Assembly (NCBI RefSeq): GCF_001654455.1
Contig: NZ_CP015772.1
Coordinates: forward strand, 1,488,001 to 1,552,000
Direction of reading: 5' to 3'
Length of the DNA: 64,000 bases
From: Niabella ginsenosidivorans
GTDB lineage: Bacteria > Bacteroidota > Bacteroidia > Chitinophagales > Chitinophagaceae
The notes under the pieces are model-generated. The model was not told the origin of the DNA. It saw only the letters and a list, made by a program, of their open reading frames with translations, and did not search any database. A program made the position numbers and the translations under genes. This document shows positions 1-64,000 of the stretch, piece by piece. Within the stretch, counting starts at the first letter, position 1. Each line of letters opens with the position of its first letter.

Positions 1-2352
1 TTGCAACAATACCAGCAGGACCCCGGAAAATATCCGGAGGGGTTTACTTCAATTAACGGTACACGCTATCCTTTACAGGAGCATGATCTGTACGGAGCGC
101 TTTTTAAAAAGGGCTTTGAACAGATCCATAATCTTTCATTCAGCGGTGGTTCGGAAAAAACAAGTTTTCGTACTTCAATAGGATATACAGATCAGGATGG
201 TATCCTCGTTGGCAGAAATGATACTTACAAAAGGTATAATTTCAATTCGTTTATCAACACCTCCCTGACTTCCAATCTTACTGCCAGTGTGAACGCATTT
301 TATTACCATGATCTTAAAAGGACACCTGCAAATTACGGCACTGTATTCAGCGATGTTGTAAAGTATGGTTCCTTTGCATATACCGATTATGGTACGCTGC
401 CCGGCAGTGGGGAGCAACTGCCTTATTCATCAGCCAATAACATTGTTACGAACCAGCCACCGGAAAATCAAACCAATGACAACCTGCGGCTGTTTGGGAA
501 ACTGGAATACCGTCCCATTAAGAATCTGAAGATAAATATGGAATATACCTATAATTATTCCAATCAAAACATCATGCAATCTTTTCCGACGAAGCGGTAT
601 ATACAACCGGAAAATTTTCAGCTAGATATTGTTAACCCTACTTCTTCCTATAAACGTGCGTCTTCAACCACGTTCTATAACGCGTTGAATCTTTATGCGG
701 ACTATTCGGTAAAGATTCACAATGCACATGATATCAATATAATTTTAGGCACCAACCAGGAGCAGAGTAAGCAAAACGGTTATACCGCCACAAGGCTCGA
801 TCTGATTGCAGAGGATGTGCCTTCGCTTTCCACAAGCACAGGGCTCAGCACTACGGGAGACGATTTCAACGAGTTCGCGGTATCCGGTTATTTCGGACGT
901 ATTAATTATGCTTATAAAAACAAATATCTGCTGGAGCTGGTTGCGCGTTATGATGGGTCATCCCGTTTTCCCGCGGGCCATCGTTTTGGTTTCTTTCCGG
1001 CCTTTTCCGCGGGATGGGTACTGAGCGAAGAACGATTTATGAGCAACCAGAATGTGTTTCAGCTTTTGAAGCTGCGTGGTTCTTTCGGGGAGATTGGTAA
1101 CCAGGTGGTTCTTTTACGGGATAACAGCGGTCAGCAGGACTATTATCCAGCAATTCCAGGTTTGCCAACGCAAAATTCCGGCTGGATTAATCCTTCTACT
1201 AATGTGCTGAACCCCACATTAAGCCCGCCTACCCTGGTAAGCAATAATTTTACCTGGGAACGGGTGCAGACAACCAACCTGGGACTGGATTTTGGTGTGC
1301 TCAACAATAAACTGGGAGGTACATTCGAGGTATACCGGAGGCGCACCCTGGGTATGCTGATCCCTTCCAAGCCATTACCGGCTACCCTGGGCACCACACC
1401 GCCGCTGGAAAATGCCGCCGATCTTAAAACAGACGGATGGGAGGCGGAGCTTAGCTGGAGAGACCAGGTGGGCAAAGTGCGTTATTCGCTGGGATTAAAT
1501 GTGTTTAATAATCAGGCTACCATTACCCGGTATGATAATCCCGGCGGTATCCTTAATATTAATGGCAGTGGCAATAATACCTATTATTATGTTGGGCAAA
1601 AATTGGGTGAAATATGGGGCTATGTAACCCAGGGATACTATGTTGCAGATGATTTTGTTTCCGGTGTATTAAATGATCAGCTGATCAACAACCGCACAGT
1701 GGCAGAAAACGGGGGCTTAAAGCCCGGAGTAGCGCCCTACCGCGGGTTTTATCAGAATCCGGGTGATATAAGATACAGGGATCTGAATGGCGACGGCGTT
1801 ATTTTTACAGGCAACAATACGCTGGCTGACCCTGGCGACCGCAAGATCATTGGCGATAATACGCGGCACTGGCAGTTTGGGGTTAATGGCAGTATCTCCT
1901 ACGCAAACTTTGATTTTTCCTTTTTTCTCCAGGGAGTAGGAAAAAGGGACCTGTGGATCAGCAACCAGGTTTTTTGGCCCTACATAAGCCAGTTTGCACA
2001 GGTGTATGCGCATCAGCTCGATTACTGGACGCCCGATAATCAAAACGCTCATTTTCCCCGGCTGTATCCGGATGGTAGCGGTAATGGCCCCAATAGCCGT
2101 TTGATCCAGACCCAATACCTTTCTAATGCTGCCTATATGCGGCTCAAGAACATCGGCCTGGCATATACCTTCCCTGAAAAATGGGCGAGCAGGGCCTCTC
2201 TGCGTGGTTTGCGCGTGTTTTTTTCAGGAGAGAACCTGTTCACATTCGATCATCTGCCAGATGGGCTGGATGCAGAAGCCACCAATTTGGGAGAAGGAGG
2301 CATTTATCCGTTTCTCAAAAAATACAGCTTTGGCATAACCGTAAACTTTTAA
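1..2352 (+). CDS. SusC/RagA-family TonB-dependent receptor, C-terminal part (cut by window start)
   Basis: Outer-membrane TonB-dependent transporter that would import oligosaccharides together with the SusD lipoprotein encoded next. The frame is open from base 1, so the signal peptide, carboxypeptidase-like domain and plug lie outside the window. The visible 783 residues are the beta-barrel: early barrel segment near residues 40-65 (SFSGGSEKTSFRTSIGY), a calcium-loop-like DLNGDGVI stretch near residue 594, and the typical last strand ending in VNF. The stop is 11 bp before the SusD start, the usual susC-susD arrangement. The substrate cannot be read from the sequence; the adjacent sulfatase relic hints at a sulfated glycan, which is inference only. 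Confidence 0.93.
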   Translation: MQQYQQDPGKYPEGFTSINGTRYPLQEHDLYGALFKKGFEQIHNLSFSGGSEKTSFRTSIGYTDQDGILVGRNDTYKRYNFNSFINTSLTSNLTASVNAFYYHDLKRTPANYGTVFSDVVKYGSFAYTDYGTLPGSGEQLPYSSANNIVTNQPPENQTNDNLRLFGKLEYRPIKNLKINMEYTYNYSNQNIMQSFPTKRYIQPENFQLDIVNPTSSYKRASSTTFYNALNLYADYSVKIHNAHDINIILGTNQEQSKQNGYTATRLDLIAEDVPSLSTSTGLSTTGDDFNEFAVSGYFGRINYAYKNKYLLELVARYDGSSRFPAGHRFGFFPAFSAGWVLSEERFMSNQNVFQLLKLRGSFGEIGNQVVLLRDNSGQQDYYPAIPGLPTQNSGWINPSTNVLNPTLSPPTLVSNNFTWERVQTTNLGLDFGVLNNKLGGTFEVYRRRTLGMLIPSKPLPATLGTTPPLENAADLKTDGWEAELSWRDQVGKVRYSLGLNVFNNQATITRYDNPGGILNINGSGNNTYYYVGQKLGEIWGYVTQGYYVADDFVSGVLNDQLINNRTVAENGGLKPGVAPYRGFYQNPGDIRYRDLNGDGVIFTGNNTLADPGDRKIIGDNTRHWQFGVNGSISYANFDFSFFLQGVGKRDLWISNQVFWPYISQFAQVYAHQLDYWTPDNQNAHFPRLYPDGSGNGPNSRLIQTQYLSNAAYMRLKNIGLAYTFPEKWASRASLRGLRVFFSGENLFTFDHLPDGLDAEATNLGEGGIYPFLKKYSFGITVNF

Positions 2353-2363
2353 TCGTAAGCATT

Positions 2364-4151
2364 ATGAAAATATATCAATACATAACGGCCGGCCTGACTT
2401 TACTTATCGGATCTTACGGCTGTAAAAAAGATTATTTAAACCTGCAACCAAAAGACCAGTTGGTCGTATCTACTACGTTTGCTGATTATAAAGGCTTCCA
2501 GACCTATGCCTGGCAGTTTTACAACGTATTCCCGGCTTATAACGGTTCCCTGACGAATTCGGAATTTGACGATGATTTGTTCCTCAATGCGGTGCCCAAT
2601 GGCCGGTCCAATGTGATCTGGCAACTGTTAACGATTCCGGCAACGGATGATAATTACACCAATGGCTATGCCAACCTCCGCGCCATCAATATTATGATGG
2701 ACAATATTGACCAGTCAAAGCTGTCAGACAATGATAAAAAACACTGGCGGGCTGTAGGCGCTTTTTTCAGGGCATATAATTATGCAGAGTTGCTGAACCG
2801 GTTTGGCAGCGTGCCTTTGGTATTAAGGGAGCTGAAGGATACTTCCAGCGCAGAGCTGTACAAACCACGCAGCAGCCGCGATTCAGTAGCCGCACAAATT
2901 ATGGAAGATCTTAAATATGCCGAGGAAAATATTAACGCAGCATCAGATGGCCCCAACACGATTAATGCCAATGTGGTAAGGGCGCTTATTTCCCGCTTTG
3001 GGCTGCGGGAAGGAACCTGGCGCAAATACCACGGGCTATCCGGCGCGGAAACTTACCTGCAGGCCAGCAGTACCGCCTCAGAAGCATTGATGCAGACCTT
3101 CCCAAGTATATTGCCAGACTATGATATGGTCTTTAACAGTGAATCGCTGATAGGAGCGGCCGGTATTATATTGTGTAAACAATATGTACAAAATCAGATC
3201 ACACACGGTATGTCTACCAGTAACCGCAATTCCTCCGGGCGATGGGATCTTACAAAAAAAGCTGTAGACCTGTATTTGATGACCGACGGGCAATCACGTT
3301 TTACAAGCCCGCTGTTTACCAATGATAAAACACCTAACGAGGAATTTAAAAACCGCGACAAGCGGCTTTACTATACCGTGCCGCCTCCATACCGGGTTAT
3401 TACCAATGCGCCCAGCCTGGAATTTACCTATACCACCAATCCTGAAGATACATTGTATTTTGACCTGATGCGTCGTATATCCACAGCCCGCAACAAAGCC
3501 CTCCCCGTACGTAACTGGAATGGCTTTGTGGTACGGCAGGAGCCGCATTTTGTAGACTTTCCTAACGGTCAGCCGTACTGTGTGACCTATACCGGTTACC
3601 GGTTTTATAAATTTTACAATCAGTATGTCAATGACCTGCAGGGCCAGGATATAAATGATGCACCTGTTTTCCGGATTGAAGAAGTATGGCTCAATTATGC
3701 AGAGTCGCAGTATGAACTGGGAAAGATAAATCAGGACATTATTGATAAAACCATCAACCAACTGCGCAAGCGGGGTGGTGTTGCACCATTGCAGATAAGT
3801 AATATTGTCGCCGACCCCAGCCGTGATCCCGGTGTAGCGCCCGTGCTTTGGGAAATACGCCGCGAGCGTGCAGTAGAATTGATGGGAGAGGGGTTCCGGT
3901 ATAATGACCTGCGCCGCTGGAAAAAAATGGACTATGTTACCGCGCGGAAATTAGGCCGGTGGATAAAAAAAGGAGCCGACGGATTGCCGGCTAATGTATC
4001 CATACCTATACAAAACGGTGCAACAGAGGGCTATATCGACTATGAGGGGCAGCCACCTGCTTCTTTCCCGGATTATTATTACCTGTACCCGCTGCCTTCC
4101 AACGAAATTGTGCTCAACCCTTTGTTAACGCAAAATCCGGGATGGAAATAA
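2364..4151 (+). CDS. SusD/RagB-family nutrient-binding outer-membrane lipoprotein
   Basis: Surface lipoprotein that caps the SusC barrel and binds glycan. The ATG at 2364 was chosen because it gives a lipoprotein signal peptide (MKIYQYITAGLTLLIGSYGC, lipobox ending at Cys20), whereas the longer open frame from 2181 overlaps the SusC gene. The mature protein is about 575 residues, normal for the family, with the TPR-like helical region after residue 100 (RAIN..MDNID, RAYNYAELLNRFG) and the late conserved IRRERAVELMGEGFRYNDLRRW block near residues 500-520. It forms a two-gene unit with the upstream susC. Confidence 0.95.
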   Translation: MKIYQYITAGLTLLIGSYGCKKDYLNLQPKDQLVVSTTFADYKGFQTYAWQFYNVFPAYNGSLTNSEFDDDLFLNAVPNGRSNVIWQLLTIPATDDNYTNGYANLRAINIMMDNIDQSKLSDNDKKHWRAVGAFFRAYNYAELLNRFGSVPLVLRELKDTSSAELYKPRSSRDSVAAQIMEDLKYAEENINAASDGPNTINANVVRALISRFGLREGTWRKYHGLSGAETYLQASSTASEALMQTFPSILPDYDMVFNSESLIGAAGIILCKQYVQNQITHGMSTSNRNSSGRWDLTKKAVDLYLMTDGQSRFTSPLFTNDKTPNEEFKNRDKRLYYTVPPPYRVITNAPSLEFTYTTNPEDTLYFDLMRRISTARNKALPVRNWNGFVVRQEPHFVDFPNGQPYCVTYTGYRFYKFYNQYVNDLQGQDINDAPVFRIEEVWLNYAESQYELGKINQDIIDKTINQLRKRGGVAPLQISNIVADPSRDPGVAPVLWEIRRERAVELMGEGFRYNDLRRWKKMDYVTARKLGRWIKKGADGLPANVSIPIQNGATEGYIDYEGQPPASFPDYYYLYPLPSNEIVLNPLLTQNPGWK

Positions 4152-4158
4152 AAATAAA

Positions 4159-4826
4159 ATGATGCAAAACCTGTTACTATTTATAAAGTGATTTGTTTTT
4201 TATATACTGCTGCTTGCGCTCATAAAAGGACTTGCCGCGCAACAACAGCCTAATATTGTTTTATACTGGCTGATGATCTGGGTTATGGCGCCCCTGGTGC
4301 TTACGGCCAGAAACGCATTAGAACCCTGCGGATCGACGGACTGGCTGCGGCCGGTATGCGCTTTATGCAATTTTATGCCGGTGCGCCGGTTTGTGCCCCT
4401 TCACGCTCCTCCCTGCTAACCGGTCAGCATACAGGGCATACTTATATCCGGGGCAACAAGGAAATAGAGCCGGAAGGGCAGGAACCCCTGGCAGATAGTA
4501 TTTATACGCTTGCACAGTTATTGCAACAGGCAGGCTATGTTACCGGAGCCTTTGGTAAATGGGGCTTGGGAATGGTTGGCACATCCGGTGATCCGAATAA
4601 AAAAGGATTTGATGAATTTTATGGTTATAACTGCCAGCGACAGGCGCATAGTTATTATCCAACGCACTTATGGCATAACCAGCAAAGGGTGGAGCTGAAT
4701 GGCAACAGCCCTGGGCACCGGGGCATTTATGCGCCTGACCTTATACAACAGCAGGCACTGTCTTTTATTGAAAAGAATAAGCAAAAGCCTTTCTTTTTAT
4801 TTGTACCGATTTCCTGCCAGTTGTAA
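4159..4826 (+). pseudogene. Broken arylsulfatase (formylglycine-type), 5' fragment
   Basis: The remnant begins 7 bp after susD. Reading from the ATG at 4159 there is an in-frame TGA at 4189-4191 inside the signal peptide. After the motif QQQPNIVLY a single-base loss near 4270 shifts the frame; read in the new frame it continues as ADDLGYG and then from 4330 onward as a clear sulfatase. The activation motif CAPSR, where the cysteine would become formylglycine, is present near 4392, followed by LLTGQHTGHTYIRGN and FGKWGLG. Similarity ends near 4810 in FFLFVP, so the C-terminal two thirds are missing. Three independent lesions make this a pseudogene rather than a sequencing error. Sulfatases commonly sit in SusCD glycan-use loci. 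Confidence 0.85.
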
Positions 4827-4841
4827 AAATAACAGAAGCAA

Positions 4842-5166
4842 TCAACCATTCAGTATTCGCAATACAGCTCTTCGTGCCCGTTCATTTTCCTGCGGCAGGC
4901 CTATAATAATCCTGATCCAGGTTTTATACAGGTCAAAGCCCCCCCTATTTCCGGCTTGTATTCCTTTAAGGCACTTATAATATCTGAATAGGGCCGTCCA
5001 ATGTTAAAATACACAAAGTTGGCTCGCGATTCGGTATAAGGTAAATGCAGGCTGTCCAAAAATGTATTCCATTTTTTTCTTTCTCTGGCAATAGTATCCC
5101 GAATACGCGGAATATAGTCATGGTATTCAACGCGGCAGAAGCGGCTGCAACCGACAATCTGTTTAG
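4842..5166 (-). pseudogene. Broken PLP aminotransferase (histidinol-phosphate aminotransferase-like), C-terminal fragment
   Basis: Reading the minus strand gives two adjacent pieces in different frames: first LNRLSVAAASAALN (about 5145-5105), then a continuous stretch ending at the stop at 4842-4844. The second piece contains IRDTIARERKKWNTFLDSL, SRANFVYFNIGRP and IRIIIGLPQENERARRAV, which match the order of C-terminal blocks in HisC-type class I/II aminotransferases, including the substrate-phosphate-binding arginine region. A frameshift near 5108 and lack of the PLP-lysine half show it is non-functional. It lies tail to tail with the sulfatase relic, so both were probably truncated by the same rearrangement. 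Confidence 0.7.
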
Positions 5167-5731
5167 GTCGTGAACATCGCCTAAACCCTGTTTATGAGTT
5201 TAAAAATAATATAGCCGGATCGGTAATATATGTTTGTATTTTATATATTATTATTTTTAAAATATAAATTTTTGTTTTATACAAAACAAAAGAGAAGGTG
5301 AATTTCAAAAAGATTTTTCATATATAAGTAGGGCGACCGTTACCTGGCAAGTAAAGACGGATTATAAAAAAGCTATTTTTAGAAACCATAATTAATTGAT
5401 CCAAAACAGTAAAAGCATTATCTGTTGCGTGTTTTAGTTCATCAGACTACTACAGGAAAAAGTAAAAGGAGAATTTTTATTTTTTTGATGGACGTTCTGA
5501 TGAAGTATCCAGGCTGGGAAAAATATTTTTTCAAATTTTTATTATTATTTTTTTGATGTGAATTATTTTTCTATATTTGATATAATAAATCTGTTTTAAA
5601 CTGAAATTAAATATATATTATTATTTATTATTTAATAAAGACAATAATACATCAGACTCTTTTGGTTGATTCCAAAGCTCTCTAACAATGAAATGATGTG
5701 TTTTATTTAGAAACAACATAATACTTTTTAT
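5167..5731. other. AT-rich intergenic region / leader of the polysaccharide locus
   Basis: This 565-bp stretch has no convincing gene. It is very AT-rich, with many T and A runs, in contrast to its neighbours. It separates the relic region from the exopolysaccharide operon and contains the best promoter candidate for that operon at 5552-5579, leaving an untranslated leader of about 150 nt before the ATG at 5732. No clear terminator hairpin was found in it. Confidence 0.6.
5552..5579 (+). promoter_or_regulatory. Candidate Bacteroidota promoter for the exopolysaccharide operon
   Basis: TTTG at 5552-5555 and TATATTTG at 5572-5579, separated by 16 bp, match the Bacteroidota -33/-7 consensus (TTTG, TAnnTTTG). 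The spacer is slightly short and the region is so AT-rich that chance matches are likely. Confidence 0.4.
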
Positions 5732-7186
5732 ATGGGCGAAGAAGTACAACCCTTACTTCAGAAAGCCTTGCCATATAAAAAAGTCAACTTGAAAGCAATA
5801 TTCAGAGAAATACTGAATTTTTGCAATCGCAACGCCAAGTACATTCCACTATGCCTGGATTGGGTACTGTTGACAATATCCGTAATCTTTTCTTCACTGC
5901 TGTTTCTTAATAACAGTGAAGCGTTTTTCTCAGCTGACGTAGTTTCAGGAATTGTTTTTCTGGAATTGATATGGATGTGTTTTGCGTATAGTAAAAGCCT
6001 GTATCATCGGCTACTGACCGACAATGCAGAAGTAATTGTCAGAGTATCTGTCAAGACCTGGCTCTTTTACATACTGGTCTGTAGTCTTCTTTATTTCTTA
6101 TTGTTGAAAAACATCTTTACCGGAAAATTATTCTATACGACCTTATTTCTTTTTGGCTTCTTTTTATTCTGCAGCCGTGTTGTGTTCCTAAGCTTCAGAA
6201 AGAAATTCCGTCACTTGTTTGTTCGCAGGAAGAAAGCCGTGATCATCGGTTATAACGGGTACAATGGCGACCTGCAGCATATTATAAACGATGGTTTCTT
6301 TGAATACAAAATTACCGGAAGGTATCAGGAGGATGAGGTGCGTATGAAAAGCAACGGGTCGGATTATTCGGATATATATGAGATGTACCGCGAAGGAGTA
6401 GAAGAAATCTTTTGCTGTTTGTCTGCAATGAAGAAGGAGTCCATTCAGCAATTGCTTTATGAAGCTGATCAGAATATGATACGGGTAAAGTTTTTCCCGG
6501 AGTTTGAGCATATTTTGAACAGGCCGGTACTGATTGACCGTTTGGGTAACACGCAGGTAATTACAGTTAGGAAAGAGCCTTTGCTATCTGAATATAATAT
6601 TATCATTAAACGCGCCTTCGATATCTGTTTCTCGTTGATGGTAATTGTTTTTATACTGAGTTGGCTGGTCCCGTTACTTGCCCTTCTGATTAAAGCAGAA
6701 TCACGCGGACCGATCTTTTTTAAACAGAAACGCTCCGGTAGAAATAACCAGCCCTTTTATTGCTATAAATTCAGAAGCATGAAGGTAAATCAGCATTCAG
6801 ATAAGGTACAGGCGTCAAAGCAGGATGCCCGCATTACAAAAGTTGGCGCTTTCCTGCGCAGAACCAGCCTGGATGAATTACCGCAGTTTTTCAATGTACT
6901 CCGTGGGGATATGTCCATTGTAGGACCACGGCCTCACATGTTGTTGCATACTGATCAGTATCGTGGAGAGGTCAATGCATATATGATCCGGCATTTTGTA
7001 AAGCCCGGTATTACAGGCTGGGCTCAGGTAAACGGGTATCGCGGGGAAACAAGAGATCTCAGGTTCATGCAGAGCCGGGTGGAGCATGATATTGCCTACC
7101 TTGAAAACTGGACATTTATGCTCGATATGAAAATTATTTTCCTTACAGTATGGAATATTTTCAAAGGCGAGCAAAATGCATATTGA
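5732..7186 (+). CDS. Undecaprenyl-phosphate sugar phosphotransferase (WcaJ/PssY type), priming enzyme
   Basis: Transfers a sugar phosphate, usually glucose-1-P, from a UDP-sugar to undecaprenyl phosphate, starting the repeat unit at the inner membrane. The 484-residue protein has four N-terminal membrane segments (residues about 45-155), a CoA-binding-like middle domain (residues 165-260), a fifth hydrophobic segment (about 300-325) and the C-terminal catalytic bacterial sugar transferase domain. Diagnostic blocks are [41 protein letters not shown] and [10 protein letters not shown]. It is the first gene of the exopolysaccharide locus, and the AT-rich leader upstream suggests operon transcription starts here. 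Confidence 0.93.
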
Positions 7187-7390
7187 TACTTAAAAACCTG
7201 TTACCAGGGTTGTTTGGACTTTTTGGGAAAATGTTTTTTTATAGGCGCCCTTACGGCTACAATGGTTCTAAATACACGGTAAAAAACCGCTGTCTTGTAT
7301 ATCAGTTTTGCCGTACAATAGCTGCGTTTTATTGTAAAAATGCTTCTGAAGAAAAAATGCTAAACAATTTAATCCTGTATAATCCATAAA

Positions 7391-8206
7391 ATGAAAAATT
7401 ACGTTCCGTTATTTTTGACTGTATGCATCCTGGCAGCCTCCTGCACCAACTACAAAAAACTCACTTATTTCAATAATGTCAGCGACAGCAGTTCTGTGTA
7501 CAAAAAAGGTGAAGCTATTCCGCTAGCAGTTTACAGCCCTGTAACCGTTAAGGCAGATGATATCCTCAGTATAATGGTCACTACCATTGACCCTGCCGCC
7601 GGCGGTACGGACGCTATTAACCTCATAAGCCAGCCGCCCATGAAGGGCAATGTGTCATCCGGCAATCAGCAGCAAGCCTTCAATAATAATACACAGGGCT
7701 TCCTGGTAGATAAATCAGGCAATATTGAGCTGCCGGTTTTGGGCACCATTCACGCCGAAGGGCTTACGACAATTGAATTGAAGAACACTATTAAAGAAAA
7801 AGCCAGACAATATTTTAAAGATCCTACCGTAAACGTCCGGTTGCTGAATTTCAGGGTGACGGTTTTAGGTGAGGTGGCAAGGCCCGGAACTTATAATTTC
7901 AGTAACGAGCGCGTGTCTGTGCTTGATGCTTTAGGTATGGCCGGTGACCTTACCGTATATGGTAAACGGGATAATGTAATGGTTGTCCGTGAAGTGGACA
8001 ATACTAAAAAGGCAATGCGCCTGAACCTGAATGATGCCGGGATTATGTCTTCACCTTATTTTTATTTACAGCAAAACGATGTGGTATATATAGAGCCCGT
8101 TAAAAACAGGGCCGTTCAGAGCGACGCTTCTGCCAGCCGTACCATTTCCATTGTAACAGGTGCAGCCAGTGTTCTGGCCGTGATTATTGCCGCTCTTTTA
8201 AGATAA
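7391..8206 (+). CDS. Wza-like polysaccharide export outer-membrane lipoprotein
   Basis: Forms the outer-membrane/periplasmic channel for polymer export, partnering the Wzc-type kinase encoded 12 bp downstream. The lipoprotein signal MKNYVPLFLTVCILAASC gives Cys18. The poly-export domain (residues about 50-150, VKADDILSI, DKSGNIELPVLGTIHAEGLT) and an SLBB domain (residues about 155-230, VTVLGEVARPGTYNF) follow. The C-terminus has a hydrophobic helix (ISIVTGAASVLAVIIAALLR), as in short Bacteroidota Wza homologues. A 204-bp gap without a credible gene separates it from the priming transferase. Confidence 0.93.
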   Translation: MKNYVPLFLTVCILAASCTNYKKLTYFNNVSDSSSVYKKGEAIPLAVYSPVTVKADDILSIMVTTIDPAAGGTDAINLISQPPMKGNVSSGNQQQAFNNNTQGFLVDKSGNIELPVLGTIHAEGLTTIELKNTIKEKARQYFKDPTVNVRLLNFRVTVLGEVARPGTYNFSNERVSVLDALGMAGDLTVYGKRDNVMVVREVDNTKKAMRLNLNDAGIMSSPYFYLQQNDVVYIEPVKNRAVQSDASASRTISIVTGAASVLAVIIAALLR

Positions 8207-8218
8207 TAAGTAATAATT

Positions 8219-10654
8219 ATGAATCCAAAAATAAACGCAGACGATTTATACTGGGATGAGGAAAAAGGCGAAGAAGGCTTTGATATAAAACAATTGATCA
8301 ATAAAGCCAAAGCCAACTGGCTATTTATTTTGGTATCCGTGCTTTGCGGATTATTTATTGCCTATATTTATTTATACGCAACCAATCCTTCTTATATCAC
8401 TTCAGCAAAAATATTAATTAAGGAAGATGACCCGTTAAAGTCATCAGGCTCATCAAAATCCGGTATCGATATGCTGCAGGCCATGGGCCTCTCTACAGGT
8501 GCCAGCAATGTAGATAATGAGCTGGAAATTATCAAAAGCTTTACCATTATGCGCCAGGCGGTAATGGACCTGGGTTTGTATGTTAAACTTTCTAAAGAAA
8601 AAAACAGACTGAAATCAGAGGAATATTACGGAACCTCCGGTCCTTATATAATACACCCGGTAATGACCAGCGAAGAGCTGTACACTACAAAACTAACGGC
8701 AGACAGCAGCGCCCGCTACCGGCTTAATATGCAGAATGGCCGGGTAACTCTGACCAATACCGAAACCGGGCAGGAATATAAGAGCGGGCCGGGAGGCAAA
8801 CTGGGCCTGCCGGGTATTGAGCTGCAGGTGCAACAAAATCCTTTGGTTAAAGATCGGGAAGCCGGCGATGACGTTTTTATTCGCTTTTTGGATCTGGATA
8901 AATTAGCAGAACTTTACCTTGATGCCATAGATGCGGAAATCCCTAACAAGCAGGTCAGCATCATCAATATGAGCCTGGAAAGCCAGGTTCCGCAAAAATC
9001 AAGAGACCTGCTCAGCCAGGTGATCAAAATTTATATTCAGAACGGGGTGACCGACCGCAACGCTATTTCAGACAGTACCATTTCCTTTATCGACGGTCGG
9101 CTGGCTGGTGTAACTACCGATTTAAAAGACCTTGAGGCGGAGATTCAGCGCTTTAAGCAGAAGAACGATATTATAGATATTTCCGGGCAGGCAAAAGCGA
9201 TCCTGGACAATTCAAGCGAGCTTTATAAAACAACCGCAGCGCAGGAAGTACAGCTCAGCATGGTGAACTCCTTGATTACCTTTATGCAGCAAACCTCTCA
9301 AAATCCAAGGCTGGTACCTGCTTCTTTAACGTTGGATAACCCGGCTTTATCACCGGTAATCGAACAATACAACAGGCTGCTGCTGGACCGGCAGCGCAGC
9401 CTGCTGAGCATGACGGAAAACAATCCCGTTGTAACCAATATCGACCAGCAACTGGGGGAGCTGCGCAACAACCTTCTTACGGGTTTGAAAAACATGAGGA
9501 ATGCAGCCCAGTCGGGTATTCATACCATTCAGCAAAAAAGCGGTGCTATCGATGCCGAGCTGAAAACCGTACCGGCAAAAGAGCGGGAATTCCTTGAGTA
9601 CAGCCGCCAGCAGGGCATCAAACAGGAGCTGTACATTTTCCTGCTTCAAAAACGGGAAGAAGCCGCGTTGTCCAAATCGTCCACTTTATCCAACGCGCGC
9701 ATCATTGACGTGCCCCGCACAGATCCCATACCTGTAAAGCCCAAACGCAAAATGATGCTGGCATTAGGCCTGTTAGCAGGGCTGGTAGTTCCCTTTGCCT
9801 GGATGTGGGTACGGGAGTTATTAAACAATCGTATCCGGCGCAAAAAAGATATTGAAACACTAACCAAAGTTCCTGTCGTGGGCGAGATCGGGCATTTTAA
9901 AGATGAGTATACCGGTGAGTTTATCGTGAACGAGCAAAACGGGCGCCACCCGGTGGTGGAACAGTTCCGCATTTTACGGTCGAACCTGAATTATACCCTG
10001 ACGGCACGGGATAAAGTACTGCTGGTAACTTCTACCAGCCCCGGGGAGGGCAAAACCTTTATATCGTTAAACCTGGCAGCAACCTTTGCATTATCCGGCA
10101 AAAAAACCGTTATCATTGGCATGGATCTGCGCAAGCCCAAGCTAAATAAAGTACTGAACATGCAGGGCAAAAAAGGGCTTACGCATTACCTGGTGGGGCA
10201 AAGCATTTTGCAGGACATTATTCACCCGATAGCATCTGTATCCAACCTGGATGTGATTGTTAATGGCGTTATACCGCCCAACCCGGCAGAGCTGCTGATG
10301 TCTGACAAAACAAAAGCCCTTATTGAAACGTTGCAGCGGCAATACGATTATGTGATTATTGATACTGCCCCCGTAGTGGTTACTGATGCTGCCATCTTAT
10401 CGGCGTATGCATCGCTAACGCTGTATATTACCCGTGTGAACGTTACTTATAAAGAATCCATAGCAGGTTTGGACAAACTGCAGCAAAGCGGCCGGCTGGG
10501 TAAGCTGAACTTGGTGGTAAATGATATTGATTTTGAAAAAGAAAAAGGGTATTATAGTTATTATGGCTATAACACGCCGTTCGCTTACGGGTACTACGAA
10601 GAGCAAAAGAAGGGAAAAACATTTTTCTCCCGCTGGAAAAAAAATAGCAGATGA
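8219..10654 (+). CDS. Wzc-like polysaccharide co-polymerase / bacterial tyrosine kinase
   Basis: Inner-membrane chain-length regulator with a cytoplasmic BY-kinase domain. The 811 residues show an N-terminal transmembrane helix (about 33-55), a Wzz domain, a long coiled-coil periplasmic region (about 280-480), a second membrane helix (about 515-535) and the kinase. Kinase motifs are Walker A STSPGEGKT near 604, Walker A' VIIGMDLRKP near 635 and Walker B YDYVIIDTAP near 708. The C-terminal tail is tyrosine-rich (GYYSYYGYNTPFAYGYYEE), the expected autophosphorylation cluster. No cognate low-molecular-weight tyrosine phosphatase is visible in the window. Its stop overlaps the next start by 4 bp. 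Confidence 0.95.
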   Translation: MNPKINADDLYWDEEKGEEGFDIKQLINKAKANWLFILVSVLCGLFIAYIYLYATNPSYITSAKILIKEDDPLKSSGSSKSGIDMLQAMGLSTGASNVDNELEIIKSFTIMRQAVMDLGLYVKLSKEKNRLKSEEYYGTSGPYIIHPVMTSEELYTTKLTADSSARYRLNMQNGRVTLTNTETGQEYKSGPGGKLGLPGIELQVQQNPLVKDREAGDDVFIRFLDLDKLAELYLDAIDAEIPNKQVSIINMSLESQVPQKSRDLLSQVIKIYIQNGVTDRNAISDSTISFIDGRLAGVTTDLKDLEAEIQRFKQKNDIIDISGQAKAILDNSSELYKTTAAQEVQLSMVNSLITFMQQTSQNPRLVPASLTLDNPALSPVIEQYNRLLLDRQRSLLSMTENNPVVTNIDQQLGELRNNLLTGLKNMRNAAQSGIHTIQQKSGAIDAELKTVPAKEREFLEYSRQQGIKQELYIFLLQKREEAALSKSSTLSNARIIDVPRTDPIPVKPKRKMMLALGLLAGLVVPFAWMWVRELLNNRIRRKKDIETLTKVPVVGEIGHFKDEYTGEFIVNEQNGRHPVVEQFRILRSNLNYTLTARDKVLLVTSTSPGEGKTFISLNLAATFALSGKKTVIIGMDLRKPKLNKVLNMQGKKGLTHYLVGQSILQDIIHPIASVSNLDVIVNGVIPPNPAELLMSDKTKALIETLQRQYDYVIIDTAPVVVTDAAILSAYASLTLYITRVNVTYKESIAGLDKLQQSGRLGKLNLVVNDIDFEKEKGYYSYYGYNTPFAYGYYEEQKKGKTFFSRWKKNSR

Positions 10655-11187
10655 TGGAGGTGATGGAAAATAGTTCAAAACAGCAACGGGCTATATGGCG
10701 CGTGCTGGTTACCCGTTCCAGGGCCGAAAAGCAGGTGAGCAGCCAGCTTGAGAAACTGGGCGTTGTGCATTATCTGCCTTTACGGAAAGAACTGCGGATG
10801 TGGCACGACAGGAAGAAATGGGTAGAACTTCCTTTATTCAATGGTTATCTTTTTGTTCATATTGCTGCTGCAGAACAAAACCGGGTATTTGATGCAATCG
10901 GCGCGGTGCGCTATTTATGGGAAAACGGTAAACCCGCAGGGCTGACAGAAGCCGAAATAGACAGGATAAAACGCATCTGCAATTACGAAGATGAGGTAGC
11001 CATCATTTATAATAGCTGTGAGACCGGTGATTGGGCAGAAGTGCAGGAAGGGCCGTTTAAAGGCTATAAGGGTATTTTGATAGAAAAAAAGGGCCGGCTG
11101 TATTTGCAGTTTGCTATAAAGGGGATTACCTGCAGCGCATTGCTGCACATTCATGCTGCAAAAGTCAGCCGGATTAACATCCCCTGA
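10651..11187 (+). CDS. UpxY-family NusG-like transcription antiterminator
   Basis: A 178-residue protein with the NusG N-terminal fold: WRVLVTRSRAEKQVSSQLEK at residues 14-33, YLPL, a WVELPLFNGYLFVHI block, and a KOW-like C-terminal region (WAEVQEGPFKGYKGILIEKK). In Bacteroides such proteins allow RNA polymerase to read through the leader of their own capsule operon. The gene overlaps wzc by 4 bp (ATGA), so it is translated from the same message. It is the fourth gene of the locus here, not the first as in the Bacteroides fragilis capsule loci. Its action on the leader at 5580-5731 is inference. Confidence 0.85.
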   Translation: MMEVMENSSKQQRAIWRVLVTRSRAEKQVSSQLEKLGVVHYLPLRKELRMWHDRKKWVELPLFNGYLFVHIAAAEQNRVFDAIGAVRYLWENGKPAGLTEAEIDRIKRICNYEDEVAIIYNSCETGDWAEVQEGPFKGYKGILIEKKGRLYLQFAIKGITCSALLHIHAAKVSRINIP

Positions 11188-11280
11188 CTTCCGGCTTCGG
11201 CCCCGGGCTTGTAAACTAAATTGTAGCTTAGGTAACACATCGCTGTTACTGAGAACGGCGAAGCCGTATTGGAACGCCAG

Positions 11281-11381
11281 GTAAAATGCAGAATGTATAA
11301 TGATGAATGTAGAATAATCTTCCGGGCATGAGCCATGAACCATGAACTATGAACCATTATCAATGAACCATTAAACTTTAA
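11281..11381. repeat. Degenerate 7-bp-period repeat array between upxY-like gene and fcl
   Basis: The gap holds two successive arrays with a 7-bp period: units like AATGCAG, AATGTAT, AATGATG, AATGTAG near 11285-11315, and units like CATGAAC, TATGAAC, CATGAAC near 11330-11375. Related heptad arrays occur at 47697-47777, 48964-49003 and inside aroA at 49711-49758. Confidence 0.7.
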
Positions 11382-11387
11382 TGCAGC

Positions 11388-12326
11388 ATGCAACTGACAT
11401 CTAAAATATATATAGCGGGCCACCGGGGCATGGTGGGCAGTGCAATCAAAAGAGCGCTGGAACTAAAGGGGTATAAAAACCTGGTGTACAGAAGCAGTGG
11501 CGAACTGGATTTGAGAAACCAGCAGGCCGTTCATAATTTTTTTGCTGAGGAACAGCCGGAATATGTTTTTCTGGCCGCTGCCAAAGTAGGAGGCATTGTA
11601 GCCAATAATACCTACCGGGCGGAGTTCCTCTATGATAACCTGGTAATGGAAGCCAATATGATCCATGCTGCTCATAAGACCGGGGTAAAAAAACTAATGT
11701 TCCTGGGCAGCAGTTGTATTTATCCCAGGCTGGCACCACAGCCACTTAAGGAGGAATACCTGCTTACAGGGCTGCTGGAGCCTACCAATGAGCCTTATGC
11801 CATTGCCAAAATAGCGGGCATTAAGCTTTGTGAGGCGTACAGGGATCAGTATGGCGACAATTTTATCAGCGTAATGCCCACCAACCTGTATGGCATAGGC
11901 GATAATTACCACCCGCAAAATAGTCATGTGCTGCCCGCTCTGATCCGTCGCTTTCACGAGGCAAAAGAAAATAACAGCCCGGTGGTGGTGATCTGGGGCA
12001 GCGGCACCCCGTTGCGGGAGTTTTTGTATGCGGATGACCTGGCTGATGCCTGCCTGTTTTTGATGGAGCATTACAATGAAAGAGAACTGGTAAACATAGG
12101 TACCGGTACCGACCTGAGTATCCTGGAACTGGCAAAGCTGGTAAAAGAGGTTACCGGTTTTGAAGGTCGCATTGAGCTGGATAGCAGCAAGCCGGATGGC
12201 ACCCCCCGCAAGCTGATGGATGTGAACAGGCTTCATAGCCTGGGCTGGAAGCACAAAACGGATCTGAAAGAAGGCATTCAACTCGCTTACCACGATTTTT
12301 TAAGGCAGGAGTTTGCAGAAAGATAG
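11388..12326 (+). CDS. fcl: GDP-L-fucose synthase
   Basis: NADPH-dependent epimerase-reductase that turns GDP-4-keto-6-deoxymannose into GDP-L-fucose. The 312 residues form an extended short-chain dehydrogenase: Rossmann motif [10 protein letters not shown] at residues 9-18, the SSCIYP segment near 108, the catalytic YAIAK (Tyr137, Lys141) and MPTNLYG. Length is normal for the family. It lies directly upstream of gmd, which supplies its substrate, so both steps from GDP-mannose to GDP-fucose are encoded together within the polysaccharide locus. Confidence 0.95.
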
Positions 12327-12377
12327 AACACTATTGATTATGACAGAAAATTGACTCAATCCACTAAAAATAAAAAA

Positions 12378-13475
12378 ATGAAAACAGCACTGATCACAGG
12401 CGTAAACGGACAGGACGGCGCTTACCTGTCGGAACTTTTACTGGAAAAAGGATATATGGTACACGGTATCAAAAGGCGCTCTTCGCTCATCAACACCGAC
12501 CGGATTGACCACCTGTACCAGGATCCGCACAACCCGAATGTGCGCTTCCGGTTGCATTATGGCGATATGACCGACAGTACCAACCTCATCCGTATCATAC
12601 AGGAAACACAGCCTGATGAGATCTACAACCTGGCGGCGATGAGCCATGTAAAAGTGAGTTTCGATACGCCCGAATATACGGCCAATGCCGATGGCATCGG
12701 TACCCTGCGCATCCTGGAAGCGCTCCGCATCCTTGGGCTGGAAAAAAAGACCCGTGTTTACCAGGCTTCCACTTCCGAACTATATGGCCTCGTACAGGAA
12801 GTGCCACAAAAGGAAACCACGCCTTTTTACCCGCGCAGCCCTTATGCAGTAGCCAAGTTATACGCTTACTGGATCACCGTTAACTACAGGGAGGCCTATG
12901 GTATGTATGCCTGCAATGGCATCTTGTTTAATCATGAAAGCCCTTTACGCGGGGAAACCTTTGTAACCCGTAAAATAACAAGAGCAGTTGCCGCTATTGC
13001 ATTGGGGCTGCAGGATAAACTATATCTCGGAAACCTTGATGCAAGAAGAGACTGGGGCCATGCCAAAGACTATGTACGCGCCATGTGGCTGATATTGCAG
13101 CAGGATGTGCCGGAAGATTATGTAATTGCTACCGGAGTGACCACCCCCGTACGCGATTTTGTAAAAATGGCTTTTGCCGAACTGGGTATTGATGTAGCTT
13201 TTAAAGGTAAGGGCGTGCAGGAAAAAGGTTATGTGGTTGCCTGCTCTAAGCCCGAATTTCAATTGGAAGCCGGTAAGGAAATAGTGTGTGTAGATGCAGC
13301 CTATTTCCGCCCTACTGAAGTAGAACTGCTGATAGGAGATCCCACTAAATCCAAAACAAGGCTTAGCTGGCAGCCGGAGTACGACCTGGCAGCGCTGTGT
13401 AAAGAAATGGTAGCGGCTGATGTGGAAGTGTTTAAAAAAGACAATAAGACCCAGTGGGAGCACCTGGCGGGGTAG
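12378..13475 (+). CDS. gmd: GDP-mannose 4,6-dehydratase
   Basis: NADP-dependent dehydratase making GDP-4-keto-6-deoxy-D-mannose for the fcl product. The ATG at 12378 ([17 protein letters not shown]) was preferred over a TTG nine codons upstream because it begins right at the Rossmann strand. Motifs: [17 protein letters not shown] with catalytic Ser/Thr-Glu, [12 protein letters not shown] with Tyr-x3-Lys, and [17 protein letters not shown]. Length of 365 residues is normal. It follows fcl by 51 bp. Confidence 0.95.
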
Positions 13476-13677
13476 AATATGGGCAAAAACACGCCGCTCA
13501 AACCTTGTTGCGCTTCACTGGTGGATTTGTTCAGGGGGGACGTGTAAAAAATGCTGGCTTATGCAATCCTTTGCCGGCCCGAAAGGTTCATTCTGACAGG
13601 GGATGGTAAAAAAAGAAAAATGAGGCGGATTAAAATGAGGAATTTATTTTAACACAATTCCGAATGCATTTTTTAGA

Positions 13678-15078
13678 ATGAGTATAACTAAAATCTGTTG
13701 TATCGGTGCCGGCTATGTGGGCGGCCCTACAATGTCCGTAATTGCACAAAAATGCCCGCATATACAGGTAACAGTAGTGGATCTGAATGAAGCGCGGATA
13801 GCAGCCTGGAATAACCCGGATGTGAATAAAATCCCTGTTTATGAGCCCGGCCTGGCGGATGTGGTAGCCGAAGCCCGTGGCCGTAACCTGTTTTTTTCTA
13901 TGGACGCAGACAAAGCCATAGATGCCGCAGAGATGATTTTCATTTCAGTAAATACACCCACAAAAACGTATGGTGCCGGGAAGGGGCAGGCTGCAGATTT
14001 AAGATATATTGAATTATGCGCCCGCCAGATCGCAAGAGTGGCAAAGCAGGATAAAATAGTGATTGAAAAGTCCACATTGCCGGTGCGCACCGCCTCATCT
14101 ATAAAAAGTATCCTGGACCATGTGGGCAATGGAGTACAGTTCCAGATATTGAGCAACCCCGAATTCCTGGCCGAAGGAACCGCAGTAGCCGATTTGCACC
14201 AGCCGGATCGCATTTTAATAGGGGGAGACAACACTACTACCGAAGGCAGGGCTGCTTTGGAAGCCCTGGTAGAAATATATGCCCACTGGGTGCCGCGTGA
14301 GCGCATCCTTACCACGAATGTATGGTCTTCTGAACTTTCAAAACTTACGGCGAATGCCTTCTTGGCTCAAAGGGTTAGTTCTATTAATGCTCTTTCGGAA
14401 TTGTGTGAACAAACCGGAGCCAACATCAATGAAATATCCCGTGCAATAGGCACTGACAGCCGCATCGGCCCCAAATTTCTGAAGGCCTCTGTTGGCTTTG
14501 GGGGCTCCTGTTTTCAGAAAGATATCCTGAACCTGGTATACATAGCCCGCAGCTACGGCTTGCACGAAGTGGCCCACTATTGGGAGCAGGTAATTATTAT
14601 GAACGACCACCAGAAAAGCCGCTTTGCTAAAAAAATTGTAAGAACCCTGTACAACACGGTTTCAGGTAAAAAAATAGCCTTTTTGGGATGGGCATTTAAA
14701 AAAGATACCAACGATACACGCGAAAGCGCCGCCATTTATGTGGCCGATGAATTGCTGGCAGAACAGGCGGTTATTACCGTGTATGACCCACGTGTACCTG
14801 CAGGGCAGGTATATGCGGACCTGGACTATTTAAAAAGCCGGGCAGCTGATGAAAACAGGGACCTGGTAAAAGTAGCGGCAGACCCGTATGAAGCCATGAA
14901 GGAGGCGCATGCCGTAGCCATACTTACGGAATGGGACGAGTTTAGAACCTATAACTGGCAGCATGTGTACGATGTCATGTTAAAGCCCGCCTTTGTATTT
15001 GACGGCAGGGGCATTGTGAACAGGGAAGCATTGGAGCAGATTGGTTTTCATCTGTATCGGATTGGTAGCGGAGAATGA
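13678..15078 (+). CDS. ugd: UDP-glucose 6-dehydrogenase
   Basis: Oxidises UDP-glucose to UDP-glucuronate, an acidic building block for the polymer. The 466-residue protein resembles the longer, eukaryote-like UGDH branch: NAD-binding [11 protein letters not shown] at residues 7-17, [17 protein letters not shown], and the catalytic cysteine in [11 protein letters not shown] near residue 280. The C-terminal UDP-binding domain includes [15 protein letters not shown] roughly 200-bp gap with no clear signal lies between gmd and this gene. Confidence 0.95.
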
Positions 15079-15156
15079 TACGGGCGGAAAGCAACAGCTT
15101 ATTGGATTTCATCTCAAGGTAATGAGCAGGCTGAATAACACCGTTTAAAAAAAGAT

Positions 15157-16701
15157 ATGAGCACAGCCAGGCGGGTGATAAAAAATACAGGCTTTTTATA
15201 TGCAAAAATGGGTATAACGATCTTTATATCGTTATACACCACGCGCCTTATACTAAATGCCCTCGGCGCATCCGATTTTGGTATTTTTAATATCGTGGGT
15301 GGGGCCATTGCCATGCTGGGCTTTTTAAACGCGGCAATGGCGGGCGCCACTCAGCGCTTTATGTCTTACAGCGAGGGCGAAGGAGACCGGGAAAAACAAA
15401 GAAAGATTTTTAACATTAGTGTATTGCTGCATTTTCTTATTTCTCTGATAGTAGGCATCGCATTATTGATTGCAGGATGGTTCTTTTTTAATGGTTTGCT
15501 GAATATTGCGCCGGACAGGAAATATGCCGCCAAAATTGTATATGGCAGCCTTATCATCAGCACTATGTTTACAGTAATGACCGTGCCTTATGATGCGGTA
15601 TTAAACGCCCGCGAAAACATGCGGTATTATGCTATGGTGGGCATTATTGAATCTGTATTAAAGCTGCTGGCGGCTGTTGCGGTAGTGTACCTGATAGGTG
15701 ACAAGCTTGTTCTGTATGGTATTTTTATGGCCTGCGTACCGCTTATTACTATGATGATTATGCGGGTATATTGCCACAGGAAATATGAAGAATGTGTGAT
15801 AGCCCCTAAAAGGTATTGGAACAAAAAGCTGATGAAGCAGATGACGGGTTTTGCGGGATGGAGTTTTTTATCAAGCGCGTCCAGCATTATAAGCCAATAT
15901 GGGATGGGAATTGTGCTGAACCATTTTTTTGGAACGATTTTAAATGCAGCACAGGGAATTGCCAACCAGATATCAGGACAATTAATGACTTTTTCTCAGA
16001 CAGCTCTGAAAGCATTGAACCCCGTAATTGCCAAAAGCGAGGGAAACGGGCATCGGGAAATGGTTATTAGGGCATCATTTGCAGGGTCTAAATTTTCGTT
16101 TATTTTATTTTCGCTTTTTTCCGTTCCTTTTATTGTTGAAGCAGATTATATCCTTAAGGTCTGGCTGGCGCACGTACCCGCCTGGGCCGTTTTGTTTTGC
16201 CGTTTACAGTTGTTGCGTATTTTGTCTGAGCAGCTTACTATATCCATAAACAGCGGGATTTATGCCCAGGGGGATATTAAAATATTTTCCCAGCTAAAAG
16301 GCATTCTCAATATATTGCCTGTTATACTTACTGCACTGTTTTTTTACCTGCGCTTTCCGCCTTACATGTTGTATATAGTATGGATCTTTTGCTGGAGTAT
16401 ACTGGGCGGTATGGTTGCACTTTTCTTTGCGCATAAAAACCTGGGCATGTCATATGAACGCTATATGCGCGCAGTATTTATTCCGTGTGTTTTACTAAAT
16501 GTTGTGGCGTTTGCGTGCACGCTCTTTCTTATATCTTTTCTGGCGGAAGGATTGTTTCGGTTAAGTTTGGTTGTAGCGATTTCTGTAGTGCTGCATGGAG
16601 TGTTGGGATGGTTCGTTGGAGCCGATAGAAGCGAGAAGCAAATAGCAATACAATTATATAAAACATTATTTGGTAAACTTAAATTGAAACCGGCAAGATA
16701 A
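15157..16701 (+). CDS. Wzx-type polysaccharide flippase (MOP superfamily)
   Basis: Polytopic inner-membrane protein of 514 residues with about 12-14 hydrophobic segments spread over its length, beginning VIKNTGFLYAKMGITIFISL and including the FLNAAMAGATQRFMSYSEGEGD loop typical of oligosaccharide flippases. It would move the lipid-linked repeat unit to the periplasmic face for polymerisation. Its stop shares one base with the start of the next gene (TAATG), so the two are translationally coupled. Confidence 0.88.
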   Translation: MSTARRVIKNTGFLYAKMGITIFISLYTTRLILNALGASDFGIFNIVGGAIAMLGFLNAAMAGATQRFMSYSEGEGDREKQRKIFNISVLLHFLISLIVGIALLIAGWFFFNGLLNIAPDRKYAAKIVYGSLIISTMFTVMTVPYDAVLNARENMRYYAMVGIIESVLKLLAAVAVVYLIGDKLVLYGIFMACVPLITMMIMRVYCHRKYEECVIAPKRYWNKKLMKQMTGFAGWSFLSSASSIISQYGMGIVLNHFFGTILNAAQGIANQISGQLMTFSQTALKALNPVIAKSEGNGHREMVIRASFAGSKFSFILFSLFSVPFIVEADYILKVWLAHVPAWAVLFCRLQLLRILSEQLTISINSGIYAQGDIKIFSQLKGILNILPVILTALFFYLRFPPYMLYIVWIFCWSILGGMVALFFAHKNLGMSYERYMRAVFIPCVLLNVVAFACTLFLISFLAEGLFRLSLVVAISVVLHGVLGWFVGADRSEKQIAIQLYKTLFGKLKLKPAR

Positions 16702-17687
16702 TGAGCAAACTATTTATAGTAAGCCTTAAAGCCCTTCGTAAAATTTATGCGAAGGTATTTCGTGTGCCAACACAGCAAAAGCCTGTTTGCGAGCAGAATG
16801 CAGAGGTGGCTTCCGGGATGATTTATGATAAGCTGATGAGTGATGAACCGTGCATGATAGCCCGTTTTGGAAGTACTGAATTATCCGCTATGGTAAATTA
16901 CCTCGGTGTAAAGAATAGTAATTCAGATGTTTGGAGGTATATACAGGGAAGGGCGCTGCCCTGGTGGTGGAATGAAAATATTATGAATCAGATGCAGCAG
17001 TGGAGCGGCTTCTTTCCTCCAACTCGGGAAAAAATAGAACGGTTTTGCGAGCTCATGATGGAAGATATGAAACAAGTGGATGTGTTGGGAAGCTGGCTGG
17101 CCGATGAACGTTTTTTTGAACCTGCACTAAAGGATGCTGTTAAAATAAGATTATTGCTGCTTGAACCTTTCTGGACAGCATATAGCTGGATGAAAGCACT
17201 GGAGAACAAAAAGGTGTTAGTAATACATCCCTTTGCCGAAACTATAATAACGCAGTACGAAAGGCGTGAAAAGCTTTTTAAAAATCAAACCATTCTGCCG
17301 GAATTTCTTTCTTTGCGCACCATAAAAGCTGTACAAAGTCTGGGTGGGCAATCCAATCAGTTTGAGGATTGGTTTGAAGCACTTTCTTATATGAAAAGAA
17401 AAACAGATGAAGCTGAATTCGACATAGCCTTAATAGGTTGTGGGGCTTACGGGTTCCCTTTGGCTGCCCATATTAAAAGAGCCGGTAAGAAAGCAATACA
17501 TATAGGAGGCGCCTTGCAGCTTATGTTTGGCATAAAAGGAAAAAGATGGGAGGATGAAAATTTTGGGGAAAAAACTTTTGGCAAAAAAGGTGTTTATAGA
17601 TTATTAATGAATGAACATTGGGTGTATCCTCAAAAGAGTGAAACACCTAAAACTGCCGGTAGCGTGGAAAATGCATGTTATTGGTGA
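16701..17687 (+). CDS. GT-D fold glycosyltransferase family protein
   Basis: Cytoplasmic protein of 328 residues with the blocks seen in GT-D-type (DUF1792-like) domains: ARFGSTELSAM near residue 54, a tryptophan-rich stretch RALPWWWNEN, and the later IALIGCGAYGFPLAAHIKRAG and HIGGALQLMFGIKGKRW. These proteins sit in capsule and O-antigen loci and are thought to transfer a sugar, but donor and acceptor cannot be predicted. It starts on the last base of the flippase gene. Confidence 0.75.
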   Translation: MSKLFIVSLKALRKIYAKVFRVPTQQKPVCEQNAEVASGMIYDKLMSDEPCMIARFGSTELSAMVNYLGVKNSNSDVWRYIQGRALPWWWNENIMNQMQQWSGFFPPTREKIERFCELMMEDMKQVDVLGSWLADERFFEPALKDAVKIRLLLLEPFWTAYSWMKALENKKVLVIHPFAETIITQYERREKLFKNQTILPEFLSLRTIKAVQSLGGQSNQFEDWFEALSYMKRKTDEAEFDIALIGCGAYGFPLAAHIKRAGKKAIHIGGALQLMFGIKGKRWEDENFGEKTFGKKGVYRLLMNEHWVYPQKSETPKTAGSVENACYW

Positions 17688-17708
17688 TTAACAAATGAAA
17701 ATCAGAAA

Positions 17709-18740
17709 ATGGAATATAAGTTATTAGGAGTCAGTACTGAAAAAGAGTTAAACATCGGAGATTACGTTCAGGCGCTTGCATCTTATCAGTTTTTGCCGTC
17801 GTTAGACGGGTTTATTCAGCGGGAAGCGCTAAGGCAATACAATGGCAAAACCGCAAAAATGATTATGAACGGCTGGTATATGCACCATCCGGAAAACTGG
17901 CCGCCTTCAGAAAGGATACTTCCGTTATTTGTAGCCTTTCATTTAAATTCCCTCGCAAAAGCCAGGCTGTTAGAAAACGACAGCATTAACTATTTAAAGA
18001 AGCACCAGCCAATAGGGTGCCGTGATCATACCACCGCTGCATTGCTAAAAGAGAAAGGTGTGGATGCCTATTTCTCCGGCTGTATGACACTCACTTTGGG
18101 CCTGAAATATAAAGATGAGAACAAGGATGAAAAAGTTTTTTTTGTAGACCCCTACTTCAAAACGAACTGGAATTTTACAAATCTTATTAAAAACGGCATT
18201 TACTTATTAAAAAACCGGAAAGCTATAAAGATCATCTCGGATAAATACCCTGAAACAAAAAAAGGATGGAGGAAGAAGATGATACTTACTGCTTTTTACA
18301 GGGAGTATCAGAAATTTTTTACAAAAGAAACATTGCTGAATGCGGAGTATATTAACCAGCAAAGTGTTTCGTGGAAGCAGCATCACAAAACCGAGACGGA
18401 CTACCTTAAAGAAGCTGAATTGCTTGTAAAAAAATATGCAAAAGCAAAACTGGTAGTTACCTCCCGCATTCATTGCGCTTTGCCCTGCTTAGGCCTCGAA
18501 ACACCTGTTGTATATACTGAAGACAGCCACCAGTCGGAAGCCAGCCGGTGCCGGCTGGACGGGCTCAGGCAACTGTTCAATATCCTATCCTGGCGGAACG
18601 GTAAATTATACCCGGAATTTGAGATGAACGGGAAACTATCCATTAACAGTACCCCGGCTAATAAGCAAAACTGGAAAGAGATCGCATTGGATTTAACAGA
18701 AAGGTGCAGGGCCTTTATTACAGGCAATAGCGCTTTGTGA
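17709..18740 (+). CDS. Polysaccharide pyruvyltransferase family protein
   Basis: Predicted to add ketal-linked pyruvate to a sugar of the repeat unit. The 343-residue protein starts with the family-type opening NIGDYVQALASYQFLP, has the HQPIGCRDHTTAALLKEKGV segment near residue 100 (compare the usual G.RD..T...L...G), and a C-terminal VVTSRIHCALPCLGLETPVVY block (residues about 248-268), which is diagnostic of this family. The strongest alternative is a glycosyltransferase with a similar fold. It lies in the operon 21 bp after the GT-D gene. Confidence 0.82.
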   Translation: MEYKLLGVSTEKELNIGDYVQALASYQFLPSLDGFIQREALRQYNGKTAKMIMNGWYMHHPENWPPSERILPLFVAFHLNSLAKARLLENDSINYLKKHQPIGCRDHTTAALLKEKGVDAYFSGCMTLTLGLKYKDENKDEKVFFVDPYFKTNWNFTNLIKNGIYLLKNRKAIKIISDKYPETKKGWRKKMILTAFYREYQKFFTKETLLNAEYINQQSVSWKQHHKTETDYLKEAELLVKKYAKAKLVVTSRIHCALPCLGLETPVVYTEDSHQSEASRCRLDGLRQLFNILSWRNGKLYPEFEMNGKLSINSTPANKQNWKEIALDLTERCRAFITGNSAL

Positions 18741-18753
18741 GTACGAAAAATAA

Positions 18754-20016
18754 ATGCGCTTCTATAAAAAAATATACTATTTACCGGTATTAATTGTTTT
18801 ATTAACAATTATATCGGGGCTTTACTGGATCAGCTCCGGCCAGCGTAATACTTTTATTACCTGGCTTATCTGTTTTGCCGTAATTGCCAGTATTATTTTT
18901 AATAAAAGGAAATATTTCCACCCGGTTAATAAAAGAGACTACAGTATTGTAAACGTCTATTTATTATGGATGGTAGCCGGCGTTATAAGGGGCGCATTTG
19001 TTGCCGAAAACTATTGGGAATGGAAACAGCTGGCAGAAGGCAGCTTAACCCTTTCTTTACCGGTTTTAGTTTATGCTTTCAGCATCCCGGCCATATTGGG
19101 CAGCACGTTAAAAGCCTGGCTGAAGTACGCATTACCGCTGTTCCTTGTTTTCCTGTTGTTTGCCGGCCGCGGTTCGTATCATTTTTATTTAGGCCCTGCG
19201 CTTTTTTTAGCCTGCTTTATGCCCCTGCTGCCTAAAAAGTGGAAAATAATTTTTACTATGCTTTTGCTGCTGCTGCTTTTTGCAGATTGGACCGCCAGGA
19301 GCCAGGTTATTAAAGCATTACTGGCTTTTTCAATGTCCGGCGGGCTTTTGTTATTGAGGCGTATTCATAAAAAAAGCAGACCGGCATGGATAAAATCGGC
19401 TTACTGGTTTTTATGTGCATTACCGGTTGTTTTATTGATATTGGGTATTACCGGAACGTTTAACTTATTTGAGGATATGGCCTCAAATAAAGGGAAATAT
19501 GTAGAGAAAAAAGTAGTGGGAGGCGAAGTTGTGGAGGATGATATATCATCTGATACCCGCACTTTTATTTATACAGAGGTAATACAATCGGCAGTTAAGC
19601 ACAGGTACATTGTATGGGGGCGCACACCTGCGCGCGGTAATGATTCCGAGTCCTTTGGTTATCTCATGGCAGAAGGATTAAAAACCGGTAAATATGAACG
19701 ATTCCGAAATGAAGTGTGCTTTCCTAATGTGTTTACCTGGCTGGGGTTGGTAGGCTTGCTGCTGTACATGTTTATTTATCTGAAAAGCGCCTACCTGGCC
19801 ATATACAGGTCTAATAACTTATTTATAAAAATAGTAGGTGTTTTTATTGCTTTTCATTTTATGTACGGGTGGGTTGAAGATATTAATGTGTTTGATATTA
19901 TGAATGCATCTATTTGGATGGCGATAAGTATGGGTTTTTCAGCACAATTCAGGGGCATGAATAACCGGCAGTTTGGATTATGGTTACGATATGTTTTTAA
20001 TAGCAATAAAAGATGA
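18754..20016 (+). CDS. O-antigen polymerase/ligase-like membrane protein (candidate Wzy)
   Basis: A 420-residue polytopic membrane protein with about ten hydrophobic segments and one longer loop at residues about 240-305 that contains DTRTFIYTEV and RGNDSESFGY, resembling the large periplasmic loop of Wzy/WaaL-type proteins. With Wzx, Wza and Wzc in the same locus and no other candidate, it is the likely polymerase. Sequence identity within this family is always low, so the call rests on topology and context. Its end overlaps the next gene by 4 bp. Confidence 0.75.
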   Translation: MRFYKKIYYLPVLIVLLTIISGLYWISSGQRNTFITWLICFAVIASIIFNKRKYFHPVNKRDYSIVNVYLLWMVAGVIRGAFVAENYWEWKQLAEGSLTLSLPVLVYAFSIPAILGSTLKAWLKYALPLFLVFLLFAGRGSYHFYLGPALFLACFMPLLPKKWKIIFTMLLLLLLFADWTARSQVIKALLAFSMSGGLLLLRRIHKKSRPAWIKSAYWFLCALPVVLLILGITGTFNLFEDMASNKGKYVEKKVVGGEVVEDDISSDTRTFIYTEVIQSAVKHRYIVWGRTPARGNDSESFGYLMAEGLKTGKYERFRNEVCFPNVFTWLGLVGLLLYMFIYLKSAYLAIYRSNNLFIKIVGVFIAFHFMYGWVEDINVFDIMNASIWMAISMGFSAQFRGMNNRQFGLWLRYVFNSNKR

Positions 20017-21239
20017 ATGTTCTGTGGCTATCAAATGTACTTTTCCCGGAGGCATGTAAAGAAATAAATGTATCTGTTCCGGTAGTTGGGGGCTGGATGG
20101 AATCGGGGGCAAAAGCGCTTTTGGATGCGGATAATAAAATAAGGCTGGCTGTAGCCGCTTTGTATGCAGGCAATTCGCTAAAGTGTATTGAGGGGCAGCA
20201 TATAAGATATTATCTCATTCCCTCCGGAAAAGGAAGGCCGGAGCCTTATTTTCAACAAATAAAAAATGCATTCAAACCTGATTTAGTGCATATTCATGGC
20301 ACTGAATATCGTCATTCGCTGGCATATATTAATGCCTGCGGTACAGAAAATGTTGTTGTTTCCATTCAGGGAATGGTTAGCGTGTATGCCGGTTATTATT
20401 CTGGAGGATTGTCCGGAAAAAACAGGATACTGAGTTTGCGCGATATTGTACGACGTGATTCATTAAAGAGTCAGCAAAAGAATATGGCGCTTCGCGGGAA
20501 ATCTGAAATCGAAATCATCCAAAGGGTTGCACATGTTATTGGCCGTACCTTGTGGGATCGGGCTCATGTATGGGCTATTAACCCCCATGCGCTTTACCAT
20601 TGCTGCAATGAAACCTTGCGCGCCTCGTTTTATGAAAAAGAATGGTCGTACGCTGCCTGCGAGCCGTATTCAGTTTTCCTGAGTCAGGCCCATTATCCCA
20701 TAAAAGGCATACATCAATTAATAAAAGCTGTTCCGTTAATAAAACGCCATTTCCCGGAAATGAAAGTGTATGTTGCCGGCAATAATTTTATTCATGTCCC
20801 TTTCATTCGTAAAAATGGATTTGCACTTTATATTGAGAAACTGATGCGTACATACGGCGTAACCGGGAATATAGTTTTTCTTGGCACTTTGTCTGAAGAG
20901 CAAATGGCTGAACAGTTTCTGAAAGCAAATGTTTTTGTTTGCCCTTCAGCAATTGAAAACAGTCCTAACTCGGTTGGTGAAGCACAGCTGACAGGCGTTC
21001 CCTGTGTGGCGTCTTATGTTGGCGGAAGTATGGATATGGTTACAAACGGCGAAACCGGTTTTTTGTACCGGTTTGAGGAGACCGCTTTATTGGCCTGGCA
21101 CGTCTGCAATCTTTTTAACAGCCCTGAACTCTGTGAAAGTATCTCAAAAAAGGAGCGGGCAATTGCCCGGCAGCGCCATCACCCTGATGAAAATGCAAGA
21201 ACTTTATTAAGCATATATAACGCTATACTTTCTGAATGA
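20013..21239 (+). CDS. Glycosyltransferase family 4 (GT-B)
   Basis: Cytoplasmic retaining GT-B transferase of 408 residues. The N-terminal half carries DLVHIHGTEYRHS near residue 90. The C-terminal half has the family donor-binding region: HYPIKGIHQLIKAVPLIK, VFVCPSAIENSPNSVGEAQL (glutamate-rich EX7E-like motif) and GVPCVASYVGGSMDMV. It begins in a 4-bp overlap with the polymerase gene and ends in a 4-bp overlap with the acetyltransferase gene. Confidence 0.88.
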   Translation: MNVLWLSNVLFPEACKEINVSVPVVGGWMESGAKALLDADNKIRLAVAALYAGNSLKCIEGQHIRYYLIPSGKGRPEPYFQQIKNAFKPDLVHIHGTEYRHSLAYINACGTENVVVSIQGMVSVYAGYYSGGLSGKNRILSLRDIVRRDSLKSQQKNMALRGKSEIEIIQRVAHVIGRTLWDRAHVWAINPHALYHCCNETLRASFYEKEWSYAACEPYSVFLSQAHYPIKGIHQLIKAVPLIKRHFPEMKVYVAGNNFIHVPFIRKNGFALYIEKLMRTYGVTGNIVFLGTLSEEQMAEQFLKANVFVCPSAIENSPNSVGEAQLTGVPCVASYVGGSMDMVTNGETGFLYRFEETALLAWHVCNLFNSPELCESISKKERAIARQRHHPDENARTLLSIYNAILSE

Positions 21240-21844
21240 TTCTTTTTTATGTATACAAAATAACCCGAAGAATAGTTTCTTACTTCATTGCTCTTTTTGA
21301 TAATTGCAGAACTCATTGGGTGCTCAGGGGCAATCGTGTAAGTATCACTTCATTCAAATCTACCGGCGTGCCATATGTTATGGTTGCCAGTGGCGGGCAA
21401 TTTATTATCGGAAAAAATTTTTCCATGCACAATGGTATTAAGGGTAACCCCATTGGCAGCTATAATAAATGTACTTTTTTTGTAGATAAAGGAGCCAGGC
21501 TGACCATTGGAGATCATGTAGGTATATCACAGGCTGCTTTAATTTGCCACCATAGCATTACCATCGGCAACGATGTTAAAATAGGTGGCGGGGTCAGGAT
21601 TTATGATACAGATTTTCATTCCCTGGATGCTGCCATCAGGGCCGGTAAAGACGATATACTGCATAAGGCCAAAGCCCCGGTGGTAATAGGGAACAATGCT
21701 TTTATCGGTGCATTCTCCATTATATTGAAAGGCGTAACCATTGGGCAAAATTCAATAATAGGAGCGGGTTCGGTAGTAACCAGATCAGTGCCTGATAATC
21801 AGATATGGGCGGGCAATCCCGCAAAATTTATAAAAGAGGCGTAG
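21236..21844 (+). CDS. Left-handed beta-helix O-acetyltransferase (WcaF/LacA-like)
   Basis: A 202-residue hexapeptide-repeat acyltransferase. Repeats of the (I/V/L)-G-x4 kind run from residue about 75 to 180 (LTIGDHVGIS, ITIGNDVKIGGGVRIYDTDFH, VVIGNNAFIGAFSIILKGVTIG). The catalytic His is probably in DTDFHS near 125. The C-terminal VPDNQIWAGNPAKFIK is a hallmark of the family. It probably O-acetylates the repeat unit using acetyl-CoA. The next gene starts 1 bp after its stop. Confidence 0.88.
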   Translation: MILFYVYKITRRIVSYFIALFDNCRTHWVLRGNRVSITSFKSTGVPYVMVASGGQFIIGKNFSMHNGIKGNPIGSYNKCTFFVDKGARLTIGDHVGISQAALICHHSITIGNDVKIGGGVRIYDTDFHSLDAAIRAGKDDILHKAKAPVVIGNNAFIGAFSIILKGVTIGQNSIIGAGSVVTRSVPDNQIWAGNPAKFIKEA

Positions 21845-22666
21845 ATGAAATCGATAGCAGTCCTCCTCACTGTGCACAACCGCAAAACCCAAACCCTGCA
21901 ATGCCTGCGGCATTTATTTGCCCAACAGGATGTAGAGGATTACCAACGGGAGGTATATCTTACTGATGATGGGTGCACCGATGGTACTGCGCAGGCCGTA
22001 GCCGGATTATATCCGGCAGTGCATATTGTAAAGGGCAATGGCGCCCTGTTTTGGAACGGGGGCATGTACAAAGCCTGGCAGGCAGCCGCCAAAGCAAAGC
22101 ACCACGATTTTTACTTGTGGCTGAATGATGATACCACGTTGCATACCGATGCCTTATCCGTATTGTTGCATACAGCGGCACAATTGCAGCACCGGTGTAT
22201 AATAGTCGGCACTACTGCAGCAGGTAATAACAATGCCATTACTTATGGCGGCCGCAACCGTAAAAATGGATTAATAATACCTGCGGACACGTGGCAGCCA
22301 TGCGATTTTTTCAATGGTAATATTGTGCTGATACCTGACTATGTATTTGCCAAGGTTGGCATGAACGATCCTGTGTTCCGCCATGCCCTGGGCGATTTTG
22401 ATTACGGGTTGCGGGCCGCGGGCATGGGCATGAAATCTTATGTGGCCCCGGGTATTTTAGGCGTTTGTGACTCGCATGAAAAGCGGCCGGTCTGGTGCGA
22501 CCCGGAAAAGCCGCTTGCCAAAAGGTGGAAAGCTTTCCGTACGCCGTTAGGGCTTAACCCTGAAGAGTACTTTATTTTTGAGAGAAGGCATAACGGTCTT
22601 TTTAAAGCAATGTTCCATTATTGCACAAACCATTTAAGGGTGTTTTTACCAGAACTTTGGAAATGA
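21845..22666 (+). CDS. Glycosyltransferase family 2 (GT-A)
   Basis: A 273-residue transferase with the GT2 opening SIAVLLTVHNRKTQTLQCL, the DDGCTDGT motif at residues 41-48 and the metal-binding LWLNDDT near residue 92. GNGALFWNGGMYKAW is a segment typical of rhamnosyl/GT2 transferases that read a nucleotide sugar. The stop TGA overlaps the next ATG (ATGA). Confidence 0.88.
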   Translation: MKSIAVLLTVHNRKTQTLQCLRHLFAQQDVEDYQREVYLTDDGCTDGTAQAVAGLYPAVHIVKGNGALFWNGGMYKAWQAAAKAKHHDFYLWLNDDTTLHTDALSVLLHTAAQLQHRCIIVGTTAAGNNNAITYGGRNRKNGLIIPADTWQPCDFFNGNIVLIPDYVFAKVGMNDPVFRHALGDFDYGLRAAGMGMKSYVAPGILGVCDSHEKRPVWCDPEKPLAKRWKAFRTPLGLNPEEYFIFERRHNGLFKAMFHYCTNHLRVFLPELWK

Positions 22667-23577
22667 CTTTAGCCATGTTAGCTCCTATTTGCTTATTTGT
22701 ATATAACCGTTTAGCAAAAACCAAACAAACTGTTGAAGCGCTTCAAAAGAATTTTCTTGCTAATAAAAGCGACTTATTTGTTTTTTCAGACGGGCCTAAA
22801 AACGAGGCGGCCAAAAGTAACGTAAATGAAGTGCGCAGTTACCTGGGAACGATTACCGGGTTTAAATCAATTGTTATTTATGAATCGGAAAATAATAAAG
22901 GATTGGCAAATTCAATAATTGACGGGGTAACGCTGATTGTCAGTAAATACGATAAGGTTATTGTACTGGAAGATGATTTAATAACAGTTCCCGGCTTTCT
23001 TGATTTTATGAATGCTGGATTGGATTTTTATACTGATGATCCAAATGTATTTTCAATTTCAGGATTTGTGTTTGACATTAAGAAAAGGAAAGACTATGAG
23101 TATGATGTCTTTTTTACAAAGAGGCATTGCTCCTGGGGATGGGCAATATGGAAAGACCGGTGGAGCGAAATTGATTGGAGTGTTAGTGACTATTGGGAAT
23201 TTAAGAAGAACAGAGCGTTGCAACACCAGTTTAAAGATATTGGAGCTGATTTAGTAAAAGCATTAAATAAGCAACAGAGGGGTGAAACGAACTCATGGGC
23301 TATTCGTTGCAATTATCATCAATCAAAAAAACAAACTTATACAGTATATCCTATAAAAAGTAAAGTGATTAATATAGGTTTTGGAGACGATGCTACGCAT
23401 ACCCGTCAAAGGTTTAATAAATATAAAGCAACCCCGGACCTGTCTGAAAAAGTAGTATTTAATTTTCCATATCCTGTTTTTGTTGATCCGGATTATTTGC
23501 GCCGTTTTAAGAGGAAGTATTCATTTTGGGTAAGTGTATACTATTATATACTAAATAAAATTTGTGGAATATTTTGA
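22663..23577 (+). CDS. Glycosyltransferase, GT-A fold (GT2-like)
   Basis: The ATG at 22663 overlaps the previous stop by 4 bp and is preferred to a TTG at 22621 lying inside that gene. The 304-residue product starts APICLFVYNRLAKTKQTVEAL, then LFVFSDGPKN and the DxD-type metal site VIVLEDDLITVPGFLDFMN near residue 105. HCSWGWAIWKDRW is a signature often found in sugar transferases of this group. Base composition is lower in GC than the preceding genes, suggesting the 22.6-25.2 kb part was acquired separately. Confidence 0.82.
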   Translation: MTLAMLAPICLFVYNRLAKTKQTVEALQKNFLANKSDLFVFSDGPKNEAAKSNVNEVRSYLGTITGFKSIVIYESENNKGLANSIIDGVTLIVSKYDKVIVLEDDLITVPGFLDFMNAGLDFYTDDPNVFSISGFVFDIKKRKDYEYDVFFTKRHCSWGWAIWKDRWSEIDWSVSDYWEFKKNRALQHQFKDIGADLVKALNKQQRGETNSWAIRCNYHQSKKQTYTVYPIKSKVINIGFGDDATHTRQRFNKYKATPDLSEKVVFNFPYPVFVDPDYLRRFKRKYSFWVSVYYYILNKICGIF

Positions 23578-24068
23578 TGGATATTTTTTGTGACTGGAGC
23601 TCTAACAGGTCAAATAGTAAAGGAAGGCTCATTTTGCTGCTTTTCAGAATTGCTCATATTGCAACGATCTCAAAACTGTTTTTCGTTTTGTGGGTGCCCT
23701 ACCTTGCCTTATACAGGATATTTGTGGAATGGATTTTATGCTGCGAACTGCCTTATAAAACAAAAATTGGTAGGGGATTATCGCTCTATCATGGACAAGC
23801 GCTGGTTATTAATGATGGTACCGTTATTGGCGATAACTGCATTCTAAGGCACTCTACGACTATCGGAAATAAACAATTATCCAGCGGCACTTTTTCAAAA
23901 TGTCCTGTTATTGGAAATAATGTTGATGTAGGGAGCAATGTGTGCATTTTTGGCGCAATCATCATTGGAAATAATGTTAAAATAGGAGCCGGATCAGTAG
24001 TTGTAAAAGACGTTCCTTCTAATTGTATTGTAGCCGGTAATCCTGCCAGAGTGATAAAGTTTATTTAA
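23577..24068 (+). CDS. Serine-acetyltransferase-like hexapeptide acetyltransferase
   Basis: The ATG at 23577 shares a base with the previous stop (TGATG), so it is preferred over the TTG at 23562. The 163-residue protein has a hydrophobic N-terminal segment and then a CysE/WcaB-like left-handed beta-helix: KIGRGLSLYHGQALVINDGTVIG, NCILRHSTTIGNK, VIGNNVDVGSNVCIFGAIIIG and the closing VPSNCIVAGNPARVIKF. The missing CysE N-terminal domain and the position in the locus argue for polysaccharide O-acetylation rather than cysteine synthesis. Confidence 0.83.
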   Translation: MDIFCDWSSNRSNSKGRLILLLFRIAHIATISKLFFVLWVPYLALYRIFVEWILCCELPYKTKIGRGLSLYHGQALVINDGTVIGDNCILRHSTTIGNKQLSSGTFSKCPVIGNNVDVGSNVCIFGAIIIGNNVKIGAGSVVVKDVPSNCIVAGNPARVIKFI

Positions 24069-24079
24069 AATTAGATAGT

Positions 24080-25186
24080 TTGCTTAAGAAAAAAATACTC
24101 TTTCTCCTTCATTTGCCCCCGCCTGTTCACGGGTCTTCCATGGTAGGTAAATGGATAAAAGAAAGTGCTGTGATTAATGCTACGTTCGATTGCAGATACA
24201 TTAATCTGCTGGCCTCCAAAACCGTAGAAGAAAGTGGCAGGTTGTCTATTGGTAAAGTACTGGGTTTTGTTGATACCTGGTGCCGGTTATTAAAGGCGTT
24301 ATTATTTAGCAGACCAGATATTTGCTATTTCGCTTTAACCACTACCGGCGCTGCATTTTATAAGGATGTGGCACTGGTAGTAGTATTAAAGTTATTCGGA
24401 GTAAAAACGGTATATCACTTGCACAACAAAGGCGTGCAAAAAGCTTCGGGAAACTGGTTAAACCGTGCATTGTACCAGTATGCATTTAAAAACGGCTTGG
24501 TTGTATTGCTTTCGGAACATTTATACGGTGATGTGGCAGCATATGTGCCGCAAAAAAGTGTTCGGATCTGTGCCAATGGTGTTCCCGGTGTAAAAATTCT
24601 GCCAGGATTGGAGAGGGAGCATAACGAACCAGTTCAGATTCTTTTTCTGTCAAATTTAATTGAGAGTAAAGGCGTTTTTGTTCTATTGGAAGCCATGGCC
24701 TTATTGAAAAAACGTGGGTTGGTATTTAAGGGAGTATTTGCAGGAGGAGAAGCTGATATTGATGCCACGCGTTTTAAGAAGGAAGCAATACGCCAAGGTT
24801 TATATGACAGGGTCGTTTATTTGGGCAGAAAATATGGAACAGAGAAGGAAGAACTGTTTCAGCAGGCTGATATTTTTGTTTTTCCAACCTACTATGAAAA
24901 TGAGTGCTTTCCTTTAGTGCTCTTAGAAGCGATGCAACATGCGCTCCCTGTAGTATCAACATTTGAGGGAGGCATCCCGGATATTGTGGAAGATGGTACT
25001 ACCGGTTATTTGGTTGCTCAGAAAAATGTATCCGCACTGGCCTGCCGGATACAGGAACTGATTGAAACTCCCCGGTTATGCAGGCAAATGGGAATGGCAG
25101 GAAGAAAAAAATATGAAACGCATTTTACATTAAACTTGTTTGAAAAACGTATTGTTGATATACTTACTGAGACTGGTCTGAGTTAA
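24080..25186 (+). CDS. Glycosyltransferase family 4 (GT-B)
   Basis: A 368-residue GT-B transferase with an apparent TTG start (no suitable ATG precedes the conserved ILFLLHLPPPVHGSSMVGKW segment, and an upstream in-frame ATG is absent). The C-terminal half has ILFLSNLIESKGVFVLLEA near residue 192, an EX7E-type region FPTYYENECFPLVLLEAMQ near 275, and LPVVSTFEGGIPDIVEDG. It is the last transferase of the tightly packed block; a looser gene arrangement follows. Confidence 0.86.
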   Translation: MLKKKILFLLHLPPPVHGSSMVGKWIKESAVINATFDCRYINLLASKTVEESGRLSIGKVLGFVDTWCRLLKALLFSRPDICYFALTTTGAAFYKDVALVVVLKLFGVKTVYHLHNKGVQKASGNWLNRALYQYAFKNGLVVLLSEHLYGDVAAYVPQKSVRICANGVPGVKILPGLEREHNEPVQILFLSNLIESKGVFVLLEAMALLKKRGLVFKGVFAGGEADIDATRFKKEAIRQGLYDRVVYLGRKYGTEKEELFQQADIFVFPTYYENECFPLVLLEAMQHALPVVSTFEGGIPDIVEDGTTGYLVAQKNVSALACRIQELIETPRLCRQMGMAGRKKYETHFTLNLFEKRIVDILTETGLS

Positions 25187-25270
25187 AAAAAGAGCTGAAC
25201 CAGATTGAACCTCTAAAAAAGTGTATAAAAAACCGTTGCGGAAAACAGTATGCATGCTTAAGCATAACGC

Positions 25271-25637
25271 ATGAAAATAGTAGTACTATTCATATTGCTC
25301 TTATGCTGCCTGCCGGTTCATAGCCAACAGGCAGGCGTTGCCGCAATGCTTGCAGACAGTTCGGCCAGCCTGTTTTTCAGCTCTTTCAGTTTCAATACCT
25401 TTGGGGCAGCAGCAACATACATTTTTCTCCTGGTATTTCCGGTTCTGTCAGCGATTGCCTGCAGAACGGTTTATTGGCATCAAACTGCGCACCAATGGTA
25501 TAGCCGGTTATTCGCTGAACTGGATGGGGATGATCTATAAATTGAACCCCTGCCTGTTATTAGGGCTGCACCTGAAAATTGCGGCTAAACGGAAGAAGAC
25601 TACCGCCATCGCCGGAACAAGCAGCAGTAAAAACTAA
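25271..25637 (+). pseudogene. Unrecognised short reading frame, possibly a frameshifted secreted protein
   Basis: From the ATG at 25271 an 89-codon frame begins with a credible signal peptide (MKIVVLFILLLCCLPVHSQQ) and runs to 25540. A second frame, open to 25637, overlaps it and contains RFIGIKLRTNGIAGYSLNWM, which looks more protein-like than the end of the first frame. This pattern would fit one gene of about 120 codons with a frameshift near 25440. I do not recognise the family. It sits between the GT4 gene and the beta-helix gene. Confidence 0.3.
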
Positions 25638-25788
25638 TTATTGTGAATAAAAAGCAGCTTTAACCAATATAAGAAATCATCATAGAGCCATGCCCGTGGT
25701 GCATTTTAGCGTTCATTGCATGGCAGAGATAAGCAGGTAAATCCGGAAGGTGTTTGTTTTTTGCCACAACGTTATAAAAAGAGCAGTT

Positions 25789-27852
25789 ATGAACTGTTTT
25801 GTACAGACTGTTATTTCCCTGTTTCTGGGAGTATTCTGTACGTCCTGTGCAGTGCTTAGCCAAAACACTTTGGAATTGTACCTTTCTCCTGGCGGGGCGG
25901 ATAATAATCCCGGAACAATCACGCAGCCCCTGCTTACTTTTGGCGCTGCCTTAGATAAGGCAGCCCGGTCAAAACAGCAGGATATAACCATTTATCTCAG
26001 GGGTGGGGCTTACAAATTCGATGCGCCGGTTCGTATCAATGATCCGAATTGGGGCTCTGGTAAATCACTTACTATTTCGGGCTTTGGGAATGAAGCCGCT
26101 CAGTTGAGCGGAACGGAATTTATTAATGCAGCTGCCATTACAGCAACTGGAAAAAATAGTGCGGGAACGCTGGATGTTTATTCCATCCCTCCTGATCGTT
26201 ATCCCGGATTGTTTCACCCTTTAACTGAACGCGGTTTTGGATGGCCGTTAAAAAAACAGAGCACTCAGTTATATATTGATGATAAACCATTGACGCTGAC
26301 CCAATGGCCGGCAACAGGCAAAATGAATGTAGACAGCGTAATCAGTGCAGGAGACAGGCATGACAAGAGCAGCGCATTGCCGGAATTTATTTACACCGGC
26401 GGCGATCATTTCCGGCTTTTCGGTAGCGAGGCAGGCAACCTGTGGGTGGAAGGGATTTTAAATTACGGATGGGCTAAAGAATTTTTGCCCGTCCGGCAAC
26501 TGAATACCGGCAACAGAATCATTGTGCTTGATACAACTGCCGTATATGGCGTATCCTCTTCATACAAAAACGGGAAGGGCACCCGTTCAGGTTTTGATCA
26601 GGAAAAGATCAGGGGCTTTAAAATATGTAATGTACCGGACTTTTCAGGTATTCCGTTTACCTGGTATTTTGATAAGAAAAGCAACCGGATTTATTTTTCT
26701 GTTCCGGCAAATTATAACATAAAAAAAATAGCCTATACAAAGTTTTCTGATCCCTTTTTCCTGCTGGAAAACGCGGGTAATATAACTATTAAAAACCTGG
26801 CTGTTTCCAACACGCTTGGTAATGGTATTGAAGTAAAAAAGTGCCATCATATTCAGTTGTCTAAATTGAATATAAGTCAAACAGGCCTTAGAGGAGTCGA
26901 TGTTCAGTCTTCTGATGGAGTAAAAATTGATCATACTATTATCGCAAACACCGGGGCTGACGGAATTTATTTATCCGGCGGGGATCTTAGAACCTTAAGC
27001 TCCTGTAATTATATCGTTTCCGGTTGTGATATTTCAGGTTTTTCCCGGCTTTATTATTGTAATACTCCGGGCATAAGCCTGAACACCGTAGGGGCAGTTG
27101 TTGAAAATTGTTTTATACATGATGCTCCTGATCAGGCCATATTAATTTCGGGTAATAACAATGCGATACAAAAGACGCATATCAGAAGTGTTTGTTATGA
27201 TTTTAGTGATATAGGGGCAATCTATTCCGGAAGAAATCCTTCTAACCTCGGAAATACTGTAAAAGAAAATTTATTTGAAGATATTACCGGCAAGAACAGC
27301 AGCCAGTTCGTTGCTGCGGTTTATATAGATGACGGCTCCTGCGGCTTTTTAATAGGCAATAATGTTTTTGTTGCCTGCGGTACCCCGGTAAAAGATAAAG
27401 AGAATGGGTTTGGCGCCATACATATAAACGGCGGGTTTAATAATAAAATAGAAGCAAACACATTTATTAACTGTGACCGGTTGTTATCAGGCGGTGTATG
27501 GGATATTAAAAAATGGAACAGTTTTTTGGCTTCCGGTGATATTAAACAAAAACTGTTTATGAAAACGGATCAGAATAGTAGGCAGTTGTATAAAACACAG
27601 TATGGTGCTCTGTTGGATAGTTCTATATCTGATAATAGCAGTATGCCAAGGAATAATTTTGTAAGCAATAATAGTTTTATAAACGCCAGGCAAATAGATT
27701 TTAACAGTTCGTATCGGTTTTCGGGAAACGCTAAAAACTCTTTGCTATCCATTAGCGGAAATAAAAAGCTGACAGCGGAAAAAATAAAAATGGTAAAGCC
27801 CCTATTGAGCCGGAATGCAATGAATATACTAAAGTCAGCATATCCATTTTAA
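25789..27852 (+). CDS. Secreted right-handed parallel beta-helix protein (pectate-lyase fold)
   Basis: The ATG at 25789 gives a signal peptide (MNCFVQTVISLFLGVF..., likely cut after LSQ), so it is preferred over the GTG at 25750. The mature part opens with LYLSPGGADNNPGTITQPLL (DUF1565-like entry into the helix). After residue 330 come successive beta-helix turns such as ITIKNLAVSNTLGNGIEVKK and VKIDHTIIANTGADGIYLSG. Such proteins in polysaccharide loci are often lyases, hydrolases or epimerases acting on the polymer. No catalytic residues could be assigned by eye. Confidence 0.8.
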   Translation: MNCFVQTVISLFLGVFCTSCAVLSQNTLELYLSPGGADNNPGTITQPLLTFGAALDKAARSKQQDITIYLRGGAYKFDAPVRINDPNWGSGKSLTISGFGNEAAQLSGTEFINAAAITATGKNSAGTLDVYSIPPDRYPGLFHPLTERGFGWPLKKQSTQLYIDDKPLTLTQWPATGKMNVDSVISAGDRHDKSSALPEFIYTGGDHFRLFGSEAGNLWVEGILNYGWAKEFLPVRQLNTGNRIIVLDTTAVYGVSSSYKNGKGTRSGFDQEKIRGFKICNVPDFSGIPFTWYFDKKSNRIYFSVPANYNIKKIAYTKFSDPFFLLENAGNITIKNLAVSNTLGNGIEVKKCHHIQLSKLNISQTGLRGVDVQSSDGVKIDHTIIANTGADGIYLSGGDLRTLSSCNYIVSGCDISGFSRLYYCNTPGISLNTVGAVVENCFIHDAPDQAILISGNNNAIQKTHIRSVCYDFSDIGAIYSGRNPSNLGNTVKENLFEDITGKNSSQFVAAVYIDDGSCGFLIGNNVFVACGTPVKDKENGFGAIHINGGFNNKIEANTFINCDRLLSGGVWDIKKWNSFLASGDIKQKLFMKTDQNSRQLYKTQYGALLDSSISDNSSMPRNNFVSNNSFINARQIDFNSSYRFSGNAKNSLLSISGNKKLTAEKIKMVKPLLSRNAMNILKSAYPF

Positions 27853-27944
27853 ATATCTCCAGGAAATGGAAAGCCCTGTCAATCTGCCTTAATGTGAAAA
27901 GGGCTGATCAATATATGTTGCCAGTAAACCACACAGCAAAAATT

Positions 27945-28703
27945 ATGAAGAAAAAACTGATCAGTATTGATGTGAGCATCGGTACTTACAGGGAACAATT
28001 GTTGCAGCTGACCCGGTTGGGTGAAAATCATAGGTCGTCCTTTGTATGTGTAGCCAACGTGCATATGCTGGTAGAAGCTCATAAAGATGCTTCTTTTGCA
28101 GCTGTTGTAAATAGTGCCGATATGGTTACACCGGATGGGATGCCGCTGGCCAAAGGAATTAAATTATTGCATGGCATTAGCCAGGAACGGGTTGCCGGCA
28201 TGGATCTGTTGCCTGATCTGTTAAGCACCGCTGGTAGCAGTGGTATCAGCGTATTTTTTTATGGAGGTACCCGGGCGATGCTGAATAAAACAAAGGAATA
28301 CTGCGCAAATCATTTTCCACTATTACGGGTTGCCGGACTGATCAGCCCGCCATTCCGGCCCTTATCGGAGCAGGAGAAACAGGAAGATATTGCGGAAATC
28401 AATGCCAGTGGCGCAGGCTTTGTATTTGTAGCGCTGGGCTGCCCCAAGCAGGAAAAATGGATGGCCGCCATGCATGGCAGGGTACATGCCTGCATGATAG
28501 GTATTGGCGGGGCGTTGCCCGTAATGATCGGCCTGCAGAAACGGGCCCCTGTATGGATGCAGAAAATGAGCCTGGAGTGGTTGTATCGCCTGCTGCAGGA
28601 GCCCAAAAGGTTATTTAAGCGCTATGCAATAACCAACACTGTATTTATTTATTTATTTTTCAAACAATGGTCCCGCCAGGGATTCAGACCTGTTGCAAAA
28701 TGA
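27945..28703 (+). CDS. WecG/TagA/CpsF-family glycosyltransferase
   Basis: A 252-residue GT26-type transferase. Start chosen at the ATG at 27945 (MKKKLISIDVSIGTYREQLL), since earlier GTG and ATG candidates add an unrelated N-terminus. Family blocks are VCVANVHMLVEAHKD near residue 33, ADMVTPDGMPLAKG, the ISVFFYGGTRAMLNKTKEY segment, and FVFVALGCPKQEKWM near residue 162, followed by IGIGGALPVMIGLQKRAP. It adds a sugar to a lipid-linked intermediate at the membrane surface. Separated from the main transferase block by the beta-helix gene. Confidence 0.9.
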   Translation: MKKKLISIDVSIGTYREQLLQLTRLGENHRSSFVCVANVHMLVEAHKDASFAAVVNSADMVTPDGMPLAKGIKLLHGISQERVAGMDLLPDLLSTAGSSGISVFFYGGTRAMLNKTKEYCANHFPLLRVAGLISPPFRPLSEQEKQEDIAEINASGAGFVFVALGCPKQEKWMAAMHGRVHACMIGIGGALPVMIGLQKRAPVWMQKMSLEWLYRLLQEPKRLFKRYAITNTVFIYLFFKQWSRQGFRPVAK

Positions 28704-28903
28704 GCTACCGGTAAAACGTCCAGCTAAAGATCCATTTCATAAAACTTGTTTCGCCAAGGCCTGTTGTATGGACAGCAATATACCGGCGGATAACCTGCTT
28801 CGCCGGAAGGAGCGGGTGGATATTAAGACGTTCCCCTGAATGATCGATAGGGGTGTCCATTAAAAATCATCCGCATTACGCGGGATAAATAAAAAATATA
28901 CGA

Positions 28904-30397
28904 ATGAAACCTAAGCTTATTATTCTTTTGCTGCTTACCCTTTCTATTGCGGACAACCTGGAAGCGCAGCAGGGTGGAAAGATCATCAAAGGAAATCTTG
29001 AGCTTGATGCGATAGGCACTTCCAATCACCAGGTACCCTTCTGGATGCGTACCAATCAGTATGGGAGCATTCCATCAGAGGGCGCTTCCATAAGTGCGGT
29101 TGGCAGCATTTATAAAGCATACAGGACAGACTCTTCCGAAAAAAAATTTGACTGGTCCGCAGGCGTTCAGGCAAGATTGAATGCAGGCAGGCTGGTAAAT
29201 GCAACTATAATAGAGGCCTTTGCCACGGCAAAATACGGGGCCTTTCAATTGCAGGCGGGCAGAACCAAAAACCAGACCGGCCTTGTAGATCCTGACCTGA
29301 GCTCCGGTGCCTATTCTATTTCCGGTAATGCATTGGGCATTCCTCAGATAGAATTAAGTATCCCGCAATTTACAGATGTGCCCTTTACTAAAAAGCTGCT
29401 GGCTGTAAAAGGAGGGTTTAGCATGGGCGATATGGGCAAATTAAGGCTTCGTATACGTGGCGATAGTGTAAGAAACCTGCAAACCTGGTACCACCAGAAA
29501 TCCCTGTACCTGCGTATAGGAAAACCCCGGTGGAGGCTGAAATTATATGGAGGCATCAATCACCAGGTGCAGTTTGGTAGTGAGAGGGAATTCAGTGGAC
29601 CTGAATTTGACCTGCACGGCACAGAATATCTTTGGTATGTGGTTAGCGGCAAGTCTTACGGCGGGGAAAACGGAATACCGCGTTCCAAAGTAGGCAACCA
29701 CGGCGGTTCGGTTGACCAGGGGCTTTCTTATGATTTCAAAGCGGTGTACCTGTATGCTTACCACCAGTTTTTTTATGAAGTAGGAGGACTCTATTATTTG
29801 AATAATGTGGCTGATGGATTATGGGGGCTTAGCCTTCAGAATAAAAAAGAGCCCGGCCGCGGCCAGCAATTCCGCTGGAATAAAATGATGCTGGAATTTC
29901 TGGGATCAAAAAACCAGGGAGGAGGATTGCATGCCAAAATAACCCCCTCCGGCGATGAAGATTATTATAATAATTATTTGTATACTGACGGGTGGACCTA
30001 TAAAGAGCAAAACCTGGGCAATAACTTATTTACCAATAAAAAATATGCGAGGAGCAACCTGCCGGCGCGCAATTGGCAGGGAATCGTAAACAACCGGTTA
30101 TATGCGTTTTATGCAGCAGCCAATATACAATGGCAGCGCTGGGATCTGCTTGCCCGTATCAGCTATTCAAAAAACTTTGGCACTTATGCCACCAGCCCGG
30201 AAGGGATTTCAACCGGCTCCAGCCGGGCCATTTACTCACCGCCCTATTTCCCGGAAGTAGGTCAGTTCTCAGCGTATCTCGGCGCTTCCCGTCCGTTAAA
30301 AAACAACATAGCTATTGGGTTTGCAGTAGCTGTTGACAACGGCGATCTGTTATATAATAGTGTGGGAGGAATGCTGCGACTTATTAAAACATGGTAA
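28904..30397 (+). CDS. Capsule assembly Wzi-family outer-membrane protein
   Basis: A 497-residue outer-membrane beta-barrel protein with signal peptide (cut after LEAQ, residue about 21). The opening GNLELDAIGTSNHQVPFWMR and TNQYGSIP resemble Bacteroidota Wzi homologues, and the repeated amphipathic strands with frequent Tyr/Trp (LKLYGGINHQVQFG, YHQFFYEVGGLYYLN) support a barrel. Wzi attaches or organises capsule at the cell surface. It closes the exopolysaccharide locus, 200 bp after the WecG-type gene; nothing recognisable lies in that gap. Confidence 0.85.
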   Translation: MKPKLIILLLLTLSIADNLEAQQGGKIIKGNLELDAIGTSNHQVPFWMRTNQYGSIPSEGASISAVGSIYKAYRTDSSEKKFDWSAGVQARLNAGRLVNATIIEAFATAKYGAFQLQAGRTKNQTGLVDPDLSSGAYSISGNALGIPQIELSIPQFTDVPFTKKLLAVKGGFSMGDMGKLRLRIRGDSVRNLQTWYHQKSLYLRIGKPRWRLKLYGGINHQVQFGSEREFSGPEFDLHGTEYLWYVVSGKSYGGENGIPRSKVGNHGGSVDQGLSYDFKAVYLYAYHQFFYEVGGLYYLNNVADGLWGLSLQNKKEPGRGQQFRWNKMMLEFLGSKNQGGGLHAKITPSGDEDYYNNYLYTDGWTYKEQNLGNNLFTNKKYARSNLPARNWQGIVNNRLYAFYAAANIQWQRWDLLARISYSKNFGTYATSPEGISTGSSRAIYSPPYFPEVGQFSAYLGASRPLKNNIAIGFAVAVDNGDLLYNSVGGMLRLIKTW

Positions 30398-30535
30398 CGG
30401 GGCAAAGGACACTGCTCTTGGGCAACTGCAAAAATATCAGCTATATAATTGAATCGCTGCTGAGATAACCTCTCTTTATAAAAGTTGCAGCAATGTTAGT
30501 CATAAGGATAAATAAGCTTCATAAAAGAGCCTTTG

Positions 30536-30609
30536 TAGCGAGGATGGGAATTGAACCCATCACCTCAGGGTTATGAATCCTGCGCTCTAACCAACTGAGC
30601 TACCTCGCC
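30536..30609 (-). tRNA. tRNA-Met (CAT anticodon), copy nearest the 3' end of the cluster
   Basis: Read on the minus strand it folds as a cloverleaf: acceptor GGCGAGG with CCTCGCT, D-arm with AGCTCAGTTGGTTAGAGC, anticodon loop TTCATAA (CAT), and T-arm GATGGGTTCAATTCCCATC. Length is 74 nt. The CCA end is not encoded. The acceptor has a G1-U72 pair rather than an initiator mismatch, favouring an elongator-type tRNA-Met or a lysidine-modified tRNA-Ile2. Confidence 0.92.
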
Positions 30610-30643
30610 ATTATAAAACATTTGTATTTAAGAGCTTTTTTCG

Positions 30644-30717
30644 TAGCGAGGATGGGAATTGAACCCATCACCTCAGGGTTATGAATCCTGCGCTCTAACC
30701 AACTGAGCTACCTCGCC
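30644..30717 (-). tRNA. tRNA-Met (CAT anticodon), second identical copy
   Basis: Identical over 74 nt to the copy at 30536-30609, and the 34-bp spacer between them resembles the spacer to the third copy (TTATAAAAC...TTTGTATTTAA), so the array arose by tandem duplication of a unit of about 108 bp. Confidence 0.92.
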
Positions 30718-30753
30718 ATTATAAAACCATTTGTATTTAAAGAACTTTTTTCG

Positions 30754-30826
30754 TAGCGAGGATGGGAATTGAACCCATCACTTCAGGGGTATGCACCCAA
30801 CGCTCTTTCCAATAGCTATCGGGAAC
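30754..30826 (-). pseudogene. Degenerate tRNA-Met copy (tRNA pseudogene)
   Basis: The T-arm and the 3' acceptor strand match the two intact copies, and ATAGCT, TTGG and AGAGCG of the D-arm are still recognisable. The 5' acceptor strand no longer pairs, two D-arm bases are lost, and the anticodon loop is TGCATAC, with G in place of the invariant U33. It lies closest to the presumed promoter of the minus-strand cluster. Confidence 0.7.
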
Positions 30827-30833
30827 CGGGCCG

Positions 30834-30841
30834 CAAAAATA
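30834..30841 (-). promoter_or_regulatory. Candidate -7 element for the tRNA cluster
   Basis: On the minus strand TATTTTTG matches TAnnTTTG and ends 7 nt before the degenerate tRNA copy. A good -33 TTTG is not obvious. Confidence 0.35.
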
Positions 30842-30889
30842 GCCATTCTTATTTTAATACGAAAATCATTTTTCAGAATTTTCCGAAAA

Positions 30890-31222
30890 TTACTTTTGCG
30901 CCTCATCAATGATATCTTCCATAAAAATGGCATTATGGCTTTCGGTAAAAATACATTTACCGTTCTTTATTAAAAGTATTTGTGGCGATTCATGCCTTAT
31001 ACCATAACGTTCTGCTATCTGGTTGGAGATGGCACGATGTGCGATCAGATCCAGGAAATAAAAATCGATATCCGGCGGCAGCTCTTTTTTATTTAAACGG
31101 CTCTTGATAACCGTGCTGATCGAACAACGGGTGCTGTGCTTAAAGATCAGCTGGGGTTTATGGGCAGATGCTGTATCGATCTGCTCTAATTGTTCCTCGC
31201 GCTCCAGAATGTTCCAGTTCAT
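30890..31222 (-). CDS. ytxJ: YtxJ-like bacillithiol-system thioredoxin-fold protein
   Basis: A 110-residue protein with the family signature LIFKHSTRCSIS at residues 25-36, a monothiol thioredoxin-like site, followed by DLIAHRAISNQIAERYGIRHESPQ with the cis-Pro region and ILLIKNG. Members of this family (DUF2847) are thought to be bacilliredoxin-like monothiol proteins that use bacillithiol. This fits the presence of bshC at 56668-58269. It is 12 bp downstream of yebC on the same strand and probably co-transcribed. Confidence 0.88.
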   Translation of the reverse strand: MNWNILEREEQLEQIDTASAHKPQLIFKHSTRCSISTVIKSRLNKKELPPDIDFYFLDLIAHRAISNQIAERYGIRHESPQILLIKNGKCIFTESHNAIFMEDIIDEAQK

Positions 31223-31234
31223 TGCCTGAAAAGT

Positions 31235-31957
31235 TTATTGCATATTATGAAAAACTTTCTGCACATCGTCGTCCTGTTCCAGGCGCTCAATGAGCTTGCT
31301 CACATCCTCAGCCTGTTCATCTGTTACGGGAACGGTTGTAGTGGGAATCCATTCCACTTCGGCGCTGATAGGGGTAATGTTTTTTTCCTCCAGGGCTTTT
31401 TGCATATTCCCGAAATCATTAAAAGCCACCCGTGCTACCAGGATGTCCTTACCATTTTCGTCAGTGCTTTCTCCCAGTTCTTCCAACCCGGCATCGATCA
31501 GCTCCAGTTCCAGTTCCTCGGCGTTCAATCCTTCCGGGTTGAGCTTAAAAACTCCCATTTTGTTAAACTGGAAAGCCACGCTTCCGCTATTGCCCAGTGT
31601 GCCGCCCCCTTTATTAAAATGGGATTTTACATTCGCTACAGTGCGTACGTGATTGTCGGTAGCTGTTTCCACCAGCAGGGCTACGCCATGTGGCCCGTAT
31701 CCCTCGTAAAGAATCTCATCATAGTTTTCCATTTCCTTGCCCTGGGCGCGCTTAATGGCCGCTTCTACACGGTCCTTGGGCATGTTCACGCTTTTGGCGT
31801 TCTGCATGCAGCGGCGCAAAGCGGCATTGGTATGCGGATCGGGCCCGCCGGCTTTCACGGCAATGGCTATTTCCTTACCAATACGTGTAAACTGTTTGGC
31901 CATGCGGTCGTAACGGGCAAACATGGTCGCTTTACGAACTTCAAATATCCTTCCCAT
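31235..31957 (-). CDS. YebC/PmpR-family protein (TACO1 family)
   Basis: A 240-residue protein with the three-domain YebC arrangement. The N-terminus is [15 protein letters not shown] rather than the more common AGHSKWANIKHRK, the usual form in the Bacteroidota. Core blocks: [41 protein letters not shown] and [17 protein letters not shown]. Members have been described as transcription regulators and as ribosome-associated translation factors that help at polyproline stretches. A TAnnTTTG element lies about 37 bp upstream. Confidence 0.93.
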
Positions 31958-31993
31958 ATTCTAAAAACTCTGTCAGATTAATAAATTAGGGTG

Positions 31994-32001
31994 CAAATTT
32001 A
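31994..32001 (-). promoter_or_regulatory. Candidate -7 element for yebC-ytxJ
   Basis: Minus-strand TAAATTTG, an exact TAnnTTTG match, lies 36 bp before the yebC ATG. No clear -33 element. Confidence 0.4.
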
Positions 32002-32019
32002 CGGCTTCTTCAACGAAGT

Positions 32020-32049
32020 ATAAAACCGCCGGCAGTAAAAGCCGGCGGT
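32020..32049 (-). terminator. Intrinsic terminator of the amino-acid permease gene
   Basis: ACCGCCGGC at 32025-32033 pairs perfectly with GCCGGCGGT at 32041-32049 around a 7-nt loop. On the minus strand the stem is followed by TTTTAT, as expected for a rho-independent terminator just after the permease stop at 32070. Confidence 0.8.
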
Positions 32050-32069
32050 CATAAAAGAAAAAATGCATT

Positions 32070-33758
32070 TTATGGTTGTGGACCATCCAGACTGCCCGGG
32101 CGGGCGGTTACTTTAAAAGCAAAAATGATCAGGTGCAAAACGGCGAATCCAAGGGAAAAATAAAAAAGCCCGGTGTCCTGTACATCGGCTGTTGCATGAT
32201 GAGCGAATGCCACAATAGCCAGTATTACAGACATTACAATTCCTGTAGCAGAAACAACCCTATAGCTTTTACGGTCAAGCTTTCCCTGGTTTAAAATGCT
32301 GTTTTTTAAACCAAAGAACAGGTAAACGTCCATCCCGATGAGCATCCATACAATCAGGCGGATCCAGGTATCAAAAGGCAGAAAGGCCATCATGCCAAAA
32401 CAAACAATAATTCCCAGTACCGGTATCAGAGGAACCAACGGCGTCTTGAACGCCCGGGGGGCATTGGGGTTTGATTTTCTTAGAACCATTACGCCGATAC
32501 AAACCAGTATAAAGGCAAATAAAGTACCTATACTGGTCATTTCTCCTACAACCCTGCCGGGGATAAATGCTGCAAATAAGCTAACAAATACCATGAAAAA
32601 TAAATTGGACCTTGCCGGAGTTCTGAATTTGGTATGGACCTTAGAGAAGAATCCGGGTAGCAGCCCATCTGTGCTCATAGAATAAAAAACACGGCTTTGC
32701 CCAAGCAACATCACCAGTATCACAGAAGCGTATCCCAGTAAAATGGCTACAATGATCGTGGTATTTAGCCAGGGGTAAGCAGGAATAATATGCCCGCTGC
32801 TGTCAGGAACGCCCATATGTTCTACAGCGATTGCTACCGGGGCCAGGTGGTCACTGGAATCGCCCTTTCCAAATTCAGTGTAATGAGCCACTCCTACCAT
32901 CACATAAGCAAAAATGATATACAATATAGTACAAACCAGCAAAGAGCCCATAATGCCTATAGGCATGGCCCGTTTGGGATTTTTGGTCTCCTGTGCCGCC
33001 GTGGAAACTGCGTCAAAGCCTATATAGGCAAAAAAGACGACAGCTGCCGCACGGATAACACCCGTCCAGCCGAATTTTCCAAATGCTCCCTGGTTTTCAG
33101 GGACCAATGGATGCAAATTCTCCGGTTTTACATATTTGAAGCCTACAATAATAAAGGCCAGTACAATAGATACTTTTAGAATTACGATAATGGAATTTAC
33201 CAGGGCAGACTCACTGGTGCCTTTAATTAAAATGAGCGACATTAAGACCACTATAAATACCGCCGGCAGGTTCAACAGGCCATGGGAGCCATCTGTAGTA
33301 GTGTCAAAAGGCGTCATAATCAGGCTTTCCGGAAGGGCGACATTAAAGGAGGACAAAAGTTTATTAAGATACCCTGACCAGCTGGAAGCAACTGTAGCAG
33401 CGCCTACGGCATATTCCAGCACCAGGTCCCAGCCAATGACCCAGGCAATAAACTCGCCCATTGTAGCATAGCTATAAGTATAGGCGCTTCCGGCAACCGG
33501 TATCATACTTGCAAACTCTGCATAGCATAAACCAGCAAAAGCACAACCAACAGCTGCTATTATAAAAGATACCATAATGCCCGGACCGGCATAATTTGCA
33601 GCTGCAACCCCCGTTATAGAAAACAGGCCGGCTCCTATAATAGCGCCAATACCGAGTGCTATCAATGACCAGGAAGTCAGGGTCTTTTTTAATCCTTTTT
33701 CAGATTCCTCGGCTTCAGCTAGTAAGGCATGTAATGGCTTTTTAACAAATAATCCCAT
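32070..33758 (-). CDS. APC-superfamily amino-acid permease (YfnA/CAT-like)
   Basis: Inner-membrane amino-acid transporter of 562 residues. The ATG at 33758 (MGLFVKKPLHALLAEAEES) is preferred to a start 21 codons upstream. About 12-14 hydrophobic segments are visible, beginning with LTSWSLIALGIGAIIGAGLF, the GxG-containing first helix that binds substrate in this family. FFAYIGFDAVSTAAQETKNP is the conserved helix-6 region. An intrinsic terminator follows directly. It is divergent from the DAACS symporter gene. Confidence 0.9.
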   Translation of the reverse strand: MGLFVKKPLHALLAEAEESEKGLKKTLTSWSLIALGIGAIIGAGLFSITGVAAANYAGPGIMVSFIIAAVGCAFAGLCYAEFASMIPVAGSAYTYSYATMGEFIAWVIGWDLVLEYAVGAATVASSWSGYLNKLLSSFNVALPESLIMTPFDTTTDGSHGLLNLPAVFIVVLMSLILIKGTSESALVNSIIVILKVSIVLAFIIVGFKYVKPENLHPLVPENQGAFGKFGWTGVIRAAAVVFFAYIGFDAVSTAAQETKNPKRAMPIGIMGSLLVCTILYIIFAYVMVGVAHYTEFGKGDSSDHLAPVAIAVEHMGVPDSSGHIIPAYPWLNTTIIVAILLGYASVILVMLLGQSRVFYSMSTDGLLPGFFSKVHTKFRTPARSNLFFMVFVSLFAAFIPGRVVGEMTSIGTLFAFILVCIGVMVLRKSNPNAPRAFKTPLVPLIPVLGIIVCFGMMAFLPFDTWIRLIVWMLIGMDVYLFFGLKNSILNQGKLDRKSYRVVSATGIVMSVILAIVAFAHHATADVQDTGLFYFSLGFAVLHLIIFAFKVTARPGSLDGPQP

Positions 33759-33903
33759 GAGATTAATTTCTTTAATGAATGATTTCTTTAAAAAAATGAT
33801 ATTTCGCTGAAAAGTAAGCAATAATGTGTTTCACAAAACAAACTTGTTAGATTTTTTTGAAAAATTATTGAAAGGGAAGACATCGTTTTTCCGGTCAAAC
33901 CTT

Positions 33904-33911
33904 TAGTTTTG
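33904..33911 (+). promoter_or_regulatory. Candidate -7 element for the DAACS symporter gene
   Basis: TAGTTTTG matches TAnnTTTG and ends 6 nt before the ATG at 33918 and 18 nt before the ATG at 33930, so the transcript would have almost no 5' leader. No obvious -33 TTTG. Confidence 0.35.
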
Positions 33912-33917
33912 GAAAAT

Positions 33918-35399
33918 ATGTACTCGACTATGAACAAAAGAAAAGCCGGGGCTATAGCCATTATACTTTTTACAATTACTGCTGCTTTACATGTAATACA
34001 CGAAGAAATTCATCCCATACCTGGTGCAGTCTTATTTGCATCAAGATGGGTTTTTCTGGCAGGCCTGGCACTTTTTGCCTGTTATAAAAGATCATTGACC
34101 ACCTGGATATTTACTGCTATGGCAGTGGGCATTGAAATAGGAGTGGATTTTCCGGTATTTTCTCAAAACCTTAAATTCTTAAGCGCCATATTCCTCCGGC
34201 TTATAAAAACAATTGTGGCGCCGCTGCTGTTTTCCACCCTGGTGGTAGGCATTGCCAGCCACAGCAACCTGAAACAGGTGGGGCGTATGGGCTGGAAGGC
34301 CATTCTTTATTTTGAGATCATTACCACCTTTGCACTCATCATTGGCCTGGTGTTCATTAATCTGACCCATGCAGGTAAGGGCATTCATATACCGCCCTCT
34401 TTATTGCATGAGCTGCCGCATTCCCAGGAAAAAATAATGCAGGAAAAGGTCATTGCCATAATGGACAGTGCCGGTGTAAATATACCGCCAAAGCTCCTGG
34501 ACCGCCTCCCGGATCCCAGCGCAAAAACCTGGCAGGATCATATTGTGGATATTTTCCCGGAAAATATCATTAAATCGATCTATGAAGGAAATGTTTTACC
34601 TATAGTTTTATTTAGTGTGATCTTTGGTATCTCGGTGGCTATGTTGTCTGAGCAGCGTAAGAAACCATTGATCAGTTTTACGGAAAGCCTTTCGGAAACT
34701 ATGTTCAGGTTTACCCACATCATCATGTATTTTGCGCCCTTTGGGGTGGGTGCTGCCATAGCGGTTACCGTTGGCCACTTGGGCATCGATATCCTCAAAA
34801 ACCTGGGCATGCTGCTGATAACGTTGTACCTGGCTTTGTTTTGCTTTATCCTTTTTGTGCTCCTGCCCATTGCCTTATTTATAGCCAAAATACCTGTAAA
34901 ACGTTTTATACAGGCCGTGCGGGAGCCGGTTTCCATTGCTTTTGCCACAACCAGCTCTGATTCTGCTTTACCTAAAGCACTGGAAAACATGGAGAAATTC
35001 GGGGTACCTCAAAAAATTGTTTCATTTGTGATCCCCACCGGTTATACTTTTAACCTGGATGGTACCACGCTGTATCTTTCGCTGGCAGCTGTTTTTGTGG
35101 CGCAGGCAGCGGGCATGCATCTGTCATTCGGGGAGCAACTGCTGATCGGTTTATCCCTTATGCTAAGCAGCAAAGGCGTGGCAGCTGTGCCAAGAGCATC
35201 GCTGGTGATATTGGTGGCAACAGCACATACCTTTAAGTTGCCCCTGTGGCCCATTATGGCCATTTATGGCATTGATGAGCTGATGGACATGGCGCGCACA
35301 TCTGTTAATGTTTTGGGAAATATGCTGGCAAGTTGCGTTATTGCCCGCTGGGAAGGTGAATTTGATGAACAAAAAGCGCTGAATTTTGTAGAGGAATAA
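33918..35399 (+). CDS. Dicarboxylate/amino-acid:cation symporter (DAACS, GltP/DctA family)
   Basis: Inner-membrane sodium- or proton-coupled symporter of 493 residues. ATG at 33918 is used (MYSTMNKRK); 33930 is possible. The N-terminus has two extra hydrophobic segments before the conserved core. Core motifs: FLRLIKTIVAPLLFSTLVVGI, ATTSSDSALPKALENM (serine-rich re-entrant hairpin 1), PTGYTFNLDGTTLYLSLA (NMDGT-like motif) and SSKGVAAVPRASLVIL (hairpin 2). A 60-residue insertion between helices 4 and 5 (about 150-215) is rather hydrophilic. Confidence 0.9.
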   Translation: MYSTMNKRKAGAIAIILFTITAALHVIHEEIHPIPGAVLFASRWVFLAGLALFACYKRSLTTWIFTAMAVGIEIGVDFPVFSQNLKFLSAIFLRLIKTIVAPLLFSTLVVGIASHSNLKQVGRMGWKAILYFEIITTFALIIGLVFINLTHAGKGIHIPPSLLHELPHSQEKIMQEKVIAIMDSAGVNIPPKLLDRLPDPSAKTWQDHIVDIFPENIIKSIYEGNVLPIVLFSVIFGISVAMLSEQRKKPLISFTESLSETMFRFTHIIMYFAPFGVGAAIAVTVGHLGIDILKNLGMLLITLYLALFCFILFVLLPIALFIAKIPVKRFIQAVREPVSIAFATTSSDSALPKALENMEKFGVPQKIVSFVIPTGYTFNLDGTTLYLSLAAVFVAQAAGMHLSFGEQLLIGLSLMLSSKGVAAVPRASLVILVATAHTFKLPLWPIMAIYGIDELMDMARTSVNVLGNMLASCVIARWEGEFDEQKALNFVEE

Positions 35400-35412
35400 T
35401 TAAAACCAAAAA

Positions 35413-36195
35413 ATGATCGAACTTTTAAGCAGCTTTAGCTGGACGCAGTTGTTACAACCGCAGTGGTATATTGAAAATGGAGGGCTTTGGCTGTTGCTTT
35501 TCGTGGTGTTTGCCGAAACCGGTTTGTTTGCCGGGTTTTTTCTTCCGGGGGATACGCTGCTTTTTATAGCGGGTATTTATGCACATAACATAGGGGAAGG
35601 GCCCAATGCAGAGCCCGGTCTTGCTTATCAGTTTCTCAAACATTTTAACCTGGGCCATATTCAGAATGAATGGGTAGACCTGATCATACTCTGGATACTC
35701 ATTTCACTTTGTGGGGTTTTAGGCAATATGATAGGATACTGGACCGGCAGAAAAGTAGGACCCGCCATGTATAACTGGAAGGAGAACTTCTTTTTTAAAC
35801 GCCGTTACCTGGAACAGGCACATGACTTTTATGAAAAACATGGTGGGGGCGCTATTATCGTTGCCCGTTTTCTCCCTTTTATCAGAACCTTTGCGCCCAT
35901 TGTTGCAGGTATTGTAGGCATGAACAAAGCCAAATTTACCTTCTATAATATCATCGGGTGCGTAGCCTGGGTTTTTTCCATGTTATTTGCGGGGCACTTC
36001 CTTCAGAAATGGTTGATGGCCTCGTTTGGTTTTGATCTGAAACAGCACCTGGAGTACATTGTACTGGGTATTGTAATTATAACAACAGCGCCCGTAATTA
36101 TAAAGCTGGTCGGCGGTAAAAAGAAGGCGGCAGCAACAGCAGCCGGTTCCAACGCTACTGCTGAAAATGCGGATTCCTCTTTTTCCGGAAAATAG
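35413..36195 (+). CDS. DedA-family (VTT domain) membrane protein
   Basis: A 260-residue membrane protein of the DedA family, members of which have roles in lipid-carrier recycling and membrane homeostasis. Motifs: FAETGLFAGFFLPGDTLLF near residue 33, GNMIGYWTGRKVG near residue 109, and ARFLPFIRTFAPIVAGI near residue 154 with the conserved arginines. The C-terminal tail after residue 235 is Lys/Ala-rich and not conserved. It follows the symporter by 13 bp. Confidence 0.93.
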   Translation: MIELLSSFSWTQLLQPQWYIENGGLWLLLFVVFAETGLFAGFFLPGDTLLFIAGIYAHNIGEGPNAEPGLAYQFLKHFNLGHIQNEWVDLIILWILISLCGVLGNMIGYWTGRKVGPAMYNWKENFFFKRRYLEQAHDFYEKHGGGAIIVARFLPFIRTFAPIVAGIVGMNKAKFTFYNIIGCVAWVFSMLFAGHFLQKWLMASFGFDLKQHLEYIVLGIVIITTAPVIIKLVGGKKKAAATAAGSNATAENADSSFSGK

Positions 36196-37308
36196 ACGGA
36201 TGGCCTGTTACCAGGAGGTAGATTGCTTTTGCTGGTGATATCTTTTATTGTTATTGACTCGACTGTAGTACTATCGCTCTTCGGAACTTGCAGTTCCGAA
36301 GCAATATTCTATCGCTTAAAGCGGTAGAATAGAGGGGCTGACCAAAAAGTCCCTTTTGTCATACTGTCCTGATAGATTCCTATCGTGTGGACCTAAATAA
36401 GGTGAAGTCAAGGTCATCCGACAGCTGTGGACCAGCCGTGCACATGGGCATTCATTACAAAAAGTTATAGCAGGTTTTATTGTCAGGGGAGGTTGCAGCC
36501 TCCTATGTTTGTCTGTGCAATCTTTACTGCCCGGCCCCGGAACTTGGGGCTTTATGGGAACGATTGATTAAAAGACAGACTTTTTTTGTGTAAAGAACGG
36601 GCGCTTTGTCGTTCTTTGATTATCGGGTTAAAATAACGTATAGCTTAAAGTAAATCCCCCGATGTGAAAAATTATATTCAGATAGATCAAAGCTGCATAG
36701 AAGGTGTCCGCAAAGCAGCGAAAAGAAAAATCAAGCGGAATGGCGTTCCGCCTGCAGCGGAATAGGGCCTGAAGCGCAGGTTTTTCTGGTTCCGCCGGCG
36801 GCACGGAGGCAGAATTTGCCTTTTTGCGGACAAGTCCCGAACGTTCGGGATTGCTCCACTTTTTCATCGACTGGAAAAAGTGGAAGAAGAGAAAAACAAT
36901 AGAATAATCGTATACTTAGACGATTGCCAGGAAGTTGATCCGCCAACCGGTTATTGCCGTCAACTTATGGTTCGAGCCGACAACTCTCCGCTTTTATTAC
37001 AATCGTCTTAACAACGAACTGAAGTTCGTCGTTAGCACATTTGGCCGGGGCACGCCTCTGTACGCATCCTCATAGCAATTCCTGAACAATGAGCTGCCGC
37101 TCTTTGCAGGCCCAAGGGCCAGCTGCCTGGTTCATGGAACAACTCTGGAATTAATTCCGCTTTCCGTATAAGTTCTTATGGTTCCCTTTTATTGACCCGG
37201 CTGTAGTACAGGTGGCAGCTTTGTTGCGTCGCTCCATTCACCGCCCGGTAATTCTTATCAACTTTGTCTATATTGCAGGCTCGTTAAAAATACTTAAACA
37301 GAACGGGC
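36196..37308. other. 1.1-kb non-coding, palindrome-rich region
   Basis: No complete gene is supported. It contains several strong palindromes: CTTCGGAACT/AGTTCCGAAG at 36279-36301, TTCTATCGCTT/AAGCGGTAGAA just after, TCCCGAACGTTCGGGA near 36834, and a TCCACTTTTTC/GGAAAAAGTGGA hairpin near 36855-36885. The 21-bp sequence at 36251-36271 recurs with two mismatches at 37189-37209, so most of the region lies between near-identical direct repeats. On the minus strand a short open frame ends at 36628 in GGFTLSYTLF, which resembles the last strand of an outer-membrane barrel and may be a remnant. Confidence 0.6.
36339..36366 (+). repeat. Copy of the MITE-like end sequence found at 48816-48948
   Basis: The 28 bases starting TGACCAAAAAGTCCCTTTTG match, with two differences, the reverse complement of the right end of the element at 48816-48948. 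Confidence 0.6.
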
Positions 37309-39780
37309 ATGATCACTCTTCTTACGGGCGCTTTGCAGCCAGCCTCCGGGCGTGTACAGATTTTCTGCGTAAAAAAAAGGTTATTGAAACAGGCGTTTGC
37401 GGTGTTACTATTAATTGTAGCTGCGCTGCCGGCAGGTGCCCAGAAAAACATTTACCACCAGGGATGGATCGATTTTAATAAAAACGGAAAAAAAGATATC
37501 TATGAAGACCCCACGATGCCTGTTGACCTGCGCGTAAAAGATCTGCTTGCTCAAATGACGGTGGATGAAAAGACCTGCCAGACAGCAACGCTGTATGGTT
37601 ATGGCCGCGTATTAAAAGATGAGCTGCCAACAGCACAATGGAAAACGAAGATCTGGAAGGACGGCATTGCCAATATTGATGAAGAGCTGAACGGGCTGGC
37701 TCATAATAAGAAGGCGCAGACAAAATACTCCTATCCCTTTAGCGCTCATGCGGAGGCCATTAACAAAGTGCAAAGATGGTTTGTAGAAGAAACCCGGCTC
37801 GGTATACCGGTCGATTTTACGAACGAAGGCATCCACGGACTGAACCACGACCATGCTACTGCGTTTCCGGCGCCCATTGGCATTGGCGCTACATGGGATA
37901 AAGAGCTGGTGCATAAAATGGGAAAGATCGTAGGGCAGGAGGCCAAAGCCCTGGGATACACCAATGTGTATGCACCTATCCTGGATGTGGCGCGCGACCA
38001 GCGCTGGGGCCGCGTAGTGGAAACTTATGGAGAGGATCCGTTCCTGGTGGCAAGCCTTGGAACCGCTATGGCGGGTGGTATACAGGAAAACGGGGTGGCA
38101 TCCACATTAAAGCATTTTGCAGTGTACAGTGTGCCTAAAGGGGGCCGTGATGGCAATGCAAGAACCGACCCGCATGTGGCGCCCAGGGAAATGCAGCAGC
38201 TTTTCCTGTATCCTTTCAGAAAGGTCATACAAAACGTGCATCCCATGGGCGTTATGAGCAGCTATAATGATTGGGACGGGATGCCGGTAACCGGAAGCAA
38301 TTATTTTTTAACAAAACTGCTAAGGCAACAATTCGGGTTTGATGGCTATGTAGTATCTGACAGCCGCGCTGTTGAATTTATATCGGAAAAGCATCATGTA
38401 GCAAAAGATTATAAGGAAGCGGTGAAAATGGCCATAGAAGCGGGGCTGAATGTAAGAACGGATTTTACGCTTCCGGATACCTTTATACTGCCCCTGCGGC
38501 AGCTGATAAAAGAAGGTGGCGTTTCTATGGAAACCCTGGACCAGCGGGTGGGAGAAGTGCTGAAAGTAAAATTTAAGCTGGGGCTTTTTGACCAGCCTTA
38601 TGTAAAAGATCCTAAAGCGGCTGATCAAATCGTTGCCACTGAGGCGTCTGAAGCAACAGCGCTTGAAATGAACCGGGAGTCGCTGGTCTTATTAAAGAAT
38701 GAGAACAAGCTGCTGCCGCTTTCGCTGGACCGGTATAAGAACATATTGGTTACCGGTCCGCTGGCCGATGAAAAAGGGCATGCCATCAGCCGGTATGGCC
38801 CTTCCAATAAAAAAGTGATCTCGGTATTGGAAGGCATTCAGCAATTTGCAGGCAATAAAGCAAAGGTGCAGTATGTAAAAGGGTGTGAGGTAGTAGATGC
38901 TACCTGGCCGGAAAGTGAAATTATTGATACGCCGTTAACGCAGCAGGAAACAGATGACATCAATAAAGCAGTGGAAGCCGCAAAACAAAGTGATGTGGTG
39001 CTGGCAGTGGTAGGCGAAGATGATAAGCGCGTAGGAGAGAGCCTGTCGCGTACCGGATTGAATCTGCCGGGGCGTCAATTGAAATTGCTGGAGGCGTTGA
39101 AGAAAACAGGAAAGCCTGTTGTGATGATCCTTATTAACGGGCAACCCTTAACCATCAATTGGGAGAACCGCTACATGGATGCGATCCTGGAAACCTGGTT
39201 CCCCGGGCCTCAGGGCGGTACCGCCATTGCGGAAGCTGTTTTCGGAGCCTATAATCCCGGTGGAAAATTAACCACAACGTTTCCTAAAACAACCGGGCAG
39301 ATCGAAATGAATTTTCCCTTCAAACCTGCATCACATGCCGGCCAGCCGGGCGATGGGCCAAACGGTTATGGTAAAACAGCAGTTGTGGGTCCGCTGTATC
39401 CGTTTGGCTATGGGCTCAGCTATACCAGTTTTGAATATTCCAATCTTCAGGTAGCTCCGGAAAAAGGAAGAACGCAATCGGACATTACGGTTTCGGTTGA
39501 TATCAAAAACACAGGTGCCGTAAAGGGAGATGAAGTAGTGCAGTTGTATGTGCAGCAGTTGGTAAGCAGTGTTACCACCTATGAATCCATTCTCAGGGGA
39601 TTTGAACGCGTACCGCTGAACCCGGGGGAAACCCGGACGGTGCATTTCAGGCTCACACCGGACGATCTGTCCATTCTGGATAAGAACAATAATTTTGTAG
39701 TGGAGCCGGGCGCCTTTAATATCATGATCGGCAGCTCATCAGAAGACATCCGTCTGAAAAAACAGATCGAGCTGGAATAG
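37309..39780 (+). CDS. Glycoside hydrolase family 3 (beta-glucosidase-like), secreted
   Basis: Periplasmic or secreted glycosidase. The 823-residue frame starts at ATG 37309, but the hydrophobic signal core (KQAFAVLLLIVAALPAGAQ) begins about residue 27, so the TTG at 37384 may be the true start. The GH3 N-domain includes LLAQMTVDEKTCQ, RLGIPVDFTNEGIHGL and DQRWGRVVETYGEDPFL, and the nucleophile Asp in FDGYVVSDSRAVEF. The GH3 C-domain contains NRESLVLLKNENKLLPL, GEDDKRVGESLSRTGLNLPG and GAYNPGGKLTTTFP. A C-terminal fibronectin-III-like domain (SVDIKNTGAVKGDEVVQLYV) follows. The SDS instead of SDW at the nucleophile and the NVRTDFTLPD block point to a Bacteroidota subfamily. Confidence 0.93.
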   Translation: MITLLTGALQPASGRVQIFCVKKRLLKQAFAVLLLIVAALPAGAQKNIYHQGWIDFNKNGKKDIYEDPTMPVDLRVKDLLAQMTVDEKTCQTATLYGYGRVLKDELPTAQWKTKIWKDGIANIDEELNGLAHNKKAQTKYSYPFSAHAEAINKVQRWFVEETRLGIPVDFTNEGIHGLNHDHATAFPAPIGIGATWDKELVHKMGKIVGQEAKALGYTNVYAPILDVARDQRWGRVVETYGEDPFLVASLGTAMAGGIQENGVASTLKHFAVYSVPKGGRDGNARTDPHVAPREMQQLFLYPFRKVIQNVHPMGVMSSYNDWDGMPVTGSNYFLTKLLRQQFGFDGYVVSDSRAVEFISEKHHVAKDYKEAVKMAIEAGLNVRTDFTLPDTFILPLRQLIKEGGVSMETLDQRVGEVLKVKFKLGLFDQPYVKDPKAADQIVATEASEATALEMNRESLVLLKNENKLLPLSLDRYKNILVTGPLADEKGHAISRYGPSNKKVISVLEGIQQFAGNKAKVQYVKGCEVVDATWPESEIIDTPLTQQETDDINKAVEAAKQSDVVLAVVGEDDKRVGESLSRTGLNLPGRQLKLLEALKKTGKPVVMILINGQPLTINWENRYMDAILETWFPGPQGGTAIAEAVFGAYNPGGKLTTTFPKTTGQIEMNFPFKPASHAGQPGDGPNGYGKTAVVGPLYPFGYGLSYTSFEYSNLQVAPEKGRTQSDITVSVDIKNTGAVKGDEVVQLYVQQLVSSVTTYESILRGFERVPLNPGETRTVHFRLTPDDLSILDKNNNFVVEPGAFNIMIGSSSEDIRLKKQIELE

Positions 39781-40188
39781 CGGTGAATAAATGGTACAAA
39801 AGAAAAAATTAATATAGACCTGTAATAAAGCATTGCGTTTTCGTTCTTTTGTATATCAAACGCCTTCGAAACTTTTTGGTCTGATTAATACTGATTAAAT
39901 CTTAAAATAACATTGTACTAAAGATTGTCAGGCTGAGCCTGCCCTGCCGGTCGGACGGGCTTGCCGAAGCCTGATGTCCTTCGGCGAGCTGCTAATGACA
40001 GATTACATTATACGTTGAAAACCAATCCTACCTTAGTCATGCTGAATTTATTTCAGCATCTGTGTAAATTATCACTCAACAGACCCTGAAATAAATTCAG
40101 GGTGACCATAAGCGGGTTTGTCATCTCCTCATTAATTAGGCCACCTATAAAAAACTCAGGGCGACAGCCATTCGTGGCCGCGGTCTGC
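39781..40188. repeat. Intergenic region with REP-like palindromes
   Basis: No gene is seen in these 408 bp. A GTCAGGCTGAGCCTGCC-type repeat lies at 39928-39998 with a GGCTTGCCGAAGCC core. The palindrome GCTGAATTTATTTCAGC lies at 40041-40057, and a second, CCCTGAAATAAATTCAGGG, at 40084-40102. The 24 bases at 40038-40061 recur exactly, inverted, at 48898-48921. These lie between converging genes (GH3 and the pseudouridine synthase). Confidence 0.65.
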
Positions 40189-41244
40189 TCATCCGCGCTG
40201 CGTATATTTCCTCCATTTTTCAATCACCTGTTCCATATCTGCCGGCAAGGGGCTGTCAAATAACAGCTTCTCATTGGTTTCCGGGTGCACAAAGCCCAGT
40301 GTTTTTGCATGTAGCGCCTGCCGCGGACAAAGTGCAAAACAGTTTTCTACAAACTGTTTGTACCGGGTATACACGGTGCCTTTTACAATTTTATCACCAC
40401 CGTAAAAGTCATCATTAAATAACGGGTGCCCAATGTATTTCATATGTACACGGATCTGGTGCGTACGGCCGGTTTCCAGCACACATTGTACCAGGGTTAC
40501 ATACCCGAATCGCTCCAGTACTTTATAATGGGTAATGGCATCCTTGCCATGATCTCCTTCAGGATACGCTTCAAATAATTTTCGGAAACGCTGGTGCCGC
40601 CCTACATGGGCCACAATGGTACCTTCATCAGCCTCCATGTCTCCCCAAACCAGTGCAATGTATTTCCTGCTTACCGTGTGGTCAAAGAACTGTTTGGCCA
40701 GGGAGCGCATCGCTTTTTCTGTTTTGGCCAGCACCAGCAGCCCGCTGGTATTTTTATCAATCCGGTGCACCATGCCAAACCTCGGAAGGGTTTCTTCGGT
40801 AATGGCAGCGTTTTCCTGTTGCAGATGATAGGCTGCTGCATTGATCAGTGTGCCGTTGGGATTGCCGGAGCCCGGGTGCACAACCATTCCCGGCTCTTTA
40901 TTAACGATCAGCACCGACGCATCTTCATAGGCAATGTTTAACGGAATGTTTTCAGGAACGATGGCATTTTCTTCCGGCGCCATGTCCGTAAAAACAACAA
41001 TTTCCTGCACCCCCTTTAATTTATAATTCGGTTTTACTTCTTTACCGTCTACCAATACCATCTTATTATGAATAGCCTGCTGTATCTTATTGCGGGTGGC
41101 GCCTTCAATGCGGTTCATCAGGTATTTATCAATGCGGTAAGGCTCCTGTCCTTTATCGGTGGTATATACAAATTTCTGATACAGGACATCATTGCCTTCC
41201 GTTTCCTCTATAAAATTGTCCTGTTCTGTTTCATTTACTGTCAT
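40189..41244 (-). CDS. RluA/RluD-family 23S rRNA pseudouridine synthase
   Basis: Isomerises uridines in rRNA. The 351-residue protein has an N-terminal S4 RNA-binding domain (YRIDKYLMNRIEGATRNKIQ through EVKPNYKLKGV, residues about 36-90) and the catalytic domain with the RluA motif HRIDKNTSGLLVLAKT (catalytic Asp in HRID.TSG, near residue 163), VWGDMEADEGTI, and GRTHQIRVHMKYIGHPLFND. Closest in layout to RluD, which acts on helix 69, but the exact target cannot be told. A TAAATTTG element lies 60 bp upstream. Confidence 0.92.
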   Translation of the reverse strand: MTVNETEQDNFIEETEGNDVLYQKFVYTTDKGQEPYRIDKYLMNRIEGATRNKIQQAIHNKMVLVDGKEVKPNYKLKGVQEIVVFTDMAPEENAIVPENIPLNIAYEDASVLIVNKEPGMVVHPGSGNPNGTLINAAAYHLQQENAAITEETLPRFGMVHRIDKNTSGLLVLAKTEKAMRSLAKQFFDHTVSRKYIALVWGDMEADEGTIVAHVGRHQRFRKLFEAYPEGDHGKDAITHYKVLERFGYVTLVQCVLETGRTHQIRVHMKYIGHPLFNDDFYGGDKIVKGTVYTRYKQFVENCFALCPRQALHAKTLGFVHPETNEKLLFDSPLPADMEQVIEKWRKYTQRG

Positions 41245-41303
41245 TGGTAAATCGTTTTTTCCTGTGTTGTTGATCCATGTTTGCCACGGGTACTGCTAAA
41301 GGT

Positions 41304-41311
41304 CAAATTTA
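41304..41311 (-). promoter_or_regulatory. Candidate -7 element for the pseudouridine synthase gene
   Basis: Minus-strand TAAATTTG matches TAnnTTTG and lies 59 bp before the start codon. Confidence 0.35.
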
Positions 41312-41414
41312 TATTCTTCGCAACCTCATTCGGAAGTGTAGCATTTTTTTCATTTAGAACGGATTCAATGCTAAATGAAATTGGAATATTCCTCTTTCCC
41401 AAACTTGTTTCAAG

Positions 41415-41512
41415 AGGATGATCGCCTGCCTCGCCGGCAGGGCAGGCCGGGGGTGGATTCTCCACCCTTCCGCCAGTCGGCGGGTACTCCCGCCAGCGGG
41501 AGATATTCAGTC
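41415..41512. repeat. GC-rich palindromic repeat in the rlu-lipB intergenic region
   Basis: A GC-rich patch in an AT-rich 343-bp gap. It has GCCTGCCTCGCCGGCAGGGC near 41428, and TCCCGCCAGCGGGA near 41489. The CCCGCCAGCGGG palindrome recurs near 52500 (as CCCGCTGGCGGG) and 52746. No gene is supported in the gap. Confidence 0.55.
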
Positions 41513-41569
41513 TCCAAAATGTTATGCACCACCCCATTCCTGCAAATGTACTACATCCGTTTTTCTTAA

Positions 41570-41577
41570 TACCTTTG
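41570..41577 (+). promoter_or_regulatory. Candidate -7 element for lipB
   Basis: TACCTTTG matches TAnnTTTG and ends 10 nt before the lipB ATG, so the mRNA leader would be only a few bases. No clear -33 TTTG. Confidence 0.4.
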
Positions 41578-41587
41578 TACACCAGTT

Positions 41588-42325
41588 ATGAACAGGCAGC
41601 AAGTAATATTTAAGGATATAGGTACCATGCAGTATAAAGACGCATGGGATTACCAGGAGCAGCTATTGCAGGAAAATGTGGCTATAAAAACGGCACTGCG
41701 TGCTGCTGAAGAGCGCACCGGGGCGGCGCCAGCCTCAGGTCTCAAACTGCAAACGATCAACCATTTATTGTTTGTAGAGCACCCGCATGTTTATACCCTT
41801 GGAAAAAGCGGGCATATTGAAAATGTTTTGCTGAGCGAAGAAAACCTGGCAAAACGCGGCATTGATTTTTTCAGGATCAACAGGGGAGGAGATATCACTT
41901 ACCACGGTCCCGGCCAGGTAGTGGGATATCCTATACTGGATCTTGAGCAATTCTATACAGATATTGGCAGGTATCTGCGGAATATAGAAGAAGTGGTTAT
42001 AAAGACCCTTGCTGTTTACGGATTGAAAGGAGAGCGCTCCCCCGGTGAAACCGGTGTATGGCTGGATCCTTTTATAAAAGGAAGGGAACGCAAGATCTGT
42101 GCGATAGGGGTGCGCACCAGCCGCTGGATCACCATGCATGGCTTTGCGCTGAATGTGAATACCAACCTCGATTATTTTAATTTTATCATCCCCTGCGGTA
42201 TCCGGAACAAGCAGGTTACGTCCCTGCAAAAAGAACTGCAAAAGGAGGTGGATATAGAAGAGGTTAAAGCAAAGCTCCGCAGCAATTTTGAAGAAGTTTT
42301 TGATATAGCCCTTGAATACCGTTAA
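41588..42325 (+). CDS. lipB: Lipoyl(octanoyl) transferase LipB
   Basis: Transfers octanoate from acyl carrier protein to lipoyl domains, the first step of protein lipoylation. The 245 residues include LLFVEHPHVYTLGKSGHIEN, the RGGDITYHGPGQVVGYPILD substrate loop near residues 98-117, KICAIGVRTSRWITMHGFAL with the active-site lysine, and the catalytic cysteine in FNFIIPCGI near residue 205. It is longer than E. coli LipB by a short N-terminal insertion (residues 35-55). lipA is not in the window. Confidence 0.95.
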   Translation: MNRQQVIFKDIGTMQYKDAWDYQEQLLQENVAIKTALRAAEERTGAAPASGLKLQTINHLLFVEHPHVYTLGKSGHIENVLLSEENLAKRGIDFFRINRGGDITYHGPGQVVGYPILDLEQFYTDIGRYLRNIEEVVIKTLAVYGLKGERSPGETGVWLDPFIKGRERKICAIGVRTSRWITMHGFALNVNTNLDYFNFIIPCGIRNKQVTSLQKELQKEVDIEEVKAKLRSNFEEVFDIALEYR

Positions 42326-42338
42326 GCCCCTAAAATAG

Positions 42339-42368
42339 AAGGGCTGCCGGTAATTTTCCGCAGCCCTT
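42339..42368. terminator. Bidirectional hairpin terminator between lipB and the porin-like gene
   Basis: AAGGGCTGC at 42339-42347 pairs with GCAGCCCTT at 42360-42368 around a 12-nt loop. It lies between converging genes, with T-rich tails that are short on both sides. Confidence 0.65.
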
Positions 42369-42390
42369 TGTGCCAACACAGGTCAGCTCA

Positions 42391-43092
42391 CTAAAACCTA
42401 TATCCTATTGAAATGCCAAAGCCAATGGTGTTTTGTTTTGCATCATTTTTTTCTCCGCCGGAGTTCACCTGCTGAAGGTTCCGCAGGCCAAACTGTCCGT
42501 TGATCTGTGCAGATAATTTTTCTGTAAACTCATACCCGGCCAGCAGGTTAAGACCAATGTCCAGCCGCTTCCCAAAATTTTCGTAATCCTCATTTTGTGG
42601 CATATCATCATAATTTTTGTAGAATTTAAGCTTGCCTGTGTATACCTGCCCCTCTACCACATCCTTCCATTTACCTCCGATGGCGTATGCGGCATAAGGG
42701 CCTGCACCGCCGATCAGTTTACCATTACCTAACGGGTATTTATAAACAGCGGTCAAGGGCAGCTCAATATAGGAGGGCATAAGCTTTGTATAAGTGCCTG
42801 TATTATCACCCCAAAACCAATAATAGGCATCATTGGTCAGTTTTGCACCTTTGGTGGAAAATAAAAGCCCCGGTTGAAAATAAATACCATTCCACACGGG
42901 TATTTCAGCAGTGATGCCGGCATTAAAGCCAGGTATTATTTTTGAGCCGCTGGCTTTCTCCCCATCAGAAAATTTAAGGTTCAGGCTTGAGAAGTTAGCG
43001 CCCGCGTGCACACCAAAGCTTACCTGGGCCTGTGCTTTTTGAATTGTTAATACTAAAATACCCAACGCTAAAAATAAAGTTTGCTTTTTCAT
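42391..43092 (-). CDS. PorT-like outer-membrane beta-barrel protein
   Basis: A 233-residue predicted outer-membrane beta-barrel. The ATG at 43092 gives a clean signal peptide (MKKQTLFLALGILVLTIQKA, cut at AQAQ), so it is preferred over a start 27 codons upstream. Features: VSFGVHAGANFSSLNLKF opening strand, GFNAGITAEIPVWNGIYFQPG, and alternation of Gly and aromatic residues to the terminal IGYRF with C-terminal Phe. Function unknown; the fold matches Bacteroidota porin-family and PorT proteins. Confidence 0.85.
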   Translation of the reverse strand: MKKQTLFLALGILVLTIQKAQAQVSFGVHAGANFSSLNLKFSDGEKASGSKIIPGFNAGITAEIPVWNGIYFQPGLLFSTKGAKLTNDAYYWFWGDNTGTYTKLMPSYIELPLTAVYKYPLGNGKLIGGAGPYAAYAIGGKWKDVVEGQVYTGKLKFYKNYDDMPQNEDYENFGKRLDIGLNLLAGYEFTEKLSAQINGQFGLRNLQQVNSGGEKNDAKQNTIGFGISIGYRF

Positions 43093-43398
43093 AAATGTTG
43101 TTTTTAAGAGTGCTTTGTCCATTAGCCTGTTTTTAAATAATTGATGCTGTAAAATTGCCGCCTGTTTCAGCAAAAGTCAATCGGCAGATACCCTGATTTT
43201 TAGGCTACGGGTTTTTACTGACTGCTTCTAATGGTTTTCCATGAGCAAAAAGCAGCAGCTGTTGAAAGCAATTGTTGATCTATTGGGGTAAGAGTAAAAT
43301 CAAAACGGATCTATTTTTACTATATGCCTGGCGCATAATTTTACCAGGCAGGCAAAGCCGGAACAACCGTTAGTTATGATGATTTTTTAAAATATTTT

Positions 43399-43428
43399 TT
43401 TGTGTTTTGGATTTTCAGTTTATCTTTG
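43399..43428 (+). promoter_or_regulatory. Promoter of the aromatic amino-acid operon
   Basis: TTTG at 43399-43402 and TATCTTTG at 43421-43428, spaced by 18 bp, match the full Bacteroidota promoter consensus. The expected transcription start (about 43434-43436) lies only a few bases before the leader-peptide ATG at 43439. Confidence 0.65.
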
Positions 43429-43438
43429 AGCCTCGATT

Positions 43439-43522
43439 ATGAAAGCAACAAAGTTTTTTACCTGGTCTTATTTTAGCTTTTTCTTTTTTGGAACAAGGCC
43501 GGGCACGCTTTTGTTGAAGTAG
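43439..43522 (+). CDS. Phe-rich attenuator leader peptide upstream of pheA
   Basis: A 27-codon reading frame: M-K-A-T-K, then FFTWSYFSFFFF, then GTRPGTLLLK and TAG. Nine of residues 6-17 are aromatic (seven Phe, one Trp, one Tyr), far above chance, although part of this reflects T-rich sequence. It starts 11 nt after a consensus promoter and ends 32 nt before an intrinsic terminator. The layout is that of a leader peptide controlling the downstream Phe/Tyr operon by ribosome stalling at Phe codons when charged tRNA-Phe is scarce. Codons 20-22 overlap the segment 43498-43503 (GCCGGG) that can pair with the terminator 5' arm. Confidence 0.75.
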   Translation: MKATKFFTWSYFSFFFFGTRPGTLLLK

Positions 43523-43554
43523 TTTTGTAAAAAATAATTCAGAAATAAAAGAGG

Positions 43555-43583
43555 ATCCCGGCAAAAAGGCCGGGATTTTTTTT
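43555..43583 (+). terminator. Attenuator terminator hairpin
   Basis: ATCCCGGC at 43555-43562 and GCCGGGAT at 43569-43576 form a perfect 8-bp stem with a 6-nt loop, followed by seven T. The nine bases AAGGCCGGG of the 3' arm (43566-43574) are also present in the leader-peptide frame at 43495-43503, so GCCGGG there can pair with CCCGGC at 43557-43562 and prevent terminator formation. Confidence 0.85.
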
Positions 43584-43632
43584 AACCCTTTTTGAGATCC
43601 TTAACCGGAGAATAAAGAAAAAAGTTTTAAAT

Positions 43633-44559
43633 ATGACGCAACGAGAAACGGGCAGCGAAACCATCCATCCGGATCAGGCAGATCCGGTACCACTTAATAA
43701 CTCCTTCCCGGAGAAGCTGGAGGCAGTAGCCAACGGGCCCGTTGCGATACAGGGATATGAAGGAAGTTTTCATCAGATGGCCGCGCGGCTCTTTTATGGA
43801 AAAAATGTGGAAGTGCTTTGTTGTAGTACTTTCAGGGAAGTGATCGCCGCGGCAAAGGATAAAAAACAAACGGATGGGTGCCTCATGGCCATTGAGAATT
43901 CCATAGCCGGCAGCATTTTGCCTAATTACAACCTGCTGCAGAAAAGTAACCTGAAGATCGTTGGGGAAATATACCTCCAGATCAACCAGAATTTGCTGGT
44001 GAATCATAATGTAGACCTGGAGGATATACGGGAAGTGCACTCACACACAATGGCACTGCAGCAATGTTATGACTTTTTAGATCAGTATAAATGGAAGCTG
44101 GTGGAATCGGAAGATACGGCTTTAAGCGCCCGGCATATTGCACAATATAAATCCAAACATACAGCCGCAATTGCCAGCAGCCTGGCAGCAGAGCTGTTTG
44201 ACCTGAAAATTATTGCTCCAAAGATCCAGACACAAAAAAAGAATTATACCCGCTTCCTTGTTTTGAAACGGCCCGAAGATATAGCAGGCAGCCAGGCGGG
44301 TAATAAAGCATCCGTCAATTTTCAGACGGTGCATAAGGAAGGCAGCCTGGCCCGGGTACTGGGCGTAATAGCAATACATAAGGTCAACCTCACCAAACTG
44401 CAAAGCTTTCCCATTCCCGGTTCGGAGTTCAAGTACCAGTTTCATGCGGATATGGAGTTTGACAGTATGAAGACCTTTGAGCGGGTCATTGAAAAAATAA
44501 AACCACTGACAGAACAGGTAAAGATTTACGGAGTCTATAATAAAGGAATATGGAAATAG
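43633..44559 (+). CDS. pheA: Prephenate dehydratase
   Basis: Converts prephenate to phenylpyruvate in phenylalanine synthesis. The 308 residues include an N-terminal extension of about 35 residues, the catalytic domain opening VAIQGYEGSFHQMAA (residues about 37-51), CLMAIENSIAGSI, the YTRFLVL block with the conserved Thr-Arg-Phe near residue 204, and a C-terminal ACT domain (residues about 225-300) with KEGSLARVLGVIAIHKVNLT and the SFPIPGSEFKYQFHAD effector region. There is no fused chorismate mutase; that activity is on the DAHP synthase at 46596. First structural gene after the attenuator. Overlaps the next gene by 10 bp. Confidence 0.95.
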   Translation: MTQRETGSETIHPDQADPVPLNNSFPEKLEAVANGPVAIQGYEGSFHQMAARLFYGKNVEVLCCSTFREVIAAAKDKKQTDGCLMAIENSIAGSILPNYNLLQKSNLKIVGEIYLQINQNLLVNHNVDLEDIREVHSHTMALQQCYDFLDQYKWKLVESEDTALSARHIAQYKSKHTAAIASSLAAELFDLKIIAPKIQTQKKNYTRFLVLKRPEDIAGSQAGNKASVNFQTVHKEGSLARVLGVIAIHKVNLTKLQSFPIPGSEFKYQFHADMEFDSMKTFERVIEKIKPLTEQVKIYGVYNKGIWK

Positions 44560-45710
44560 CAAAAAGATTACAGGGCGTGGGCGAATACTATTTCTCAAAA
44601 AAGCTGCGGGAAATAGATGAGCTGAATAAGCAGGGAAAGAAAGTGATCAACCTGGGTATCGGCAGTCCTGACCTTCCGCCGCATCCGGAAGTGATCAAAA
44701 CCCTGCAGGAAGAAGCAGCGAAGCCAAATGTGCACGGCTACCAGAATTATAAGGGAAGCCCGGTGCTGCGTAAGGCGTATGCAGACTGGTACCGGAACTG
44801 GTATGGCGTAACGCTGGACCCGGAAACAGAGATCCTTCCGCTTATAGGAAGTAAGGAGGGGATTATGCACATTTGCATGACTTACCTGAATGAAGGAGAT
44901 GCTGCTTTAGTGCCCAATCCGGGATATCCCACCTATGGGAGCAATGTAAAAATTGCCGGGGGTATTACAATAAATTATGAATTAACCGCCGCCAATCATT
45001 ACCAGCCGGATCTGGAAAAGCTGGAATTGCTGGATCTGAGTAAGGTAAAGCTCCTGTTTGTAAACTACCCGCAGATGCCCACTGGTCAGCTGCCGGATAT
45101 GGGTGTGTTCGAACGGCTGGTGGCTTTTGCAAAAAAACATCACATTTTAATTGTACATGATAATCCTTACAGCTTTATATTAAATGATCATCCCGTTAGC
45201 TTGTTGAGCATTGATGGCGCAAAAGATGTGGTAATTGAGCTCAATTCCCTGAGCAAATCGCATAATATGGCGGGCTGGCGTCTGGGAATGCTGGCAGGCG
45301 TTGCCGACCGCATTAATGAAGTATTACGGTTCAAAAGCAATATGGATAGTGGCATGTTCCTGCCCATGCAGCTGGCTGCTGCAAAAGCGCTCATGTTGGG
45401 TAAAGAATGGTATGACGAGGTCAATGCGGTTTACCGTGCGCGCAGGGAAAAAGTGCATGAATTGCTAAACCTGCTGGGATGCGCTTATTCCAGAGAACAG
45501 GCAGGTATGTTTCTATGGGCTTCAGTTCCGGAAGCCTATAAGGACGGGTATGAACTGGCTGATGCAATACTGTATAAGGCAAATGTATTTATAACACCCG
45601 GAGGTATCTTTGGCACCGCAGGAGACCGTTACATCCGCATTAGTTTATGCGGATCAGTAGAGCGGTTTGATGAAGCCATACAACGGGTAAAAGAAGCGCT
45701 GAAAAAATGA
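44550..45710 (+). CDS. Class I/II PLP aminotransferase, probable aromatic aminotransferase
   Basis: A 386-residue fold-type I aminotransferase. INLGIGSPDLPPHPEVI near residue 34, HGYQNYKGSPVLRKAYADWY, VPNPGYPTYGSN, HDNPYSF and the PLP-lysine motif SLSKSHNMAGWRLGM (Lys near residue 234) are all present, as is the C-terminal RYIRISLCGS arginine. By sequence it resembles LL-diaminopimelate or aspartate/tyrosine aminotransferases. Its place between pheA and tyrA, overlapping both genes (10 bp and 4 bp), argues that it converts phenylpyruvate and hydroxyphenylpyruvate to Phe and Tyr. Confidence 0.9.
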   Translation: MEIAKRLQGVGEYYFSKKLREIDELNKQGKKVINLGIGSPDLPPHPEVIKTLQEEAAKPNVHGYQNYKGSPVLRKAYADWYRNWYGVTLDPETEILPLIGSKEGIMHICMTYLNEGDAALVPNPGYPTYGSNVKIAGGITINYELTAANHYQPDLEKLELLDLSKVKLLFVNYPQMPTGQLPDMGVFERLVAFAKKHHILIVHDNPYSFILNDHPVSLLSIDGAKDVVIELNSLSKSHNMAGWRLGMLAGVADRINEVLRFKSNMDSGMFLPMQLAAAKALMLGKEWYDEVNAVYRARREKVHELLNLLGCAYSREQAGMFLWASVPEAYKDGYELADAILYKANVFITPGGIFGTAGDRYIRISLCGSVERFDEAIQRVKEALKK

Positions 45711-46564
45711 AAATAGGCAACCGGAAAAAAATAGCAATTATTGGCGTGGGCCTCATCGGTGGCTCCATGGCCTTGCAGTTGCATGAAAAAAAGCTGTCAT
45801 CAAGGCTCATCGGCGTTGAAGCCAGTAAAGAGCATGCAGAGCAGGCACTGGAATACGAGCTGGTAGATGAGTTTTTACCGCTGGATGAGGCAATAGCAAC
45901 AGCCGAAATAATTATACTGGCCATACCCGTTAATAAAATGGTGACGCTGCTGCCACAGGTGCTGGATAAGGTGACGGATCAGGTTGTTTTTGACCTGGGC
46001 TCTACCAAAACCGCGGTAATTGAAGCGGTAAAGCACCATCCCAAACGCGGGCGGTACGTGGCTACGCACCCGATGTGGGGTACGGAGTACAGCGGACCAA
46101 AAGCCGCAGTGCGCGGGGCCTTTGAAGGAAAAGCGGTGATCATCTGTAATCCAAAGGAGTCGGACCCCGATGCGTTGGAATGGGTAGAAAAGATGTATAC
46201 AAAAATAGGGATGCGGCTGGTGCAGATGGAAGCAAAGGCGCATGATCTGCACGTGGCCTACGTAAGCCATATATCGCACATCACTTCTTTTGCACTGGCC
46301 AATACGGTGCTGGAAAAAGAGAAAGTGGAAAGTGCCATTTTTGAAATTGCTTCTGCCGGTTTTGAAAGTACGGTTCGCCTGGCAAAAAGCAACCCCGAAA
46401 TGTGGGTGCCCATTTTCCTTCAGAACAGGGAGAACATCATTGACGTGCTGACCGAACATATTGACCAGCTGACCCGGTTTAAAGAATCCATACAAACCAA
46501 TGATAATGCGGGTTTACAGGCGCTGATCAATGATGCCAATAAAATAAAGCGGATCATTAAATAA
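45707..46564 (+). CDS. tyrA: Prephenate dehydrogenase
   Basis: NAD-dependent oxidative decarboxylation of prephenate to hydroxyphenylpyruvate in tyrosine synthesis. The 285-residue single-domain form has the Rossmann motif IAIIGVGLIGGSMALQL (residues 8-24), IILAIPVNKM, FDLGSTKTAV, THPMWGTEYSGP with the catalytic His, and the helical C-domain AYVSHISHITSFALA. No ACT domain is visible after residue 275. Overlaps the aminotransferase gene by 4 bp. Confidence 0.94.
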   Translation: MKIGNRKKIAIIGVGLIGGSMALQLHEKKLSSRLIGVEASKEHAEQALEYELVDEFLPLDEAIATAEIIILAIPVNKMVTLLPQVLDKVTDQVVFDLGSTKTAVIEAVKHHPKRGRYVATHPMWGTEYSGPKAAVRGAFEGKAVIICNPKESDPDALEWVEKMYTKIGMRLVQMEAKAHDLHVAYVSHISHITSFALANTVLEKEKVESAIFEIASAGFESTVRLAKSNPEMWVPIFLQNRENIIDVLTEHIDQLTRFKESIQTNDNAGLQALINDANKIKRIIK

Positions 46565-46595
46565 TTCTATAATTTTAAAAACTCTTTAGTAAAAA

Positions 46596-47684
46596 ATGAA
46601 AACTCTTGAAATGACGGATAAAGAAAAAACCCAACAGGTATGGAAAAAGCGCCCGATCGTGATCAGCGGTCCCTGCAGCGCTGAAACGGAAGAACAGGTA
46701 ATAGCTACGGCGCAGCGCCTGGCTGCTACGGGAGTAGTAGATGCATTGCGTGCCGGCATCTGGAAGCCAAGAACCAAGCCCGGCATGTTTGAAGGCATTG
46801 GTGCAAAAGGCTTACCCTGGTTACAGGCGGCAAAAAAAGCCACAGGTCTGCCCACTGCGGTGGAAGTAGCTACAGCAAAACAGGTAGAGGACGCGCTGAC
46901 CTTTGATGTGGATATACTTTGGATTGGCGCACGTACTACTGTAAACCCGTTCAGTGTACAGGAAGTGGCGGATGCCCTGCGGGGAGTAGATGTACCGGTG
47001 TTGGTAAAGAACCCGATCAATCCTGATCTTGAATTATGGAGCGGCGGAGTGGAGCGTATTGCACGTGCCGGTGTAAAAGAGATCGGGCTGATTCACCGCG
47101 GATTTTCTTCCTATGGAAATACCCAGTTCCGCAATGCGCCCATGTGGCACCTGGCCATTGATATGAAGCTGCGTTTCCCGGAATTGCCGATCATTAACGA
47201 TCCCTCGCATATTTGTGGCAACAGGGATGGCTTGTTTGATGTAGCGCAGAAAGCCATCGATCTGGATTATGATGGTGTAATGATCGAGTCGCATATTGAT
47301 CCGGATAATGCCTGGAGCGATGCCAAGCAACAGGTAACACCGGAGCGCCTGAAAGAAATGCTGGAAGCGATCGTATGGAGAAAAGAGAATAAAGATAACT
47401 CACAGTTGCAGGGCGGACTGGAAAAGCTGCGTCAGCAGATCAATCACCTGGATGATGAAATGCTGCAGATCCTTTCCCAGCGCATGAAGATTGCAGATCA
47501 GATCGGCCAGTATAAAAAAGAAAACAACCTCACCATTCTTCAAACCAACCGATGGCAGGAGATCCTGGATAAAATGATGGCCAGGGGCGAAAAGCTGGGC
47601 CTGAGCAGGGATTTTATTATGAAATACCTGGATGCCGTGCACCTGGAAAGCATCAATCATCAGAAGAACATAATGGATGCATAA
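46596..47684 (+). CDS. Bifunctional 3-deoxy-7-phosphoheptulonate synthase / chorismate mutase
   Basis: Catalyses the first step of the shikimate pathway and the chorismate-to-prephenate branch step. The 362-residue protein has a type I-beta DAHP synthase domain (residues about 18-265) with ISGPCSAETEEQV, RAGIWKPRTKPGMFEG, GARTTVNPFSVQE, KNPINPDLELW, LIHRGFSS and NDPSHICG. A C-terminal AroQ chorismate mutase domain (residues about 272-355) includes LEKLRQQINHLDDEMLQILS and KMKIADQIGQYK-like residues. Fusion lets prephenate/chorismate levels feed back on carbon entry. Located 31 bp after tyrA. Confidence 0.95.
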   Translation: MKTLEMTDKEKTQQVWKKRPIVISGPCSAETEEQVIATAQRLAATGVVDALRAGIWKPRTKPGMFEGIGAKGLPWLQAAKKATGLPTAVEVATAKQVEDALTFDVDILWIGARTTVNPFSVQEVADALRGVDVPVLVKNPINPDLELWSGGVERIARAGVKEIGLIHRGFSSYGNTQFRNAPMWHLAIDMKLRFPELPIINDPSHICGNRDGLFDVAQKAIDLDYDGVMIESHIDPDNAWSDAKQQVTPERLKEMLEAIVWRKENKDNSQLQGGLEKLRQQINHLDDEMLQILSQRMKIADQIGQYKKENNLTILQTNRWQEILDKMMARGEKLGLSRDFIMKYLDAVHLESINHQKNIMDA

Positions 47685-47694
47685 TAGTTAATAG

Positions 47695-47778
47695 CTCATG
47701 GTTTATGGTTCATGGCTTCTGATGAATAATTTGATGCCGTGCGCCATGAACTATGATCGATGATCCATGAACCAACAA
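47695..47778. repeat. Inverted heptad repeat arrays upstream of aroB
   Basis: CATGGTT, TATGGTT, CATGGCT units at 47697-47717 and CATGAAC, TATGATC, GATGATC, CATGAAC units at 47745-47772 have a 7-bp period and are inverted relative to each other, so the segment could fold as a hairpin. Confidence 0.6.
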
Positions 47779-47780
47779 GA

Positions 47781-48797
47781 ATGGAAAAAATAATAAAATT
47801 TTCAAACGCAGCTACCCATTTTTATTTTGACAGCTCCATAAAACAACTGTCGAAGATCGCTGATAAAAAATCGCTGGTCATCATCACCGACGAAAATATT
47901 TTTAAAGCGCATACGGCAAAATTCAAAGGCTGCAATGTTATTGCGCTGAAGCCGGGGGAAGCCTATAAAGTGCAGGCCACCGTTGATGAAGTGATTGACA
48001 CATTAATAAAGATGGAAGCCGACCGTAAAACAGTATTGGTAGGTGTTGGCGGCGGTGTGATTACGGACCTGACGGGGTATATTGCCTCTGTATATATGCG
48101 GGGGCTTCGTTTTGGATTTGTTCCCACTTCTATACTGGCGCTGGTAGATGCTTCCATTGGCGGGAAAAATGGTATTGATGTAGACCGGTATAAGAACCTG
48201 GTGGGTGTTATCCGGCAGCCTTCTTTTATCCTGCATGATATTTCCCTGTTACAATCATTGCCCCAAAGCGAATGGGAGAATGGCTTTGCAGAGATCATTA
48301 AACATGCCTGTATAAAGGATGCTGCTATGTTCCGGCAGTTACAGAAAGAATCTATTACTTCTTACCAGGAAGACAGTCGTAAGCTAAGCGATCTTATCCG
48401 GAGGAATGCTTTAATTAAGACCCGGGTAGTACAAAAGGATGAGTTTGAAAAAGGCGAGCGCCGTTTGTTAAACCTGGGCCATACATTGGGCCATGCGCTG
48501 GAAAAGGAATATGAGCTGATGCATGGACAGGCGGTAGCAATTGGCACCACTTATGCCTGCCATATTTCAGAAAAGATCACCGGCTTTGCCCAGACTGAAG
48601 ACGTAGTAGCGCTTTTGGAACAGTATCATTTGCCTACTTATGCCAGCTTTAATAAGCAGAAAGTGTTTAACAGCCTGAAAATGGACAAAAAGCGCGAACA
48701 GAAAGAAATGAACTTTGTATTGCTGGACAAAATAGGAAAAGGAGTGGTAAAAGCCATTCCTATGAAGCAGCTGGAAAAGATAATAAGCAGATTATGA
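47781..48797 (+). CDS. aroB: 3-dehydroquinate synthase
   Basis: Second shikimate-pathway step, NAD- and metal-dependent. The ATG at 47781 (MEKIIKFSNAATHF) is preferred over 47760, which lies in the upstream heptad repeat. Motifs in the 338 residues: GVGGGVITDLTGYIASVYMRG (NAD-binding, residues about 88-108), PTSILALVDASIGGKNGID, NGFAEIIKHACI, and the metal ligands in NLGHTLGHALE near residue 232 and MHGQAVAIG. Shorter than E. coli AroB, as is normal for Bacteroidota. Confidence 0.95.
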   Translation: MEKIIKFSNAATHFYFDSSIKQLSKIADKKSLVIITDENIFKAHTAKFKGCNVIALKPGEAYKVQATVDEVIDTLIKMEADRKTVLVGVGGGVITDLTGYIASVYMRGLRFGFVPTSILALVDASIGGKNGIDVDRYKNLVGVIRQPSFILHDISLLQSLPQSEWENGFAEIIKHACIKDAAMFRQLQKESITSYQEDSRKLSDLIRRNALIKTRVVQKDEFEKGERRLLNLGHTLGHALEKEYELMHGQAVAIGTTYACHISEKITGFAQTEDVVALLEQYHLPTYASFNKQKVFNSLKMDKKREQKEMNFVLLDKIGKGVVKAIPMKQLEKIISRL

Positions 48798-48815
48798 GAA
48801 TTGAGGATTAAGAAT

Positions 48816-48948
48816 TAGGGGTGGTCAAAAAGTCTGTTTATAGTGAATTGTCTTTCTGAACTTGTTTCAGAATCTATTGACAATCAGACGCCATTTTAGA
48901 TGCTGAAATAAATTCAGCATGGCAAAAGGGACTTTTTGGTCACTCCTG
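48816..48948. mobile_element. MITE-like element with 14-19 bp terminal inverted repeats
   Basis: The left end GTGGTCAAAAAGTC (48821-48834) is inverted at 48930-48943 (GACTTTTTGGTCAC) with 12 of 14 bases matching, extendable to about 15 of 19. The interior holds two CTGAA..TTCAG palindromes and no gene. The end sequence recurs at 36339-36366 and the internal 24-mer at 40038-40061. No clear target duplication was identified. Confidence 0.5.
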
Positions 48949-48963
48949 GGATTAGTCTTCAGT

Positions 48964-49003
48964 GTCATGTCTGATATCTATTGTCTAACATCTAACATCT
49001 AAA
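48964..49003. repeat. 7-bp-period array just before aroA
   Basis: Units GTCTGAT, ATCTATT, GTCTAAC, ATCTAAC, ATCTAAA run up to the aroA ATG. Confidence 0.6.
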
Positions 49004-49005
49004 AA

Positions 49006-50391
49006 ATGAACAGAACCATATATCCATCCACATTAGCGGGCAATATTTATGCACCGGCATCCAAAAGCTCTATGCAGCGTGCCTGTGCGGCAGCTTTGCT
49101 GTCAACAAAAAAAGCGATCATTACCAACCCCGGGCATAGTAATGATGATAAAGCGGCGCAGGGCATTATAAAAGCACTGGGCGCTGTAATTACTCTGGTT
49201 AATGATGAGACCATTGAAATAAACAGCTCCTTCCTGGATGATCCCGGTAACATCCGGTCAAAAGAAAACAGTGTCAATTGCGGGGAAAGTGGCTTAAGCA
49301 TCCGCATGTTTACCCCGGTAGTTGCCTTATGCAATAATGAAGTCACCATTAACGGGGAAGGCAGCCTGGTAACACGCCCTATGGATTTCTTTGACCAGGT
49401 ATTGCCGCAGCTGGGAGTGACCATCAGTTCCAACAGCGGTAAGCTGCCATTAAAAGTAAATGGTCCCTTACAGCCAAAAGATATTACTATTGACGGGTCT
49501 TTAAGCTCCCAGTTCTTAACCGGCCTGTTAATGGCTTTTTCTGTAGCGCCCATCGATCATCCGGTAACCATTCAGGTAAAGGATCTGAAAAGCAAACCTT
49601 ATATTGACCTTACCCTGGATGTAATGCAGCAATTCGGGATGAATGTTCCTGAAAATAAAAACTACGAAGCGTTTATATTTAAACCTGCGTCTCATCCCGA
49701 TAGCCATCAGAACTCAGATCTCAAGTCTCAGGTCTCGAATCTGAAATCTCAAATCAGTTATACCGTTGAAGGCGACTGGAGCGGGGGAGCGTTTTTATTG
49801 GTGGCGGGTGCTATAGCAGGCGATATCCGTGTAAGCGGCCTGCAGCAATCAAGCACACAGGCAGATAAAAAGATCCTGGAAGCATTGATGGCGGCCAATG
49901 CGGGCATTGCCATGGAGGCAAAGGGTATTAAGCTGCATGCGGCACCGTTAACGGCTTTTGAGTTTGACGCTACGGACTGTCCGGATCTGTTTCCACCCCT
50001 GGTAGCCTTAGCCGCCAATTGTAAAGGGGTTACCACTATAAAAGGGGTAAGCCGGTTAGCGCATAAGGAAAGCGACCGGGGGCTGACCTTGCAGCAGGAA
50101 TTTGGAAAAATGGGCATACAGGTGGAACTGGATGGCGATTGGATGCACGTTCATGGCGGTCCGGTCAAAGGGGCATTGGTACATTCCCGTCACGATCATC
50201 GTATTGCTATGGCCTGCGCAACAGCCGCCTTAAAGGCAAACGGGCCAACAACCATAGAAGAAGCCCAGGCAGTTAATAAATCATATCCCGATTTTTATGA
50301 GCATTTAAAACAACTGGGCGCAAAAGTTACGGGAGATCTGGAATATGGAGCTGCTTTAAAAGAAATCTATTCTGATAAAGAAAATAAATAA
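49006..50391 (+). CDS. aroA: 3-phosphoshikimate 1-carboxyvinyltransferase (EPSP synthase)
   Basis: Joins phosphoenolpyruvate to shikimate-3-phosphate. Motifs in the 461-residue frame: ASKSSMQRACAAALLS (residues about 17-32; usual SKS..HR replaced by SKSSMQR), VNCGESGLSIRMFTPV (usual NSGT.LR), SSQFLTGLLMAFSV, RLAHKESDRG and HDHRIAMACA. Residues about 228-251 are an Asp/Ser/Lys/Gln-rich insertion (SDLKSQVSNLKSQIS) encoded by a 7-bp-period repeat. The frame stays open, so the enzyme may tolerate the insert. Followed 6 bp later by aroC. Confidence 0.92.
   Translation: MNRTIYPSTLAGNIYAPASKSSMQRACAAALLSTKKAIITNPGHSNDDKAAQGIIKALGAVITLVNDETIEINSSFLDDPGNIRSKENSVNCGESGLSIRMFTPVVALCNNEVTINGEGSLVTRPMDFFDQVLPQLGVTISSNSGKLPLKVNGPLQPKDITIDGSLSSQFLTGLLMAFSVAPIDHPVTIQVKDLKSKPYIDLTLDVMQQFGMNVPENKNYEAFIFKPASHPDSHQNSDLKSQVSNLKSQISYTVEGDWSGGAFLLVAGAIAGDIRVSGLQQSSTQADKKILEALMAANAGIAMEAKGIKLHAAPLTAFEFDATDCPDLFPPLVALAANCKGVTTIKGVSRLAHKESDRGLTLQQEFGKMGIQVELDGDWMHVHGGPVKGALVHSRHDHRIAMACATAALKANGPTTIEEAQAVNKSYPDFYEHLKQLGAKVTGDLEYGAALKEIYSDKENK
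49711..49758 (+). repeat. Heptad repeat inserted in frame inside aroA
   Basis: Units AGTCTCA, GGTCTCG, AATCTGA, AATCTCA with a 7-bp period encode two copies of S-(D/N)-LKSQ-(V/I). The same kind of array occurs in intergenic positions elsewhere in the window. Confidence 0.65.
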
Positions 50392-50397
50392 GCGATT

Positions 50398-51312
50398 ATG
50401 AATGCATTTGGTCAGCTGTTCCGGGTACAGATCTTTGGGGAGTCACATGGAGAATGTGTAGGCGTTGTGCTGGATGGCCTGCCTGCCGGACTGGAAGTGC
50501 CGGTGGCAGATTTCCTGCCGGATATGGAGCGCCGGAAAGGCGGTACTCAAAAGGGGGCTACCCCAAGAAAGGAAGACGATATTCCCATTTTTAAAAGCGG
50601 TGTTTTTAACGGCAGAACAACCGGTTTCCCGGTAGTGATCTATTTTGAAAATAAGAACACCCGCAGCGGCGATTATGAAAAACTGCGCGATTTCCCGCGC
50701 CCCGGTCATGCAGATTTTGTGGCGCATAAGAAATTTGGCGGATATGAAGACTACAGGGGAGGAGGACATTTCAGTGCCCGCCTGACAACAGGGCTGGTAG
50801 CAGCAGGGGTGATTGCGAAGAAGCTGCTGAATTTGGCTGATAAGACCTCACCCCTTCCCGAACCATCGGGACCTCTCCCCGGGAGAGGGGAAGAGTCCAC
50901 TCCTGGTTATATGACCAGTACAGTAAATGAGTGGCGGATTTTATCTGATTTTGCTAAACAAAACAGAAAGAACGCAACAGAAGCAGAGGCGTTGCTATGG
51001 GAGGAGTTGCGGAACCGGAAAATAGAAAACTGTAAGTTCAGAAGACAGCATCCTGTTTCGGGGTATATTCCGGATTTTGTTTGTATTGAGAGAAAGTTAG
51101 TGATAGAAATCGATGGAGGATATCATAATAATGCAGAGCAACAGCAATATGACAATGTACGGACTGAATGGTTAGCGGAGTATGGTTACGGGTTAATAAG
51201 ATTTACAAACAATGAAGTATTACAGGAAAAAGAGCGCGTAGTAAGCCGCATTGCAGAAGCGCTTAAAAAAAGAGCACATCTGCAAAAAGCAGAATCTGCC
51301 CCCCCTCCTTAG
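50398..51312 (+). CDS. aroC: Chorismate synthase N-terminal half running into an inserted DUF559 endonuclease frame
   Basis: Residues 1 to about 147 are the N-terminal half of chorismate synthase: FGQLFRVQIFGESHGECVGV, RRKGGTQKGATPRKEDD, TRSGDYEKLRDFPRPGHADF and the DYRGGGHFSARLT block. The sequence then leaves AroC after AKKLLNLADK and continues in the same frame through proline-rich linker and a DUF559-type domain to a stop at 51310-51312. The C-terminal AroC half follows in another frame (51329-51883). The inserted length is 1 modulo 3, so the two halves cannot be joined without a frameshift or a base error. Six bp after aroA. Confidence 0.85.
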   Translation: MNAFGQLFRVQIFGESHGECVGVVLDGLPAGLEVPVADFLPDMERRKGGTQKGATPRKEDDIPIFKSGVFNGRTTGFPVVIYFENKNTRSGDYEKLRDFPRPGHADFVAHKKFGGYEDYRGGGHFSARLTTGLVAAGVIAKKLLNLADKTSPLPEPSGPLPGRGEESTPGYMTSTVNEWRILSDFAKQNRKNATEAEALLWEELRNRKIENCKFRRQHPVSGYIPDFVCIERKLVIEIDGGYHNNAEQQQYDNVRTEWLAEYGYGLIRFTNNEVLQEKERVVSRIAEALKKRAHLQKAESAPPP

Positions 51313-51331
51313 GAGGGGGTCGGGGGAGGTC
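50844..51331 (+). mobile_element. DUF559 cassette inserted in aroC, with inverted G/C-rich ends
   Basis: The left edge GACCTCACCCC (50844-50854) is matched by GGGGGAGGTC (51322-51331) in inverted orientation. Inside the left end are two palindromes (TTCCCGA/TCGGGA and CTCTCCCCGGGAGAG), and inside the right end CCCCCTCCTTAGGAGGGGG. AroC similarity stops and resumes at these edges. Exact boundaries and any target duplication need an uninterrupted relative. Confidence 0.65.
50911..51312 (+). CDS. DUF559 (Vsr/restriction-like) endonuclease-domain protein nested in aroC
   Basis: If translated on its own from the ATG at 50911 this gives 133 residues: MTSTVNEWRILSDFAKQN, ATEAEALLWEELRNRK, KFRRQHPVSGYIPDFVC, LVIEIDGGYHNN and GLIRFTNNEVLQ. 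All blocks of the DUF559 family are present, including the Asp and Glu-x-Asp-Gly residues of the restriction-endonuclease-like core. No start-site signal was identified, and it is in frame with the upstream aroC part, so it could also be made as a fusion. The family is related in fold to Vsr; the function of such stand-alone members is not established. Confidence 0.8.
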   Translation: MTSTVNEWRILSDFAKQNRKNATEAEALLWEELRNRKIENCKFRRQHPVSGYIPDFVCIERKLVIEIDGGYHNNAEQQQYDNVRTEWLAEYGYGLIRFTNNEVLQEKERVVSRIAEALKKRAHLQKAESAPPP

Positions 51332-51883
51332 TCCATTGAAGCAAAGATCATTGAAATAGGCGGCGATCCTGATCCTGAACAGGGATTGCAGAAAGCCATT
51401 GATGCCAAAGATTCCGTAGGCGGGCTGATCGAATGCAGGGTAAACGGGCTGCCTGTTGGCCTGGGAGAACCCTATTTTGATTCGGTGGAGTCTGTGCTGG
51501 CGCACCTGTTGTTTACCATTCCAGCTGTAAAAGGGGTGGAGTTTGGTGCCGGCTTTGCAGCGGCAAAGATGTTTGGCTCACAGCATAATGATGCTATAGA
51601 AAATACAGCCGGAAAGACGGTTACCAATAATGCCGGCGGAATTGTGGGGGGGATTACCAATGGCAACGAGCTGGTTTTTCGCATTGCCATTAAGCCCACC
51701 GCTTCTACGCCCAAACAGCAGCACAGCCTGAACTGGCAGACTGGTACCATGGAAGATTTTTCTGTAAAGGGCCGTCATGACCTTTGTGTAGCCTTGCGCG
51801 CACCGGTGATCGTTGAAGCGGTAACCGCCATTGCATTGGCCGATTTTATGATGCTTGCCGGGAAAATACCCCGCATTGTATAG
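51251..51883 (+). CDS. aroC: Chorismate synthase C-terminal half (separate frame)
   Basis: AroC similarity resumes at VSIEAKIIEIGG (51329) and is complete to the end: KDSVGGLIECRVNGLPVGLG, EPYFDSVESVLAHLLF, IPAVKGVEFGAGF, SQHNDAIENTAGKT, NAGGIVGGITNG and GRHDLCVALRAPVIVEAV. The only start upstream in this frame is a TTG at 51251 inside the DUF559 frame; no ATG lies before the conserved part. A +1 change near the C7 run at 51299-51305 or at the stop 51310-51312 would fuse it with the preceding frame. Confidence 0.85.
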   Translation: MQKRLKKEHICKKQNLPPLLRRGSGEVSIEAKIIEIGGDPDPEQGLQKAIDAKDSVGGLIECRVNGLPVGLGEPYFDSVESVLAHLLFTIPAVKGVEFGAGFAAAKMFGSQHNDAIENTAGKTVTNNAGGIVGGITNGNELVFRIAIKPTASTPKQQHSLNWQTGTMEDFSVKGRHDLCVALRAPVIVEAVTAIALADFMMLAGKIPRIV

Positions 51884-51930
51884 ATCCAAATTGTTGATAA
51901 CTACCTGTTTAATGTGCCTTAAAACCGGTT

Positions 51931-51958
51931 TTTGGCATGTTTTTTTATAGTAACTTTA
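51931..51958 (+). promoter_or_regulatory. Candidate promoter for the GlsB/YeaQ-like gene
   Basis: TTTG at 51931-51934 and TAACTTTA at 51951-51958 (one mismatch to TAnnTTTG) with a 16-bp spacer, 40 bp before the ATG. Confidence 0.3.
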
Positions 51959-51998
51959 AGTGTTGAGCTATTATTCACCTTATAAAAACTAAAAAACT

Positions 51999-52259
51999 AT
52001 GGGTATTTTATCTTGGATCATTTTTGGGCTCATTGCCGGCGCCATTGCCAAAGCGTTACACCCGGGTAAGGATCCCGGTGGATGGATCATTACCATCATT
52101 ATCGGTATTGCCGGCGCTTTTGTAGGCGGCTGGATCGGTAATATGATTGGCTGGGGCGAACCCAATAATTTTAGCATCAGAAGCTTTTTTCTTGCCGTTA
52201 TAGGAGCTGTTATTCTGTTATGGCTCTATAGTATGGCCACCAGGAACAAGGGCTCATAA
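51999..52259 (+). CDS. GlsB/YeaQ/YmgE-family small membrane protein
   Basis: An 86-residue inner-membrane protein with three hydrophobic helices and the Gly-rich family motif: WIIFGLIAGAIAKALHPGKD, GGWIITIIIGIAGAFVGGWI and a third helix near residues 62-78. The family (transglycosylase-associated, PF04226) is linked to general stress responses; the biochemical role is unknown. An intrinsic terminator follows 25 bp after the stop. Confidence 0.93.
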   Translation: MGILSWIIFGLIAGAIAKALHPGKDPGGWIITIIIGIAGAFVGGWIGNMIGWGEPNNFSIRSFFLAVIGAVILLWLYSMATRNKGS

Positions 52260-52284
52260 CCCCTGAATCAAAGAAAAGAACGGA

Positions 52285-52311
52285 ATCATCCCATAGCGGG
52301 GTGATTTTTTT
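52285..52311 (+). terminator. Intrinsic terminator after the GlsB-like gene
   Basis: ATCATCCC at 52285-52292 pairs with GGGGTGAT at 52298-52305 (one G-T pair), followed by a run of seven T. Confidence 0.8.
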
Positions 52312-52792
52312 ATGCATATTAAATGCCACCGGGGCTGAATCTAAAAAGGTACCTGGTTGTCATATTGATACAATGAGGCAATGACAGGTATGCTTATTGT
52401 TCCTCAACCAGCTAAAGGTTTGTTCCTCCCCGGAGGGGAATATGGCAGAGATTCTTAATTCAGGCAGTATGGCCTTCGGAATAAATGTAGGTTCATTATC
52501 CCCCGCTGGCGGGGGCGGAACTTCGATTTTAAGGATAACACGAATGGGGGTGGGCTGGAGGGGATAAGGCTGTGATCCTTAATTCAGGAGAAATGGAAAA
52601 CCGGATAAACGCAATTGGTTTCCAGATTTTAGGAAAGCAATAAAAGAGTGGAGACAGAGTGGAAAGGATACTTTCTATTGGAAGGGGATAACAAAAAGAT
52701 TATCCCCCTTTTTACCTGCTGGTTTGTTGTACACTCCTTCTATTCCCCCGCCAGCGGGGGAGATTGTATTGTCATTTTACAGATCCGGAACG
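52312..52792. other. Non-coding region with G/C palindromes
   Basis: No gene is supported in these 480 bp. It contains TCCCCGGAGGGGA near 52436, CCCCCGCTGGCGGGGGC near 52501, a GGGGGTGGGCTGGAGGGGAT stretch near 52546, and CCCCCGCCAGCGGGGG near 52745. These G/C-rich pieces resemble the ends of the DUF559 cassette in aroC in style, though not in sequence. Confidence 0.45.
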
Positions 52793-53160
52793 GCTGTTTT
52801 GCCCTCCTGAACCGCTTTACAGTGGTTGGTAAACCCTTTAAAATGGGTGTGGCACCCCATCGTATACGTTATTCACTGCTCCGTACCATTAAAATAATGA
52901 TATGAAGCATTCCGGAACAGGAAAAAACCGGTTGGCTAACCACAACAACAGGGTTGGTAACCGCAATTTTGCCCTTCTGAACCGCTTTACAGCGGTTGGT
53001 AAACCCTTTAAACTGGATGTGGCAACCCATCCTATACGTTATGTACTGCTCCGTACCATTAAAATAATGATATGAAGCATTCCGGAACCGGAAAGAACCG
53101 GTTGGCTAACCGTAATAATGAGGTTGGCAACCGCTGTTTTGCCCTTCCAAACCGCCTTTT
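52793..53160. repeat. 170-bp tandem (satellite-like) repeat, two full copies plus part
   Basis: Unit starts at 52793, 52963 and 53133, each beginning GC(TG/AA)TTTTGCCC, so the period is 170 bp both times. Each full unit has the hairpin AACCGCTTTACAGYGGTT and the identical segment CTGCTCCGTACCATTAAAAT. The third copy breaks off after about 28 bp. No open frame is conserved between units. Confidence 0.8.
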
Positions 53161-53189
53161 TCACCAGCAAACTAAACTAATGCTATTTA

Positions 53190-53399
53190 TTATTTCAATG
53201 GAATTGCTGTATGATCTATAACATCCAGCAATTCCATTAGGGCGGTAATGTCCAGTACCAGTTCGCCCAAATTATCAATGCGATTATCCGGGTGGCTGCC
53301 TATATAATGCGCCAGTAAGGTGCGTAGGTGGCGGTTCATACAATCAGCTGGGTATTTTTTCAGCCAGTGCTTTAATTTTAGCGGTTTTTTATTTTTCAT
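53190..53399 (-). CDS. Small hypothetical protein overlapping the SymE-like gene
   Basis: A 69-residue basic-then-acidic protein (KNKKPLKLKHWLKKYPADCM at the start, LGELVLDITALMELLDVID at the end). I do not recognise the family. Its start overlaps the end of the SymE-like gene by 11 bp, so it is very likely translated from the same mRNA. It could be an accessory or antitoxin partner, which is inference from position only. Confidence 0.55.
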   Translation of the reverse strand: MKNKKPLKLKHWLKKYPADCMNRHLRTLLAHYIGSHPDNRIDNLGELVLDITALMELLDVIDHTAIPLK

Positions 53400-53643
53400 G
53401 TCCGGTTGTTTTAAGGGCAGCTTCCTTATTAAAGGAATTGTTAAGTGTTATGGTTAATTTATTGGGTTCAATAGCTACATCCACATACCGGCCGGCCTCA
53501 AACCCACCCGTAGTTAACCACTTACCCATCAGCCTTATTTCAGGGTAGTGGGCAGTAGCACTATTATTATAGCCTGTCAGATAATAAATGATGGCTTTTT
53601 CATACACTTTTAAAGTGCGTATTTTGCGTTGGTTATTTTTCAT
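53389..53643 (-). CDS. SymE-like (AbrB/MazE-fold related) toxin-family protein
   Basis: An 84-residue protein. The segment YPEIRLMGKWLTTGGFEAGR followed by VDVAIEPNKLTITLN (residues about 35-68) matches the SymE core, where the consensus is P.I.L.G.WL...GF..G..v.V....g.L.I. In E. coli SymE is an SOS-induced toxin repressed by the antisense RNA SymR. No antisense RNA gene can be seen by eye here. It is divergent from the XRE array, with 155 bp between them, and co-directional with the 69-residue frame. Confidence 0.75.
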   Translation of the reverse strand: MKNNQRKIRTLKVYEKAIIYYLTGYNNSATAHYPEIRLMGKWLTTGGFEAGRYVDVAIEPNKLTITLNNSFNKEAALKTTGHEK

Positions 53644-53786
53644 AGTTATAATTTATTATAACCACAAAGCACACATAAATAGCTTTTGTGCGCAACATTT
53701 TAAGCCTGTAAAATACAAGGCCCTTTTTGTTTTTTACCGTGGTATTTTACGTATTTTTATAAATGAAATACAATTATATTAATGCT

Positions 53787-53794
53787 TAAATTTG
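53787..53794 (+). promoter_or_regulatory. Conserved TAAATTTG element at each XRE copy
   Basis: TAAATTTG followed by ACCT and then the ATG. The same block stands before the second and third copies (ATG at 54408 and 55027). The 4-nt distance implies transcripts that begin at or near the start codon. A -33 TTTG is not evident. Confidence 0.45.
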
Positions 53795-53798
53795 ACCT

Positions 53799-54236
53799 AT
53801 GACAAATACAGATGCCATGCAAAAAAAGATACACCAGGGCCATAATATAAAACGTTTCCGCGAAATGATGGGTATAAAACAGGATGCGCTGGCTGCTGAC
53901 CTGGGTGATGACTGGAACCAGCAAAAAATTTCACTGCTGGAGCAAAAAGAAACCATTGATGCGCCCCTGCTGCAACAGGTAGCAGAAGCCTTAAAACTGC
54001 CCGTTGAAGCCATAAAAAATTTTGATGAAGAACAGGCTATCGTTAATATCCAAACGAATTATGGCGGAACCAACACCAGTGCTAATCAAATCACTTATGA
54101 AAGTTGTACAATTAACCCTGTGGAAAAATGGCTGGAGGCTTTAGAGGAAAATAAAAAGCTGTATGAGCGTATGATCAAGGAAAAGGACGACATGATATAT
54201 ACCTTGCAAGCCATGCTTGAAAATATGAAGAAATAA
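53799..54236 (+). CDS. XRE-family helix-turn-helix protein, tandem copy 1
   Basis: A 145-residue regulator. Residues 12-66 form an XRE-type helix-turn-helix (NIKRFREMMGIKQDALAADL, QQKISLLEQKETIDAPLLQQ, VAEALKLPVEAIKNF). Residues about 83-106 are a variable centre (NIQTNYGGTNTSANQITYES). Residues 107-145 are an amphipathic, coiled-coil-like C-terminus (EKWLEALEENKKLYERMIKE). Copies 2 and 3 share the first and last parts almost exactly but differ in the centre. Possible targets include its own promoter and the divergent SymE-like gene. Confidence 0.88.
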   Translation: MTNTDAMQKKIHQGHNIKRFREMMGIKQDALAADLGDDWNQQKISLLEQKETIDAPLLQQVAEALKLPVEAIKNFDEEQAIVNIQTNYGGTNTSANQITYESCTINPVEKWLEALEENKKLYERMIKEKDDMIYTLQAMLENMKK

Positions 54237-54407
54237 GGATGTGGGAATGCAGCGGCCGGAAATGGGCCTGTACTTGTGGCAGATCTGCCCGGCCGGTAAA
54301 TTTTTTTGATGATTTTTTCTTTTCTTTCCTCCGTGGATATTGCATTGGATAACACCTGACAGCGGTAAAAAAGAAAAATACAATTTATTAATACTTAAAT
54401 TTGACCT

Positions 54408-54854
54408 ATGACAAATACAGATGCCATGCAAAAAAAGATACACCAGGGCCATAACATAAAACGCTTCCGCGAAATGCTGGGCATAAAGCAGGATGCGCTG
54501 GCTGCTGACCTGGGCGATGACTGGAACCAGCAAAAAATTTCACTGCTGGAGCAAAAGGAAACTATTGATGCGCCCCTGCTGCAACAGGTAGCAGAAGCCT
54601 TAAAATTGCCCGTTGAAGCCATAAAAAATTTTGATGAAGAGCAGGCAATTCAATTTATTTCTAATACAATCAACAATAATGATAATGCGGTAATGCACGG
54701 CCCGTCATTATATAGCTATTGTCCTACGTTTAATCCTATTGAAAAATGGCTGGAAGCTTTAGAGGAAAATAAAAAGCTGTATGAGCGTATGATCAAGGAA
54801 AAGGACGACATGATATATACCTTGCAAGCCATGCTTGAAAATATGAAGAAATAA
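54408..54854 (+). CDS. XRE-family helix-turn-helix protein, tandem copy 2
   Basis: A 148-residue paralogue of copy 1, identical or nearly so in residues 1-80 (single change Met to Leu at MMG/MLG) and in the last 40. The centre, residues about 81-108, reads QFISNTINNNDNAVMHG and PSLYSYCPTFNP, three residues longer than in copy 1. It has its own TAAATTTG element at the same distance from the ATG. Confidence 0.88.
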   Translation: MTNTDAMQKKIHQGHNIKRFREMLGIKQDALAADLGDDWNQQKISLLEQKETIDAPLLQQVAEALKLPVEAIKNFDEEQAIQFISNTINNNDNAVMHGPSLYSYCPTFNPIEKWLEALEENKKLYERMIKEKDDMIYTLQAMLENMKK

Positions 54855-55026
54855 GGATGTGGGAATGCAGCGGCCGGAGATGGGCCTGTACGTGCGGCAG
54901 ATCTGCCCGGCCGGTAAATTTTTTTGATGATTTTTTTCTTTTCTTTCCTCAGTGGATATTGCATTGGATAACACCTGACAGCGGCAAAAAAGAAAAATAC
55001 AATTTATTAATGCTTAAATTTGACCT

Positions 55027-55467
55027 ATGACAAATACAGATGCCATGCAAAAAAAGATACACCAGGGCCATAACATAAAACGTTTCCGCGAAATGCTGGG
55101 CATAAAGCAGGATGCGCTGGCTGCTGACCTGGGCGATGACTGGAACCAGCAAAAAATTTCACTGCTGGAGCAAAAAGAAACTATTGATGCGCCCCTGCTG
55201 CAACAGGTAGCAGAAGCCTTAAAATTGCCCGTTGAAGCCATAAAAAATTTTGATGAAGATCAGGCAATTAACATAATCTCGAATACAGTTAACAATAATG
55301 ATAATGCCAACGGGAATACTTTATTTAGCTACTATCCAACCATTAATCCCATTGAAAAATGGCTGGAAGCTTTAGAGGAAAATAAAAAGCTGTATGAGCG
55401 TATGATCAAGGAGAAGGATGATATGATATACACCCTGCAAGCTATGCTTGAGAATATGAAAAAATAA
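55027..55467 (+). CDS. XRE-family helix-turn-helix protein, tandem copy 3
   Basis: A 146-residue paralogue. The N-terminal DNA-binding half equals copy 2, except Glu to Asp in NFDEDQ. The centre is NIISNTVNNNDNANGN then TLFSYYPTINP, close to copy 2 but with different length. The C-terminal helix is identical at the protein level, but its last codons carry silent changes (for example GAT for GAC), showing selection on the protein. Confidence 0.88.
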   Translation: MTNTDAMQKKIHQGHNIKRFREMLGIKQDALAADLGDDWNQQKISLLEQKETIDAPLLQQVAEALKLPVEAIKNFDEDQAINIISNTVNNNDNANGNTLFSYYPTINPIEKWLEALEENKKLYERMIKEKDDMIYTLQAMLENMKK

Positions 55468-55761
55468 GAATGGATTGATGGCAGCGGCTGCATCCATTGG
55501 TCTTTACCTATAATTTTTATCTTTTACGTCCTCCGCATATGTTGCGTTCTGAAGCTTCAGAATAGTGGTATGTTTGCATTTTTCAATAGGCCGCCCTTTA
55601 CAGGGCTCCATTCCGGATAAGGCATTTATTTTACCAACGGGTTGCCCTTACAGGGCTGTCTCATAAGGGGAATATGTCGGTAAATAGAGGCTATCAGGTG
55701 CTCCTTGAGTCTGCCTCAGCGAAGTGCCCCGCTGTAATATGGAAAGGTTAAACAACTGCTG
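55468..55761. repeat. Non-coding gap with GCCCTTTACAGGGC palindromes
   Basis: Two short palindromes, GCCCTTTACAGGGC at 55593-55606 and GCCCTTACAGGGC at 55644-55656, 51 bp apart. No gene is supported. It separates the XRE array from the converging purU gene. Confidence 0.55.
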
Positions 55762-56595
55762 TCAGTTCTCAAATACCACGGTCTTATTATTGTCAACAAT
55801 TACACGGTCCTGCAGCACTAATTGCAGGGCTTTGGCAAGCACGGCTTCTTCCACTTCCTTCCCTAAAACAACCATATCCTTAACGGAATGCGCATGATTA
55901 ACAGGAATGATCTGCTGTGCAATGATCGGCCCTTCATCCAGTGTGTCCGTTACAAAATGGGCAGTGGCGCCAATCAGCTTTACACCCCGCTCGTGCGCCT
56001 GCCGGTATGGATTGGCCCCAATAAATGCCGGCAGGAAAGAATGGTGAATATTAATGATCTGCCGGGGATAAGCGGCCACAAACTGGGGCGACAGGATCCT
56101 CATAAACTTAGCCAGTACAATATAGTCAAACGTGTGCTTATTAAGTACGTTCAGTAATTCCTTTTCAAAAGCTTCCCTGCTTTTGTTAGTGTGATCCACC
56201 TGGTGAAAGGGAATATCAAACTTTTCGGTCAGCGGTCTTAAAGTGTCATGGTTACCGATCACGCATTCAACAGAAGCGCCCAGGGTGTTAAAATAATTAC
56301 GCAGCAATATATCTCCCAGGCAATGATATTCTTTAGTAACCAGCACGGCTATTTTTTTTTGCTGCGCATTGTTCATAAGGATACTGCTGTTTTGCGGAAG
56401 CACTGCTCTTAAGCGTTGTTCCAGTCCGGTTGTCTGGGAAGGCGCGCCGGCTATTTCCAGCCTCAGGTAAAACCGGTTCTCATCAACAGTCACATATTCG
56501 CGCATTGAAATGATATTAAGCCCGGCATCTGCCATTACCTTTGAAACGGATGCCACAAGCCCTACCTGGTCTGCGCACTGTATTAAAATAATCAT
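55762..56595 (-). CDS. purU: Formyltetrahydrofolate deformylase
   Basis: Hydrolyses 10-formyl-THF to formate and THF, balancing the one-carbon pool. The 277 residues have an N-terminal ACT domain (residues 1-75, ADQVGLVASVSKVMADAGLN), and a formyltransferase-fold domain with KIAVLVTKEYHCLGDIL, GNHDTLRP, the catalytic INIHHSFLPAFIGANPYRQA (Asn-His) and GATAHFVTDTLDEGPIIAQ with the catalytic Asp. Divergent from bshC with 72 bp between start codons. Confidence 0.94.
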   Translation of the reverse strand: MIILIQCADQVGLVASVSKVMADAGLNIISMREYVTVDENRFYLRLEIAGAPSQTTGLEQRLRAVLPQNSSILMNNAQQKKIAVLVTKEYHCLGDILLRNYFNTLGASVECVIGNHDTLRPLTEKFDIPFHQVDHTNKSREAFEKELLNVLNKHTFDYIVLAKFMRILSPQFVAAYPRQIINIHHSFLPAFIGANPYRQAHERGVKLIGATAHFVTDTLDEGPIIAQQIIPVNHAHSVKDMVVLGKEVEEAVLAKALQLVLQDRVIVDNNKTVVFEN

Positions 56596-56667
56596 TTGCT
56601 AAAAATAAAACTATTTCATTTTAAAAATGTTATTGTATTTTTCAATCTGGATCGTAATTGGTTTTGT

Positions 56668-58269
56668 ATGGATTGTAGGAGCACTACTATTTCTTATGCG
56701 GAAACCGGTTTCTTTAGTAAGCTGGTGGTCGATTATTTAAATGAGAACGGACTGTTAAAGCCGTTCTGCAATGAATTTCCGTCTGAGGCTGCTCTTAAAA
56801 ACGCCATTGAAAGAAGAAAAGCAGTTACCGTAAACCGGGCTTTGCTGGTGCAGGCATTGACGGAGCAATATGCAGCAACTGCAACCAGTGAAAAAGTACA
56901 GGAGCAGATCCGCTTATTGCAAAAGGAAACAACCTTTACCATTGTAACGGCGCATCAGCCAAATATTTTTACAGGGCCGCTCTATTTTATTTACAAGATC
57001 CTGCATGCCATTAAACTGGCTGCATATTGCAAGCAGTTGTTTCCTCAATATGATTTTGTTCCTGTTTATTACATGGGAAGCGAAGATGCCGACCTGGCAG
57101 AACTGGGAGAGGTTGTTGTTAACGGCGAAAAACTGATATGGAGCACGGGGCAGACCGGTGCTGTGGGAAGAATGAAGGTAGACCACCTGCTGCTGGAGCT
57201 GCTTGGCCGGATTGAAGCACAGGTGGGCGTATTGCCTTACGGGCCGGACATTGTTGCACAGCTGAAAGCATTTTATAAAGAAGGCGCATCCATACAGGAG
57301 GCGACCCTGCAATTGGTAAATGAATTGTTTGCAGATTATGGCCTGGTAGTGGTGATTCCTGATAGTCCGCTTTTAAAATCGGTAGCAAAAGACCTTTTCA
57401 AAGATGAATTGCTGAACGGAAGGTCATCCGGCCTGGTGGCAGAAACCGCGCAGCAGTTAGTGGATGCAGGGTATAAAGTACAGGCGCACAGCCGGGAGAT
57501 CAATTTATTTTATCTTACGGATGAAGGCCGGTATCGGATTGAGCGAGAGGGCGACCACTGGAAAGCAATGGACAGCCGTTATTTATTTACCAGAGAGACG
57601 CTGTTAAGAGAGGTGGATGAGCATCCGGAACGGTTTAGCCCCAATGTGATCTTACGGCCCCTGTTCCAGGAAATGATCCTCCCAAATGTACTTTTCATTG
57701 GCGGCGGGGGAGAGCTGGCCTACTGGCTGCAGCTAAAAAAGATATTTGATCATTACACGGTGCCTTACCCGTTATTGGTACTGCGTAATTCGTTTCTCTT
57801 TATCAATAAAAAGCAGAAGGAGCTTGTTGAAAAATTAGGTTTTCCCGTTCCGCAGTTGTTTCATACTTCCTTTGATCTTAAGAAACAATGGATCGAAGTC
57901 CATACAACCAACAACCTTGATGTGGACAAAACTTCTGATGCGCTGGCAAAGAATTATGACAGCCTTAAAAAGCAGGCAGCGCTCATTGATAGTACCCTGG
58001 TACAGCATATTAGCGCGCTGGAAACCGTGGCGCAGAAAAAAATCACTGAATTAGGAAAGAAAATGCTGCGCGCTGAAAAACGCAATCACCAGGATGCCAT
58101 GAACCAGGTAGAAAAGTTGAAGAACCAGCTATTCCCCGGGGGTAGTCTTCAGGAGCGGGTGGAAAATTTTATCCCGTTGTATGCCCGGTATGGAAAACCG
58201 CTGATGGATGCGCTTTATAAACATTCTTTAGGACTGGAACAGCAATTTGTGATCCTGGAAGAAGGATAG
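56668..58269 (+). CDS. bshC: Bacillithiol biosynthesis cysteine-adding enzyme BshC
   Basis: Last step of bacillithiol synthesis, adding cysteine to glucosaminyl-malate. The ATG at 56668 (MDCRSTTISYAETGFFSKL) is preferred because the 24 codons upstream are hydrophobic AT-rich noise. In the 533 residues: TIVTAHQPNIFTGPLYFIYK near residue 92, FVPVYYMGSEDADLAELGEV, LRPLFQEMILPNVLFIGGGG, a C-terminal coiled coil (about 420-500) that usually mediates dimerisation, and FIPLYARYGKPLMDALYK. bshA and bshB are not in the window. Confidence 0.93.
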   Translation: MDCRSTTISYAETGFFSKLVVDYLNENGLLKPFCNEFPSEAALKNAIERRKAVTVNRALLVQALTEQYAATATSEKVQEQIRLLQKETTFTIVTAHQPNIFTGPLYFIYKILHAIKLAAYCKQLFPQYDFVPVYYMGSEDADLAELGEVVVNGEKLIWSTGQTGAVGRMKVDHLLLELLGRIEAQVGVLPYGPDIVAQLKAFYKEGASIQEATLQLVNELFADYGLVVVIPDSPLLKSVAKDLFKDELLNGRSSGLVAETAQQLVDAGYKVQAHSREINLFYLTDEGRYRIEREGDHWKAMDSRYLFTRETLLREVDEHPERFSPNVILRPLFQEMILPNVLFIGGGGELAYWLQLKKIFDHYTVPYPLLVLRNSFLFINKKQKELVEKLGFPVPQLFHTSFDLKKQWIEVHTTNNLDVDKTSDALAKNYDSLKKQAALIDSTLVQHISALETVAQKKITELGKKMLRAEKRNHQDAMNQVEKLKNQLFPGGSLQERVENFIPLYARYGKPLMDALYKHSLGLEQQFVILEEG

Positions 58270-59235
58270 AGAATATTGCGGTGCGCTGCACCTTTGTTGG
58301 AATATGGAATCCTGTTCTATAGAGATGACGCCGCTCTGCGGCAACATTGTCATGCAGTTCCGGTGCAGCGCACCGGGAAATTATTAGGTTCCGGAGTATA
58401 GTAATTATAGAGCCGCGGCGCTGCGAAACAGGATGATGCGGAATGTTTGAATATTTTCTGAGTTTTTACAAATCCGGCCCCTTTATTGAAAATGGAATAT
58501 CGTTCCGCGAAGATAGTACCGCTCTGCGGTAATATCGTTATGAAGGTACCGGTGCAGCGCACCGGAAGATCATTAGCTGCTGAAGCAGAATAGTTATAGA
58601 GCCGCAGCGCGGCGAAACAGGATAATGTGGGATGTTTGAATATTTTCTTGATATTTATCAATCCGGCATCTTTGTTGAAAATGGAATATCGTACCGAAAG
58701 ATCGTGTTGCCCTGTGGTAATATCGTTATGAAGGTACCGGTGCAGCGCACCGGGAAATTATTAGGTTCCGGAGTATAGCAAATTATAGAGCCGCGGCTGC
58801 GAAACAGGATGATGTGGAATGTCTGAATATTTCCTGAGTTTTTACAAATCCGGCATCTTTGTTGAAAATGGAATATCGTACCGAAAGATCGTGTTGCCCT
58901 GTGGTAATATCGTTATGAAGGTACCGGTGCAGCGCACCGGGAAATTATTAGGTTCCGGAGTATAGCAAATTATAGAGCCGCAACGCGGCGAAACAGGATA
59001 ATGAGGGATGTTTGAATATTTTTCCTGAGTTTTTGTAAATCCGGCCCCTTTATTGAAAATGGAATATCGTTCCGCGAAGATAGTACCGCTCTGCGGTAAT
59101 ATCGTTATGAAGGTACCGGTGCAGCGCACCGGAAGATCATTAGCTGCTGAAGCAGAATAGTTATAGAGCCGCAGCGCGGCGAAACAGGATAATGCGGAAT
59201 ATTTGAATATGTTCCTGAGTTTTTGTAAATTTAAC
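58270..59235. repeat. Five-copy ~188-bp palindromic repeat array upstream of a Y1 transposase
   Basis: The palindrome CCGGTGCAGCGCACCGG occurs at 58360, 58549, 58737, 58924 and 59116, spaced 189, 188, 187 and 192 bp. Each unit also has a CCGC..GCGG element before it and GAGCCGC..GCGGCG or a variant after it. Two unit types alternate (A-B-A-A-B): A has TTAGGTTCCGGAGTATAG, B has TTAGCTGCTGAAGCAGAATA. The array ends about 20 bp before the transposase start. Reading frames on the minus strand across it are byproducts of the repeat. Confidence 0.88.
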
Positions 59236-59255
59236 GGTAACCTAAATATATTGCT

Positions 59256-59732
59256 ATGGCAAACACCTATACACAATGTTATCTGCATTTGGTTTTCTCT
59301 CCTAAAAACCGGGAAGCTTTAATTGCAAAAGAATGGAAAACGAATCTGGAAAAATACATTACCGGTATTGTTCAGAACCATAAGCACAAACTCCTGGCAA
59401 TTGGAGCAATGCCGGACCACATCCACATTTTTATCGGGTATAATGTAAACCAGTTGATCCCTGACCTGGTAGAAGCCATTAAAACATCTTCCAACGCCTG
59501 GGTCAAACAAAACAGATTTACAAGGTACAAATTTGAATGGCAACGCGGATACGGGGCCTTTACCCATTCCCATTCCCAGGTAGCTACACTGGTAAAATAT
59601 GTTCTCTCACAGGAAGAACATCATAAAAGGAAAAACTTTCGGGAAGAGTACCTGGGTCTTTTACATGAATATCAGATAGCTTATAAGAACGAATATCTTT
59701 TTGACTTTTTTGAGGACACGGGCAGTTTCTAA
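59256..59732 (+). CDS. IS200/IS605-type (RAYT-like) Y1 transposase
   Basis: A 158-residue HUH single-strand transposase: YLHLVFSPKNREALI near the start, the HUH metal-binding motif in GAMPDHIHIFIG (residues about 48-59), WQRGYGAFTHSHSQ, and the nucleophile tyrosine in LVKYVLSQEEHHKRK near residue 115. No accessory TnpB follows. The position immediately downstream of a palindromic repeat array suggests a REP-associated tyrosine transposase acting on those palindromes. Confidence 0.9.
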   Translation: MANTYTQCYLHLVFSPKNREALIAKEWKTNLEKYITGIVQNHKHKLLAIGAMPDHIHIFIGYNVNQLIPDLVEAIKTSSNAWVKQNRFTRYKFEWQRGYGAFTHSHSQVATLVKYVLSQEEHHKRKNFREEYLGLLHEYQIAYKNEYLFDFFEDTGSF

Positions 59733-59863
59733 GTGTATTAGAAGCAGGACGGGTCATCTATAAAAGGTGTATATACTGGTATATTCAATTGCGCGTAAAT
59801 CTCTCAGTCTTTCGGCGTAACGGGCCTCTCAAAAATGGAAGTCCGGGAACCGGAATGCCCGCT

Positions 59864-60379
59864 TCAGTCATCAAACTCATTGGGTTGACCTGCATCCTTT
59901 AACCGGCCAACTTTTAGCAGCACTTCGTCTTCCAATGCTTTCTTGTAATTGGCGATCTTTTTATGGGTGGCTTCATCTGATGCCCCGATGATCTGCGCAG
60001 CCAGGATGCCCGCATTCTTTGCGGCATTCAGCGCCACGGTGGCCACAGGTACGCCATTGGGCATTTGTAGAATGCTCAGTACAGAATCCCATCCGTCAAT
60101 GGAGTTGCTTGATTTTACGGGTACACCGATTACAGGCAGCGTAGTAACGGAGGCAATCATTCCCGGCAAATGCGCAGCACCTCCGGCACCTGCTATGATC
60201 ACTTTTAATCCACGTTCCTTTGCTTTTTCAGCATAATGAATCATCCTGAGAGGAGTGCGATGCGCAGATACAACGGTTATTTCGTATTCGATACCCAGCT
60301 CTTTTAAAACTGCAGCAGCCGGTTCCATTACCGGAAGATCACTGTCGCTGCCCATAATGATGCCTACCTGTATTGCCAT
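59864..60379 (-). CDS. purE: N5-carboxyaminoimidazole ribonucleotide mutase (PurE)
   Basis: Moves the carboxyl group in purine synthesis. The 171-residue class I PurE has [12 protein letters not shown] near residue 8, [15 protein letters not shown] with the active-site His, [15 protein letters not shown], and [11 protein letters not shown] with [20 protein letters not shown]. The usual partner purK is not adjacent. Confidence 0.95.
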
Positions 60380-60777
60380 GCTGCAAAGAACGGTAAAAAG
60401 TAGCTACCTTAAAATATATTTTTGAAACAGAGCGCTGAAGGAATCCTGCTGCCACCTGCACCGCAGCTGAAGTGAGTGACACAACGATGCCGAGGTGGTG
60501 CACTGCAGCTGACAAAAAATAAGGCCCGGCACTTAAAGATAGGAATAGTCATATGCCTCTGGCTGGGCACAGGGGTGAACGAATAGCTCTGCCACTCATA
60601 CACCAATCAGTATGCACATTATTGGCGTTGTTTTGATCGAAGACTTCGTTTTTATTCTTATTCGTGCATTAGTGGCAGATTTTATATTTTTATATATCCG
60701 CCCTCACAGGAAGTACCTTGAATGCCGTTTTTCATTTCGCTTTCTGTACATTTGAAAAAATTAATGCCGGTCTGAAG
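60380..60777. other. Intergenic region between purE and pncB
   Basis: No gene is supported. CGCAGCTGAAGTGAGTGACA near 60464 and GTGCACTGCAGCTG near 60497 form an imperfect inverted repeat around GCAGCTG. The pncB promoter candidate lies at 60747-60754. Confidence 0.5.
60747..60754 (+). promoter_or_regulatory. Candidate -7 element for pncB
   Basis: TACATTTG matches TAnnTTTG and lies 23 nt before the ATG at 60778, which supports that ATG over the upstream TTG at 60718. Confidence 0.4.
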
Positions 60778-61965
60778 ATGAAGCAAGCTGAATTCCCGTT
60801 CCCGTCCGTATCGATACTTGATAATGATTTTTATAAGTTTACCATGCAATGCGCGGTCATGCAACTGTTCCCTGATGTACGGGCCCGGTATACCTTTATT
60901 AACCGGGGCAACCATGAATTTCCTGAAGGGTTCGGGGATGCTTTACAAAAACAGATTGCCCGTATGGCTGAGTTAAGGCTGACAAAAGAGGAACAAAAAT
61001 ACCTTGCAAAAAATTGTCCGTATCTGAACGCGGCTTACCTGGATCTGCTGGCCGGCTATCAGTATGATCCCGGCGAGGTGCATATTGAGCAGCATGGTAA
61101 GGATCTTACGGTAACAGTGGAAGGGCATTGGTTCCGGACCATCCTGTGGGAAGTACCGATCTTATTTCTGATAAGCGAATTATACTACCGCATTACCCAC
61201 CAGGACCGGGCAGGTGATAATGCGGTCATTAAAAATACGATTGAAAAAACCGGGATCTACAAAGATCTGGGTGTTCCTGTTGCAGAATTCGGAACCCGCC
61301 GGAGGCATTCTTACAGGGTACAGCAACTGGTAGTGAATAGTCTGGCAAAACATGGTGGCAGCAGCTTTGTGGGAACAAGCAATGTGCACCTGGCTATGGC
61401 TTCTAAAACAAGGCCCATCGGCACGCATGCCCATGAATGGTTCATGTTCCATGGTGCTAAATTTGGGTTTACCATGGCCAATGCGCTGAGCCTGGAACAC
61501 TGGACGGATGTATACCGGGGGGATCTTGGGGTGGCACTTTCCGATACTTATACCAATGATGTTTTTTTTGAGCAGTTTGATAAAAAATTTGCAAAGCTTT
61601 TTGATGGGGTAAGGCATGATAGCGGCGATCCTATTGCATATGCAGAAAAAGTGATTGCCCATTACAAAAAACTGGGCATTAACCCTGCCTATAAATTCAT
61701 TATTTTTTCTGACGGGCTCAATACCGAAAAAGTGGCTGAAATTACGCATGCCACAAAAGATAAGATCGGTATTTCATTTGGTATTGGTACCAATCTTACC
61801 AATGATGTGGGGTTGCATCCTATGAATATTGTAATGAAGCTAACAGGCGTTCAGTTTGACGGAAAGCGATGGGTGCCTACGGTAAAACTTTCTGATGAAA
61901 AAGGTAAACATACCGGTGAGCCCAAAATGATTCAACTGGCAAAGGAAGTTTTAGGAATTGAGTAA
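60778..61965 (+). CDS. pncB: Nicotinate phosphoribosyltransferase
   Basis: Preiss-Handler NAD salvage. Start at ATG 60778 (MKQAEFPFPSVSILDNDFYK). In the 395 residues: DNDFYKFTMQCAVMQLFPD, YTFINRGNHEFP, EFGTRRRHSYRVQQLVV near residue 175 with catalytic residues, GTSNVHLAMASKTRPIGTHAHEWFM (His autophosphorylation region near 215), VRHDSGDP, IIFSDGLNTEK and the GIGTNLTND phosphate site. Confidence 0.95.
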   Translation: MKQAEFPFPSVSILDNDFYKFTMQCAVMQLFPDVRARYTFINRGNHEFPEGFGDALQKQIARMAELRLTKEEQKYLAKNCPYLNAAYLDLLAGYQYDPGEVHIEQHGKDLTVTVEGHWFRTILWEVPILFLISELYYRITHQDRAGDNAVIKNTIEKTGIYKDLGVPVAEFGTRRRHSYRVQQLVVNSLAKHGGSSFVGTSNVHLAMASKTRPIGTHAHEWFMFHGAKFGFTMANALSLEHWTDVYRGDLGVALSDTYTNDVFFEQFDKKFAKLFDGVRHDSGDPIAYAEKVIAHYKKLGINPAYKFIIFSDGLNTEKVAEITHATKDKIGISFGIGTNLTNDVGLHPMNIVMKLTGVQFDGKRWVPTVKLSDEKGKHTGEPKMIQLAKEVLGIE

Positions 61966-62168
61966 CAGATATATATAAATTTATTTATATTAAATATTTT
62001 ATTTAGGTTTTTGGTAACAGAAAACAGGGATGCATGTCCTAACTTTGCGCTGGTTTTTAGGAATTTTACAAATTGTTAATTTCCGGCCATTACAGAAGAT
62101 CTTATAAGATCAGTTTAAACCTTACAATTATTGTTAGTATCTAATTAAAAAAAGTAATTTTTTTAACT

Positions 62169-62915
62169 ATGAGGTTTTTTGTTGTCAAAAAGATAATGCC
62201 CTTTATACTGTTCCTTACTGCGGTTGTTAATCTTTCGTGGCGTTCAGATGTTCCGTTGCCCGTGAAAAGCGACCTGGGGATCATGAACCAGTACCGGCTG
62301 TTTTACAATTTAGGTGTAAAATTTACTTATTATAATATTGCCTATGATAGTCTTCATCTGAACCTGCAGGGATTATCGGAAAAAGCATTTATTTATGCGC
62401 TGAACGGTTTTGAGGAGCTGCAGCAGGAGGGGATTGCTAAAAATGATTCTATCATAACAATCATTGATTTTGATCAGCCAAGCACCAGCAAAAGGATGTA
62501 TATAGTGGACCTTAAAAATTACAAAGTACTGTTCAATACATGGGTGGCACATGGCAAAAATACCGGAACGCTGATGGCTTCTTCTTTTGGCAACACGATG
62601 TCTTCTAATAAAAGCAGTCTTGGTTTTTACCTGACGGATCAGCCTTATTATGGCGACAACGGGTATTCGCTGAAACTGATCGGATTGGAAAAGGGGATTA
62701 ATGATATGGCGTTGCAGCGGGCAATTGTGCTGCATGGAGCGGCTTACGTAAGCCAGTCGAGCATTAATCAACTGGGCTACCTGGGCAGGAGCTTTGGATG
62801 CCCGGCCGTTCCGCGTGAATTATCCAGGCCCATTATTGAAACCATTAAAGAAGGATCTGTTCTGTTTATTTATAACAGTTCCTATGCGCCTACCATACGG
62901 TATGTATACAGCTAA
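62169..62915 (+). CDS. Murein L,D-transpeptidase catalytic-domain family protein (secreted)
   Basis: A 248-residue protein with an N-terminal signal segment (KKIMPFILFLTAVVNLSW). The L,D-transpeptidase-like part contains IIDFDQPSTSKRMYIVDLKN, the VAHGKNTG segment, AIVLHGAAYVS and the catalytic-cysteine motif YLGRSFGCPAVPRE near residues 207-217, in which Cys and the upstream His (LHG) match the YkuD-type active site. It probably modifies peptidoglycan cross-links. A strong GC hairpin follows. Confidence 0.88.
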   Translation: MRFFVVKKIMPFILFLTAVVNLSWRSDVPLPVKSDLGIMNQYRLFYNLGVKFTYYNIAYDSLHLNLQGLSEKAFIYALNGFEELQQEGIAKNDSIITIIDFDQPSTSKRMYIVDLKNYKVLFNTWVAHGKNTGTLMASSFGNTMSSNKSSLGFYLTDQPYYGDNGYSLKLIGLEKGINDMALQRAIVLHGAAYVSQSSINQLGYLGRSFGCPAVPRELSRPIIETIKEGSVLFIYNSSYAPTIRYVYS

Positions 62916-62940
62916 TTGATGATGCAATATAAAACTAACA

Positions 62941-62970
62941 GGGAGCCGGGCAAAAACCCGGCTCCCTACG
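62941..62970 (+). terminator. Terminator hairpin after the L,D-transpeptidase gene
   Basis: GGGAGCCGGG at 62941-62950 and CCCGGCTCCC at 62957-62966 form a perfect 10-bp stem with a 6-nt A-rich loop. The T tail is short. Confidence 0.75.
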
Positions 62971-63362
62971 TTTGCAGAGAACAGATGCTTTTATATAAAT
63001 AATACCTTTTACATTAAACCCCGTTCAATAAGTAATGTCATGGAGCTTGTCGAACCATGATTCATTTGACAAACTTCCTTCGTCAGGAAAACAATACTCT
63101 TTTAAAAGTATACTACTGGTATAAGCTCTGTATCGTTTTGCTGCTGTAATATGGCATTACAACGATGCACAGGCCGGCCCGGCATGCGGCTGCGTTAAGA
63201 TCTTTACAAGAAAGGGAAACTCAATACTGATTGTTAGCTAAAACTTTTTCTGTGCAGTTCTGTGTAATCCGTGAGGGTGTTCTTTATAGAGTTTCATGTT
63301 TTTTGAGATAAAAGGGATGCAAAAAAATATCCGTATTTTTAATGGGTATAAACGAAATTTTT
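62971..63362. other. Intergenic region before the sialate O-acetylesterase gene
   Basis: No gene supported. It holds GTCATGGAGCTTGTCGAACC near 63037, related in style to the GTCAGGCTGAGCC repeat near 39928. Confidence 0.45.
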
Positions 63363-64000
63363 ATGCCCTACCGGAAATTATTTTATCTGCTGCTCAGTGC
63401 TGTAATCCCTGTTCTTTCCTTAAACGCTGCTGTAAAGCTGCCTTCCGTCTTCAGCAACAATATGGTGCTGCAGCAAAGAACGGATGCTGCGGTCTGGGGC
63501 ACTGCCGCAGCAGGAAAAACGGTTACCGTTCAAACCTCGTGGGATAAAAGAACTTATCAGGCAAAAGCGGATGTTGACGGTAACTGGAAAATAAAGGTAC
63601 ATACCCCTTCCTTTGGCGGACCCTATACGGTACTTATTTCAGAAGAGAATATCATCACGTTGAACAATGTTTTAATTGGGGATGTATGGCTTTGTTCCGG
63701 TCAGTCAAATATGGAAATGCCCCTGGCAGGCTGGGGTAAGATTATGAATTATCAGCAGGAGATTGCAAATGCCAATTATCCTGATATAAGACTGCTGCAG
63801 GCTATACATGTAACAAGTAACATACCTAAAACGGATCTTGAAGTACGTAACAACGGGTGGGATGTCTGCACTCCGAAAACAGTTGCTGAATTTTCAGCAG
63901 TAGCATATTTCTTTGCAAGAGCAGTCTATGAAAAAACAAAGATCCCTATCGGTTTGATCCACAGCTCTTGGGGAGGAACGATTGCCGAAGCGTGGACCAG
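63363..64000 (+). CDS. Sialate O-acetylesterase-like SGNH hydrolase (cut by window end)
   Basis: The frame is open from ATG 63363 to the window edge (212 codons). A signal peptide (MPYRKLFYLLLSAVIPVLSL, likely cut at LNA) is followed by KLPSVFSNNMVLQQ, a bacterial-Ig-like stretch (VWGTAAAGKTVTVQTSWD), and the SGNH block I LIGDVWLCSGQSNMEMPL with the nucleophile Ser near residue 120. IGLIHSSWGGTIAEAW near the edge is also a family mark. Such enzymes remove acetyl groups from sialic acid or hemicellulose; the latter is common in Bacteroidota. Confidence 0.92.
   Translation, partial: MPYRKLFYLLLSAVIPVLSLNAAVKLPSVFSNNMVLQQRTDAAVWGTAAAGKTVTVQTSWDKRTYQAKADVDGNWKIKVHTPSFGGPYTVLISEENIITLNNVLIGDVWLCSGQSNMEMPLAGWGKIMNYQQEIANANYPDIRLLQAIHVTSNIPKTDLEVRNNGWDVCTPKTVAEFSAVAYFFARAVYEKTKIPIGLIHSSWGGTIAEAWT

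Follow-up and report, generated by a model that had tools for sequence, protein, structure and literature searches.

The window, by which we mean the whole 64,000-nucleotide stretch of Niabella ginsenosidivorans DNA analysed here, contains the sole aroC gene of a 5.63-Mb genome (5,627,734 bases in one contig, completeness 99.98), and this gene is split by a cassette of 484 nucleotides (Table 1). The sequence-only reading had described the main elements of this arrangement correctly. Similarity to AroC is interrupted after the AKKLLNLADK motif, the two parts of the enzyme lie in two open reading frames around the insert, and a complete DUF559 frame is contained in the first of these. The second, which carries the C-terminal part, spans positions 51251-51883 and is listed from a TTG codon at 51251. 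The short inverted ends and palindromes noticed earlier are also present, as a terminal inverted repeat, ACCTC (50845-50849) and GAGGT (51326-51330), and two hairpins. The edges of the cassette were set by eye, by comparison with the empty aroC genes of genus members (for example, L041 and L037) and with 13 filled aroC genes; its length is 1 modulo 3, as had been stated, and its right edge could shift by a few bases.

Table 1. Layout of the interrupted aroC gene (positions in the window)
Feature	Position	Strand	Basis
AroC N-terminal part, through ...AKKLLNLADK	50398..50844	+	PF01264 positions 1-136
ORF 1, AroC N-terminal part plus DUF559, 304 aa, TAG stop inside right-end palindrome	50398..51312	+	ORF list
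Inserted cassette, 484 nt, right edge +/- few bases	50845..51328	+	by-eye comparison with empty and filled aroC
Left end: ACCTCACCCC and hairpin CCTCTCC..GGAGAGG (50872-50888), translated TSPLPEPSGPLPGRGEE	50845..50895	+	
DUF559 (PF04480) nuclease domain, in the frame of the AroC N-terminal part	50944..51264	+	profile match, E 1.4e-35; conserved residues
Right end: C7 run, hairpin CCCCTCCTTAGGAGGGG (51302-51318), terminal GAGGT	51299..51330	+	
AroC C-terminal part, second frame	51329..51883	+	PF01264 positions 174-327

Pfam positions 137-173 are absent from the split AroC and likewise from most uninterrupted AroC proteins of the family, indicating that little or no host sequence was lost; for Pfam positions 1-327, aroC spans about 940 nucleotides in this family and about 1030 in the order's other families. 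A by-eye comparison of filled and empty aroC genes showed no target-site duplication, and a few extra codons were found beside several of the inserts. Within this single-contig genome, nothing matched aroC beyond the two parts of the split gene, so that the option of a knock-out backed by another aroC fails. Searches of the same genome by DNA and with the DUF559 profile detected no further copies of the cassette, which is the only DUF559 match.

Other features of the window are recorded here as observations in their own right. Directly upstream, the aroA-like frame contains an in-frame low-complexity stretch of short repeats (SDLKSQVSNLKSQIS) at 49697-49760, which may be an in-frame insert of another, unrelated kind. 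Downstream of aroC lie CCCCCGC..GCGGGGG palindromes at 52500 and 52745, direct repeats of 170 nucleotides at 52789-53158, and three tandem copies at 53689-55554 that are 75-96% alike over 300 nucleotides, are spaced by about 610 nucleotides and contain open reading frames read as helix-turn-helix-looking. The only Y1_Tnp match of the genome (59268-59612) is found beside an array of repeats of about 187 nucleotides with GGTGCAGCGCACC palindromes (58273-59732).

The two aroC frames meet in the run of C residues at 51299-51305, inside the right-end palindrome. The DUF559 frame ends in ...AESAPPP followed by the stop codon, and the frame of the C-terminal part reads ...PPLLRRGSGEVSIEAK (PPLLRRGSGEV-SIEAK); an insert ending in ...GEV in the AroC frame is common to the window and 11 of 13 filled relatives. 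A true knock-out of aroC by mobile insertion would agree with the failure of the two frames to join in a genome that lacks a second aroC, and with the N-terminal part, in which the window differs at 3 of 121 genus-invariant columns, compared with 0-2 in eight of nine relatives. Past the break, however, all 130 columns of the C-terminal part that are invariant in nine genus members are kept, and the window gene differs from those of genus members by a dN of 0.03-0.12 against a dS of at least 1.2; such values would not be expected of a gene long dead, with dN far below dS. Furthermore, directly upstream lie three open frames, interpreted as DAHP synthase, aroB and aroA, and the aroC frame runs through the insert in 13 relatives. 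We therefore regard a knock-out as rather unlikely. The frame break in this strain could be an assembly error in the C-run, a recent lesion or a site of bypass by slippage. The window contains three C/G runs of seven, and the G7 run at 51646 falls within open AroC, so that such runs are not miscalled throughout, which does not settle the question of the C7 run. Two members of the genus with less complete genomes (G003 and G012) have an aroC that is broken elsewhere in the gene, so broken frames do occur in such genes of the set.

The first other carrier that we met, among 59 genomes searched, was a genome of another genus (G035), where aroC is split at the same place and encoded in a single frame of 499 aa. 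The cassette query matched in 176 of 394 genomes of the family; our family sample, which comprises 30 loci and 79 further places taken from part of the ranked matches, favours close relatives of the insert. Among the 377 family genomes (of 394) with an aroC match, at least 14 have DUF559 in aroC, all at the same AroC loop; a handful of further genomes that gave two or three aroC matches lie outside this count. The filling of the same site in at least 13 other genomes is more than chance. In 13 of the 14 filled genes the frame of the insert is continuous into both flanks, the window being the exception; in one of these 13, L062 of genome G355, the N-terminal part of AroC leaves the frame further upstream. 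Twenty further aroC loci were fetched for kinship or odd length. By eye, five of them (L169, L170, L172, L173 and L176) have short in-frame remnants of the ends, without the nuclease, at the aroC site, and two of the five scarred genes are sisters of filled ones; a few others of the 20 have longer loops of unclear origin. One aroC match has an internal TAA stop (G311:C99:10651-11682).

Inteins and self-splicing introns, either of which would remove the insert, typically look like this, with a nuclease lying inside a conserved gene. The relatives, however, have continuous open frames in which the junction residues vary; no Hint or intein family of Pfam was detected in the open reading frames of the window (E to 0.001) or in eight fusions from relatives (E to 0.01), and no Rfam match was obtained over positions 50300-52000 at E up to 1. 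Such splicing is extremely improbable, and the RNA-level removal that had been among the earlier options is unsupported, given frames that read straight through the insert and the lack of an Rfam match in this region. Among those options, a domain insertion with a frame problem in this strain fits best.

Insertions of this kind extend well beyond aroC. After a duplicate locus had been dropped, the family sample contained 113 DUF559 domains, 106 in host-gene loci and 7 stand-alone; 31 of the 110 DUF559-bearing frames touch the end of a locus. Hosts, which were grouped by their flanks and named with NCBIfam for 20 representatives, are leuS (29 domains at site A and 14 at site B), aroC (14), metH (13), cinA and metG (8 each), a DEXH helicase and adenine deaminase (ade; 4 each), icmF (3), a tryptophan-dioxygenase-like gene, miaB, an acetate-CoA ligase (acs) and a peptidase-like gene (2 each), and recQ (1). 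One representative, L148, counted as stand-alone, received a DUF559 name only. Each of the aroC, metG, cinA, ade, helicase and main metH groups has a single insertion column, or nearly so; the column falls in two ranges in leuS and in two places in the small metH-a group (3 members). Sites A and B of leuS are both filled in three genes (L082, L090 and L140), and L252 has two DUF559 domains in one metH-like frame. A stand-alone DUF559 lies between frames read as trpB-like and trpA-like in L138, L143 and L153, with hairpins adjoining it in L138 and L143.

A scan of GTDB yielded 585 confirmed loci, of which 80 named ones, ranked by likeness to this insert, were kept. DUF559 is embedded in 58 of these (a single frame with at least 80 residues preceding the domain and more than 50 following it), stand-alone in 11 and joined to host sequence on a single side in 11; seven of the 80, six of them among the 58, duplicate domains already in the family set exactly. 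Because these samples are ranked by similarity to the insert, the embedded share is biased upward. Further hosts include recG, ileS, valS, a RecB-like helicase, an aminotransferase and an alpha-xylosidase-like enzyme; an HsdM-like host in Mariprofundus may be an ordinary fusion, and L228 received no host name at E 1e-30. In a search of 395 genomes drawn from the phylum, 179 had matches; the matches listed include long frames of about 800-1480 aa as well as short ones of about 120-170 aa. These loci show that a nuclease domain is recurrently inserted in frame into housekeeping genes, mostly at fixed sites and often with palindromic ends. The sequence-only reading, which saw the insertion in one gene only, had taken a second complete aroC together with a lack of other cassette copies as the sign of a simple disrupted gene; other copies are lacking within this genome and related ones abound in relatives, so the case does not reduce to that. 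In the accessible portions of the DUF559 literature (PMC12308824, PMC12907096, PMC9403480), with subscription papers and preprints outside this scope, no in-frame DUF559 insertions are described.

The inserted domain is under purifying selection, with a median dN/dS of 0.145 and a maximum of 0.25 over 49 pairs that share a site, are not independent of one another and have a dS below 2. In 32 domains, R41, E48, E88, D90 and H94 are invariant and D77 is nearly so; we take these to be the catalytic residues. Profile matches were obtained to PDB entries 3hrl (4.8e-32) and 3r3p (5.5e-6), the latter being, by its PDB title, the catalytic domain of the homing endonuclease I-Bth0305I, and Foldseek returned the same two entries (3hrl 1.7e-6, 3r3p 1.6e-3), ranked after chorismate synthases. 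By both fold and sequence, the DUF559 domain belongs with the EDxHD homing endonuclease I-Bth0305I; one study assigns a DUF559 gene to the EDxHD homing family (PMC9403480).

The distribution of the insert is patchy. An AroC tree was built for 53 proteins, with empty relatives of filled genes deliberately included and L032 dropped. On it, the presence of DUF559 requires 11 changes, at least 10 of them forced by well-supported branches, and its clustering does not clearly exceed that of shuffled labels, of which 82 in 500 gave a count as low. The AroC nearest to that of the window (G014) is empty, and so are eight of the nine members of the well-supported clade in which the latter falls, which makes a gain here the simpler reading. 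The element in this strain thus looks like a gain within the genus, judging from a tree on which parsimony cannot separate gain from loss. The DUF559 tree (132 columns, 51 of 110 forks open) gives 27 site changes, compared with 77.9 for shuffled labels and a minimum possible of 15. The nucleases are strongly clustered by site, yet the copies from aroC, leuS and helicase genes are mixed, which suggests transfers between genes. In one aroC pair, L059/L064, picked after the dS table had been inspected, identity at silent sites is 95/109 in the insert versus 202/295 in the host (p 0.0001). Since the dS of DUF559 is below that of the host in many pairs, the argument that the insert is younger than the host is weakened, and we treat this contrast as supporting, not decisive; a similar inspection of two helicase pairs revealed no sharp step. 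The earlier guess at a homing-type element, the part of the previous interpretation that stands whereas the second aroC and RNA removal do not, is supported by the relatives through the shared site, the patchy presence, the conserved nuclease residues and the homing-endonuclease fold.

In many aroC loci, the left end of the cassette follows the pattern ACCTCACCCC-(T/C)AACCCCTCTCC-loop-GGAGAGGGG and the right end the pattern CCCTCTCC-loop-GGAGAGGG...GGAGGGTGAGGT; in the aroC relatives, these ends are translated into stretches rich in Pro, Ser, Glu and Gly. RNA folding of the two cassette ends was not better than that of shuffles (z about -1.1). An AF2 model of the fused AroC L054, built with 49 alignment rows (mean pLDDT 76, pTM 0.65), superseded a model with only 13 rows (pLDDT 58). 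In it, the stretches flanking the nuclease (162-179 and 305-316) have pLDDT below 50, as fits flexible linkers in the prediction.

Perfect 8-bp GC-rich hairpins occur in 116 of 226 DUF559 flanks, compared with 9 of 212 control segments. Forty-two of the 113 domains have a hairpin on both sides, namely, 18 of 29 at leuS site A, 9 of 14 at leuS site B, 6 of 14 in aroC, 3 of 4 in the helicase, 2 of 10 in the main metH group and 4 in others. Hairpins are absent from both flanks in six of the 15 host groups, which hold 27 of the 106 domains: cinA (0/8), metG (0/8), ade (0/4), metH-a, the dioxygenase-like group and acs. These six lie near each other in the DUF559 tree. Their existence points to possibly two classes, the hairpin-less inserts being ones that may be older or of a different class. 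The same six groups would be in keeping with a domesticated domain, useful to the host enzyme or the cell and inherited vertically with frequent loss, as would the purifying selection on DUF559 and the closeness of several aroC nuclease groups on the AroC tree as well. We nevertheless find domestication improbable, and slightly more so than a knock-out: presence is patchy, with empty relatives in the same genus, the hosts have no evident function in common, and related nucleases reside in unrelated genes.

Palindromes could themselves drive the movement, with a REP- or RPE-like element moved in trans, for example by a Y1 transposase, and DUF559 acting as a passenger or helper. Palindromic ends are indeed common to the aroC, leuS and helicase cassettes, and they recur at some DUF559 genes that stand alone and as solo copies in this genome; scars without DUF559 exist, and the single Y1_Tnp match of the genome is about 8 kb away. 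However, the Y1 gene adjoins a different palindrome family, GGTGCAGCGCACC, and the mostly fixed sites per gene, together with nucleases clustered by site, look like homing and not like scattered transposition. Moreover, only two solo palindromes of the searched pattern are found elsewhere in this genome; one of these (L260) is a close copy of the left end of the cassette (AACCTCACCCCAGCCCCTCTCCTAAAGGAGAGGGG), with no frame longer than 100 aa across it. On balance, we consider movement driven by the palindromes unlikely.

The reading that we favour, and hold to be probable, is that of a selfish, homing-type nuclease element residing in protein-coding genes and not removed by splicing. With less assurance, we lean towards a wider proposal, namely, a Bacteroidota-wide class of unspliced, protein-embedded homing elements in which palindromic ends serve both as mobility signal and as linkers and repeated entry and exit leave in-frame scars. 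We infer cleavage and homing: the nuclease would cut the empty allele, and repair would copy the cassette in. Now and then, the cassette would move to another gene. The ends, staying open in the reading frame, would become linkers that let the host enzyme and the nuclease fold apart, and the translated product would remain unspliced, with the insert kept in a tolerant loop. Flexible linkers would keep the invaded enzyme working and so permit survival in an essential gene without an intron or intein. Entry and exit would recur at the same permissive loops, in aminoacyl-tRNA ligases, AroC, MetH and helicases among others, and the scars would lengthen these loops.

The presence of homing nucleases in essential genes is usually explained by a self-splicing intron or an intein that hides them. 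The elements described here appear to do without splicing and to be tolerated as an extra domain, which would explain the additional DUF559 domain in many Bacteroidota housekeeping enzymes. If true, they represent a route by which aminoacyl-tRNA ligases and similar enzymes could have acquired inserted domains, provide a natural catalogue of insertion-tolerant loops and reveal a nuclease family with possible site specificity.

Several known systems resemble these elements in part. Inteins with homing endonucleases place a nuclease in frame in conserved proteins, sometimes at several sites per gene, and the DUF559 elements are similar in both respects; they differ in that no protein-splicing domain was found here and the insert would stay in the product. 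REP elements and REP-associated tyrosine transposases combine palindromes around or beside a nuclease gene with solo palindromes elsewhere, whereas the nuclease here is DUF559, not Y1, and the elements are inside genes, in frame. With EDxHD homing endonucleases such as I-Bth0305I, the inserts share the nuclease superfamily, nesting in conserved genes and patchy presence. I-Bth0305I comes from a mobile intron, according to its PDB molecule name, and is characterized in a review as a long multi-domain enzyme (PMC3943268); in contrast, no intron or intein was found here, and only a nuclease of about 130 aa is translated with the host enzyme. Rickettsia palindromic elements, as described in a review, consist of palindromic DNA of about 150 bp that lies in frame in unrelated protein genes and encodes a conserved peptide (PMC10969869). 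The likeness in being palindromic, in frame and in unrelated genes holds for the aroC, leuS and helicase groups and not for the six hairpin-less groups; compared with the roughly 150 bp of the Rickettsia elements, the insert described here has 484 nucleotides and carries a nuclease, and such inserts occupy mostly fixed sites per gene in hosts that are mainly Bacteroidota. Our tests place the element in neither the intein nor the Rickettsia family; by analogy, it would work like the homing half of an intein combined with a Rickettsia palindromic element.
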